A stretch of DNA of 64,000 nt from Paragyromitra xinjiangensis (taxonomy: Eukaryota > Ascomycota > Pezizomycetes > Pezizales > Discinaceae). Numbering within the stretch: the first letter of the stretch is position 1; every line of letters begins with the position of its first letter. The stretch spans positions 992,001-1,056,000 of the forward strand of contig JBCAMK010000008.1 of NCBI GenBank assembly GCA_038503065.1. The letters run 5' to 3'. Shown piece after piece: positions 1-64,000 of this stretch. The notes beneath the pieces were generated by a model that saw nothing but the letters and a program-made list of their open reading frames with translations, did not search any database and was not told the DNA's origin. A program made the translations under genes and the position numbers.

Positions 1-365
1 AATAGAACACGTTTACCTTTTATCTTTTAGTTAATTTTTGACCAACAAGAACGACAATGCACCATATTACACCCCTTCTGCTCCACGTATGTTTCGCCGA
101 TATTCACTAAAAAATAAGTAAATCCATTCAATTAACTCTTGTTTCTAGGCCTTCGGGACGTTCTCTTTGGTTGCGCGTCCGTCTAAACACACACGCACCT
201 AAGCCCGTGACCATGGAAGGAATTATGTGTTGCTTGTGTTGCTAAAGTTATTATGGTTTTATGTCCCCGTTTTGTTTTGTTTTAGGGCTGTATATATAGA
301 TGCTCGAAGATTTACATAAGTGTACGTCTTCCTAGCAGAAATAAGCTAGGTGGTTGAATGTACTT

Positions 366-390
366 AATCAATCAATCAATCAATCAATCA
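366..390. repeat. AATC tetranucleotide microsatellite
   Basis: About six uninterrupted copies of AATC lie in non-coding sequence left of the first gene. The rest of 1-971 shows no coding frame I can support. It would be the 3' flank of the minus-strand gene that ends at 972. Confidence 0.9.
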
Positions 391-971
391 GTGTACTAGA
401 GCCCTGGAGTGAAGAATCATCCGCAGAGACACAACAACCCATAATATCTATAACTTTCGGTTGTATAAGTCAATATAGACGTTAATGCGGAGGTTCCATC
501 ACCCTCGACCACCTCATCAGTGTCAAACTTGAACTAAAGTAGCTTTTAGTGTGTTCTTGCTCACACTAGCCAGGTCCCTAGGCGGAGGGTTAAAACTAGA
601 TAGACTAAGACCCCAACCCGTCACATTTCCATGAAGACTTAAACTCGGAGGCTCTGCGTCCGAGCATCTTAGAAGCCCTAATACCTATGGTTTAGAGGTG
701 ACATTAGTATACCGTTGGGGCGGAGCAGCTAGGGAAATGATTGCAGAACACAATCAAGTATTTTTACCATCGAAATTTTACAGTCTTAGCTAAAGAGTAA
801 ATGAAACAAGAGAAATACAGTTAAATAAATAACAAAGAAAAGAGAATAGAAGAAAACGAATGTTGACAATAATCCTCCCCGCAGACCTGCCTAGTCACGA
901 AACTTAAACCTGTTGAATCTCATAAATCTCGAAGTAAATAGCACCAATAAACAAAGGAAATAACGCCAATC

Positions 972-1886
972 TCATGTTCTTCCCCCATCCCAATTTCTGA
1001 TGTAATCGTCCACGATATCAGAGGTCCAAGAATCGAGTGAGCTATCCTGATCATCTTGCTCTTCGTTCTCATACCCGTTCCTAGCATAACCTACCGTACT
1101 CTCTTTTTCCCGTCCCCTTCTATCGGTCTTATCCTTCTTATCCTTCTTCTTCTTCTTCTTATCTCCCTTGATACAACCTGTGCCCCATTTGAGCTTTCTG
1201 ATTACACGAGCACGCCTCTCAGATCTTTGTTGCACATCGTATTGGACCTTCGACCCCCTCAAGTCCAGCCAACCATCAATCCAAGGCGTCAAGCTCCCAC
1301 CAGTTTTCTTTCTAGCAAACCCAGCTGTTCTCAAGGCTTCCAGTGCTTCTGTATTGCCAGAAATTGCTGCCAAAACGCATGCGTCACACCCGTTTCCTTG
1401 AAACATATTTGACGTGGTACGAGACGCCACAAATATTTTCGCGTAATCCTCGGGAGAAGTCCAATAAGCGTTGATATGTCTGAGGGACTCAGCGAGGGCT
1501 TGGGATTCGGGGTTCGAGAGTGGTACAAGCAAATTGAAGTGCGGTCCTGTGACCTCATGCTTGACCTTATGGAGAAGCGAACCGACGATATAAGGGCGAA
1601 GTTCCTGATGAGCTTTACAAAACCCTTTTGGATGAGGTTTGTTTGGCAAGAACCGATGCTCTTTAACAGGTTTTCGTAGCATATAGCCGGGCAGAGCTTT
1701 AATTCTCTCTTTTTCTTCTCGCTCGAAGTTATCGAATAGAGAAGGGAGGTTGCGAGTTGAAGGGTTTGTCCAGAGTTCCGAAGGACGATAGATAGCGCCG
1801 CAAAAGAGGTCTTTATCGTCATCAGTAAGATCCGATAACGAAATTGAGGACTCTTGAAGGTGTGTATAATGTCGAACAGGATCCAT
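972..1886 (-). CDS. conserved fungal protein of unknown function with C-x2-C motif and Lys-rich tail
   Basis: Single open frame of 304 residues. I chose the ATG at 1886 (product starts MDPVRHYTH); the frame stays open 16 codons upstream, but only from a TTG. The N-terminal half is globular and mixed. The segment GNGCDACVLAAISGN near residues 163-177, followed by an Ala/Leu-rich helix (TEALEALRTAGFARKK), resembles a widespread group of ascomycete hypothetical proteins with a Cys-x2-Cys followed by short helices. This is recognition of style, not a named Pfam match. A run of six lysines in a Lys/Asp-rich stretch near residue 245 could act as a nuclear or nucleolar targeting signal (inference). 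The C-terminus is acidic and ends in RNWDGGRT. No signal peptide or membrane segment is visible. Function unknown. Confidence 0.75.
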   Translation of the reverse strand: MDPVRHYTHLQESSISLSDLTDDDKDLFCGAIYRPSELWTNPSTRNLPSLFDNFEREEKERIKALPGYMLRKPVKEHRFLPNKPHPKGFCKAHQELRPYIVGSLLHKVKHEVTGPHFNLLVPLSNPESQALAESLRHINAYWTSPEDYAKIFVASRTTSNMFQGNGCDACVLAAISGNTEALEALRTAGFARKKTGGSLTPWIDGWLDLRGSKVQYDVQQRSERRARVIRKLKWGTGCIKGDKKKKKKDKKDKTDRRGREKESTVGYARNGYENEEQDDQDSSLDSWTSDIVDDYIRNWDGGRT

Positions 1887-2791
1887 AGTGAATGATATCA
1901 GATGAACCTCTACTGTTTGTTGAGAAATTATCAAGATATAGACTGGGTCGTGATCGTTTGTGGATTCCTGCTATATCTCGTTACCCCAAGGGGTATTTAA
2001 AGAAGTATTGGACGAAAGTACTTGATAACGAAAAAATATTCACCATGATTCATGCTAGCAGTCTCCACTCACTTCTAGTGTCTAATATATGTGCATGAAA
2101 CTATGTCGGTAGTCCATCTTGAACCACGACAACACCACAACGACACGATAGCACAGCTTTCAAGCCAACGCCGCCAAATTACTTTTTCATGCTGGTTAAC
2201 AGCCACCACACCACCAAACCATCGAGGTACTCCATGACCATAGTTTCATTGTGGTTATAGCCTCTACGTGCGTACGAATTGGGTTCATACCTCATCAAGT
2301 CGGGGGGTCAGGATGGAACGACAGGGTTATCTTGTCGCATTCGCCATCGAAGCTGCGTGAGGACAATGTACCCCTGATACAAGTACCCATGCAACTCCGT
2401 GGCCGCAAAATAAGCTTCAACCAGTTATATTTAGAAGTCACGGCAAAAAACAAACAAGTGTTTCAGGACACACACTTTTGTTTTTTCGGTCGCACATGAC
2501 AGCTCACCTACTCCTCCACCGAGTTTCCCGAATCATTTCATTATAGTCTCGTTGTATGAAAGACATAGGGATCAAATAAAATGGACAAATAAAACCAAAG
2601 CAGCTACCATACAATATCATAATATCCACTGCCATCTTAAAAAATTCATAATCATAAACCCATGCCCATGTAAAACGCAAAAAAAGAAAGGAGGAAAAAA
2701 AGTTAAGGTTGATAATAAATAGCTTTTGACTTTCCCTGTCTAGTCCAGCGAAGGTCAGGAACGGCGATAAAATGTTTCGTTCTTGGGCCTT
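1887..2791. other. intergenic region between two minus-strand genes
   Basis: This holds the presumed promoter of the 972-1886 gene and the 3' flank of the 2792-3760 gene. Sequence near 2575-2710 is A/T-rich, as expected for 3' ends. Short open frames here lack coding character. No RNA gene or repeat was seen. Confidence 0.6.
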
Positions 2792-3760
2792 CTAGACGAT
2801 TTCTTTTATTGCGACCTCTTCTTCATCCATGTGATCACTACCGATTGACGCGGTGTCCGGATAATCCTCCGTAAAATCTGTGATGTGATGAGACAAAACC
2901 TCGCTGCTCTCACGATTAGGGTTGGCCCCTGGGGTAGATCTAATTGATAAGGCACCAGGTGATGGTGGTGACGGTGAAGGTGGCGGTGAATCATGGGGGT
3001 ATATTATGATATTATCGGGTTGATGAGGGGTGTCCCGAGGAGATTCGGGATCACGATCAAGCCGATGGAGAGTTCTATTAGTCGTGGCAACATTAATGGG
3101 TCGTGGAGAATGTATATGGTGGATTGGTAAGGGAGACTGTAGGGCCGGCTGAGGAACCGAGGGAGAGGATGGTTGGTGGGCAGGGTTCTGGACACTCCCA
3201 AGAATTAGAGAACTAAACTTTATATTCGCAATAATATTTTTTTAAAAAATCTAGAGCTCCAGAGAATATTTGCATACCGGTTGATTATCCGTCTGAATAC
3301 CAAACACAGCTGCTTCATAACTTGGAGGTTTTTCCTCCTCTACCTCGATAGCGATCTTCCGACGTGACCCATTTCCGAAATCTCGACTATTCCTGCTTCT
3401 TTTCCTCATCCACCAAAGGGTCGCAAATACAACCGCAATAACAACTATTCCAGCAGAAACAGTTATCCCCACCAACGCTTGAGCACTGATAGAGCTTTTT
3501 CGGGTGGTTGTGGACGACGACGATAGTAAAACGGGTGTAGCCGTCGGCTGGTATTCAAGGTCGGTACTATCGGGACGATTCGGATCATCTGTGGGAAGTG
3601 GACCCCATCCGCTTGGTTCATTTACCAGAGTAGTTGTCTGGACAGAGAAAAAGCCAGTCTCGGGGTCGGAGCGGTAGAAAGTTTGGACCGGAGCAGCTAC
3701 CGAGCCGAAGTCATAGCCAGTCGTAGTAGGCACGGTCGTAGGGACTCGAAAGGCTGGCAT
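2792..3760 (-). CDS. single-pass membrane protein with Pro/Ser/Thr-rich flanks and PPSY motif (two exons)
   Basis: Model: complement(2792..3187, 3278..3760), 292 residues. The 90-bp intron has donor GTATGC and acceptor CAG, both in phase 0, and splicing gives one open frame to TAG at 2792. Unspliced, the frame stops eight codons past the donor. Residues 1-94 are Thr/Ser/Pro-rich with no clear signal peptide. Residues about 95-117 form one hydrophobic helix (ALVGITVSAGIVVIAVVF) followed by WWMRKRSR, the positive-inside side, so the N-terminus should be outside. The cytoplasmic tail has PPSYEAA at 145-151, a PPxY-type ligand for WW domains such as those of Rsp5-family ubiquitin ligases. It ends in a Pro-rich and then acidic tail. 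The layout resembles fungal Mid2/WSC-like or receptor-like single-pass proteins, but no Cys-rich ectodomain is present. Function not assigned. Confidence 0.8.
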
Positions 3761-6700
3761 CTTCGACTGACTGCTTCCGTCGCAGGATCCTTAAAGGGGA
3801 TAGAAGAGAGGCGGGAGAAGAAGTATGAGGTGGAAGGGACACTCAACTTCCATAAGTAGTTTTGACGGGCTCACTCATTCTTCAGCCCCAGCCCCGCTGG
3901 CTAATCCATTGGCGAAAAATTGCCAGATTGGACAGCAACGTGCAAATCATATCACACAAACCCGAAGAATGCAGGCGGGATGGTGTAACATTTTTTTTTC
4001 CTTTGATCTACGAGGATTATTGATCCAGCCAGCCGTACGACTTATGACACGAGTTCAGCACAGGTTGTTGTTGTTGTTCCTGAACCAACAATGAGACGGG
4101 AGCTAGCGGAATCTATGTTTGATGGACAAGGGATTCCGGGATTCAAAACTGTTTGAGATACTCGAACTCATACCGAAGCGAGGGCTTTCGCCGAAAAGTG
4201 ATTGTGAGACCATGTTGGGAACTGCATGTAGGTATCTGCTGAATAGGACAGGCATGGAGGGAATCTGTTGTGAGAAACAAGCTGGTAAAAGTAAATACCC
4301 AGATAGGTCGAGCACTGTTTACGTAAATCAAGGAGTAGATCGAGAGAAAAAGCCATTGCGCTTGGGCACGCCCGTCCGCGTTTTTCGACGCAAAGTACAA
4401 CATACTACCGTCAAGGTCTAACAATGTCTAGTAAATAAATAAAGTTCGTATTTGGCGTCTAAAAAAAGGAGCATTTTGTTTACCAGGCAATTATTACCTT
4501 TGCCACATGTGTAACACTATGGCTGTGTCACTCAGGCTATCATGACCAAATAAGGTGCTCCACACACCAGGTACAGTATGTGACTGTGGTTTTTAGACAC
4601 CACTGATCTTCGCCATGCGACGATTTAAGTTCTCCTGGTCATCTCTCCTTCTTTCCCGGACAAATGATGATGTTGGATTGTTTCTATTCAATGATTACCC
4701 TAACCCCAGCCTTTTTGCGCAAGAACGCGCTGGAACAAAAGCGGCCTGCGCCGCCATGGCTGATGGAATATGACATTGCTCCTTCCAAGCCTCCAGATTA
4801 GGCGTGAATGTTTCCTTTTAGAATTCTCGGTTCTCTAGGCCACCCGTCTTTGGGGGCTTTAGGCTGAGACATCTATTGAACCCCTAGGACAAGACGTGAC
4901 GAATTACCTCAGTGGGCAGTATATCTCCACCATAGAACCATACTCAGGTGTGCTTTTTCGGAGGAAATGCATCACCAGCTCCGAACTCTGAGACTGTTCT
5001 TGGGATTTTGGGCATACAAAGTTATATAACTTCCAACTTCAGAGATTTAGCAAATACTAGAATTTAAATCCGCGCTGATGGGATGGCGGTATTTAGTTAG
5101 GCCATAGAGCACACACGCTATTATTGGGATTAGTGACGGATGCGGCACCGAATACCCAAGACTTTGACCACGTTGCGTGGCGGGGTCCACTTAGCAGACC
5201 GGAAGTCGAAAGAGACACAGTAATGCTGACTGCGAGAAATATGTACTCTAAAGGCCTTAAGTTGGTTTAGGTGTCGGTGAAGATCGGGCTCGGTGCCGGT
5301 ATCCATAAGAACGCATGCCAGCTGGTATTCGGGCCAATTTCTACACACTTAATTACTATAGGTTCATCGCACATTACCGAGCCGTCGGGATCTAGGAGGG
5401 AGTAAACAAAGGGTTTCCGACAGATAAATGATAGAGGATATCAATACCAAAACATATGTGGAGGCAAAAAGTACGACGAAATATTTTCAGAGCCTGTTTC
5501 AGCATTGTGGAGAAAATTGACGGAGTGGAAACCCGAAAGCTGGGGAAACCATGATATCTCGAGATTTTCTTTTGGGGTCTAGATTCTGCCACACTTAGGC
5601 TACTTAGGAAGGTGCAAAAAGGGAAGGGGCATACTATAGGCGCTAGAACCAAGTGTAAGCGTTTTCGGTAGAATTCCCGGCTAGCCTTTTTCTCTGATCG
5701 CTGTCTACCTAGCTTAAGGTTTTTGAGCATACTAAGACGGCTAATGGCAGAAATACTAGGCTTGGTGTGTGAATGGGATATGTTAACTAGCGGGCCAATT
5801 CAATTTGGGAAATGGTTGAAACTGGGGGAGCTTACTACTATCTCTGGATGCATGAAGTTGATTTAAGCCTTCCCGATAATTCGGAAGCCGTCATTCCCGA
5901 GAAATCTCTAGCGGGCATCCAGAATCGGGTTTGGGGCGTTGCCACAGAAACGTGGTATGTTTCAGGCAGTCGTCTCAAATATTTAGGCTTGGAGACGGGT
6001 TAAAGAAACACCAGCTATCAGGAATCCGTAGGAGGAGAGCTCACCTTTGTTGATATTGTCCATCTCCAATGAATGCATGGCTTCGCCGCACAAGGATATT
6101 GTATCAATACGTGCTCGTTAGTAATTGAGCAAGCTGGGAAGAATACCAAAAGCCTAAGAACCATCATCCTTGCAAGTGTCTGTCATAAGACGGAGCAACG
6201 CCGTCCAAACCTTCTGACTCGTCCGGGCAAGGCTGCTGAATCTTCAGCCAACCCTTGCTTATTGAGGGGTATGGACAGAACGTATTCAAAGGAAGCCTTT
6301 GAAGCTTGTCGAAGCCTACAAAAGTTTGTCGAATACTTCCCTATTTCCGCCCCATCGAACACGCCACCGTTAGCCTGAGCCAACTCGTAAATAAGCAACG
6401 CGTATCCACAACCCCCCTCTAAAAGACACTAATACATACATGCAGTCGGCACATAGAGACAACGTCGTACCTTTGCCTACCATAGTATTCTATTCATCGT
6501 ATGGTCAACATCCCGTGTTGTTCCGAGCCGTAATCACGATACCATCACCTCTACTTCAGTCAAGATCTAGCGTCTAGGGCATATATACTTCCGTCAGCTT
6601 TCCATGCAAAGTCGACTTGATACCCGAATCCTATCAGCATATGGGGAAGACTTGACGAAATACTAAGAAAGCTTGCTAGACTATTCCGACGAGCTTGCAG

Positions 6701-8152
6701 GCTACTACCGATGGCGAGGGTGCCGTAAACTGAGGCACCTTGGATGGAGCACTCAAACATAACAAACATCCACTAGGTCTTCGTATTCACGGCCTTCCAG
6801 AGCAAGGGTCCTTGGTTTCTTTTATTTTTGGGTGACCTCTAGTGGGATGTGGCTCCTCAGGATTCTACACCTACAGGGTGGAGTGTTGTCCTGGACACTT
6901 TAGTAGTACATGTTGGTGGCACTGTACTTTCGGGAGAGAAGGTTAATTCCGTTGGTGATAGGCCGATAAGGTATTGATACCAACAGCAGCCAGTATGCCC
7001 AGCCCCCGCGACCCGTTGGCAGCTGAACAGGAATCTCGAGGGTTGAGCTGAAGTATTTTCTAGAGTCGAAACATTTCGAGTAAAAACGATTGGCGCCGTC
7101 CAATACGAACATCCATAGTGTCTTGGTGCGGCGCACGCGTACGGTGCATACAAAACTTGATTTCTCTGATCCGATATTGTGTAGTAGACTACCAGTCACG
7201 ATCGACTGGTCAAAATAGTTTGGTTTTCTTTTGTTGAAACTCCGTTAGCTCCTCGGGAAGATTGTTAGACACTTGGAAACAAGCGATCGCTTCGTTTCAA
7301 GATGGGGAGGCATACTACCCTTGGGATCGTGGCGAATTTGTACTGGTAAGTGCTCTGGGATTAATTGAGGGAAATCAATGTCACGGTGTCGTTTCAAGAA
7401 TGGAACAATGTCACAATAGTTATTCTTTTATTGTCAGTATAGTGATACTTGGCTAATTAAAAGCACAGCTATTCAGAAGCTAGAGTACGAACTTACATAT
7501 TTCGGAATGCTACGCAGTATAGGTTCTGGGCTGAAGTGGTGTCGATTGTTTTGGAAAGGAAGGCAACAAGAGAACTTGAGTAGAGTTTTATTCGTATTTC
7601 TCTCTCGTTGGATGGTTACTCTGGTTCATAATCGGGAGAAGAGTATTTACGGTCTGGACACGACTGACAGTGATGGTGATGCTCTGCTGTCAATTGTGTT
7701 AGCAAAAGCGATGTGGAAACGTTCGGTAGGGAAGCTTCTGCGATCAGATCTGTGCAACACACGGTGGCGCATCCAAGTCATGCAGCCCAAATTCAATTAA
7801 CATGTGAGTCTTTATTTCCTTTTGTTGAAGACCCATCCTGTATGAAAAGAAAAATAAAATAGATTTAATATAGCCGACAATGAGTAGTTAAAGGAAGAGC
7901 CGGACAGCTGGCCGACAAAGAAAGCATCAAATCCCTAGGAAAAACTGACATCTGCACAAGTGTCTGGTGGAGTGCGAGTATCGACGGCATCTATTGACAC
8001 TAGTGTTCTGGGATAGCACTTTATCGTCAAGTCCGAAACGCTTTTACACCCAACCGAGGAAAGAGAAAACGAAAAGAAACCGAGACCCCTCCAACTACAA
8101 ACTCTGTCTGGTTCTTACACGGCGTTTTTTTGACGTTACGATATCCGGTTGC
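3761..8152. other. gene-poor stretch of about 4.4 kb
   Basis: The first few hundred bases are the promoter of the 2792-3760 gene. Beyond that, open frames are short, lack convincing ATG/coding character and do not splice into anything I recognise. No tRNA, rRNA or intact transposon was seen. Confidence 0.5.
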
Positions 8153-8575
8153 TTAATTTGGGAGGTTTGGGGTGATGTCTTGCAGCGTTTTATGCATTTT
8201 CTGCACCCGATCAGTCGGATCGCCGAACCCGGGAACATATGTCTCGGTATCGTCGTAGTCAGCGCGAGGCTTATCTGCAGTACGCGAATGTATGGTTCCG
8301 CCGGGAGTGACGGTTTTGTTTTTATCATAGTTCCCGCCCGAGGGCGGGATATGTCCAGCCACACCGCATCCAGGATGCTTCGTGGTGGTAGCAATATTTT
8401 TTTCTGGTATATTATCATCGGCGCTTGCCATAACGCCATCGCCTTTGGGGTTATTATTCTTGGGAATAATTTGGGTTTCTCTGGATAGCCCCGCCAATTT
8501 TGTGCTCCCGACAGTTCCTCCGGCTTTGGGCTGGGTCAATGGGGCAGCATCAACGCCGGGCTTTCTAGATGCCAT
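8153..8575 (-). CDS. small polar hypothetical protein, 140 aa
   Basis: Open frame from ATG at 8575 to TAA at 8153. Third positions and amino acid composition look coding: many GCC, CCC and GGC codons, with Gly, Pro, Lys, Asp and Asn abundant. The product is hydrophilic and probably largely disordered. It has a basic/Gly-rich N-terminus (MASRKPGVDAAPLTQPKAGG), a central segment around residue 70 with the only Cys (HPGCGVAGHIPPSGG), and an acidic, Tyr-containing segment near residue 108 (ADYDDTETYVPGFGDP). The C-terminal 20 residues may be helical. There is no signal peptide or membrane helix. It resembles small stress- or conidiation-type fungal proteins in composition only; I do not recognise the family. 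It stands alone in a gene-poor region. Confidence 0.55.
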   Translation of the reverse strand: MASRKPGVDAAPLTQPKAGGTVGSTKLAGLSRETQIIPKNNNPKGDGVMASADDNIPEKNIATTTKHPGCGVAGHIPPSGGNYDKNKTVTPGGTIHSRTADKPRADYDDTETYVPGFGDPTDRVQKMHKTLQDITPNLPN

Positions 8576-11500
8576 GGTTCCTGGTAGGTCGGTGTGGGTC
8601 GTTAGGGCTTAGGGATATGTTTATTTGGCTGTGGGCTGCACCTATTTTCTCGGAGTTTTGGACTATGGCTAGTCAGAAATATTCTAAGCCTTTCTGAAAG
8701 ACATTTTCAAGCAAGCATACCTTCGTTTAGGGCGTTATACGAGGTTGGATTTGTGTTATTCCACGAGGGAGATGAGAGACAGTATGGTGGGGTGGTTGCT
8801 AGAAATGAAAGAAGGGTATACCGGGAAGGCTCGATGTTACGAAACTATCAGTGGGCTCGGGAATGAATGGAACTCCAGAAGGGGAACTTTCGGTTCGACC
8901 TGAAGTATTAGGGGACCGTTGGTGGTGAATTATGGTGAATGAAAGTCAGGCTTATGGTTTTGGTTGCTGAGATGACAAGAGCTTAAGGGATTGTTTAAGT
9001 AGGAAGAGAGTGGGAATATGGCGATGTTCTTAAGGAATGCGGTGCAGCTATAGGACAGCAAGGCTACCTCTAGCTTATATCTCAGCCAGGTTGGATAACC
9101 TCCGGAGATGAACACTATAGGGCTATCTTGATTTTGGTTCCTGCTTGCTGGATAACTTCGGGAGACAGGAACCGCAGGGCTATCACGGTGCCTGTTTGCT
9201 GGAAAAAAAGCCATTCCCTGGTTTGGGGCTCGCATGGGGCATACGGATCCCACGGAGGGGGCCCCGTTGAACCTGTCATCCAGTCGAGGTGAAACGCTGT
9301 ATCGCGGCGTGACTCGAAAAGCGATACGGAAATCTGAACCTAGTCAAGGCTGTAAGGTTTTGTCTGCGGAATTGATGGATCCACGGAAAACCAGACCGCT
9401 ACCCACACCACTTTGCTTTTGAATTCCCACCCCAACGGAGACCGTGGTAGGGGTGGCTAGGAGCAAGTACAGGGCGAACGATGAAGTAGAACGTCGTGCT
9501 GCACTTCAATGGTGAACGAGGCTTGAAAGTTGGCCCATGACCTCTCAGGTAGGTACTCATTTCAAACTACTACCTATGGGCCTTGCCTGCATCCTGTAGC
9601 TGGGTTTCCGGGCTGTAGGTTTTGGATTTCTGTTGTAGCCTTTGCTGTACTCAACATGAGAAACACATTCGGCTGAAGGGTTCAATGACATAGGGTTGTT
9701 GGTATCTCGCTGACGTTGTGAGAGGAATCAAGCTCGCGTACCATACAAAGATGTATTGAACGGATGGTTTCGTATGGGATGCAATGGCGGAGCATTCCAT
9801 GGGTATCGGCTTGCTAATAGGAGGATTCAGAAATAATGCACATTGGTTCTGGCACGCCGAGAACCCTCAAGAGAAGCGTTGGGAGGGGGAAGGTCAGACC
9901 GTTGAGGAAATGCACTAACCCCACCTGATTACTGCCACACTCGCTTCTAGTGTGGGCGTTTTTCTCATAGATGGCTATTCGAAGTTCCGAAATAATCCCG
10001 GGGTTTCTCAGAAAGCTAAGAACTGATCTAGAAAGAGCGTCCAGATAAATATTTTCTCTAGAGTTTTTTGGCCGATCGTACGGATGGGCCAAGACTTTAG
10101 GCAACAGCACTTTCAGATTGGTACCTAACAGATTTTCCCGGAGCAAAGCAAGTTTAGACATCGGATGCGTCCTCGTTCGCGAGCAGGCGAAGTGGGTAGA
10201 TAATGAGAGTCAGTTCGGTGCTGGTTAGCTAGCTACTACATGTATGGTTTATTGCTGAGCCTAATCAGTCACGCCAGCACGCCGCACTTTGTTTGGAAGT
10301 TTGGGACGGTTAGCACCGACTTTTCTAAAGGAAATAGGATTAGATTGCTGTATCATGTTTCTCTTAATCCTCTTACCCACAATAAAAAACTGGATTTTTT
10401 TTTAACGTTTAAAGTCCTTAAATAGGCCTATTAAATTTTTCTCTGACCGAATTGTGCAAGTAAAACACCAGTCTTGTTCTCGTCCCCGGGGGTTTCTTAT
10501 CGTTTTGGATGTGGCCTGACGAACCTATTAGAAATCTTACTCATGCATATTGAACCCTTCCAGCCAAAATGCTGGTACGAGAATAGCCGAACGCGCCTTT
10601 ACCGGTGCATGAAGTGCGAGTATCCCGATTACCGTGACTATTGATCTATATGATGTAACTAAAAGCAACTGAAATCTGTTTCAGATAACAAGAAGCCGCA
10701 TTCTTACAGCCATCCAATCTCATGGAATTTCCACCGATACTTTGCATTTGTATGCAGTGAACCATGTGCTTAGTTGATACCAGGGACCTGAGTAGCCGCG
10801 CACGGGCACGTTATATGCTATGTACGAAGCGAAGCTAGTATTGTTTCAAACGTTGTCAACGAGAGAGTGATCTACAATTGCGCAGCTGACTTGCTGTAGT
10901 TTCACGGCGTTAGGTTCTTCCGTGCTACTGAACTTCTTAGCCTACCGAGCGAGTTTTTCAATGCTTGACCGCACATCTGCATTCTCCTTGAAACGAAGTG
11001 GGTAGAGAAATTAGGAATAAAATGGTGGTAAAGATGGACGGTTGGAATATTTGCCCAGGAAAGCGAACCAATCCAGATGGCTAGGAGGTTAGGCCACAAG
11101 GAGGGTCAAAGCTCACTTCATCCTTTCGTAGGTGAAGATTTCAATCGGGATGAACTACTCACAGCAATACTGTTCGCAGCGCGCCCATCAAAGTGCCATT
11201 GTTGCACAGCAGGTTTTTCTTTGCTCACATACATGGAGATGATCACCCATGCTGCTTTGATTGGTCTAGTTAAAAGCTGTATGTGACACTACCGGTATAC
11301 CGGTTGAGCCCCATCTGCAGACATCCGTCTTGCCTTCCACCACGAGCAAAAATTTTATTCGATTTTCCCCTGTATCTCGTGCATCGCAGCTGCCCTTACA
11401 ATCCCTGTGCCCTTTGCCATAGGTCAAGGTGAAATGGTCACGAGAAGACCTCATGTACGTAAGTAGCCTTCCTTATCTGCTAACTATGTACATACAATGC

Positions 11501-13907
11501 AGAACCTGAACGAAGATAAGGGCTTAAATCGAGTGATTTGAATGTTTCTTTTACCTCACATCCTCTCCAGTACACAGTAGGAGCGCTTGTGGAAACTAGA
11601 ACAGGTGAAACTAGTATAATCGCAAATTGCTTCGTTCCGCGGAGGAACGTAGTCTTTTAAAATCCAATCCTAGGTGAGACTTATCAGACAAGCGTTTTTC
11701 TGAGGGATTCTGGGATGTAATGTGCATGAGTTCCGTCTTGTGAATTCCCCGTCCCCCAGCCTTGTGCCGTTCCATGTATAAGGCGCCGGGAGCGGCTTCG
11801 CCGAAGTATATCCCAATATCCGCTATGCAATGGTTATTGCCACGACGCAGTGCATACGTTAGGAGAGAAAAATTTGCATTGATAGATGATCTAAAGACAT
11901 TGTCTTATATGCTAGGATTCAGAATAGCTGGCACTAATTATTGGCTGCTAGAATGCGAAGTGTGTTTAGTCTGTTTCTAAGTGGCTGGAATCAGCTGGAA
12001 TATCATGTATCCCGAAGATAGAAGAAATTTTGCTTTCCTATAATTTAAATACATCCAGCCGGTGCATATGAGACTTGCCTTCCTGTGGATACGAAACGGT
12101 ATGTACATTAGGTACTTGACAATTTATTTAATAGTAAACTAGGCTGAGGAATTATCTTAGACCCAAATTTTACGTGCATGATGCATACTTAAGCCAAATA
12201 GAAGACTCATAATCAGTCTTTGCTCGAGGTGCAACTGCTCGATCAACTTAATCGGCGCTTGTGCACATGGCTATACTCGCTCGGTATGATTAGATCTGTC
12301 TGATACGATTGCATAGCTTTCCTTACCAATCATAGGGAAAATACCCAACATAATACTTCAGGCTGTCCAAAGATATAGTCCTGTAGTCACGCGGCCTATG
12401 GGGGGCTGACCAGAAGATGCTAGTCAAAGATGGATAAGGTCAGAGCAATTTGTGCCTGCCGTGTCTACAGATCGAAGACTTCAATAAACCGAAAACCCTG
12501 TTAATAGCTTGCTATGATGGGAGAAATTGCATAGGAAGCCCTGCTTTCGAGTTTTGGCTGCATATGTGGGGACCAAAGTTCTTGCCAATCAGTCGTGGAC
12601 CGCAGATAGATCATGTGTCGTGTTGGGAAATGATGTTTACAAGAATGTGCGTACTTCAATTCATAACAAACCAAAGTTATCTACTATCCGGCTAAACGAA
12701 ACTCCGGAAGAATTTCCCGTGCCCAAGGAATAATGATAGCTATGATGCAGTAGGAAGTTGCGCGTGACCTCTTTTCATTCACATGCTTATGTCTATGATA
12801 TGGTTGAGTGAATTTGCTGTAGCGAGCATTCGGTTCTGGACACTAGGTGTCAGCAATAAGGTCCCTCGACATGTCTACTAGTATAAGCTTGTCTCAATTT
12901 TGGATACATGCTATCAGTGCTGAAGGAGTCTGAAACGGGCCCTCAAATAGTCTTCTCGTAGGATCCGACTCCTTGGTTGTGCAGGGTGCAAGTTAGTCGG
13001 CAGAGGACAAGGGTAGTGTGTTATGTTTCACGGGGAACAGTCTGTCGGTATTAGCATTGACCCAACGTTTGTATTAGTGAGACTACTTATCCCAGCTTAG
13101 TTGCTCGCTATAGCGCTGCCGTTGGATTTTTTTACAGGTCTAGGGCTGGTTGATCACAACCACCTGATCTCGCAGGAATTGAGTTTCTGGATGTACTTGT
13201 TCGATTCACTGCACCGGTTTCTGTCTTACGTATCTTTCGATGGAATCGGGGTCTGATCGTGGTGGCAATGACGTGACTAACTCAAGAACATACTTCCAAC
13301 ACTGCCCAGGGACATGGAATCCAGCCAGATAATCCCAGATCTGGTATGATTTCTACTCTAGAAAAGTTATCCACTTATATTCTTAATATAATTCTTGGCC
13401 TACTCTATCTAAACGCATTAGTTGCTCTGCTGCACCCATTGAATGTACACACTTGGTAGGAATGGGGTTGTTGTCAGCCGTGTTATCACAGGGTTAGGGG
13501 TTTAAGACTTGGCGTTAAAACTCTCCTTTCTTCTCTAGAACCTCAAGCCGCATGTACCCCTCCATCTTAGTTAGTGAATGTAAGAAAAAAATCGGTAAGA
13601 TCTCTTGCGTAGCTGATTTCGCTTAAAACTCTCACTTACTGTCTTTGGAACAGATTTTGGCCTCAAGGATCACTTCCTTATATATTTTGCTCCTGCATAT
13701 ACACCTTGCACCCACAGATTGTACCCGGCGTCATCAAAGAGACGGTCCACTACAGCCAACCACTCTTTCCAGTCTTCTCCCAAGTGAGTTCATGAATCTT
13801 CGCGATGATTAGTATCCTGATTCGCGAACCCTAACCCGCGAACAAGCAAGACCAAGCGTAGATACACCCGTTAGGCTGCGCCAAAGACCACGATACAATC
13901 ACGAGAG
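8576..13907. other. gene-poor stretch of about 5.3 kb
   Basis: The left edge is the presumed promoter of the small minus-strand gene ending at 8575. A degenerate two-copy repeat lies at 9092-9203. Otherwise only short frames without coding character are present. The last few hundred bases are the likely promoter of the chromodomain gene. Confidence 0.5.
9092..9203. repeat. degenerate two-copy tandem repeat, period about 57 bp
   Basis: Both units begin TGGATAAC (9092 and 9149), share AGGGCTATC in the middle, and end near CCTG(C/T)TTGC. The second unit is a few bases shorter. The minus strand across it is open, so it could be a decayed coding repeat, but no gene can be supported. Confidence 0.5.
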
Positions 13908-14309
13908 ATGAGAACTAGGAGCTCGGTATATGCCAAGGAATACGAAATTGACAAAATCGTGGGCCGAAAGCTGGATGATAAGGGCAATCATCTCTATCGG
14001 GTGAGGTGGAAAGGACATGAGGCTGAGGATGATAGTTGGCGTTTGCTCGATGACTTGAAAAACGCGAAGCAGGCTGTTGCTGAATACGAAAGACAAAGTT
14101 CGGCCGATAAGAGGGGAAAGAAGGATGTAGAGGATAACGAGGAGGTTGTAGGACGCGAGGTGGTAAGAGGTATGAATGAAGACGATGATAAAGCAGAGGG
14201 CTGGAAAAAGGCAGCGAAAGTCGCTCACTTTGCAGGCAGCGTTGAGAAATTAGAGCAAAGAATTGTAGGCGGAGACTGGCAGAAGGTTATCGAAAGCCTG
14301 AAAGAATAA
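13908..14309 (+). CDS. small single-chromodomain protein, 133 aa
   Basis: ATG at 13908, TAA at 14309, no intron needed. Residues about 12-62 match a chromodomain: YEIDKIVGRK (first strand), then YRVRWKGHEAEDDSW (the core Y-x-V-x-W-K-G and the conserved Trp), then LKNAKQAVAEYE (C-terminal helix). Chromodomains bind methylated histone tails, and aromatic cage positions Tyr and Trp are present. The rest is charged and Lys/Glu-rich, with SVEKLEQRIVGGDWQKVIESL as a probable final helix. At 133 residues it is much shorter than HP1-type proteins and has no chromoshadow domain. Two readings are possible: a small heterochromatin reader, or a domesticated or relic chromodomain from a chromovirus-type Gypsy integrase tail. 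The gene-poor surroundings and the retroelement-like frame at 15171 make the second reading plausible. Confidence 0.85.
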   Translation: MRTRSSVYAKEYEIDKIVGRKLDDKGNHLYRVRWKGHEAEDDSWRLLDDLKNAKQAVAEYERQSSADKRGKKDVEDNEEVVGREVVRGMNEDDDKAEGWKKAAKVAHFAGSVEKLEQRIVGGDWQKVIESLKE

Positions 14310-16799
14310 TTCGAGTTTCGCCAAGTCGTACATACCTTTTGTCTGCTTATAGAGTACCCATTTCAATGCAAAGGAATAAAGCGGGGAATGAGCAAGGTTG
14401 ATAGAACCGAGATGCTGAAAATTATCAAACACACGATAACTTCGATGTTGTTCCGGGAGTCCCTAGCCCGTAACATGACCAGTGCCAAGGAACTTACGTG
14501 GAACATATGTATACGCACCTCGATTGGTAAAGCAAGTTTGCAAAGTAGACGATTGGATGGGTTGGTGTATTAATGAAAACTAGACTAGTAGGGTGGGTAT
14601 TTGTCTATGACTCCCCCCTCTCCACGTCTAACCGATACATATCAGCCTAAGAGTTACGGGTGGTGGATCATAACGAGGAAGCCTTCAGCAATCACCAAGG
14701 GGCAAAGCTGTAGTAATATAGACTCCAGGGAGTACGCTTGTGAAGGAATAGTTTTTCTTCCTTTTACGATTACGGCCTAGTTTCTGTTGGTGATTCCGAG
14801 TTATTGGTGGCTCGAATTTTTTTCAGGGCCTAAGGTGCTTATACATTCCTACAAGGGATGTCCTTTGAACCGCGATCGATAAACTTCTCGATGGTTGGGA
14901 TTGCCCGTAACGGTTACGTAAAGATGTTATCACTTGGGTGACCTCGTAGCGTGTATTAAATATATACGATATAGAGCTAATAATAGTGAATTAGATAGCG
15001 TGTATAGAGGGGCTTAGTAACCCTCTATGTTTGGTATACTAAGTCTTTCTCTCGGCCGAAATAGAAGCCGCATATGCTGAAGAGTAAAACACTAGAAAAT
15101 GCTAGGAGAGGCTAAGGGGAGTTAATACGAGTCTGTACATGAGCCTACACACAATTACACGAGATATTAGGAAGCTTTTCCGGCAGCGCGCGAAGTAATA
15201 AGATGTGATATTCGTTGTTTAGGCAGAAGGCTTAATATATTCGATACAGAAGAAAGAAACGAAGAAGAGGCAGAATGCCTCCGTATATATACGGATATCT
15301 GGCCAAACAGGCGCTCTCCACCATATGCCTCGAAGTCAACGCCTCCAGGCCCAAAGCAGCCTCCGGATAAGCCCAAAACACTGAATAGCCGCTCGAATAA
15401 TCAACAGCCAAAGAAAGCCAAATCAGCAGGGAATATTAAGAAACCTGAATGTAGAAAAGCCTACGTAGGCCGTAGAAGCCCTACGTAGAAAGAATAAAGA
15501 ATAAAGAATAGAGTCAAATAATAGAGAAAGGCCGGAAGCGGCATGAAAAGAAGTAAATATATCCAACAACATGGACTCTCCGTAGGGTCGAGTGACACCC
15601 TGTGATACTCTTTACTTTCGGAACAGGCGGATTTGAAAAAAAAACTGAAAAATGTTGTTGGAAAGCTACTATAGATACACCTAGTTCTCTCACGAAAAAA
15701 ACGCTACAGATATATACAGCTGTTTCTACCCCTTTCCTCCGACAAAAACTACAAGTTACAGGTATCTAGGCCCACGCAAGATATGTCGTCCAGCACCCCG
15801 GTATCCGAGAATTACCCGGTTTATTTGAGCTACACTCGAACCAGCTAGTTCGATTCTCTATTCCAACTTCGCTCTCGCTAGTGAGCGAGTGACCCGGCGT
15901 GCTTCGAAAACTCAACCTAAATAAACACAAAGGGTCATCTAGAGTTCATGAGTACAGCCCCCAGCTGTTACGCATAGCTACTTGGCTGTGCACAGATAGA
16001 ATTGGAACGGAGAGACGGTACTGATGAGGTGGGATTAGGAGCTAAGCGTTAGGGAAGTGGCCAGGAATGGGAAAACTAAGATTGATGAGGCTGGTGTGGG
16101 GGAGAATACTTGCCGGGACACTACGATATTTTGTGGCTCCCGTTGATAGTGAGTTACAGTCGATGAGAGAACACTGCCAGGAAGTGGGCTATGGGGAGAG
16201 GTTTTGGTGCCCTCGCATGCGGGGAAGTGGTGATCTCCACAACAAGAGCGATACAATTTCTGAACAACCCAGTGAGCACCCCCAAGAATCTATAGGTTTT
16301 CTCGGAGATCAGTAACCTAACTATAGAGCTAAAAGGAATACAAGGAACATCATTGCATCAACGGCCCCGTACGTGCTATCGCTATCTTACTGACCTAAAT
16401 ATAGTGTTCAAACCTTGAGTGGCATCCATGATATAATCCTCATCTCCACCAGCACGCATAGAACTCGGATTATGATGCAGATAAAGTGTTTTTTATGGAT
16501 ATGATCTATGTACAACCACCGCAAATTTATGACCTTGTATCAATCTCCACATCCCCAATGCAGCCACCATAAAAAAGGAGCGTAAGAAGTAAAAGCAAAA
16601 CATAGACTCCAACCAATCCAAAATAAAAGATGACCCGTAAATCCCATCTTCCGCCCAATTCTTTTTTCTTTTGTACATTTCTTGAAAACCAAATCTTCTC
16701 TTCATAGTTTCGTTTTTCCCATAACATGGTTTATCCCAAACATGACAGCCGTTATCTCTTTATTGACGTTGATGAAATATCCTGCGCTGTGCTCAGATT
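14310..16799. other. non-coding stretch with retroelement-like relic
   Basis: This lies between the chromodomain gene and the elongase gene, which converge. It contains a perfect 8-bp stem hairpin at 15004-15028 (ATAGAGGG / CCCTCTAT, 9-nt loop) and the relic coding frame at 15171-15488. The right end is the 3' flank of the elongase gene. Confidence 0.5.
15171..15488 (+). mobile_element. relic open frame, possibly gag-like retroelement fragment
   Basis: A frame of 105 codons runs from just after a TAG (15168-15170) to TAG at 15486. It has no ATG, so it is not an intact gene. Its reading is charged at the start (NIFDTEERNEEEAECLRIY), followed by a Pro/Lys/Asn/Ser-rich segment ending KAYVGRRSPT, a composition like the linker of fungal gag polyproteins. 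A perfect 12-bp palindrome, GCCTACGTAGGC, lies at 15459-15470, with another CTACGTAG just after it. Stops lie immediately upstream. Assignment to a retroelement is inference from composition and context; no reverse transcriptase or integrase motif was found nearby. Confidence 0.35.
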
Positions 16800-18013
16800 C
16801 TATCGTTGCTTCTGGGCTTGTGCAGCCGCCCTCGATGCCCTCCTGGCCTTTCCCTTCTTGGTGTATGAATCTACGAAGAAGCTGACGAAGAGATACGTCA
16901 AGGGGGTGAGATAGAAGCAGTTCGCGAGAACAGCCCAGACTTCGCCAGGACCTGAGAGACAGGCAACCATATCTGCCTCGGCTGGGTGCTGTCCAATCAT
17001 GCTACCATTGGTCATGATATCATTGACGGAGGTGGAAGAGGACGGTGAAGAAACGAGAGTTGAAGTAGTGGTTGGTGTGAAGTAGATGAAAAGGTGGATG
17101 GCTGCGCCAGACCCGCCGACAATGAACTGGGTGATTTGGAGCGAGGTAAGGGAGCGCTTCAGGGCATTGGGGACACGGATGTGCAGGGTGGAGAGGGTGT
17201 AGTAGGTGTACTATTTAATTTGTTAGTAGAACTACAGGTATGGCGAGGAGGATTGGGAAAATTACCATAAGGGTGTGGATGAGAGAGTTGAAGACGCAGA
17301 AGAGCCAGATGGGAGGAGACATAAAACTGCGATCTGATTAGTAACTAATAGAAAAAGCGTCTTGATTGATGAAGAACATACCGAATACCTGCCCACATAC
17401 AAATCATAGCCCCGGCATGGTGGTAGGTTTGCAAAAGGCTGCTCTTCTTGCCCTTCAGGATGATGATAGCTGTGTCAACAACCTCATAGAACTTGCTCAA
17501 GTAGAACAGCCATCCGTAGAAAGCTAATCCTTCTTCCCACATCCCAACAGGTCCTTGGCCCAACAGGTCCTCAGGCAATTGAGTCAAATCCGCTCCAAAC
17601 CTAGTCTCCGGGCGAATCTTGCACAGAGATTCTACCACACCTGAAACGCCCCTCGTAGTGACGATTGAGCGGTTCACAGCCATGCACATCCCAACGAAAG
17701 TCCACAAGGAGTAGACAGCCAGGAAGAGGTTATGCGCAATCACAAACAATTTGAAACCCCTAGTCTTTGTAATTCGATACGGGGTGCCATTGGAACGAGT
17801 GTTGAAGGTGTGTACAATTGTTGCATAGAGGGCTGCAATAGTGAGCGGGACACGAGGGTCGAGAAATGCATGGTAAAGTGAATTGGGAATCGAGAATGGG
17901 TACGCTCCGTCCACTGGTGGAATTGCGGGGGATGAGGTTGATGGCGACGGCAAGGCACTGATCCATGAATTGGGCGGTAGGGCGAACCTGAGAGATGAGA
18001 TTAATGAGGCCAT
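16800..18013 (-). CDS. ELO/GNS1-SUR4 family fatty acid elongase (three exons)
   Basis: Model: complement(16800..17210, 17266..17326, 17382..18013), 367 residues, with two 55-bp introns (donors GTATGT and GTAATT, acceptors CAG and TAG). ELO proteins are ER multi-pass condensing enzymes (3-ketoacyl-CoA synthases) that extend acyl chains by two carbons from malonyl-CoA. Diagnostic motifs are LSKFYEVVDTAIIIL (residues about 172-186, the KxxExxDT signature) and LLQTYHHAGAMICMWAGIR (about 193-211). The His box reads QxxHH, not HxxHH, a variant described for elongases acting on polyunsaturated or very long chains. Exon 2 continues with the helix FMSPPIWLFCVFNSLIHTLM. The C-terminus ends in a Lys/Arg/Ala-rich tail (TKKGKARRASRAAAQAQKQR), suitable for ER retention (inference). 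Length is typical. Family call is firm; substrate is not known. Confidence 0.92.
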
Positions 18014-20650
18014 TTTTAGTTGATGCTGCTCCTGTATCTTCCGTTAATTGAAGTGGAGTGATAAAGATGGTGTGGTTTTATTCTCTTTCGAATGAAAGAG
18101 GATGGGAAGGAGTGAAATAAGAAGAGAAATATGCTGAGAGGAGAGAATAGAAGGGTCCTCCAGCTGCAAGCCGGCTGTAATGGTGGCTCGCAGACGAGAC
18201 CCCAACCATTATCGGTTTAGAGTTCTGTTCTGTTGGGATCTGAAAAAAGCGATAGTGGTGGGGTGAACGTTGTAATTGGGGGGTTATGCGGATAGCCATT
18301 TCAACTGGATAAATTATTACTGTTGCTGTCCTTCAACAATGCAGGGGCACACCCAAGACAGCATAAAAGTATTGTTCTCCCCTGTTTGCTGTTCATCCTC
18401 CAGCTCTTTGGCTTGCTGGAAGGGCTCAATTGGGCACTCAAGGAGACCATTCCCCGAGACAGGACGGGCCAGTGTCGGCCTTCTTACACGATTCAGATTT
18501 GTCTGCACTTATTCGTTGTTATGGTGGGCTCAACAGAAAAAAACAGTTCCAAGGGCGGAGATCCCTCGGAAACAAAAAACTTCATCTGATGTCCAGGAAC
18601 CCTTATAGTTTTCACAAGTACGCCCGAGGGTTGTCCCTGAATCTTGATGAATTTTAGAATCTGACCTCTAAAAGAAGTTAACCGATGCGGCGGAAACTGC
18701 CGGAAACCAATTTCTAAAATCAAGACACCATGATATTTTCATTTTTCTGAGTTGGGTCCGGAAAAACGTTACTCCGTTAAAAAATCGGCAAAGCCGCGAT
18801 GCAACGATTGGCCCATCAAATTGTTGGGGACAGGGGCGGTTCAACCATTTGGTTGTGCTTTTTCATGCGTCCCTCCACCCGAGCCGAACCGGGATTAGGA
18901 TCTAGGGTAACTTTGGTGTCTCTGGAGATAACCGAGCAGCCCCTCCCCCACCTTCCGAACAGGCGTTTGATTTAATTTGGTTCCTTTTCTCAAGCTTCTA
19001 TGATCCGCAGATTATTCCGGTTGGAGCGACATCAATGCCTCGGGATCTTGATAGCTCGTACCTTTTTGTGGAGACGCCATCGGAATCGAAACATGGCTGG
19101 ACGTGATGGATAGATTACGCAGCACTTCACCGTTACACAGCACCGAACATCCAACATCTGTAAGATGTATTGTAATACCTAGATAGGCTTCCTCGCCCAC
19201 GGAAGTTGGGATAGGCTTCCACAGAAGATTAGCATCCCGAAATGTAGCCTATTTAATCGACCTAGGATTTCGTTTAAGAGTTCTGGATCCCCGAGACTCT
19301 ATCATACCTAACCCTCCCTACAACGAGAGACCACGTCGATGAGAAGCCTCTTGGAGATACCACTACTCATGCTGCCGTTTTGAAGTCGCGCTTCCTAGAT
19401 AGGAAACTTCCTATTCCCCAACTAAAGATTTGGCGAGGCTGTCTGAATCTAAGGGTTTTACATACAAAATGCCAGAAAACAGTGGTATCTTGTTCAGGAT
19501 CAATATCCTGAAGGCACTATGGAGGAAAGAGAGGTGTCAAAAGGGCACCAAGAAGATGCCACAGAGGTGCAAGGGACTGCCGAGACTGCCTTCAACCAAT
19601 AGAAATGGCTTTCCCACCAGATCTTGCCAGCTTAGGCAACGCGACTTCAAACCGGCTGCATGAGTACATCTGGCTGTTTGAATGATCCGCGGACACTCCA
19701 GCCCCCCGCTCTAGCAGCCAATGGAGGGGATTGTGTTATCGTTATCGTTATCCAGACTCGAGCTTTACGCCATGGCCTCCCCCATCATCCATGCTAACAA
19801 TCCACGAGTGAAAATCCGTGATTCTTGGCGCAGCCTCTCCAAATCCCCTATAAACACTATCAATGGCGACCAGAAACTATGATAAGACTAAAACGATCTG
19901 ACCTCCAATGTGCTCAACATCCACTTTTGCCCCCGCAAGAACCCTCCGGTTTAGAGCTTCAACCCCCCACTCTTGATCGGCTGCCGTCCTTTTTATTTCT
20001 TATCTACCTGATGCATATTTACCTTTTATTCTATCGGGATTGTATGATTACGTTGGGCTTTGCAGGGAGCATTTTTCATGTGAAGTCCTCGGGATATTCG
20101 CGGGATTAGATAGCTATCCTTCCTACTTGACATTCAGTTTTTGAGGGTTTCTCTTCAGCAAACATTAATATTCCTACAGAATTAACCCCAATCAGAAGCA
20201 AAACGACCCCCATTCATCCAAGAGCCGAGAGAAAGCCTAGTAAGAAACAAGATAAGTAATATGATATCATTCCCAACAATACTCCCCGAACACTATAGTT
20301 TGAAATAACAAGAATATACTCGGGAGTTCTCTATCTATATGCATCTGTTGAGTTCAAGATATCTTGTATTACTAGTTAGCTGACCCTTCAGTAACGTTAA
20401 GGAGGAGGAATGTAGATGCAGCCCGGTATATCACCAATCCACAGCACTTGGCTAAGCCGATCCCATTTTCCCTCGGAAATCATGATCTAGGAGACTTACA
20501 ATACTATACAGACTATCCCCAGCTCGCTTCATCGCAAATAGTTGTACCATATCCCTTAAGACCCCCAGACCCGAACCCAATCCCATTCATACCAGCATAG
20601 TATTCCTCCCCTTCCATTGCTTGAGAGGGATATAACGGAGACTATCCGTC
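18014..20650. other. intergenic stretch of about 2.6 kb
   Basis: The left part is the elongase promoter and 5' leader. The small open frames at 18276-18723 and 19430-20109 sit on both strands at once and have no recognisable protein character. No RNA gene or repeat of note was seen. Confidence 0.5.
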
Positions 20651-20890
20651 CTAATATTTACCCTTCTCGTGACTCCCCGATCGAGCGTTGTCCATCTCTT
20701 CCATCCAGTCCATAATGATCTGACGCTTCGCCTCGCACTGCGGACAGAATTCCCCTGCAGCCGAGTCGACTTCGCGCACATTGACTCCCAGCACTGGTTC
20801 ATGTTGCTTGGCGAAACATTTTCGTGCTGTGGCAACGGTGGTTTGGTATATGTGGCCGCAGGTGTAGATCGTGCGGGTGTGATTGCACAT
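20651..20890 (-). CDS. small Cys/His-rich putative zinc-binding protein, 79 aa
   Basis: ATG at 20890, TAA at 20651, preceded on the coding strand by a C/A-rich leader ending CTACCCAAA, a good fungal start context. Cys and His residues are spaced for metal binding: C2, H4, C11, H13, C25 and C49-x2-C52. The pattern CNHTRTIYTCGH... then GEFCPQCEAKRQ is typical of small ascomycete proteins of unknown role that start with a CxH...YxCGH unit. No signal peptide is visible and the tail is acidic, then basic. The family is known to me only as hypothetical; a zinc-ribbon-like fold is inference. The frame at 21028-21282 immediately upstream lacks an ATG and was not joined. Confidence 0.6.
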   Translation of the reverse strand: MCNHTRTIYTCGHIYQTTVATARKCFAKQHEPVLGVNVREVDSAAGEFCPQCEAKRQIIMDWMEEMDNARSGSHEKGKY

Positions 20891-21548
20891 TTTGGGTAGT
20901 TGGCTGGGAAGGTTGCAAATGGGTTCTTTTGTGGTGGTGTTATGATATTCGTAGGACGTCCCCAGATAATTGTGGAGCCTTCGTCAAAGGGAGTTGCGAG
21001 CTGGATGAGAGGTGTTGGTTTGAGGTATCAGTTGTTGCTATTCTGGCCGTTGTATGCAGGCACGTAGGAGATAATAGATAATACGCAGGTTGGGCTGAAA
21101 GCACCCCAGCCAAATCTCTTTTTGGTTTGTGGTATGGCTCGATCAATATAACTCCGAGATGACTGCAAAACTACCGAAAGCTGGGAGAGCGCTGTACGCG
21201 TGCTGTTCGAGGCAAAGTCCTTAAAAGTAAAGCGAATTTTGGAGGGTTTCGTGGGTGTCGTTATGGGCTGAGGCCTTGGCACTGGGCAAGGTTCCCTGGC
21301 ATCTTTCTACGGAGTAGACGGCAGAAGAGGGTTCTTGCCGCAAAGCGAAGGCGAAAGGGACGGGGAAACTGGGCACCCCAAAGGCACTTAGAAGCAATGA
21401 AACACTCCTATAACCACTATCTAGCTTTGTTATGATTTTTTGATAGTAAAACGATTGGCTCAATATTCGTGCTCTTCGTAGGGTTAGGGTTACTGTTTGC
21501 TAAAGTATAGCGGTTTTGGGATATGGTGACCCGAACGGATAACCCGAA

Positions 21549-21582
21549 GTTAAGGTCACCCTGATGTTAAGGTCACCCTGAT
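21549..21582. repeat. perfect tandem duplication of 17 bp
   Basis: GTTAAGGTCACCCTGAT occurs twice with no spacer. It lies about 65 bases right of a two-unit GGGTTA run near 21480. Confidence 0.9.
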
Positions 21583-21762
21583 CTACTAAGATCAGCACTA
21601 TGTGATTTAGCCCATCTAAAGTATCCATCCACGACCTACCAATTGTTGATTATGAATTCTTGGCACTAGCCAGGTACCTCCTGGCACGCCAAAGCTTAAC
21701 TTAAATTAGAGTTCGAGTTTTCGAGTTTTGTCACGAGACCAATGACTTAGTGTGAGTATAAA

Positions 21763-21841
21763 CCCCCCCCCCTGTCTCTTCCTCTTGCCTCCTCTCCTCC
21801 CCTCTTTCTTTTTTCCCTCCCCCTCCCGCCCCTTCCCCTCC
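21763..21841 (+). repeat. 79-bp polypyrimidine tract
   Basis: An almost pure C/T run with only three interrupting G bases (21774, 21787, 21828), starting with ten C. Such tracts occur in fungal promoters and can adopt H-DNA. No gene start was found right after it on the plus strand. Confidence 0.85.
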
Positions 21842-23999
21842 ATACACTTTAAAGATGAGGATGGTGAACAGCAGTAGGAACGAGGTGAAGTAACTTGTGA
21901 CTTAACCAGACGGAACTCCGGGGAAAGATATCTTAGGATTTAGTTGAGTGCACGATGCGATGGTTCTACAGATGGTTCTACGGTACTATATGTACGTGCA
22001 TATACCTACCCCAAGACGCCAAGACCAACAGAAACAAGGTGCAGATACCGCTCATAGCCTATGCCGCTTAGAACTTGATAAAACATTCCCCTAACAGGAA
22101 TTTGGCTATTAAATTATATCGATGATATGGCTAGCTTCAGTAGATTAGCGTAGGGCATCCCGCTAATACCTTTCTACGATGGCTGTAATCGCGATTCACG
22201 TAAAATCACTCGGCTACTTAGGGCCGTAGACCTAGGAGCTGGGCTAAGTCATACATATAGATATGAAATGTTTCTTGACACCTGATTATACCCCAATACC
22301 AAATAGAGTCAGCTCTATACAAAGGCTACTACTTTAACGAGTGGGCAAGTCGTGCCACGCCTGCAATCACTACGACATATGCAGAACAGTCTCTGGTTAG
22401 AGAGATGTTTTGAGGACAACTAGGTATACTTGGCAGATTAATTTTTGCTGATAGGTTTGATTCCTCCAGGGATAGTCTCGGCGAAGCGTGACCTCTAAAT
22501 AAAATGCGTTGTTACATAGGTTCAGGGATCAAACTTTTTTGTACCTCTATCAAATAGGAGTGTATCTAGAAGGAGTACACGATTTGGTTGGATGTTCCTC
22601 ATGGTGATACTGTACTACCGTCAGTATGCGGGCGGGGCACATTTCTCACCGCGAAACGTCGTTTCTGCCTTGGCTAGACCCGTAGATGCGATGGGCTGGC
22701 CTGAACGTTTTAATTACTGAGCGCTTTCTTGTTCCATCGGTGGCATCAAAACAAAATTATTCGGAACGCCCTAATAGGCACGGCCCAATCATATGCTTTC
22801 TCGGCGAGGATAGCCAACCTCCAGTAATCAGCGCCCAATTCTAGAACCGTGATAAAATTTTCAAGTCGTACTCAAACCTAGGTATATAGACCTTGTGCGA
22901 CTTGTACCGCTATTTCACCTGGCTACATCAGACATTCTAGGTTGCCAAACACCATACATGGCGCTAGGCATTTGACAAACCGTAAGTACGTCTGCTAGTT
23001 GAGTTTTAGGCTCTAAGCACTAGCCAATTTACAGGTAAATCCAAACAATTCCCAAAGAAGTATGTATCAACGAACAAACCCACTACAGGCTCCATGCTAC
23101 ATTAAGTGTTTTTCCGACTTAAAGGTACCAACAAGACTCACTTTTTTAAAAAAATGAGGGAATTATATTGATTTGATATAGGGTACTGACACAAGAGCCA
23201 TCCACCCCATATCTTTAAAGCAAGCACGGGGTTTGTCGCAAGAATAGTGTTGAGCCAAGCCTACACATGACGCAATCTTCAAGAAACTTTGCTGGGCTAA
23301 TTAGTTGCATTAATTACATCTCTCCCTCACCGAAACCTTATCTTAGTTAGAGAATCCCAAAGATTTCCAATTCTGCAACGCCTTGCTAAAAAGAAAGTTC
23401 AATTAGACGGCCAATAACGACGTAATACTTTCACCGCAGTGCAGTACCCAGTCGACCCATAAATCTACTCGTGTTCCCGTTCTGCAGTTGTGTTCCCTAC
23501 ATAGGCAAGAGCCAGATGAACCTCAAAACGGCAATATGAATACAACGGTGACACAGCATCAATGCACGATATACAGTCGTGTCCATAAAGCCTTGGCACC
23601 CTCTTCTCTATTGAGCGTGACTGCCGGCTGACTGAGGCTGTAATTTCTGTAGAAGACGGCTATACAAAGTGATTGGATTTTATTTAGCATGTCAATGTTT
23701 ACACTTTTTCTCCTCTTTTTATTTACTGTTTTCTAGCTCAATCTACAACATTTAGTTATAACCCTGAGCAGGTTGTAGGGTGCCAGGACTTTCCGGACGC
23801 GGCTGCGGCTGTACTTTTTTTTTGAGCAAAAGTGCAGACTACCTCCCGATCTAGAGGTGTACTTCCAAAATGCCCCGCGGGTGTAAACTACCCCCCCCTC
23901 CCACCACGTAGATACACAACATAACAAGATATTTATTTCATCATCGCCACTACCAGTACAACCACATTCCATCAAATCTTGCTTGCCAGTTTAGCATGG

Positions 24000-24081
24000 C
24001 GGCTCTCCTGGAACAGCAGGAATTCGAACCCTATACTCATTCCAAGACCGCAGTTGCAGACAGCATGTCCACTAGAGAGCA
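24000..24081 (-). other. tRNA-like or SINE-like element with pol III boxes
   Basis: On the minus strand, a box-A-like CTCTAGTGGACA (within 24066-24081) is followed about 35 bases later by a near-consensus box B, GGGTTCGAATTCC (24019-24031), which has one extra T. Spacing fits tRNA-type promoters. I could not fold a proper acceptor stem or name an anticodon, so it is more likely a tRNA pseudogene or the head of a tRNA-derived SINE than a working tRNA. Confidence 0.35.
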
Positions 24082-27000
24082 AGCAAAGTTGGATCCAGCG
24101 ACTCCCTCCAGAAATGGCTTTTTTTATTGCTTCATGATGTAGGACTTAATATTTTACTTAATGAGTTGAGGGGTATTTTACACCCCCAAGGTATTTTGGA
24201 ACCGTAGCTCTAAGCTGGGAGGCAGTCTGCACCTTTTTTCCAATCATAATTTCATTGATTTCTGGGTACAAGAATATCGCATGCAACAAAAGTTATGGCG
24301 TGAACAAAACTCAAGGCTGCAGCTGTACATGTAGGTCAAAACTACATAAAGACGAGAGACGACTATTAACCTACCAAAGTACTGAAGCAGGCCGACACCT
24401 AGACCAAAATGAAAGTATAGTGCTTAAGCCTGTAACAAACAGTAGCCGTTTAGATGCGTTATGCAGAGCCTCATCTTCGAAACTCATCGTGAAAATAAGG
24501 TCATTTATGAGCTTCAATTAGCATATATAGTCACTACGCCAGTCACAATGGCCGAAAGAAGTGGGAATAAAACTTGGCGTCGAGGGAAGAGGCTGAAGGG
24601 CCAGGGTTTTGAAAACTGAGGGATATATGTAAGCCAGGGAGGCTAAAGAACCCCATAGTCACCAGGAGCAGGCTGGTACTTTCACAAGGTTTTATGGATA
24701 TCGTTAATATAACCACCAAAAGCTTTTACCATTCATCCCGGACTAAATCACCGGAAATCATTCGATTCCGAGACCCCCAATGACTTCATCGACCTAAAGT
24801 GGGTCCTACTAAGGATCAAAGTTCCTCGTTTTCACTATAAGGACCCCAGAATAGGCCTCGGAGGGAAAAGAGGATGTATGTTATTAATCTCGCATAAATT
24901 TTGTAGCGATACCATAGAAACAGCTCTCACCAGCATCCATAGCCTGAGTATACCATCCAAGCCATCGAAACCTTGATCCTGGATCGGTCTAGATCCCATA
25001 CACATTTGTTCGTTTGCCCCTTTAGGTCTCGGGCATCTTGATTAGTTTCACCTCCACAAAGTTTTGTTGACCATAGATCTTCCCGGTTGATTGAATGATT
25101 TTCGCAGAGACCGAATGCAAAACCACCCATAGAGAAAAGTAGGATACCCACAGATGTGTGCCTAAAAGGTCATGAACCCAATATATCTCAAAGCTTGACA
25201 CATCCCCAAAGAAATGGTCCATAATGTATCCTCGATCCAACCCCGCCACCCAATACCTACCCGAGACTAGTCCCCCGAATCAGCCTCCACGCCTCATATA
25301 ATTGCTTAAGGGCTTTCAAGACTTAGTTGACTAGCAAGACAAGTCACCAAGCATGGTCGGCTGGTAAGCTCTATGATGAGCTGGCCGCATCAACGCCTAA
25401 CAAGTCCTTGTATGTGTATCAGAACGCTGCTTAACACCCACGTTTTCTTAAGCAGGGGGACCACCTAAGCCATCAAAGGTCATCCAGCAAAGCCAGCCCA
25501 AAACGTTATCTTCATCTCAGGGGAACCCATCCCTCCTCCATGCACGGCTGACAGAGTCATCTGTTGTAAAAAAGATATGTATTAGTTGCGTCTTCGGGGG
25601 TTCTAGAGGAAGGTGTAGATATGCCAAAGTGAATTTTAGGTGAAAGACCCACGGAAGTACGCTAAAACGGGGCCTAACAGCCAACGGGGTCTGTAGATGT
25701 AATCCTAGAAGATCACGGTGAGAATTCGAACCACTCGACGGGCGTGTCAACAGAACAAGGGTCAATGACTCCAACCATGGGTTTACGCTAGCCTCCCCTT
25801 ATCAAGCACACACACGCATTTGTTCCATGGGGCGGATCGGACCGTAGAACGGCTATGCAGCCTCGTCAGTGCTGTAGGATCCAGGAAGAATTTTTAACGA
25901 TGAGGGTTTCGGTCTGGGAACTGGGCCCGCAAAAACAGACACGACTCGTTGTTACCACCTGCAAGCCCGGATCGCAAACAAAAAAAAAAAGCACACCCCG
26001 GAAAGCATCACCACCAAATCGACATTTTAGGCGTGGCAGGCCAACCGCAGATGTGAAAAACTATTAGTATGAGGAGAATAGGTAAAAGAAAGAAACCCTC
26101 ATGCATGACCGGATTCAGAGGTTCTGGCGAAACATCTCTGCAATCCCCCATTACCGCAACAATAAAACATCTCAGAAAAAGCTAGCGCTCGGGATCTGGT
26201 GCCCTGGATCCTCTGGCTCATCGAAGGTAGGGTCCTTGGAGGGTCGTAATGGGAAACTAGGTATGTAGTTACACATCGGATACTTTAATCCGTCTGTTGA
26301 AGTGCGCTACAAGAATCAGGCGGGACAAATATAGCCCCATTCCAATCACAATTACTCACTCGATCAACACCGCACAGACATCAAATTCAAATCCTATCAC
26401 TCAAGGAAACATGCGAGGAGAATCGATCAAGCAAAGGCGCTGAAAGTCGCACGGTCGCATGTGCCAAACACTGCCACAAGTTTAGTTTCCAACCCAATTC
26501 CACACTCAGCCATCCCGCCGACAACCGGGATGTGGGTGACCGGTGCCAAGACGGACTCGGCGGAGGTGGCATGATCAAGGCTATTAGAATTGATACTTCC
26601 CACGCTATATACATACCATCCACTCTCGGGTTTCCCAATTCGATAGAAAGATATCCGGGATATTGAAAGGGATCAATAGCGAATGCGTACCGCTTGGTGT
26701 ACTAGTATCGGAGGGAGGCGGAGCACTATCCGTGAATAACGGCTGCCTAGTCATAAAATCCGGTGCGCCGCAACAAAAACTCGTCGCCTGGCAGTCTCTG
26801 GGAAGAAAATATAATGTCTAAGACTGGTACCTTGTTTGCCTCGCCGAAGTTGGGCAGAAACGGCAGACTCAAATGCCTTGTTACGCGTCCAAGCTTCCGA
26901 AGGAGTACGAATACAACGCAAAAACTCCAATCCAAAAAAAGGGGAGCACAAATGCACCTATAAAATGATCTTGGGATATGCAACCAGGGCCTAGTTTTCG

Positions 27001-27391
27001 ATCCATTAAGAATTTTTTTTTATGATTGTACATTAGGACAGCTGCGCATCCTCTTTCTTCTCCCTGTGCAGAAAGGCACCGATTGTGCGCACCGTAGCAG
27101 TACTGGATATAACCTTGCACCCTTCACCCCCTCCCCATCTTCCTTCCCCATACCACCCGCCCAGCAACAGCTTATCTCCCCTCAGCAAGAACTCACCCTT
27201 TCCCTACTCTCGATCAAACTTCCCAAAGCCCTTTGCACACATAACATGAAGGCCAATAAAGGCAAAATAGCCCGTCTCCTGGCCATACCACCAGACCAGC
27301 CTCAACGCCTCCACAATAGTTTTTTCTGGATCATACTGTCGGAGGCAAGCAAAATTCCCCGAGTCTGTCTGATGATAACCATAACTGACGA

Positions 27392-28258
27392 GTGACCCAG
27401 CTTCCAACGTTCGTGTTCGTACTTTTTGGGATCGTGGTTATACTCCGCTTTGCTACCCCGGAAGCCGTTTCCCCCATTAACGTTGCAAATCATACCGGCA
27501 AAATCCGACCAAACGAAGCAAATCCCATCCAAAATTCCACCCCAGTGTTCGGCACAGAATCTGCGACGAAAGATCGGATACCGGTCCCCGACGGCACAAA
27601 ACAGTCCCTAAATACCCCGATACCGGTAGCCCCCATGGAGCTGTCAGTGTTTCTCATCGTGGAAATAATCATTGAAACACAAGACCTAGCAACTACACAT
27701 GCCCATCAAATACGACCCACTTCGCCAGACGGTGAAAGCATTAGAAACCACAGCTGGCAAACCCCCATATCATTCCCCATACCATCCCATACTTCTCATA
27801 GCATCAGCCTCCAAACTCTTGGTGTAAGCACTACAACGGAAGCCGTCGACCTTGACAGCGAGCCCCATCAACAATTAACCGTGCCTGCACCGCCTGCCCC
27901 TGAAGCCGACCCCATAATAGCAAGCCCACCGACTCTTGGTGTTCTCCATTCAAATTTAGTTGGCGGTACCAGAAATGAGATAGAAGCCTGGTCTATGCAT
28001 TGCCCATCGGTGCAGAACCCCCCTACACCCACACCCAGTAACACGTCAAACACATCACCGCGGCCTCCACGACCAACACCGGTAAACGCCCCTAACCAGT
28101 CGCCCTACAGACCAAACTTTCAAAACCCAAATGCCTCTGAAGCCATCTTAATATTTGCCCAGGAGGCTCGACCCTGGAGTTCCGAACACCCGATCGACTC
28201 GGAACGTCTAAAAACTATCAATGAGGCCATACAAAACTGTGACGCGTTGCTACCGTAG
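27392..28258 (+). CDS. Pro/Thr-rich hypothetical protein, 5' end unresolved
   Basis: A continuous frame of 288 codons ends at TAG 28258. It follows a TGA at 27386 and its first codon here is GTG, not ATG. Either an upstream exon is spliced in (an acceptor CAG ends at 27400) or translation starts at the in-frame ATG at 27635, giving 207 residues. Base composition and codon use look coding. Near the start is a hydrophobic segment, TFVFVLFGIVVILRF, which would be a signal anchor if included. A second lies just after the ATG (LSVFLIVEIII). The rest is rich in Pro, Thr, Ser and Asn with SISLQTLGVSTT and PPTLGVLHSN echoing each other, and a more ordered C-terminus (SEAILIFAQEARPW...NEAIQNCDALLP). 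I do not recognise a domain. The opposite strand is also partly open at 27204-27532, which lowers confidence. Confidence 0.45.
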   Translation: MTQLPTFVFVLFGIVVILRFATPEAVSPINVANHTGKIRPNEANPIQNSTPVFGTESATKDRIPVPDGTKQSLNTPIPVAPMELSVFLIVEIIIETQDLATTHAHQIRPTSPDGESIRNHSWQTPISFPIPSHTSHSISLQTLGVSTTTEAVDLDSEPHQQLTVPAPPAPEADPIIASPPTLGVLHSNLVGGTRNEIEAWSMHCPSVQNPPTPTPSNTSNTSPRPPRPTPVNAPNQSPYRPNFQNPNASEAILIFAQEARPWSSEHPIDSERLKTINEAIQNCDALLP

Positions 28259-31200
28259 TCGTACAGATAGTGTGAGGAAGGGAGAAGAGGAGAGGTAGGA
28301 CCATTGAACACTCTTTCCAATAGCCAGAAACAAGATTCCCTCTCCCCTCGTTCGTTCCATTAACTATGTGCGGCCTTTTGGATATTACGATACCAAGATA
28401 GAAACGGGGGTTGTCATTATATCTCCTGTAAATGCTTTCTTTTTTATCGGCAAGGTGGATCGTCATAAAATATAAAGGCCGGTTTGTAACTTGTGGGGGG
28501 GTTTCGTTATTGCTCTCAGTTTCCTATCTGTTGCTTTCGTTTTGGGTTTCTGTGCCATTTGATCGGGCGGATGGTGTTCCTAGGGTACTTTGTTGATGGC
28601 TACGGAAATATTTTGACACAAAAAGGAGGGGTTCGCGCATTCATATGTTTTTCGGGGGGGTGTTCGGCTAAAGAAACAAATTGAAGAATCAGTATCTAAA
28701 TATCGACCAACCCTGCATGCATATAGACTAAATAGGCAAACGAAGAAAAAAAGTAAAGGGTAAAAATAACGCAACCGGTGACGGAGCTGGATGCTATGCA
28801 GCATACCCGAAAACTACTGTCGGGTCCAGGACAATGAAATAGCGACCCCTTTGCCGGCCATGTTGAACATGCTCAATAAATATCTTGTGCACTAAGCTGA
28901 AAAATCTGTCAACGTGGCGCAGTTGTCTCCAAAATCCCCGCCACCATCGCTCGGTTTTACCATCATACGGACAGCCGACCGAGACTCCTCGCATGGAAGT
29001 TGGTGTTTCGGGCAGAGGCGCGAACGTCATCTCGGATTCCTTTTCCTCGGTCAGAAGGTTGCGCTAATAAACAATTCTTACACCCCCATTGAGTTGGACT
29101 CAGCTAATAAATGATTAGCTAACTGCATTTATATCGACACCCAAAATGGCTCTGGCACCCCAAGGAAGATTATAATCCTGTCAAGATCTTTCACCCAACC
29201 CCACACCCCGTGCATCACCAGTCATCACTCAATTCCCACCGACAATACCTGCGTTTTGGCGCATACACAACGTCGAAATGGATGTTGAGAATTAGAGCTT
29301 TGATGGTGTTACTCAGAAAAAACGAATGCCTTCCAGGAAGAAGAAAAATGGTGAGAGCTAGCACAGAAGCTAGTCTATCCGAAATACTTCAAGCATTGCT
29401 GTGATGGAGTAACCCAAAGGACGTCCATCCAGACTAGAAAACTGACACCAAAACATCCCCTCTCCCTTGCAGCGTCCTTCCCACGCCTGATATTCCCCGT
29501 TGCAGAACTTCACCCTCGTTCATGGGTCCTCCTCGGTCATCCCTTTATTCCTTCCATCTGCCCGTTTGTCAATCTTCCAGGTGGTTCCTAGGTGGCGGTT
29601 CCGAAGCACTGCTGTGTCGTTGCCGTTGTCCCTATTTCTCCTCCCAGCCCAGACCACCGTCCACCCCACCATCTATCCATCCATCCACCCACACCTCCTC
29701 TGATGATGACCATGACATCATTCATCACACTGATTCGTTCCAATACTGAGGCATTGGCCGCCTCCGTTGATGTTTGTTTATGATCGGCGGACAAGCTTGT
29801 TGTACCAATTCATTTAAGCACCACAGGCGTCGGATCTGGAAATGATTGTGCCAAAGATAAACCCTCGGTCGGGGATGGGCTGGCCTAATAAAGTTCGACT
29901 TGGGGAAAGTTGACTGACTGACCGGATTGCCGGCTTCCTAAATACAGTTAGGGTGGCTAGCGGGAGCCCAGTTTCAACTACCTATTTAAAATTTGGGCCA
30001 AGCGAGATGACAACGTTGACGAAGTAGAGAGGTCCTCTAATCATACCTGGACTAGCAGTGAGTAAGATCTTTCAGTCCGTGCACCAGGAATTTCGGTATT
30101 AGCGTCCGTGTCGGGATGAATATCATTTGGTCCGTCCAGCCAATAACACATCGAAGGGTTGTCTGCGGAGACGGGTCTTCTGTGACTCTTTGATCCAGGG
30201 GAGTACCTACTTTAAATCAGTCTCTCTAACACCCAAGGCTGCTCTTACATCACTACTAGTGCATACTTCCCAACGCACAACTCAACCTCGCACAATCTGT
30301 CATAGCATCAGCACTAAAAGCGGTTTATAAGGCTATCATCATTGGCCACGCCCAGAGCGTTACGTGGTAAGTGGGGGTCGAGTAGCTAAGCCCAATCAAT
30401 AATACACAAAGCTGGTTTGCCCCAAGATGCTAAGGATTGCATATTAAGCCTTGCGTGCTTTCAAGGCAGGGGCGAAGATGGAATGGCTGGTCATCCGCAT
30501 CTCGAAACCCACAAGGCTCCAACACGAAGGCAAAACTGGGAAGCCCGACAAAATCTGCGCACAGGGCTAACAATCAGGTGAGTTCTAGCAGATGGTGTGT
30601 GGGCGGCAAATACTCTTCAACGGCAGATATTCTACACGGCTGCTTGCTTTCTAGTAAGGCTACTAACTGCAGATTTCCTCCCAGGGTATTACCTAGAGCG
30701 GCTATACATTAAGACGCGCCTGCGGATCGAGTACTCTATGCAGCCTGCAGGCAGTACGCTCGATGATTAGCGGGGTGGATAGTCTCTCATGGATAACGGC
30801 AACGTTTACGGGTTGAGCCTATACAAGCCTTCAAAAGGTAGCAGTAGCCAAATGAGCAACCTTGATATAAGTAAGGTATAAAAGTTATCCGTAGGGGATT
30901 TTAGTCTCTAGGCTGGGATTTCACGTCTCACGATTCTGAGCATAAATGTAACCCCTGGATTTCACTGGTAGTACGGCAGTCATAGCCAAATGAGCAGCTG
31001 AACCCCAACCGCCCCCATCAACACCTGACAAAGGAATAGATAATATTCAAGGGAATTGAAACCTTACCGGGTGTTCACTTCCTTCCCTTCGATAGCTGTC
31101 TCAAGTTAAGCGAGTTAGGGGCTGAGGCTCGATCCTTAAGAAAAAGCGGCAGCTATTTTAAATATCTATTAGGTTGAAACCGATGATACCAAGCGAATCG

Positions 31201-33032
31201 TTTGAAAAATAGTTAACTGTACCAAAGCCTGTCACAGTCTACTAATAAGCTTCCATCTCCACAGTACTTCGAATGGTTGTCGAAGATTCCCCTAATAACA
31301 TCCAACTCCCGTTTGTGTCACAATCCTTGCTATAGCCAAATTAAATGATGATAGATGATACTCCGCGGAATAAGCCAGATGCAAGAAAAGTCAATCCGGT
31401 TTAGCAATCGGCCTAGTTCTCTTCGACGATAACATCCCCGCTCCTCCGCTCGATGAGTAACGTGTCCCCAAAAATGTGGACTCTCAATGACTCAGAGTAG
31501 AGCGGTGGAGGGGACAACGAGGCGGAGGGTATAACGAGACTTAGGTAACAAATCGAATATTTCGCCACAAAAGAGAGATCAGTTTGTTAACCAAGACCGC
31601 CAAGCCTCGCTATACCCTCTGCCTCGTTGAACCCTCCACTGCTCTAGTGAATTTCTGGAATATCGAGTAACAGACGAATTTGTTTTTCTAAGCGATTGAT
31701 TCTCATCGAGCACCCTCTCCTAGCGTATTACAGCGAGTGACATGTCATGACGAATGACGTGAACAACCTCGTGTTTTGAGGGCCCTACTATCATTTACAG
31801 CGAAGTGTCCCTTAACTCAGGGGTAAGTGCAAGTAACGGAATGTGGAAAGGTAGGTACATGTATGTGCCAACCGAACCTCGCCACGGACGGATGTCGGAG
31901 GGCGCCAATGAGAATAAGGTATATAACTATCTATCATTGAACAGCGAAAGCATTCGTTATGATTTGAAACAAGCCTTTTATCTTCGTTCGTACATATATT
32001 TTTAGTGATGTCATTATCTGTTGTACCTATCTATGTTAGAACACGCATCGGTCTTGGTGATGCAAGATCCAACATCTTAAAAGTTAGACAATGGTTGGCG
32101 TCTATAACTAGCTGACGTATTCATTCACCTACACTAAAATGAAGCCCTAGCTTATAAATTTGGCAGGGGATCAATCTGAAGCTCTTAATAATTTATCTAC
32201 TAGGTTGAGGCTTCATATAACTAGGTATAGTACTAGGGTCAGAAGTATGAAGGTTGTACGAGTCTCACATCCTGACAGCCTGGGTAGTACGGCCTTAAAA
32301 ACCGTTAGATTCGTGATTAGGGTCGACCAGTGAGGCGTGCGGGATTACGCTCGTATTTCACTGACGCTTGTGGGCTGAATTTATGCTTTTGTGAAAGTAA
32401 CCTAGTTTGCGGACGTCCGCAGCCTGCGGGGTTGTTGAGTAGTATTTGACCGGCATGACCAAAGACAGCGTGGGCTACGAAGTTAATCGCTCATGTGCAT
32501 AAGTTTCCTCTTGCAATCGATTGCCGTAAGGACTCGAAAAATCCGTTATCTCTAGAATCCACGTGGTAGGGTGGGTAGATGGCTTTACTGGTTATTTTGG
32601 TTGATACTTTGGTTACCTCTATAGAACGACTGTAGCTATTCAATGAAGGCCCCAACCGCAGCTTCAAAAACCGTGGAGCCGCTCTCGCTTACCCTACCAC
32701 ATGAATTTCGGGGATGGAAATTTTTACGGTATTGCATACTAAACGAAAAAAAACGATTCAAATAACATTGACGATTATAAAGAGTAAAATAAAGTGCAGG
32801 CTGCTTCAGTCCCGTCAGTCCCGTCACTACACCCGTGACTTTCCGCATCGGTTCCACAACATGCAATTAACCTTCTGTTATAGGATTAAAAAGCCTCACT
32901 CGGGTGATCACACTGTGAAGATTTATTTCTACTCTGCGTTGAATGGCGGGAAACGACTATAGGGTCTGCGTCATAGAGGGGCAAGGTGTCTAACTAAAAG
33001 TTTTCGGAATATGAAAATTGGAAATACGGACA
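28259..33032. other. gene-poor stretch of about 4.8 kb
   Basis: It contains a TIR element (31500-31644), pyrimidine/CCAT-rich simple sequence near 29640-29700 and a short direct repeat, TAGCCAAATGAGCA, near 30846 and 30983. No supported gene. Confidence 0.5.
31500..31644. mobile_element. 145-bp TIR element (MITE-like) with TA target duplication
   Basis: The left arm 31500-31538 and right arm 31606-31644 are inverted copies matching at 34 of 39 positions by eye (GAGC(G/A)GTGGAGGG... ), around a 67-bp centre. TA flanks both ends (31498-31499 and 31645-31646), the target-site pattern of Tc1/mariner-type elements. There is no coding capacity, so it would be non-autonomous. The transcript would fold into a long hairpin. 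Confidence 0.75.
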
Positions 33033-35220
33033 TCACCAACCCGCCTCGAGATCTGCCCACCCATCGGCTACCGCCCTGAATACTCTAACACCACCCTCTA
33101 CCATCTCCCCTGCGCCTAACGTGTACTCACCTCTTGTAACAACTTTCACCCCATTGGAATTCTGCTGCAAAACTCCGACTTTAATGTCACCCCCAGGCTC
33201 ATAATGAACTGTCTCAATGACAGCGGTGTGATCCTTGCATCCTACCGTACCCTCTGGCGCTCCTGCGCGCATATCAGAGATCACGCGCCCAGTAGAATCT
33301 CTCCTGATCCACCGGGCAGAACGGAATTGTAGAATGTCACCTGGTTTCAGCGTGAGCCCAGAAAGCACGGAGGGTTTATGTTGCAGGGAAGGATAATGAG
33401 AGAAGATGCAGAGACCAAAACTCGTCCCTTGGGCAGTCATTATCTTTTTCGACCCAATGGCTTCGTCTTCCGATTTAAGGCTATTGAAACAGTCTGCCGC
33501 GAGAGTCCAGCATTCACCATTTCCCACTTGCTGCCCTATCCTAGCTCTAACCCAGCCCACGATTCGGTCGCCCCATTCCTCGGACCGAGGAGGAGAAGAA
33601 GAAGGGGGCGGAAAATGCTTTTGTTCTGCCTTAGCGGTAACGCTAGGTGCAGAAGCATCCCAGGTTATTTTGATTTTGGTGGTCGAGAGATTGATGGTCC
33701 ATCGTATTGCTAATATTAAGGTATGCTTGGTTCTGCCAGACGCAGACCGCTCCCATGAACTTGTGAACATGTGTATCTTCTCCTCAATGCCGTCAACGGG
33801 GGGCGGAAGCTTGAGTGGACTTTTCGAGAACCAAGCTGTCGAGATGCAAAGGTCGAGGTCTGATGGGAGCTCTGGAAAAATTTGAAGCGGTAGGCCATTA
33901 TTCTGGAGTATAGTGGGGGTTTTTGATGGGGTTGGTCGTGTCCCACGCGGGATGATGGGGGGAGATGTTAGGTTGACATGTGGTGGCGTATTGGTTGCTT
34001 GCTTTTTGGGTGGGGTGGGAATCGTCGGTTTCTTTTTCGGAGGAGGAGGTGGGGGCTTCTTTTTCCCTTGTCCGGGTTTCCCCGAGATGGTCACGGATGG
34101 GGCGGGTGGGACGGGCAGGCCCGATGGGTGGGAAGGTAGATCAGGTGATAGATTCTTGGTTGGTAAGGCTGGCGGCAAGCTAACTCTTAGTGTTGTCATC
34201 CCTCCGCTGCCGCCTTCGTTTCTTGAGGCGTAGAGATCTCCATAACCTTGAATCTTCTTATCCAATCCCATCTCTTGGGCTTTTTTGTAACTAGAGGCCA
34301 CTTGATCCCCGTGCCTTTGTTGGAAGTTGCGCCCTGTCTTCAAAGCAGCACTTGCATCGGAAAACGAGACAGAAGATGGATTTTTGTAAAATGAATTTGC
34401 TGTAGCTAGTGCTGCTTTCTTCTCTGCGAATGTGGTCCCTGTGCTGGGAGTGCCTCGGGGATCTGATACATGATCACCAAGATTATTCATGCTCGCAGAC
34501 GGCCTGGGGCCGCTCAGAAGAGGTGGTTTTGCTGTTGGGGCTGCAGCTGGTGTCATGTTGAAGCCAGGCACTGATATTCCAGCCTTACCTAGCCTTTCAA
34601 TTGTAGTCACGTTGATACCTCCGGTCTTCATATCCACCACGTCTCTCGGGGTTGGTAATGCTGACTCTCCGCGCGGCGCTAACCGCGGTGGGACAGGCGG
34701 AGGGCGGTTTCCGCTCGTCTCATCACCGAAACCTATGGATGTATTCGGCCGCTTCGGAGGTAACGGAAGGGTGTCGGTACTAAGACCTGTCGTGTTCGCG
34801 CGGTAGGGTTTCGGTGAAGAATATTTTTTGGCACTTTCGTCCTCGTATCCCCTATCTTCACCGCTTGCCTGAGAGACAAATCCATCGCTCGAAGCCCCTG
34901 CGTTTGGGATTCTCTTTGGTGGAGGCCCGAAACTTGCTGGATCACGCAGTGCAGAGACGGGGCGTACGTTAACCGGGCCGTCGTCAGTTCCTGATTCACC
35001 TTTGCCCATCCATCCCGCCTGTTTAATTAGCCTAGGTTCCACGAGGTTCAAAAAGAAAGGGGGGGCGGATTGAACGTACAACTTGATCAAAGCCCTTGAA
35101 GTTTTTCTTCAACCGCGATGTCGTCGAGGAGGATCTCGAGTCTGAAGCTCCAGCGTAGGACGGCTCAGAAGATGAGCCGGGATGCCAACCGGATTTCGAT
35201 ACTGACTTGAGGCGATCCAT
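33033..35220 (-). CDS. AIM3/BBC1-like actin-patch protein (two exons)
   Basis: Model: complement(33033..35018, 35080..35220), 708 residues. The 61-bp phase-0 intron has donor GTACGT and acceptor CAG. Exon 1 gives MDRLKSVSKSGWHPG...FKGFDQV, joined to AGWMGKG in exon 2. Residues about 70-430 are disordered and Pro-rich, with SH3-ligand-like stretches (GNRPPPVPPR; KKKPPPPPPKKK at about 363-377). Residues about 430-708 form a C-terminal domain with GECWTLA (Cys550), LKPGDILQF (about 604-612), DHTAVIETV (His644) and VEGGVRVFRAV. This matches the C-terminal domain shared by yeast Bbc1 and Aim3, which has a cysteine-protease-like fold. In yeast those proteins act at cortical actin patches during endocytosis. 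I see no SH3 domain, so the layout is closer to Aim3. Cys and His are kept; whether it is catalytic is unknown. Confidence 0.8.
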
Positions 35221-38200
35221 GGGGAAGTAGGTTCAATGATGGCTGGTAGGCATAGGAAGGGAAGGTACATGGGATCGTGTTGTACACACAGTAAAGGGTG
35301 ATGACGTAACGCATAACCAGATCTGCCCAGTGAACGGGTAGATCTAGGGCCACGTAATTGCAGGAGCAATTTCTCCAAGATACGCTTGCTTTTTCTTCTA
35401 TCCCATAAGACCATTGTCTCGCAAAAATCAGCCGCCTTGACTAAGATGAATCTATGGCGGTCCCCTTGATTTCAAATCGTTGTAAATCCCTTTCTAAGAA
35501 CAATAGATATGGGTAGCACCTTGCGAGTTTTGCGCTTGGGGCAATTTACATAAGGAATTGGGAGTGGGTTTTGCCTAGGGAAGGTCACAATAGTAGGCTA
35601 CATCAAGTAGGTGTTCGTGAATAGTTGGAAATATACCCAAGAGGGACAGATTGAAGTTAAATGGCAGAACTATCTAGTAGGGAGATACTTATTCCATCTA
35701 AACGATCGCTAGAGAACCGTAGGGAATGTAGGTTCATTGAGTTTTATAAGTATCGATTTTTGGGGCTAACCAATTTTTTTAGGTTACTTGGGTCAGGGCT
35801 TGAGGTCCTATCTTCACATCCTTACCTACATTTACAGGATATTTGGAACGTGTCGTCACCCTGGTGTATAATCCCCAACTTTATTATCCCTTCAAACACA
35901 AATTGTCGAGGTGTAATTGTGGGGTGAGGAATTCTCAGGCTACCCATTAATAAGTTTTATGTGGCCTGACCTTCCGTCTCAAGCCCTAGTTTTCAGTTTT
36001 GTGGTCTAAGGTTTTGTAAGATTTGGTGTAGTGAGTGAATTTCTATGGGACATGCATTAGTCGTAGTTTTGCAGGCGTTGCTTTGTTTTTCGAAGTCAAG
36101 GAAGTCTTTTACACGATGCTTGAAAATCCTACGTGTAAATTTACGTGTACGTCCTCATGACTTGTCTCGGGGCATGCATGTTGAAATCTCTGCAGAGTAT
36201 ACAAACTGGAATGAGTCAACAAGGACAATTTCTCATCTGCATGCACAGAGTTGATGGAAGCCCCAGGGGTGGGGGGGTAGAAACCAGTGCGAGTACCGTT
36301 AGGTTTTGATCTCTAGGTCTAGAGTAGTAGCTCCTAACGTACTTCCTGTTCTGGCAAAGCAATGCGAGCCCGGAAAAACTATCTCTATCGGTTGAGTAGC
36401 CGAGAACCTTTGGTCGGGAATATCAATACCATAATTTTCTTGGACTACTTCCCGGTATTCCTCGTGTTTGGACTGCCTTCGGTATTCTTCTGAACCTTGC
36501 GGGGGGCTGCACATCTGAGGGAAAAAAAAAGGTAGAAAACTGGGACTTATGCCCCTTCATTCTGAAATCAAACGAGGATGTATATTATGGCACGTAATTG
36601 ACATACAACTTTTGGTAGACACGGTAAGCTAATCCTCAGCGCACGTCCTCCCAGGAAATTGGGACCCTGGGCACGGACGCGTAGGTGCAGCGTCATAGGC
36701 CTTCATAAGCCTTCATTGGCTCTCTTCCATCTCACCTATACCATGTGATGCTGGTTCGGGACCACCCTCCCTGCTAGCTACCGAGGTGGGCAGCCTTATC
36801 GAATAGTATTTGTTATTTAAGCCCAGTTCGGTGATCGGCGTTCTGCTCTTACTTATATGGAGAGCCTGTGACCTTCACGAGCCTGGGAACGACACGTTTT
36901 CAGCTGACGCGATATCTGGAAGCAAAAGGGAGATAAACCCATCAACATCTGTGGCAGTTGTCGAGACGTCTCTCTGGAAAGGCTATGTTGCAGCCTGAGG
37001 GTTAGCAACTCGACTTGATTCTGTGCGTGCTACTTGCTCAACTGCGGTTTGCGGGGTTCTAGAGTCTTCCATCTACTAGCAGTTTCGATGACTTGTACGT
37101 GCGTTTTGCTGACCGATTACCTAACCCTCAGTGAAAAACTTACTCTAGTTTAGATGAGAGGAACCACATACCTATCAAACACTAAAGCAAACCATCCAAC
37201 CTACCAATGTAATTTATCGACAAAGGAGATGGATGAAGCGGATATGATTTATTGTTCCTATGGAGTGTTTGGATCAGCAGTTTTTACGTGGTCAAATGGG
37301 GATATTGCTATTCCGGCTATTTGGTCTTTGGTATTAGTAAAATGGTAATAGGTTCCGTGAACCGAATACTACTGTATTACCCGGTAGCGTGTGCCGCTCA
37401 CCTTTTAGTATCGGCTAATCGACTTATATTAGGTTTGCCTTTAAGCTTGGCCATCGGGAAGTATATAACTTGAGCTTTCCCGCCACGCTGAAGGGCAAGA
37501 CGAAGGTAAACGCAACGAAGAACCTTGATCCAGCAAGAGGCAATAACCCGAAACTCCAGGGACAGAGAAGGGAAATGATTTAAGTGATCAACACCTGGGG
37601 CTGCTAATGTCTAGGATGATGAAATTCGAGGACCAGAGAAAGGCAAGATTCCAACGCCGACATAAACTCCGTCGACAACTGTACGGAGGATGCGATCAGC
37701 AGAAGGGAACTAAGGCCTAGCTTGACTCGTCCCTATTTCTGGTGGAGTATTGTGGCGTAGTACGCCCCGAGCTTCAGCTGGTTTTTCAGATCATTAATTG
37801 CGCATGCCCCGGCTAGGTCAACGACTATCGGTCGAACAGCGCTGACCAGATTCTAGTGAGGGTATAAAGATCCCGCCCTTCCTAGGACTTGGGCGTACTG
37901 AGTGCGCCTATGGATCCAACGAAGTCCTTTATTCTTTGAATTTTAGCTAAGGAGCCAATAATCATAGACCACAGTATACTTCACTCGTATGCAACTTTGC
38001 TACTGCCAAGGCCTGGGCCACATACGTTGTATCTCCTCGCTCACGTATGCTATTTTCGATTGCGAACTCGCTCGGGTTGGTTAGCTGTGCGATGTGCTCT
38101 CGGTGAAAGAAAGAGTGACGGGCTGGGCTGGAATACTCTATCATAGAAAAACACGATTCATCGGGCTTTTGGTCTAGAACGTTGTTCAGAAAATTTTCCC

Positions 38201-38854
38201 GACGTGGCGGCCTGCGTGGTGACGTTGTGCATGCTTGTTCCGGAATTCTCCGACTGGTGAAAAAAATCTCTAGTAGATTTTAGCTTCTGGAAAGGTCCCT
38301 TATAAATCTGAAATCTCTTTTTGTTGGATCAGGATATGTTCGATTTCAAGATAAACGACTATTTTACCGATCGGCAGATGCGAATGATGACGGATAATAT
38401 TCTTTGGAATCTTGATTTTTTTTCAGTACAAAAAGTATATTTGTTTCTTTCATTGCATAGAAAATTTAGCCGTCTGCTAATGAAATAATAGGGGAGATTT
38501 TCTCGTTTTTATACAACCTTATGTGGATTGGAATAGAAAAGCTGCAAAAACGAAATGCTCGTTACCAGAAGAGCTATGCACGTGATTGACGCGTCCTTGT
38601 CAACAAACAGCGCCGGTCATGCTCAACCCACCAACAGATGAGATACCTCGTCAGAGATGTTTGTTCAATACAAAGAAATAAAGACGAAAAAGAAAGAAAG
38701 AAAAAATCAAATGTAATTGGTAACTCCTTCCCGAACCTTAGCCCAGTTCCCTTAAGTGAAACGCAGATAGTCTATTGGTCTTTATTCATTTCGTTCATCC
38801 ATCATGCACACCCCGGTTGCCATCATGGACTAACGCCCGGTATCAGGGTTCCTC
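35221..38854. other. intergenic stretch of about 3.6 kb
   Basis: The left end is the promoter of the AIM3/BBC1-like gene and the right end the 3' flank of the 426-residue membrane protein gene. Only short, unconvincing frames are present, and no repeats beyond A-rich runs near 38690. Confidence 0.5.
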
Positions 38855-40135
38855 TTAATATTCCTCGTTATCGGGCAGTATAATATCGATTGAGGCGCAC
38901 AGCGCCTCTAGATCGCAAAGGCGCTGGACACGATCAATATCGGCCGCCATGATCGGGTTATAGTATTCACTTCCCAAAAGCCTTCCAACTTCTGGGCTGG
39001 GCGTTGTCGCGAAGCTAAGCACGTTGGAATAGTTGGTATGTACGTGATGGTTGGTTTGGTTACGGTCGTCGATAAGACCATTCCCTTCGGGTACACTTTC
39101 AACACCAACACTCGGACTCACAGCGTTTACCGGCAGAGGAGGTATACCATTAGCAATAGGCAGAGGGTTTTCAGGGTTGATGGTGGAGAGACCATTGACT
39201 AAACCTCCCAGGGTTTCCAGGGTCGGAGTGAGGTTATTCCGCTGGGGTCTGGCGCCGCTGTCGATTGCGAAGAAGTCACCCTCGACCAAATTCCCTAGGG
39301 GTACGAAACGTTCGGCACCAATGTCCCAGTCTTCTTGCATATACTCGGCGTCTTCATCGCTTGGGACGGATACGTTTTCGTTGCTCTCGCTAGTGCTCCC
39401 TCGGCCCTCATCTGCGTCATGGATGGAGGATGATGGCCTGCCCAAGGGTGTTGCGGTAGTGGTATGACCGATGATAGAAGAGCCTTGGATGATAGTCTCA
39501 TCTAATGAGCCGCTCGAGGTCGATGGGTTGCTAGATGAGCTTGATCCTGTGGGGGTTGACGAGCCTACGGTTGTGCAGCTGGTTGTGGTGTTGATAGTAG
39601 CAGTCCTAGTTGGCGTCCGTGAAGTTGAAGGTGACGAGACTAGACGAAGGGCTCCAGTCGCTGAGCATCCACCATTTTGCGATGAGGGGCTGGCGTTGTT
39701 TCGTTCATTTGTGATGCTCGCTGATGCATGCCGGCTGTCGTCACGTGGCGATCCTGCGCCATAAAAAATGCGAGTGGATATGGCGATGAGTTTGGGGGTC
39801 CAAATATTCCTTGATGGATCACCGACGAACTGAGATGGGTATCCGATATCGTTCTTGGCGGTTAGTGTGTTCCTGTTTGCCGAAAACGAAACATCACCCG
39901 TTTGAATGACATGCGTCGAATGTTTCCAGCTCTTAACGCTGAAAGATTCAAATAGCTCAGCTCCGCAACGTTGACTATTCCTGACGAGTAACAGGATACA
40001 TGCAAGGAACACCAACAGCCTAACTTGGTGGGCCTTCTCTTTTTGATATGACTCATTAACTATGGTTTTTGGTACATATAGTCTCTCCTTCTCCAAAGAA
40101 TCGTTCGGAGAGTAGCCGGGGGAGTCGGAGATCAT
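38855..40135 (-). CDS. Ser/Thr-rich single-pass membrane protein of unknown function, 426 aa
   Basis: Intronless frame from ATG at 40135 to TAA at 38855. The N-terminal 37 residues are charged (EKERLYVPKTI...YQKEKAHQVR) and precede one hydrophobic helix (LLVFLACILLLV, about 40-51), followed by RNSQRCGAE. This fits a type II protein with a short cytoplasmic N-terminus. Residues about 120-240 are very rich in Ser and Thr (TPTRTATINTTTS; GSSSSSNPSTSSGSL), suggesting heavy O-mannosylation if luminal. The remainder is acidic and Asn/Pro-rich with a more ordered end (ADIDRVQRLCDLEALC...IILPDNEEY). No enzyme motif is visible. An unrecognised intron could be hidden in the low-complexity part; the frame needs none. 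Confidence 0.6.
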   Translation of the reverse strand: MISDSPGYSPNDSLEKERLYVPKTIVNESYQKEKAHQVRLLVFLACILLLVRNSQRCGAELFESFSVKSWKHSTHVIQTGDVSFSANRNTLTAKNDIGYPSQFVGDPSRNIWTPKLIAISTRIFYGAGSPRDDSRHASASITNERNNASPSSQNGGCSATGALRLVSSPSTSRTPTRTATINTTTSCTTVGSSTPTGSSSSSNPSTSSGSLDETIIQGSSIIGHTTTATPLGRPSSSIHDADEGRGSTSESNENVSVPSDEDAEYMQEDWDIGAERFVPLGNLVEGDFFAIDSGARPQRNNLTPTLETLGGLVNGLSTINPENPLPIANGIPPLPVNAVSPSVGVESVPEGNGLIDDRNQTNHHVHTNYSNVLSFATTPSPEVGRLLGSEYYNPIMAADIDRVQRLCDLEALCASIDIILPDNEEY

Positions 40136-43100
40136 GCTGATAACACAGCTACTCTTCCTGATGTCAGCATCGGCATGTCAGACATTCACAAAAGTCACAT
40201 GGCGTGGGCTACCTTATCGTCGACAAGCTGGTTTGCCAAAGAAATATACAGTTGGTGTTTTGTTGATGTACCCTTCACCGAACCGCAAACGAGGGAACCA
40301 GGTAACTCAACCGAACCTTGGTTTGGGGGGACTTGGTGCTGTTGCAATGGGACGAAGAACGAAACGATATTGGGTCAACGTATCTGGTGGTGACGTGTTT
40401 CTTCGACGGGGAGGTGGAATGTTGTTAACAAGTCAACCGACGGCACTTTGTTGAAGGGAGGTGTCCCTTGTTGGAGTGACGCTACTATGATCGTTGTCGG
40501 ATGATGGACAATTGTTGACTGGTATTCAATCTGAGGGGTGAGGTGCAGAGGGGGGTTTGAAGAGGGAGAGAGAGTGTGTGTGATGGGCTCAAACGGCTAC
40601 TGCTGGGTGGCGACTCACTCTTATATGCCATAGAGTATGTGGGAGAACCGCTGTGCGCAGTCTTGGAAGACCGAAATTGAAAACAACTATTGGGGGTCTG
40701 GGGCTCGACGGGATGGAGTACAACGCACTGTGGTTATTGGCTGTGGTTGGTCAGAGTTAGCGGATGATGAGTGGAATTGCAGAGCTCTGTTCGCCTCATT
40801 TTTTCTCTTTTTGATAGACATCGGCGACGGTAGTGATGGTTATTGGGTTGCCCGTTGCCGATTCTAGTGGTAAGCGTCGGATCCACGGCCTCAACATTTC
40901 GACGTGCTCCTTCGCGGAGGTTTTGTGCTTTTTCCTTCAAGATTCGAGGTGGCAGCGCTGTCTCTGAACTGCAGGCCATTTTTGACGAAAACTAGTTACG
41001 TTTCTTCGAATTTTTGATGCTGGAAGGTACTCGGCAAGAGCCGGGGGCGATGTGGCGTAACAAGGATGAGGACAAAGTTGAAAAGTATTTGAGATGTAGA
41101 ATTGGAACTTGCTGTTGCCTGACAGCCAAGTGATTGATTTGGCATCTAAAGCAGGATCGATAAAAAATCCATAGATATTCTAAGTTTCCCCACTGGCATT
41201 CCCGTCAAATTTCCGCGATCACTACGCCCAAGCTTGTTCAATCTAAGATTCTTTTCTTTTCATCTGCTCCCTTCAGGCTGCAACTTCCGTAAGCGTGTTG
41301 TTTCAGGAGCTCAGGGAGCAGGGGTAGGGATAGTGTCGACACACAATCGCGAAAGTTTATCAGTAACCAGGCGACATCCATCTTTTTTCGATATTAGTGA
41401 AAACGTTTCCCATTGCTTCGAACTTTGGGTGATGCCCTTGTATCTGTCGGCGGGATGGTCCCAGGGGTGAGGGGGCACGACAACTGCGGAAATCATCAAA
41501 GTGCAACGGGTAATCTGGCTCAAGATTTGACCCATGCATGCACGCATCTGATTCAGTGGTGCCTTTGAGGAGTCCACCACGGCTGTCAGAAAAGCCCAAG
41601 GCAGATTTATTCCCCATTTCCCCTGTGGTGCAATGCAGGTGCAGCTGCTCCGCACATTAAATCTGTAGTGCGGACCAAGTTTAGCTGTTTTGCGAAAATC
41701 GGCGGAATTTCATTTGCTGTTCTGCTGTATCTTGGGTTCGGGTTCGGTGGGCATGAAGTGGATGTCGCGGTTGTATTCGCAGAGGAGAATTTTTCTCCAG
41801 GGTGTCTCACTCCTCCAGGCTCCAGCCAGTTAGCAACCAGAGGAGCTACCATAGGACGCATCGAAAGCTCCGTTGTCCACGCTAGTGCAGCACTTCCCAG
41901 ATTCCTATATTTCCTTGTATCCTCCAACAACTACAGTTTCATATCCACACCACGAAGTACTGTTCTGAGATTGCCCAACGCTGCTTAGCAGGCTTTAGTC
42001 TAGGTCTTGATGATATTGACATCTTGCACTTAATTCAGCTTTTTAGTTCATGATCAACCCATCAAACAAGGCCTCGAATATAAATGAACGCGTGTTCTTT
42101 GCTCTAGTTACCACTACCAGGCTCAGCGTTATGTTCCAGTGAACCCGAATTTGAGTAACCCGTCATCGTGCCGCTTCGAAGCGAAACGTCGGTTGCTTTA
42201 TCGTGCGGCTCAAAGTGGGTCTCGCTAGGCCAAGCCGCTTATAACCTAGAGGATTTGTCGCCAGCTTGCATCACGTGGATTGGCGGCGAATTTCTATATC
42301 CCTCCCAAAAATCTAGCCATACATACATGTATTCACCCAACTCAATATACATGTAACTCTTGCTATCTAATGCTAAATGTTGAAAATACATGTATTTACG
42401 CCAAATCGCCCGGAGGCTCTAGCCGAACCGCATTTGGTTAGAAGGTCAGTTTCGGTCAGACCTTAGGTGTTTGTATTCCTTACTTTTGGACGGGTGCCTC
42501 CGAACGGCTGCCTAGAATTCGACGTGATCAATTGAGTGAGAGTTCTGGTAGTTGATAAATCCGCTGCCACTTCGGCAAAAAAAGGTTCTTAACCTCGTTC
42601 AATCCGGCGTGCGATGGTATCTGCGTCTTGTGCATGGATTTCTAGCTAGCTCAAGACGCCATCATCGCCAACCTTGAGCTTGTTTTCCGGAGGCGGCTGT
42701 GCTCGGGCGGGTATCGGGACGGTGGAGATATATGCGCCCCCTGTCGCTCTAGGGTTAGGGGTTTCTGCACGGCGTTAGATGTTTTAATTGACATAACCTT
42801 AAGTGCATGCATATGTGGGCTGGGATGGCTATCGAACATCACCCCGCAAGAAACACCTGGGAGGTGTAAGTCACTGTCATACTTCATGTCGAGATGGGAT
42901 GTAGCGGAGTTATTCCCGCTTCTGGTCTATTATTTTCTGGCCCCCGCGCCTTCGCGAATGGAAGTTGAAATTGGACGAACCTTGATCCCTGGTTCTAGAT
43001 TTATCTATGTATGTCTTACTATCGTTCGTTTCGTATGTACGTTCGGAGTTTGTTGGCTGATCCAAGACTCACGGCAGCGGACGATTCTCAAAACTAAGGG

Positions 43101-46100
43101 CGGAGGATTACATCTGGAAAACAGCAGCGCGCAGTTTCTGTTCTTGGACTGCATAACCGATAGACACTTCGGTAGAGAGTAAACACGTCGCCGCCTTGTT
43201 CCTGACAATAGAACAACCCCAATTACAGTTAGAATCGATAGGAAAGGAACAACAGCTGCAGGCCGAAAGCTTTGCGGGATAAACATCCCTGAATTCTTGG
43301 ATCCGAGCCCTCTTTTGGATTACAGACTTTCTTCAGTCTTTGGTCTTGTGTGTCTTGATCTCAGAAACGGCAACCTACCTGGTGACTGGATGCTGGGACT
43401 GGCCAAAAGTTATCTCTTTTTCTTTTTTGATTGGTGAGCATCCGGCCATAAAGCTGGGTATACCTTGGTCGTACATCCGATGGTCTATCTTTCGTTGCAG
43501 GAAGCCACCCGGGACATTATCCTGAACCTGTTTCTGATTGGCTTTCGTAGCGGATAGTGTGAGAGAGAGGTTGCCGGAAAAGCCACACGGCGAACCCGCC
43601 GTTAGGATGAGGAGAGCCACAGTGTTGGCCTTGACAACTGGCAAACAACAGTTTCGACTTGCTCGTTCTAGCGCTTAGTCCGGTAAAAGGGGTGTGAATT
43701 GACAGAACTGTTTAAGCCATTCCCTATTACTTCTAGCACCTTATGCGAATATTCTCGCGGTACCGTTATGCGGTCTGACATTTACATATACTGGTGGAAG
43801 AGTCAAGGGGATATCCTGGTTTCGTTGGGCTAGCAGGGGAATTTATTTGTGTCACCAATTTTAGCGGCGTTGCGGGGTCTGCAGGATTGTTGTTATATTC
43901 AGCTGAGACGGAAATCATAGCTTCTAGAACTTCTGAGCAAGGATGGATGGGGGACTCTAATTTTCCGTCATGTGTGGGGCAGATTTTGGGAAAATATTCG
44001 GGTGGTGTGTTAAAACTCGGGAAACACGTATAGCTTTTGCTATGCTAATCTTTATGAGTGCAGGGGTCAAATTTTTCTGGTTTTTACGAGCCTGTCCAGG
44101 TAGGATAGGTATATTTATTGACCTTCAAATTTGAGAGATGGCATTTTGGAATACACTGTTTCAGGAGGCAAGATTTATATTTTCCCTGGGCGCCGTTGGA
44201 ACTCTAAGGTCGCACCGGCGAATTACAGTTTTTCTAGAATTGATGGCTGGAGACCATACTCTATTGGAATGGTGTGTTCCCCACTTGGAACTTCGCCAGA
44301 TCAAGCCAGCAATCGCGCACATACCGACATCGCTCGTTTCATTCTCGAATGGGTTTGTTGTATGATATATCTTCTTACCGATAGGTTTATACATGGATGG
44401 TTCAACGGGCCTTATCGAGCAGAAGCTCTAATCTCCATCCTTTTACTATCTTGAATTACTCAGGAGATGAGATAATAATTAGGGACAAGGATTAGGAAAA
44501 GGAAGTAAGGCTATCTATTGGGAGGGTATGCTGTATCTTATCGGTTTCCAAGTGAGGAGCTACATGTATATTCATAAGCGTTAGGTCCTGTCTCTTTATC
44601 GGATAATTTAAGAAAAAGAAAAAGGAGAGAAAGAAAAAAAAAAACCTCGCAAGACATGTTTTGGTACTGGTGTCGCTTAGGGTGCACCAGTGATTGTACT
44701 CAGCTTGCCGCTAACTGAGACTATATGTTTTAGCCAGTAACAAGCTATTGATGTACATGTAGTTATACATCTCCGTCCTACATGACGTGACATACAGCAG
44801 TACCATAGTAGATATTGATGCGTGCCTGCACCTAAACCCATGATCTAGAGGAATGGATGGTTCCATTTCCAGGAAGCACAAAGGCTTCCCTAACTGCGCC
44901 AAGGTGCCAGCACCCTCTTGAGGGATCGAGCATTGCCTCGTTTGACCTACCTGTCACTATGTTCGTGAGACGATGAATAGCCGATCCGGCCGGTACACGT
45001 TTGGGCTTGTCACTTAGCCCCTCTATACTCGAGGCATAGTTAAGAGAGGTTAAACCTGAGAATATCATACGCATCGTTTTGCAGTTCTGGAAGTGCTATC
45101 ATGTATATAGAGTTAAAATCGGAATATTTCAACGTCTCAGCAACTGGACCCCTGCGCTTTCTGATCTTCACTTCCATGCATCAGCCTATTCTAGAAGCAT
45201 ATGCATGCAGATCTTCCCCTGATCAAAAAAATGCTTCTGTTACACTAGCTTCCGTTACACTTTAGTAAATTAAATGTGGAGGTTTCCGCACTCGTCATGA
45301 TAAGACGGATTTATGTCTATTTGGGGGCGTATGTGGGTGTGTTCGTCTAATATGTCAAGAACATAAAATGAACTACAGCATTTAATTGGTATACCTGGAT
45401 TGTTCTTAACTCTGAAGGTACTTGAATGTAAATGTTACTTTATCTATTCCGCTTACACTTTCCTTTGCATCGGGGGTGCTCGCCATTTCTATAAACCGGT
45501 CTTGTGATGGACACGGGATAAACCGCGAATTTTGGAGGGTCTTACGCGTCTTTTTGCTAGCTTAGTGTGGGCTTGCATCTGCGGCCGAGGAAGCCTAGAA
45601 TCTCGCATCTCACTAGAGACCGGGCTCAACCTGGTTTTCGAGATGCTTATCTGCTCTTTGAACACTGCATGAAGGTTAATGATGGCGGCAACTAGGGTGG
45701 TGCATGATGACTGCAGTGCTGCTAAAGTTTAAAGGATGTCTACATTTGAACACGGCTGCAGAAGTGAGCTACAGTCGCACCTTGCTATCCCGCACCACAG
45801 TATAACAGGTCTCTTGCTGTCTCGTACGAAATCCTCTGGCTAAAATGTTTTTTCTACTGTAGATGTAAATTTGCTGTCTCAGATTCCTTGTGATTCCTTG
45901 CTATCCCGCACGAAATCCTCCAGGTTCTTGGCATCCGGGGTAGCAAGGTGTGACTGTACAAGGAAATCTGATCCCCTACATTGTCGCTAATGTGGAGTCC
46001 TTTTTCTACGTGTGGGCTAGGAACTTTGGAGGGTAAACTTCTAGAAAGTTTTGGGTTAGGTTCAGACGGAAACTAAACTTATTCAACGGCCCCCACGAGA

Positions 46101-47653
46101 AGTAAGCTAGTAGCGTATCAGAAAGGTACCTATGGTTGCCTTGAATGTTCTCCTTCGGAGAGTGTCCTAGTTTCTGCTTGCTCTTGAAAGTGGTCAAGCG
46201 TTTGTGCGGTAGTAAATCTTACTCAATAATCGCCGCAAAGACTTTCCCAGAAAGAATGCTCCTTCATTACACATCATGGCTGGTGATCGATGAATGAAAC
46301 AGTAGGTTTAAAGTAAAGCACTAGATAACGGATGAGATGAAACAAGATGTACAGGGTACGGCTAATTAAGAGATCGAGAAACATGAAACTTGAGGCCTAG
46401 GGCTACTATTGGTTGTTTAAAGTTTTCAACGAAGACTCTAGTAGTAGGTAGGACTGGCTACAGGGCCTTGCTCTAACTTTTGCCGTTCCCTGTAAATTTG
46501 CTGATGTGCTAAATGCTTTAGGAGGGGCGGACTGGTACTGTGTGGGGAAATGGTGATTCATGGACACTCTAGGAATTCGTGTAAGAGCCCTAACCCTCAA
46601 ACTGCTCGCTAATTTCTTTGGCATCATGTGAGTACCAAGCTATACCCAGTAACGCGCTATGTTAAGTAGAATCTAAGTACGTTCGCCTTGTCATGGAGAT
46701 TTTTTTTTGGACTGCAAGGCTTTTGGGAGTGTATGCTCCATGGCCATCTTCATCTTCATCTTGCTATAGGTAATACAGCCAGTGACGAACAGGGGTCTTG
46801 AAAGCAACGAGTATTGATGGCTTAGGGCCAGTTTTTCCTGCTGTTCAAGCCCTGTTCGTCGCTGGCCCAGTTTTGTCGTTGACCTAGGAGCAACTGTACC
46901 TTGTCGTTAGTTTTCGGCAGAGGCGACGCCTTGTGCACTGCCTCATTAGAGTTGTATACGAGGCATCTCGCCTACATGTGGGAATTCATGGCTCAGCCAA
47001 ATTTCTGCTAGGTATGTGCCCTTGCTATTTGCACCCTAGTGATTGTGTACTGAAGCAGATATTTTATTCATTCACAATGGATATATGCGTATGGTCTTCC
47101 GTGATTATCGTTGTGTATCTCACAGTAGTTTATGGATTTACGAAGGCTTTACATTGAGACAGTTCAAAAGTGCTCAAGCCCCGGCTCATCTTGATAATTT
47201 GCGGTGATGGGAATATTTAATTGCGAATGATCTACGCTAATGCATAAGCACGAAACTGGATCACCATTTGGCCGGTGGGGTACATGTATCTAATCAACTT
47301 GCTGGGTACTCTGTGATGTATGCATACTTTATTCCGCTCGCACAAAACGTCCGCTCTAGGCATCGCTTGGCGCCTCGAAGCTCAGCCACGCGTATCTGCT
47401 TCAGCTGCTATCGACAGACTGTGCCTTCTCCGGTTGGAGCCTGCTCGGACAGTATAAAATGAACCGCTAGGTCTTTTTGGTATCGCCTGCTTGGGCTTTT
47501 TTTCGCCATATGCCAGACTGACCGTTATGTATTGACGTTTACGAGTTATGACTTGGTGATTCGTGATAAGCGATTATACCAACAACTTACCGTTGCTGCA
47601 TTTTTTTTACACTTCGAATCGTTACCGCTCTCATTTCCGTTCTTCAACCTCAG
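40136..47653. other. gene-poor stretch of about 7.5 kb
   Basis: The left end is the promoter of the 426-residue protein. Short frames at 41234-41988 and 42886-44454 occur on both strands and lack protein character. A TIR element lies at 45772-45956, and an A/G-rich run near 44605-44645. The right end, with T-rich sequence just before 47654, is the likely promoter of the zinc-ribbon-like gene. Confidence 0.5.
45772..45956. mobile_element. 185-bp TIR element (pogo/Tc1-mariner-like MITE) with internal repeats
   Basis: The ends are inverted copies of about 22 bp, starting CAGTC(G/A)CACCTTGCTA, differing by two transitions, with TA on both outer sides (45770-45771 and 45957-45958). Ends beginning CAGT with a TA target are typical of the pogo/Tc1-mariner superfamily. 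Inside, TTGCT(A/G)TC(C/T)CG(C/T)ACGAAATCCTC recurs near 45812 and 45897, with weaker copies near 45781 and 45871. No coding capacity. Confidence 0.75.
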
Positions 47654-49865
47654 ATGACGGGCTTAATTCGCTTTTTGCGGGATTCAGTGAGCGAGATCCA
47701 CGATAGTGTTAAGACGTATACCACAAGGACACTTGTCGTGCCTTGCCAGTCATGCGAGCACCACGTTCATATTCGAGTTATTGATGTTCTTTCAAAACCA
47801 GATAAACCCATGGATATGAAGTGCAAGCACTGTAGTCATGTCGTTTGTTTCACAACCAGGCAGCCCAGGGCACAATTGTCGGTTGAGTTTACAGTACCGG
47901 AGCTGCATATCTCTAAACCGATCATATGCGATGAACCGTTGCCCTTGGGAGCTGTATGTCCATGATTTTTTTCTTTAGGTAGTTTGAATTTGTGCTAATA
48001 TTTCATTTGGCGGTTTTAGCAGGCGGTGCAATTCCCGACCGGTGACATCGCTCCGGTGGGTGATATTGGACGATCGATATCAGACCTAGATGCACTACCA
48101 ATTAACTCTGTTCCTTCATCGTCACAAGGCTCAAATTTAGTGCAATATATTCCTATAAGAAAATCGAGCGTTTCACTTAGCGCTAAAACTCCGGTTTTAT
48201 ATGGGAATCAGGACTCTACGTCAAATGACAGTTTGCATGGAGGTTTCGAGGATCAGGATTCGATGGTTGGCCAGTCCTGCAGCTACAGGAGCTCGATAAG
48301 CTTACAACAAGAGCCATCTTTCTCGCGCTCGAATCTGATGCTAGGACTAGAGGAGTGCGGCGAGAAGACGGGAGCGTTGCAAAATCTCTGGAATTCTGGG
48401 TCTTGTCATCGTGCCGATTCTCCAGCGCCCTCAATTCCTTCACGTTTCCTAAGCAGCTCACCTGCTCCTTCTCTCTCTAGTGGGAGATTCTCAGAGAGAG
48501 ATAGTCTCGGAAAGTTCGTGGAGCTGGGGAAATCTGAGGATGGGCAGGCTATTGAGTTTTCACTAAGTCGTAGAGGTAGTGGTGACTCTAGATCTAGCTC
48601 TATCGATCTTACATCTGGAGGAGTTGAATTGAGGGCTGCTGGAAGGAGAAACAGTGATTCGGATTCAATGCTATTCCACGACTCAGATATCCGCGGTAGC
48701 ATCTCCGAGAAACGTCGTGGGAAAATGCCTATGCGTTCGAACGCATTCTATCGCGCCGCGGTTTCGCGAAGGCATAGCCTTAAAATAGTACGTGTAGCCA
48801 TGCATCTGACGATGGATTCACTGTGTTTGATATTTTGATTATTTTTGGTAGATATGCTGACCATATGGGGGTGACCAGGAGCAACAAGAGCAACATGAAG
48901 TCGAAACGCTTAGTGCGAAGAGGAGAAATAGCATGAGCACTGATTTTGAGGTTGAGCCCTCGGACGAAGAAGTTCGGCAGGCGCATAAGATCTATACGGA
49001 AGCAGCACAGAATCAAAATCAACATCTGGAGTCAGATATTCAGTGGGCTAGAGGTATCCTTAGGAGGAGAAAGAATTGGGAACACATGAGATACGAGCAT
49101 CCTCTCAGAGGCAATTCGGACTTGCAATTAAAACCAAGAGATAGTATGGAACCGGCGGCTTCAGCTCGGTCACTAGGATTGGCTCACCAACCCTTACCTC
49201 CCTTAACAATTCCGACGGCTGTACCGGGTGTGTCGCCGAGGGTCCCTGGGTTTTCTCTTCAAGCCATCCCAACGCCTGTGGAAGAGGAACCTGAAGGAGA
49301 TATCTTGGCTCTTGGGTTTGCCGGATCCAATTTAGGTCAGCCTACAGCAGAGTCGTCTACTAGCATATCAAATTCATCTGCATTTGCCTCGAACATCGAA
49401 CCGGAGAGGCCTACGTCATTAGGGGTCACAGTACCGAGCCTGTCGGGGACTGAAAGGGGCAGGTTAGCTTGCCTAAATGATGCTACACCGGCCCTCGCAA
49501 CGGACGTAGGCCCGTCAGCAATAGCGAGAGCTAAGCCAAAGGGTATTAAAGCTTGCTGGAAAAAAATATTTCATAAAGTTACTAGGAGAGCATCTTGCTT
49601 TCATGAGAGCGATCTCTCACCCCAAATCCAGCAACAATCAATTATCGACATTACGAGACCTGTAGCCGACTTCGGGTCGTCATTGGAGTCATCGTCCTAT
49701 CAAATGTTTCGATCGTCAGGCGAGATTCAAGACGTACCTACCTCCGGAGCACCATTAGTAGTAGTGGCGCGTGAAGTAGCTGCTTTAGTTGCGGCAATGG
49801 ATAGTCCTTTGTTTCAGATTCGATTCCAGGCGAGAATGGAGGATTTATTTCCCGGAATGACCTGA
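47654..49865 (+). CDS. putative zinc-ribbon protein with long Ser-rich region (three exons)
   Basis: Model: join(47654..47953, 48020..48787, 48879..49865), 684 residues. Intron 1 has donor GTATGT and tandem acceptors TAG/CAG; intron 2 has donor GTACGT and acceptor CAG. Both are phase 0. Exon 1 has C31-x2-C34 and C57-x2-C60 (PCQSCEHH... MKCKHCSHVVC), a likely zinc ribbon. Residues about 100-356 are Ser-rich and disordered, with many RxxS and SP sites (SRRGSGDS, RRNSDSDS), suggesting phospho-regulation. Exon 3 starts EQQEQHEVE and carries a charged, probably helical stretch (SDEEVRQAHKIYTEAAQ). Further disorder follows, then a conserved-looking C-terminal helix (VVVAREVAALVAAMDSP) ending DLFPGMT. 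No known domain combination comes to mind; DNA or protein binding through the ribbon is inference. The gene diverges from none and runs towards the permease gene. Confidence 0.75.
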
Positions 49866-50550
49866 TTTTTGTGGTGTGTTTTCTTGATGTGGTGCTTTTA
49901 CAGAAGTTGATTATTGTATTTTTAGAGCGATCGTATTTTATGTTTCTTATATGGAGTTGGGTATACATGGCATCGTAATTTTAATGTTTTTGGTTGCATC
50001 GTATTGCTACGAGCATTGCCTGATCCCAGGTTTGCCTGGATTTGACGGCTTTCGTTGCGTGTACTTTGAACACTTTGAATTTTTGTTTTGGTGGGATTTT
50101 ATATATGGCATGGTGTGAAGTTTGGGCGGCTTTCGTTTCACCGGAGTCAGGTCTGGCTCAAGTACCATGAAATAAAAGAATTTTTGAGAAGATCCTGCCC
50201 TTTTTATTAGGATAAGTGATATATTGTAGGGTCTTGACTATCAGCTTTCCATGTCTACTTCGCTTCTCTAGCAGGGTGATAGGCTTGTAGGAGCCGTACT
50301 ATGGGGAAGGTATTTTAGTAGAATCACATCCATCATAATTGACCTCTGAATCAGCACTCAATCTAGAGGTAGAAATATTATATCTATCACTATATATTTA
50401 CACTGATTGCGTGATGTCTCCAGGTCGGTTGCGTGCGATATTCTTGTACCCTTAAAAACGATGAAACAATGAGTTAACAAAAAAAAACCTGATGTCTCCA
50501 GGTGATTTTTCCAAGAAAAAGCGGAAAGGTTCCTTGCTTCGAGTCTAGAA
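49866..50550. other. convergent intergenic region
   Basis: Shared 3' region between the plus-strand zinc-ribbon-like gene and the minus-strand permease gene. T-rich on the left and A-rich near 50480, as expected for two 3' ends. TGATGTCTCCAGGT occurs twice, near 50413 and 50490. Confidence 0.6.
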
Positions 50551-53010
50551 TCACACCAAAAACCTAAAACCTTTCTTGACAGCCTCCCCTGGTAGCCCTC
50601 TATTCTCCGCATCAGCTACGACATCTGGAACTGCGATCCCTTGATCAAGTTTTTTGTTCAACCGGACTAAGTGGATGCGTAGTACTGTTGCTGTTAAGAT
50701 ACTGATAAAAGTCATAACCGTGTTTACGCTCATGGCCACAACATACCGGGGGCCGGCAGACTCTACAAATTAGTTAGTATAGGCGTCATAAAAGGGGAAG
50801 AGGGGGGAGGGACGAACGTGGGTATAAATAAGCAGACCAAATCTGACTTGAGTTTGCAACGGCATTAATGGCAGCTATAGCTGCTGCGCGCTTTGCTGGG
50901 GGTCTGGGAAGAATATTGGAGATCCAAGCTAAGCTAACGACATAAGACTATCACGCCAAAATTATTTGTGATTAGCGGCTTTTGGTTCTGATATGGAGAG
51001 AGAGTAAGTAATCGGGCAATTACTGTGTATATGCCGGGGACCATGAGCATCATAGAAACTGTCCGGCAACGTAAGAGTTTGTTCCCATATATTTGCAGGC
51101 CAAAGCGCGGGCGACTTACAGTATCTTGGGCCTAAGGCTGTGGTACTAGCGGCAATGATAAACGCAACCAGAGCAACCTATGATTCCAGACTTTAGTCAT
51201 GAATCCCCTTGCTTCTTAGAAACACGGAGATTTACCCAAAGTGGAATTGTTATATGCCAATATCTTTCGCCGGTTTTATCCGCGTGTAGAGCATTCGAGA
51301 AAGCCGTAAACATGCATAACACCTGTCGAGTGAGGAACTGTGATCTAATGGATGCTAGTGGTCACTTACATATGGGGGTGCGGTGAGTAGGAGGGAAATG
51401 ATCCGATCATAGCCTAGTGTTGCAACAACACTGTTGATAGATTTTGTTAACTGATTAAGAGCAGACAGGAAAGGGATAGTTACGTTGGGAAGAAGTTTGT
51501 AACTGAGGCAGCAGCTACCATGGTGAAAATACAAAGCATCTGCAAAGAAATTGTTAGGTGAGAATATCTAAGGCATTATGGGAAATAGCTGTATCTCACA
51601 AGAAGATATGTTTTGACATCCCTAGTTTTTGTTAGTGATCTAGGATTCTACGGCGATGTGATAAAAACATACTGAAATGCCAATTTCAATCCATGTGTCA
51701 GTTTCTGCGACTCCGATCCTACCCAATCACTCTCTCCTATATCTTCCTCTAGTCGCCACATAGCCAAGTCTCTTTCTTCCTGCGTGAGCCATTTAGTGGT
51801 TGAGGGGAAATCCGGAATGATGAAAAATGCGGTGAAAGCAACGACAACCTATCAAGTGTTAGTTTTTATTATCAGTTTATTCTAAAAAAACGTCCAAGGA
51901 TGGTCTAAGAGCCTTACGGTGACCGAGCCCTCAAGAATAAATAACCAACGCCTAGTTCGTGAACTGTTAACATCCGTTCGTTCTAAGCCGGGATGATAGA
52001 AAGGACTTACCATGCTAGTATACCTCTGACGCCATCCATACCATCCGTAATTCCGGCTGTCAACAGACCAGAAAAGGCTCCAGAAATTAAGGAGCCCGAG
52101 TATAGCAATGCTGTCCTAAAACCGAGTTCTTTCCGAGTGTACCTTTGTGGAATTCTGTTAGCTACCGAGCCCGCCACACTAACGGGGTTGAGATCTACCA
52201 TGAAGACAGGAAAAATAAACACCCGGGCTGCCGACCATCGTAAGCACTAAACATGCAAGTTATAGATCTTTTAAATTGGGGGTTCTTACAAAGTAAGCTG
52301 CCTCAACAAATCCTAGTATAAATCTTTTATTGCAATTATTAAGTTAGTTAAGCAAGCTTAAGGCCTGAAGTAGGGAGACGAATATACCTGCAGGCTAGAA
52401 GACCGCCGAAATTTTGGACTCCGCCAGTAGCGCCAGATATGACACCCCAGATCATCATACATGCAGGGAGATAAAGAGATGGTCGCCCGATTTTGTCAAG
52501 ATACATATTCGATGGTACTATTATTTTTTCCTGATCAACATCGGAAGATATGATGTGTGGGACGCTATCAAGAAATGTCGGAGACTTACTTTGCATCAGG
52601 ATGTATCCGACGAAAAGAATGCTTACAGTCGTCTGGTATTTTAAATTAAGATTAGTATTTCATGCATGTTGGACGTTATGGGTCGGCGGTGAACGAACTT
52701 GGTATTGGGTGCTCGTCAGATTCAGTTCACTTTCTAGACCGGCTAACCTTGCAGCAGCGATGTTGTTTCGATCCAGGTAATTCAAAATATACATGAGGAT
52801 CAGCATAGGCATTAGTCGGAGGTCTATCTTTTTGCGCATCTTCTGCTCGAGCCTCAGCCGCTCCTCTGGCGATAGATGCCGAATGCTAATCGGTGGAAGA
52901 CGTTCTCGGGTTGTGGCAGGACTCTCATCTTCGGAGGCGACTATCTTTCCATCGTCAGGGACGGTCATTTTCCCATCATCGGAGGATATAGAATGTGCTG
53001 TTTCTGCCAT
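50551..53010 (-). CDS. MFS permease, Dal5/allantoate (anion:cation symporter) family, 16 exons
   Basis: Minus-strand exons: 52699-53010, 52590-52632, 52388-52517, 52290-52323, 52199-52227, 52011-52142, 51918-51951, 51673-51848, 51600-51621, 51484-51539, 51370-51430, 51236-51322, 51120-51177, 51024-51058, 50818-50947, 50551-50762. They total 1551 nt, 516 residues, with no stop. Introns are 47-76 bp. The protein begins with a disordered acidic tail (about 1-60), then MLILMYILNYLDRNNI (TM1 end and the conserved D-R-N), YILMQIPSNMYLDKIGRP (TM2/loop 2-3), PGCLFFLSSWYTRKELGFR, RWLFILEGS, PDFPSTTKWLT, ANSSQIWSAYLYP and the C-terminal GLPGEAVKKGFRFLV. All are hallmarks of the fungal plasma-membrane family that includes Dal5, Tna1 and Seo1, which import small organic anions such as allantoate, nicotinate or vitamins. 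Substrate cannot be told from sequence. Every exon reads into the expected family motif, so the gene looks intact. Confidence 0.92.
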
Positions 53011-54978
53011 GACGAATGGCGAGGGCTAAGTTTCAATATCGGGCTTGAGCAGGATGATACTGCACGGTGGGAAGAATCGCTGGGAATCGGCCTACTACTA
53101 TATGTATTTACTCCGCAAAGTGTCTGGCCATCTGTGACGTCTGGCCTTCCGGGAAATTAAATCAAGGCCAGGTTAATGTAGTAGCAGGGGACGCAGGACA
53201 CGAAAAAGCTTCTTCCGCAATTGCAATCGTGATGATCATTGCTAAAGAAGGGGACCATACACAACTCAGAACATTAAATCTGGGCTCTAGCTAGAGTCTT
53301 AGTGGGTCTGTCCGGTGTTTTCATGTAAGTCTGCCACCTACCCAGCGATTTAGCCGGAAAACCATTTCGTAGGCGTTTGCTATCTACACTACGTATACAG
53401 GCTTACTGTGAAAGTACGGTTGCTGGTTATAAAGCGTTGTAGAAGTAGTTTAGGTCACCGATGTGGGCATTTCTACTAATTACCGGAAAACATACGGTTT
53501 CGCATCAGGAAGGCGGATATGATTCCTGATGGGGGAAGCGGCCGGGGAAGCACCCCCCGGGTTCCGGTTGACTGTAGTGCAGGAAATTGGACAAAAGGGG
53601 AATGGGCAACGGCCGGGTCGTTCGGGCAAAAGGTTTGGTAAACCACATTTGGAATTTGGGTAGAGATGCGCGATAGAAACATGGCGCTGCGCTTCCTGCG
53701 GGTATCTTATTGGGCGGGGAGAGCCATCAGGTGCTGTGATAACCGAAAAAGCCCTCCCTTGCTTACAGAATTATTTTGAAGTATGAATCTCGACGATTCA
53801 TCGCTTTTCGATTTGAAGAGGGTTCTTCCTAGCACTGCGGGGGAGAGAAACCCTCACTTACCTCGGCTTATGAGCAGATTCACTACGCTGGCTGCCTACT
53901 AGGTGGTTATTAAAAATCGCTTCTGGTATCAGGCCTCTCCCCTTCTCATGTCTTCAATGGGCAACGTCAACTATATATTTTGATAGTGAGGGGCTTTCCA
54001 TAACCTGTCTTGTACGTACACTTCAATACGTTTCCAGGTTACCGAAGGACTCGGCCAACATTTCCCCGTTCCTTACCGATAATCTCCATCCTGCCCCGCA
54101 ATCGCTCCATAAACACTCACTCGATATTCCCTATCCGAGGCCCGTACCTATATCCACAGGAACCAACAGATTGAGGAGAAATAGGACGGGCATCTATCCG
54201 TACGCAAAGCTGTGAGGTCGAACGCCGCACATTATCTACCGGATTACTCACCGCAGGCTGGCACCACGCTCTCCACTAGCAGATCTCGATATGGCATGTT
54301 GGTGTAATGTGGGGTCATGTAACTTAATGTTTAAAAGCCGGTGCTTGCTAGGCTAGGGTTAGATCAATGTGGGGTACATGTGGCAGTTACTGGGTTGTTG
54401 AGCGGGTTTGTTTGCGAGATGCGGATCGGGTAGGCTGAATTCTTGGTGTACTTTTGGTGTTTTTTCCCCCTAGATCTCCTGCTGGGGGATTTGCACTTCG
54501 ATCTGGGCGATGCTTGAGGGTACTATGTATTTGAATTTGCGGTATCGTTCCACCGCCAAAAAAGGTTTCACTGTAGACTTGGATAAACCCGAGAAATTTT
54601 ACCGGTCTCACATGTCGGTGAATCTACGATTCCGTCGGAAAAACTCAAGTATGCATTGTATCAGCTAGTAGGGATCAGCGAAAACTACAAGCCTATTGGC
54701 ATGACTTCTAAGGGGGTGTGAAACCGCACGGTCTAAATCAAAGAGCACGCAAACAATCAAAGTAATTCCAGCAACATTGTAAAATTCAGATATGACTCAA
54801 CATTGCCAATCGATAACGACAGATATTTAGCAAAAAGATATTGATACATGAAAACTCATAAGACATTCAAACATCCCAGCCACCCATCCGTTAGACATTC
54901 CATGTATATCCTCATATAACGCCTTCTCCCTGCCAATCCCCTCCCCAAACCCAGTTTATCATTCGTTCATAAAACTCG
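53011..54978. other. intergenic region of about 2 kb
   Basis: The left part is the permease promoter and the right end the 3' flank of the ENA gene. Frames at 53476-53682 and 54387-54611 are short and unconvincing. No RNA gene seen. Confidence 0.55.
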
Positions 54979-57900
54979 TTACAAAAACCTTTGGCTCTTT
55001 CCCTGATCCTCAACGATCGTTCCACTCCTACTAGTCCTTCCGCTGCTACTTCCGCTCTCCAATCCCTCCTCTAAATCTGGCTGCACGCGATTCAAGAACT
55101 TCGCGCTACCAAGACCTTTCCAACGTTTGATACCCTTCCAGCTCTCAACAAGAGCGAGATACGTGGCCGAGCATCCAATGACGACTCCCCACTCCCAGGT
55201 GATGGCCATGTGCTTGAACACGACGGTGTTGAAAACGGGGATGTAGATGACCGGGAACGTGATGATGAAACCAGCAAACACAGCCCAGAAGAGGAATCGG
55301 TTATACCACAATGTGTGGAAGATGCTGAATGGTCCCCGGTGGCGGGCAGGGTCTAAATTGAAGAGGGAGCGACTGAAATGCTTCACCTCCCAAGCCGTTA
55401 ATAGGAGCAAGAACGAGAGAACGGCGAACACCGTAGCGCGAGCCTTGAAGACGTCCGTGCAAGTATCGTTGAATCCGTTGTTGCAGTCATTGCCGAGGTT
55501 GCCGTTTCCATATCCGTAAATAACGATGACGAAGGAGATGAGACAGAGCGAGCCCATGAAGACTCCGTAGATCATTTTATCAATGATAACTTCCCAAGTG
55601 AAAACACCAGTCCTTAGGTCATGTGGTGGGCGGGTCATAATATCGGGTTGTGCTTCCTCAAGCCCCAGGCCGAGAGCGAGGAAAGAACTAGTGATCATAT
55701 TGACCCAGAGGATCTCGAGAGGGCTTAGGGGGAAGACAGAGACACCCTCGCTATCGGCAAAGGCGAGACCAATGAGGAGGAGGATAACTTGCGAAATATT
55801 TGAAATAAGAAGATGCATAATGAACTATGATTCGAATATTAGTTAAGAAATAGAAGGGAAAGGGAAATAAGGTGTACCTTCTGAATATTGTCGAAAAGCC
55901 TTCTACCTTCCTCAACAGCGCGAACAATACTGGCAAAATTGTCGTCGGTCAACACAAGATCGCTAGCATCCTTCGCTACATCACTGCCACTAAGTCCCAT
56001 AGCGATACCAACATCCGCTCTCTTCAGTGCTGGGGAATCGTTGACACCATCACCAGTCATGACACAGAAGGCACCACGTCTGTGCAGCGCTTCTACCATT
56101 CTAACTTTGGTTGAAGGTGCGCAACGGGCGATAACCAATGGCAAAGCCTCCAGCGAGTCAATTTCGTCGTTAGTCATAGAGTCAAACTGTGACGCCGTCA
56201 TAACGATGGTATGAGCTTGCGCGGAAGGAATAGCGGGAGACAAGATTCCAACTTCGTGAGCGATAGCAGTGGCAGTTCTGATATGATCTCCGGTCAACAT
56301 GTGAACCTTGACTCCAGCGATCTTGCACTTGCGGACGGCATCAAATGTCTCCACACGGGGTGGATCGTAAAGCCCAACAAGACCCACGAAGTTCATTCCG
56401 GTTTCCACGGCAGCGCGATCATTGATGTTACTCTTTTCGCCTGAAGGGAGGGTCTTGTGTGCTGCGCAAAGAACGCGGAGTCCTTCACCGGCGAGACGCT
56501 CAACCATGTTCATAATTTCAGCCTTTTCGGAGTCCGGAAGGTTTAAGGTAGGAATAACGACTTCACCAGCGCCCTTCATGAATGCTTCGGTAGTGTTACT
56601 GCGATTATTTCTGTAGATGACGCTCATACGCTTGACGGTGGAATCGAAGGGGTGTTCAGCAAGCTGTTCCCAGTTGCCACTAGCAAGGAGCGAAGGTTTT
56701 CCGTGACTGAAGCGCATGGCAAGGACTTGTAGCGAGATCTCGGTGGGCTCGCCATCGGCGGACCAATTACCGACAGGCTTCTCGGAAGAAATCGACGTAT
56801 CGTCATTTTGACGGACAACCGAAAGGTTACAAAGTGCAATGGCGTCGAGGAACCTCTCCAGGGCAGGCACTTTTGAAACTAGCGCGCCATCAACAATGGC
56901 ATCTCCAACAGTGACGTTACCGTTGGTAGGATCAAATGGAGAGGAAGCATCATTGATAGTCAACATGCCACCGAGTCCAGGAATATAGGCTTTGCGGGCG
57001 ATCATCTTTCCTTGGGTAAGGGTTCCTGTCTTGTCCGAGCAAATGTTTGTGACACCACCAACAGCTTCAAGAGCTTGCATCTTGCGGACGATAACGTGAC
57101 CCTTTGCCATCGTCTTTGTTCCAACTGCCATGGTGATTGTAAGGACAGCGATGAGCGATTCCGGGATGACGGCGACGGCGACGCAGATACCGTATATAAG
57201 AACCTCATCACTGATTTTCCACTGTTGGTGTACCGAGTCAATTTCCTGTATCAATTGTACGCAATATAAATTGAAGACTTACTTTATTCGCGGAAAAGAC
57301 GATAATGGCCAATAAAATAGCAAAACCAAAGAGTACAAGGGCAAATTTGCTCAATTTGACCTGAAGTGGCGTTCCAACTAGACCAAGGATGTTCTTCGCA
57401 GAGCGCTTGAATTTCCCCCAGGCTCTTCCGAAAAATCCTTTGCCGGCATCTTCGTCATGCTTTCCTCTAAGTAACTCGGCGATTTTTCCAACCTCCGAAT
57501 TCATACCAGTAGCAACAGCGATACCAACCGCGCGTCCTTTCGAGACGGTGGAGGATGCGTATGCCATATTTGTGCGATCACCCAACGGAAAATCCGCATG
57601 AGGAAGGGTCATCAGTGGGGTTTTAGCAACCGGCAAGCTCTCACCGGTAAGCAAAGCCTCATTGGTCTCAAAATTCATGCCCTCAAATAGTCTAAGATCG
57701 GCAGGTACGACATCGCCAACAACGACACGGACAATATCACCCGGAACAATTTCCTCAGCCTTAATCTTTTCAACACGGCCGTTATTGCGGATAACGCTTG
57801 CGATGGGAGCTGAGAGGGATTGGAGAGATTGCATGGTCTTTTCCGCACGCCAGTCCTGAACGAAACCAATGACAATGTTTAGGAGGATAACCGCAGTGAT

Positions 57901-59275
57901 GACGGAACCCTCGATGAAGTCAAGCATCCCATAGGATGCAGCCATTGCGATCAACAGAACCTACATTTTGGTGGGCGAACTGTTAGCAAAGATGTTGTCC
58001 TGATTGCTGGATTTGCCTGGTTTTTGAGGACGTGATTTGGACGAGATGGGCTTGGACGAAGAGAGCACACTCTCGACGAACAAGCCCATCTACATGAAAT
58101 TCAAAAACGAAAAAGAACGAGCAGGTGACTTGAGTTTGGATTTTCGATCCTCTCCCTAATGATGCTAGAAATAAAAGATAATAGATAATACACTGCTCGA
58201 CGTGGGGAAAGTTCCTCGTGTCGCTGGTGGTTCTCCCTTGTACCTTGTCCACAGGAGCAAAGAGGGAAAAAATAGACACAGACATGCCGGCTCGGGGGTA
58301 GACCTCCGCGGCTAAAACAAAAAGTAATACAAAAACGCTTTGCTCCTTTCGCTATTCCACAAGAAAGCTGATGACTTTCGTCCTTTTGACAAATTTGAAA
58401 AAGCTGCTTGATTGTGGAGGGATAGAACGAGGCAAAGGATTTGGGAATTCGGATTAGTCTCTTCTCCGAGGGGATGGGTGGACACAAGATGAGGAAAACA
58501 GAACAGTCACCATAGCGGTGAGATCTGCTACAAGTGATGGGACAGGAACTCATCCGCAAGTGGCAGTAGCGGAGAGGTCTAGGGTAAACGTGCAAACAAG
58601 CAGGTCTTTAAAAAAAAGAGTTTATTTAAGCGAAAACGGTCTGGGTTTACGTACCAACGTCAAGCTATTTGAGACTTGTCTAAGTAGCACGCTCCACCAG
58701 GTAACACCCTTGTCACCCGTGAGCTTGTTCAATCCATCTCTTGTAAGCCTTTCCTTCGCTTCCTGGGTTGTCAACCCTGCCTTCAAGTTAACCTTTAGAA
58801 GCGAAGAAACTGCTTCTGGAGTTGCTGCGTGGGGAGCTGCTGCATCGAAAGAGCCGACGGTAGAATTGGCAGTGATAGTATTGACAGCAGTTGTAGAGCT
58901 CTGACCGCTGGGCGTGCCCTCGTATACTGGGCTAGATGCAACCGTGTTGGGAAAAGACTTCCCGGAGAAGCCATAGTCGTAAACTCGGCTCTCCGGGTGG
59001 CCGCTATCAGCGGTGGGGGTGATTTGATAATCCTCATCACTCCGGATAGTCACGTTGGAGGCATTTGAGGAGAGTTTGTTGTTCGTGCCAGAACGAGAGT
59101 CTGGCTGCTTTGAAGGGACGCCTCCTGCCGAGTTACCGACAGGAGGCGAAAGTATAGGTGGGGGGTCATCATTACAGCCTTCCTCTGTGATAGAAGAATG
59201 ATTGACGCCAGAGCTATGCTGGAGGGAGGACGGAACGGCGGAGAGGGAGGCGGAAAGGGAAGTGGGGTTGACCAT
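54979..59275 (-). CDS. ENA1: ENA-type P-type Na+/K+-exporting ATPase (P-IID), four exons
   Basis: Model: complement(54979..55824, 55878..57221, 57283..57960, 58655..59275), 1162 residues. ENA pumps sit in the plasma membrane and expel Na+ or K+ using ATP, giving salt and alkaline-pH tolerance. Residues 1-150 are a Ser/Thr-rich extension. TTQEAKERLTRDGLNKL begins the cation-ATPase N-terminal domain, and NSLTL-VLLIAMAASYG spans intron 1. LLTGES (about 310-315) is the actuator motif. VIPESLIAVLTI is the ion-binding TM4. SDKTGTLTQG contains the phosphorylated Asp496. FMKGAGE and TGDGVNDSPALKRADVG (about 822-838) form the nucleotide/hinge region. Exon 4 holds the last helices and WVNMITSSFLALGLGLE. 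The IPES motif and overall match favour ENA over SERCA or PMR1. Intron 1 is 694 bp, far longer than any other intron in this window. Intron 2 (61 bp) could alternatively end 24 bases earlier, in frame. Confidence 0.95.
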
Positions 59276-60119
59276 TCAATAGAGCCGATGATAAAGAATG
59301 ATTTGGGGGGTTGTTTGAAGTTTTTAGGGAGAGGTGATGAAACGAGATAGGCAAAGAGAAGACGAGCGGAACCGCAGAAGAAGTGAAGAGTAAGGGAGGT
59401 TGAAAGGAGAGCAGCGGGAGGGTTTATATTTGCGAGCTCTCACAAGCTACATATGATGATTGGTAGTGTTTGCAGGGTATTCCATTCTCGCCTGCATACT
59501 GCCACTTATCTAGTGTGTTGAGCAATCAGAGTTTGTCCACCACCATCGCCAGCAGCAGGAAAGAAAGACCCTGAACGGCAAGGTCGGCTCAACATAAACG
59601 ACATCCATCCGAACATGCATAACACAGCATATGTATGTATATGTACGTACTCTATCAAGAATTTCTGAGCGGGGGAGAGGAGAGAAAAATAATTATTCTC
59701 GGACCTTTCTTCCTGTTCCAAAGAACTCATGATTACCTTCCTTCCTCTCTCTGCTACTCTCGCAAAAAGATACATTACTTTACTCCTTGTTCATTGAGGC
59801 GGCAAACCACAGTGAGACATCCCAGATCTATCCATCTGCCATCTCTCATCTGTCATCTGGCTGTTTGCCTCCCCTGCACCAATCACCAGCCACTCATGAC
59901 CAACGTGCCACTTTCCCGCAGCAGCCGCATGCACAAAGGTACGCAGGATGGACGGGAAAGTGCCCGCGGCTGTCTAATAAGTTCTCGAGGCAAAGTGAAC
60001 AAGGCATCCAATCCCGCTTGCTGGTGCTATTGTTGATCGTGTCTTGGCAGCTGGTTGCCACATGTGTGCAACGTGTCCACTCCGCCCCCGCCCCCGCTGA
60101 GCCTCAATGACGCACTAAA

Positions 60120-60133
60120 CTCGGGCGCCCGAG
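60120..60133. promoter_or_regulatory. perfect 14-bp GC palindrome, candidate factor site
   Basis: CTCGGGCGCCCGAG is its own reverse complement and contains CGG and CCG half sites of the kind bound by Zn2Cys6 factors. It lies 845 bases upstream of the ENA start. Function is inference. Confidence 0.35.
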
Positions 60134-61961
60134 ACCGAGAGCCAACCAGTTTTGGCCAGACGGATAAACACCATCCCTGAAGCAAATGGCAGGTCGCGTG
60201 ATCCGGTTTGAACCGTTTGGTCGGTTTCCCTAATGTGTGGGTTCCGATGAAAATCCTGTTCTAGCCGAATACTTCCGACTCGCAGCAGTCAACTGCCGAT
60301 CTTGTTGGTATCAAAACTGTCGGAACCTCCTTGACAGAACGATGATCCTTTGTGAAGATCCAGGAACAGAAAATCGTGGCTCCTGTGGCTTCCTTGCAAA
60401 TTCAACCTATGTTCGTTACTGAAAGCAATGTCGAGTCTGTCATATATTCAGATGACTGTGATGACGAGCAAGGTTGTAGCGGAGGGGTATCCGCCTTGGA
60501 AGTTAAACCTAACGAGCCTGGGTATCGTATCGTGCTGACGTTGCGATTATCGCTCGGATCCTAGAGAACACGACGTCCGAGTACGATTTACTGCACTTCC
60601 CCTCCTCGGCTTGTTAGGTCGATAAAGTACAGTTAGAGCCAGATCGAGGAAGAAGCTTGATCTTTTTCACCGCACGCAGCTTAAATTGCTCTAGAACCGG
60701 TTAGGTTGCTTCCCTTGGTGGTCCTTGGTCCGAATGGAATAGTAACAATTCTGAAATACATGTCGTGTTACCAAGCCAAACAACAGTTGATGCTCGGAAT
60801 CAATGTTTACAATTTCGCAATATTTAGGAGAAAGTAAGAGAATCAGCTGAAACTATGTTTCTTGCAATTTAATGTGTTCTGTGCCTTATTTTCCGCTGAG
60901 TTCTTATATGAGATCATTCACCAACTATTCGATCTTGGGGTTTGATTTTGGTCGATAACTGCGGAGTTGGAGTCGGCCGAGAAACGTTCCAACCTATGAT
61001 GCAAGTGATCGACTTCTGCCGTCAAAATGAAGCTGCGAACAACACACGGTGCTGATGATTGTTCTTTGGGTTTTTTGCTTGGTGAGAAAATTTTTTCGTT
61101 GGTTCCGCAACATGGAATAGAGGTCCAAACCCTTACATACCTAGGCGACGCGGCGTGAGTCTCGAGCGCTCAGTATCCTTGGCACCTTCTCCTCAGGGTC
61201 TTAGAAACTCCAAGATTGAGGTCGAAAAAAGGCTCATAGCCAATTGCTGTGATATTTCACGAAAAACAGTCGCCGCAATCCCCCGAGACATGCATCACGA
61301 GGATATGCAAACAATCATAACTTCTCACTCGCTGTATGCGTCTATTTTACTCATTTCATTTTATCCTGCAGCAGTTTCCGCCCCTTTCTTCATTGTTGGG
61401 GTGCATTGCATCTAATACCCATATTTTACAAAGCATGATGCACCCCGCAGAACTTCACCCCTACGGGCCAAGGCCTTGCAGCTCGGCGCCCAGCAGGCGG
61501 ACTGTCTTGGTATCGCGCCACACCATTAGATGTGCATTTGTCGTTTTGAACAAATGAAACGTTTTAGTAGCTATTGTGATGCTTGGGTGCACTTGTGGAT
61601 GCACTCCGATATGTCTAGGTGTGTGAGGGGCATCAGTAGCCAACAGAAATTGCTTATCGGTCTTATCGTATGTTTTAGCTTGAGAGGTGAACACCTGGCT
61701 TAGGGAAGTAAAAATTGGGCTAGTTTGTGTGTGGGTACTGTAAATTAATACATTATATTAATGATTGGAGGTAGGTAGGGAATTTTTCATGGTAGGTTCG
61801 TATGCCAGAATTCTGGTCTCGGTTTACTCGAACGCTTGCGACTATTCGACAATGAATCGATGACAGGCTAGATAGGTTGTATGCAGAGAAGATGTCTTGA
61901 AAATATATTTGGATTGGACTCAAGGCTATCGCTCTATTGCAGAATGCATTTGTGCGACTCC

Positions 61962-62017
61962 TGGTGCACTCAGTGGTAGAGGCTTGGGTTCTCCACCGAG
62001 AGGACTAGGGTTGAGCG
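61962..62017 (+). other. tRNA-like fragment, probable pseudogene or SINE relic
   Basis: TGGTGCACTCAGTGGTAGAGG resembles a tRNA D-arm with box A. It is followed by a pairing CTTGG/CCGAG (61983-61987 and 61996-62000), like an anticodon stem with an 8-base loop, then AGGGTTGAGCGG, a degenerate box B. The T-arm and acceptor stem do not close, so it is not a working tRNA. Confidence 0.25.
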
Positions 62018-62891
62018 GATGTGTACGAAACCCTATGGGATAGAGCCAGCGGGTTTACTAGGATCTGTCGACCAAATGTATGAGAGTTCTCATTTGGGCT
62101 GGGGAATGGTAGGTGGTAGGGGCGACTGGGCTAACTCTTTGCTAAGAGGCATGTTATTAACTATCTAGTACCTAGTTCTCTAGTAGAAATTGTGTGAAGG
62201 TTATTGCTTTATGATAGTGAAAATTTGTTTCTGTTTGGCAAGTTGGCCCGGGCGCGGTCATTAGAAATCACTCGTTTGAGTCTCCAGGAATAAAGTTTTG
62301 GGGAGATTGTTTCAAGTTGGAGGACAAAGGAGTTGTCCTGGAGCGACCACAAAAAAATACTTTCATCCTTCGGTTAAATCCAGTGTCTGCTTGAGAACGT
62401 ATTCCATCGGGCACTTGAATATCCGTTTTAAATCCTGGCCTGGTGTCGCTGCTCTGTAATGAACATCTAGGTTTGCGGCGGATCGCGTATATCTCGAGGT
62501 GTAAAGTATATGTTATAGGTGGTTTATACTCGGGTAGTTAGTAATCGGTTTCCTAACAGCACATTCTGGCGACGTTTAAGCTTCTAATTAAGTGGATTCC
62601 TATGGATCGCACTGCTGGTGGGTAACGAGGTTTCAACATCTACGCTATCGCTTAGAGGCTAAGATGATTTGTTGCTCAAGTTGGCTTTAAACCTCATCGA
62701 GACTAGTGGAGGGCTTGAAAAGATGGAATCAAGATGACCAACTATAGTACATACATGTATATATGCCCCCTCTCCCCCCCTAACAGACTCGGCATGAACA
62801 AAACAGGCTTGCATTTAACACGTACGAGACAAGATATCTTTCACATCTATACCATATTAATTTTCAAAATTTCAGAGAAGCCAATACAATT

Positions 62892-64000
62892 ATGGTCTTC
62901 CCCAAAGCTTACGCCCGCTGGGTAACAAATGTTTCTTTTCTCCTCTCTCTTATTCTAACAGGTACGTAGTCCACATTCTCATGTCGCTTGGGATTGCCAT
63001 AAGTTAACGAAATATAAATAGTCTTTCTGCTCTCAGGTACAACTTCTATAACCCCCGGCGTACGAACCCTTTACGTTGCGAAACTTGAACTGAACTCCAC
63101 CAGGGTCCAAACATTTACGACTTTGCCTGTGACTTCTGTTGGTCAATCAACACCAATATCGACGTCTGTACACAAAATAACTACAGCCACGGTGACATTG
63201 AGATCTACCATTGGTATATCTACTACGAAGCCTCTAACCTCAAGCAAAAGTGGTAGCTCAAAAACATCCAGTCATGCAGCCTCCACAACTTCAAAACCAC
63301 CTACGAAGAAGCGGGACGCACATGGTGATGCGGAACACTGCATCCCGGGGGCTTGTAAGGGGAGGATTGCCTTGGAAACCAAAAAGCCTTCGGGCAAACG
63401 GGACGTGCATGATGGAGGCAGGCACAGTATTCATAAGGCTTATAGGGAGGGAATCGCTTTGGAAACCGGATTGCTTGCAAAGAAACGGGATGTGCATGAC
63501 GAGGATAGGCATACCAACTCTGGGGCGTATAAGATGAGAATTATTTTAGATAAACGGCCTATGGAGAAAAGAGATGCGCACGACGAAGATAAACATAGCA
63601 TCATCGGGACCTATAAGGTGAGGATTGCTTCAGCGGTCAGACCGCCTCCAGGGAAACGAGATGTGCATGGCGAGGGTAAGCACGAAATCTACGGAGATTA
63701 CAAGATGAGAACCGCCTTGGAAACCGGATTACCTATGGGGAAACGGAGTACACATGACGAAGACAAGCACAACGCCCCCAGAACTTATAAGGAGAGGACT
63801 GCATTGGAAACTAAGAAAGTACCGGCGAAGAACAATTTCCGGGATGGCAATGCAGTGTTACTGACTAGGCAACTTAAGCCGGGGGCTCGTGCACTTATTG
63901 ATTCTACCAATAGTGATGAGGGATCTGTCGTTCTAATCAGCTATTTTGGAATCTGTGCTAGTAATACCACAACTAGCTGGAGCTGCACCAAGAAGCGAAA
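62892..64000 (+). CDS. Fig1-like membrane protein with six Kex2-site repeats (partial, runs off right edge)
   Basis: Model: join(62892..62961, 63037..>64000), 344 residues seen. Exon 1 encodes MVFPKAYARWVTNVSFLLSL plus ILTG, a short membrane anchor or signal segment. A 75-bp intron (GTACGT...CTCAG) follows, and exon 2 is open to the window end. The junction reads LILTGTTSITPGVRTLYVAK, like the start of Fig1/SUR7-like tetraspan proteins, where TM1 is followed by a GxTSxxPGxxxLY segment. A Ser/Thr-rich linker (about 45-113) precedes six 28-29-residue repeats starting with KR at residues 115, 144, 173, 201, 230 and 259. Then comes VVLISYFGICASNTTTSWSC (C330 and C340), the G-x-C...W-x-C loop signature. 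TM2-4 must lie beyond the window. Fig1 proteins act in Ca2+ entry and cell fusion. A repeat block in this loop is not something I know from that family. The alternative is a secreted Kex2-processed peptide precursor. Confidence 0.75.
63309..63827 (+). repeat. six tandem coding repeats, period 87 bp (one of 84 bp)
   Basis: Units start at 63309, 63396, 63483, 63567, 63654 and 63741. Consensus of a unit: KRDVHDEDKH, five variable residues, YKxRxALET, then a variable end before the next KR. Unit 4 is preceded by an extra KR (63552-63557). A decayed seventh start (KN rather than KR) lies at 63828. DNA copies have diverged more than the protein pattern. Confidence 0.92.

Follow-up and report, generated by a model that had tools for sequence, protein, structure and literature searches.

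A Fig1-like gene at the right end of the window

The window, a stretch of 64,000 nucleotides (G000:C8:992001-1056000) from a genome of 48.2 Mb in 22 contigs, carries at its right end a predicted Fig1-like gene of two exons (Table 1), which is completed by contig sequence to the right of the window and encodes 566 amino acids. The second exon (L002:538-2168) runs to a TAA (L002:2166-2168) located 667 nt past the window end, and the in-window exon parts match the contig letter for letter. The preliminary description had joined a 70-nt exon to an exon open to the window end, and this arrangement was confirmed on the DNA, with a predicted 75-nt GT...AG intron between them. Between residues 1 and 190 the spliced product has no Met, so exon 1 is required if translation from an ATG is to include the entire array of repeats. 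The predicted junction, LILTG joined to TTSITPGVRTLYVAKLELN, has a similar counterpart, FILTGSTASGLRKFYLISLSYN, in the Fig1 paralogue at C1 of this genome, where it is read in a single open frame. Just 3' of the gene lie nested inverted repeats (L002:2503-3067) with arms of 73 nt (92%), 62 nt (82%) and 43 nt (77%), which adjoin or nest within each other in the manner of a foldback-type element. An ENA-type ATPase lies about 3.6 kb to the left of the Fig1-like gene, in head-to-head orientation; TIGR01523 was the best match for each of its three scanned exon frames, each under the whole-protein cut-off, as expected of pieces. The Rfam scan of the window, the plasmid collection and the PDB sequence search gave no match.

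Table 1. Coordinates, strand and basis of the features located in the window
Feature	Position in window	Strand	Basis or remark
Exon of an ELO-family fatty-acid elongase	17348-18043	-	
Protein with AIM3/BBC1 C-terminal cysteine-proteinase-fold domain	33036-35108	-	
Type IID (ENA-type) K+/Na+ efflux P-type ATPase, several exon frames	54982-59275	-	TIGR01523 best
Exon 1, Fig1-like gene	62892..62961 (70 nt)	+	Spliced reading; MVFPKAYARWVTNVSFLLSLILTG, last codon split; TM1 or signal anchor
Predicted intron	62962..63036 (75 nt)	+	GTACGT...CTCAG; single TTAAC branch-like site
Exon 2, in-window part	63037..64000, on to TAA	+	Continues in contig
Ser/Thr-rich linker, aa 46-113	63102..63305	+	S/T at 33 of 68 residues
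Unit 1, KR-DAH..., 29 aa	63309..63395	+	Unit comparison
Unit 2, KR-DVH..., 29 aa	63396..63482	+	Unit comparison
Unit 3, KR-DVH..., 28 aa	63483..63566	+	Internal KR before Pro
Unit 4, KR-DAH..., 29 aa	63567..63653	+	Unit comparison
Unit 5, KR-DVH..., 29 aa	63654..63740	+	Unit comparison
Unit 6, KR-STH..., 29 aa	63741..63827	+	No KR at far end; next KR is that of CTKKR
Start of Fig1 domain (aa 320-471; TM2-4 past window)	63924..64000	+	PF12351; SYFGIC(9)C loop motif and CTKKR

Fig1/FigA proteins (PF12351) are claudin-like low-affinity Ca2+ uptake proteins. On sequence grounds the window gene is a member of this family, which is characterised by a role in Ca2+ influx. The Fig1 profile matched amino acids 320-471 with 26.8 bits against a cut-off of 25.3 (the in-window part alone reached 11.4-11.6 bits), and gave E<=0.01 in all 13 aligned family members (P0002-P0014), while P0003 and P0004, out of four relatives scored against the cut-off, fell below it. 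The preliminary description had spoken of a Fig1/SUR7-like frame, of which the Fig1 half stood. SUR7/PalI (PF06687) membership was rejected, with no match of the window protein listed at E<=10 and only one of the 13 members at E<=0.01. In a profile search of the genome Fig1 matches fell at three gene places, the window gene and the distinct Fig1 genes at C9 and C1.

Extension of the contig to the right also brought in the membrane segments that the earlier reading implied, with hydropathy peaks at aa 366-394, 400-427 and 449-480 marking three clear TM segments (TM2-4). TM1 is marginal, a single 19-residue window exceeding 1.4 (1.46, at aa 14-32). The two Arthrobotrys oligospora homologues likewise have three predicted TM segments only, according to the available part of the source (PMC6418195). 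The YFGIC...WSC loop signature reported earlier is present in the spliced protein (C330, C340); the claudin motif reads S-Y-F-G-I-C(9)C, with Ser replacing the first Gly in 13 of 13 rows. For FigA, the available text places loop 1, between TM1 and TM2, outside the cell, with a G-phi-phi-G-x-C(n)C motif near the loop end (PMC5962676). Since the array is located between TM1 and the claudin-type motif, it is predicted by that topology to be luminal or extracellular, in keeping with the side assigned to it in the preliminary description. Hence the window protein resembles the Fig1/FigA family in its domain above the Pfam cut-off, TM2-4, YFGIC...C loop and predicted topology, but differs in its motif Ser and in a first outer loop of about 300 residues that holds the Ser/Thr linker, whose composition agrees with the earlier description, and the KR array.

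The six-unit KR array

The array consists of six units of 28-29 aa, starting at aa 115, 144, 173, 201, 230 and 259, each with KR-[DS]-[AVT]-H. These are the KR-initiated repeats of the preliminary description, and their periodicity is clear: identity at the repeat lag was 55 of 144 positions, against a mean of 12.6 and a maximum of 28 in shuffled sequences, none of 20,000 being as periodic. Units separated by KR, the hallmark of Kex2-processed repeat proteins (KEPs), are thus present. Only five of them, however, have a KR at both ends, which corrects the earlier account; the sixth continues into the Fig1 part. The majority unit sequence is KRDVHDEDKHSIPGAYKERIALETKKPMG, and most units contain a Tyr.

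The copies have diverged considerably. Protein identity between unit pairs was 38-55% and DNA identity 55-68%, and Tandem Repeats Finder detected no repeat in the DNA. Values of dN were 0.30-0.53, and dS was 1.10-2.40 in nine of the 15 pairs and not estimable in six; the high dS of the estimable pairs against the lower dN argues that the copies are old and under constraint at the protein level. Only K1, R2, H5 and H10 are invariant among unit columns, and at least four invariant columns are ordinary by chance (P 0.13). The joint invariance of H5 and H10 had P 0.003, or 2e-5 together with K1 and R2, for columns chosen post hoc. The array holds 13 His in 173 residues, against five in the 393 residues of the rest of the protein. 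In a low-confidence AlphaFold2 model of P0002, a near-identical protein, the array is unstructured (block pLDDT 26-41); pLDDT of the P0002 and P0007 models was 43.1 and 40.2, and TM1 is missing from both.

Relatives and probable origin of the array

Relatives were taken from two protein searches with length limits, which scored only the candidates with the most words in common, 7998 in one and 7992 in the other. They yielded 12 relatives (P0003-P0014) in addition to P0002, which has one residue different in the domain, starts later and carries an identical array (100% over aa 105-300). The only named relative is P0013, from Maublancomyces gigas, which belongs to Pezizales; the fungus with the array is therefore probably a member of that order as well, its 5.8S RNA having given no match. 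P0011 and P0012 start after the unit region, so that ten relatives cover it. The repeats recurred in none of these ten; what persists in nine of them is a single diverged unit-like segment, for example KRNVYGGDRRHIS, P0003 keeping KR alone. This bears out one part of what the preliminary description had named as refuting it, namely an absence of the repeats in orthologues. A search with the array region matched P0002 alone among 2280 candidates at E<=1, and searches of the own genome with the protein found the window locus, weakly the C9 Fig1 gene (E 9.6e-4) and a C20 stretch (E 0.95).

The unit that corresponds by position to the single segment of the relatives is unit 6 (alignment A1). In the comparison with P0006 two blocks were aligned, of which the first is weak (E 0.006); what lies unmatched between them in the window protein is the remaining linker, the first four units and part of unit 5. 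Comparison of unit and segment by hhalign gave a probability of 33% (E 4.7e-4); permutation p ranged from 0/500 to 0.056 across the six units, and the window protein scored no more than 2.8 bits against the profile of the relatives' segment. Unit and segment would thus be homologous, a relation supported by position and modestly by sequence. As none of the ten relatives has the array and nine have one segment, the array probably arose by an expansion specific to the window lineage, within a paralogue of the Fig1 family; this is the simplest account, loss elsewhere being possible. In the tree, one-segment P0004 groups with the window gene (99/99), a placement weakened by the midpoint root, by the length of the P0004 branch and by the window protein being most nearly identical to P0003 (69%). 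Origin of a tandem precursor would be traceable here through relatives that have one dibasic-headed segment.

The segment starts with KR or RR in nine of the ten covering relatives (P0008 has KH), which argues that the dibasic start is older than the array. About eight residues into the segment, right before His-Ile, a second dibasic (KR or RR before HI) occurs in five of the ten (P0004, P0006, P0007, P0008 and P0014) and is absent in the window units. Other loop residues are also kept, such as GNN and an Arg.

Possible processing of the array and its alternatives

The best explanation, held tentatively and at a little under even confidence, is that of a Fig1-family protein in which a KR-headed segment of the outer loop has expanded to six units from which Kex2 releases peptides. 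The protein would enter the ER via TM1, with the TM1-TM2 loop luminal as in the published Fig1 topology, and in the late Golgi Kex2 would cut behind all of the KR sites or only some of them. The trailing KR would then be removed by a carboxypeptidase of Kex1 type, and in units headed by DA a Ste13-type peptidase may take off that dipeptide as well. This would free as many as five related peptides, each about 25-27 aa long, with DAH, DVH, DVH, DAH and DVH as predicted heads if every KR is cut. The sixth unit (STH), after which no KR occurs until CTKKR, 84 residues on, would stay on the Fig1 part and form its new N-terminus, ahead of TM2-4, if CTKKR were left uncut. Candidate enzymes exist in the genome, where P_proprotein, of Kex2 type and hence consistent with the protease named in the preliminary description, has one match (C13, positions 1-56 of 86), Peptidase_S10, the Kex1-type candidate, is found at five places and DPPIV_N, the DPP candidate, at two. 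Presence of these families does not imply action on the array. Ste13 prefers XA or XP, as stated in the available portion of PMC6339444; two DA units might therefore be trimmed to an N-terminal His, and the DV and ST units probably not. An XA/XP signature after KR is not general in the array (DA in two of the six units, DV in three and ST in one).

A strong rival is that the Fig1-like protein remains uncut, the array being a disordered loop spacer rich in His, Asp, Glu and Lys in which KR was merely co-duplicated and is unprocessed, or processed incidentally. This is a realistic possibility, to which a minority of our confidence goes. It agrees with the lack of structure in the low-confidence model, with the sufficiency of one segment or none in the relatives and with a number of invariant columns within chance. 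Moreover, 12 of 13 rows preserve a dibasic of the cytosolic tail, so a kept dibasic alone is no proof of a Kex2 site. Against the spacer, KR is fixed in all six units despite high synonymous divergence, and a KR in a disordered loop exposed to the Golgi is a good Kex2 substrate. Cleavage might also fall mostly on the dibasic that opens the segment and on CTKKR beyond the Cys pair, shedding the claudin-type loop as one glycosylated piece (84 residues from unit 6), with the array only multiplying the first site. Both luminal dibasics are kept, the former in nine of ten relatives and the KR of the latter in 13 of 13 rows; an invariant N-T-T sequon lies between them in the 13 rows, and CTKKR is missing in the C9 and C1 Fig1 frames. 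However, CTKKR may be structural, the segment of P0008 opens with KH instead, and claudin-type loops normally work attached to the membrane; such shedding is judged quite unlikely.

The preliminary description had also likened the array to dikaritin RiPP precursors modified by UstYa/UstYb. KR-bounded repeats, mostly with Tyr, fit this idea, but the units are long (28-29 aa) and divergent, and UstYa matches occurred at two places, C12 and C13, with none on C8, the contig of the window, by which the likeness loses its main support. Among 23 largely non-overlapping ORFs of at least 150 aa in the window and 28.4 kb to its right, a survey that could miss genes of short exons, two belong to the Fig1-like gene and one (3254-3790) was left out; the 20 scanned contained no RiPP-modifying enzyme, such as the tyrosinase or methyltransferase that the preliminary description had suggested looking for. 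A dikaritin origin is thus highly improbable. Taken together, the observation underlying the earlier interpretation was confirmed and the interpretation itself partly supported.

Release by Kex2 would place the protein beside KEPs (alpha pheromones, Rep1, Ece1 and dikaritin precursors), with which it shares tandem units split by KR and, in the case of alpha-factor, the KR-DA start of two units. By definition KEPs are secreted and carry a signal peptide, whereas the window protein is polytopic. In the available text of Le Marquer et al., SignalP-positive proteins were retained and membrane proteins dropped by TMHMM (PMC6339444), a filter that the window protein, with three strong TM segments downstream, does not pass. 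Signal peptides were required in the 2020 KEP survey, as far as its accessible part describes (PMC7329392), and in that of Vogt et al. one of the methods presented excluded proteins lacking a secretion signal and the other took signal-peptide proteins shorter than 300 aa (PMC9769878), a study in which P. pastoris served for work on KEPs. Because these surveys, in the portions available, required a signal peptide or dropped TM proteins, Fig1-type repeat precursors could be missed; if cleaved, the window protein would be one of these, a multi-peptide Kex2 precursor built on a membrane protein with several TM segments. The available text of the lichen RiPP paper does not mention membrane or Fig1 terms (PMC12048977), and none of the open-licence papers that came up in searches for a Kex2-repeat Fig1 protein or a Kex2-derived ATCUN fungal peptide gave, by title or abstract beginning, an account of such a protein.

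A further feature of the predicted Kex2 products is that all six units would begin with X-X-His (DAH, DVH or STH). H2N-XXH is the ATCUN motif for Cu(II)/Ni(II), found as Asp-Ala-His in albumin and as DTH in hepcidin, according to the accessible part of PMC4850187, where the Cu(II) band of GGHG and DTH is put near 528-530 nm. The likeness lies in the predicted N-termini and presupposes cleavage, while albumin and hepcidin are unrelated to the window protein. Each unit contains in addition a second fixed His (H10). In the relatives the third residue after the dibasic is Tyr or Phe in eight of ten, His in one (P0005, NAH) and neither in P0003; XXH would therefore be largely a trait of the lineage. 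It is conceivable, if unlikely, that Kex2 frees from a polytopic claudin-like precursor, in the manner of peptide hormones, up to five DAH- or DVH-headed copper(II)-binding peptides and leaves the Fig1 part with an STH N-terminus at the surface, which would couple copper capture to a cation regulator of Fig1 type. On such a reading the putative cut site would predate the array and the XXH His would be nearly peculiar to the window lineage. The DAH, DVH and STH N-termini offer a direct and cheap test of copper binding.
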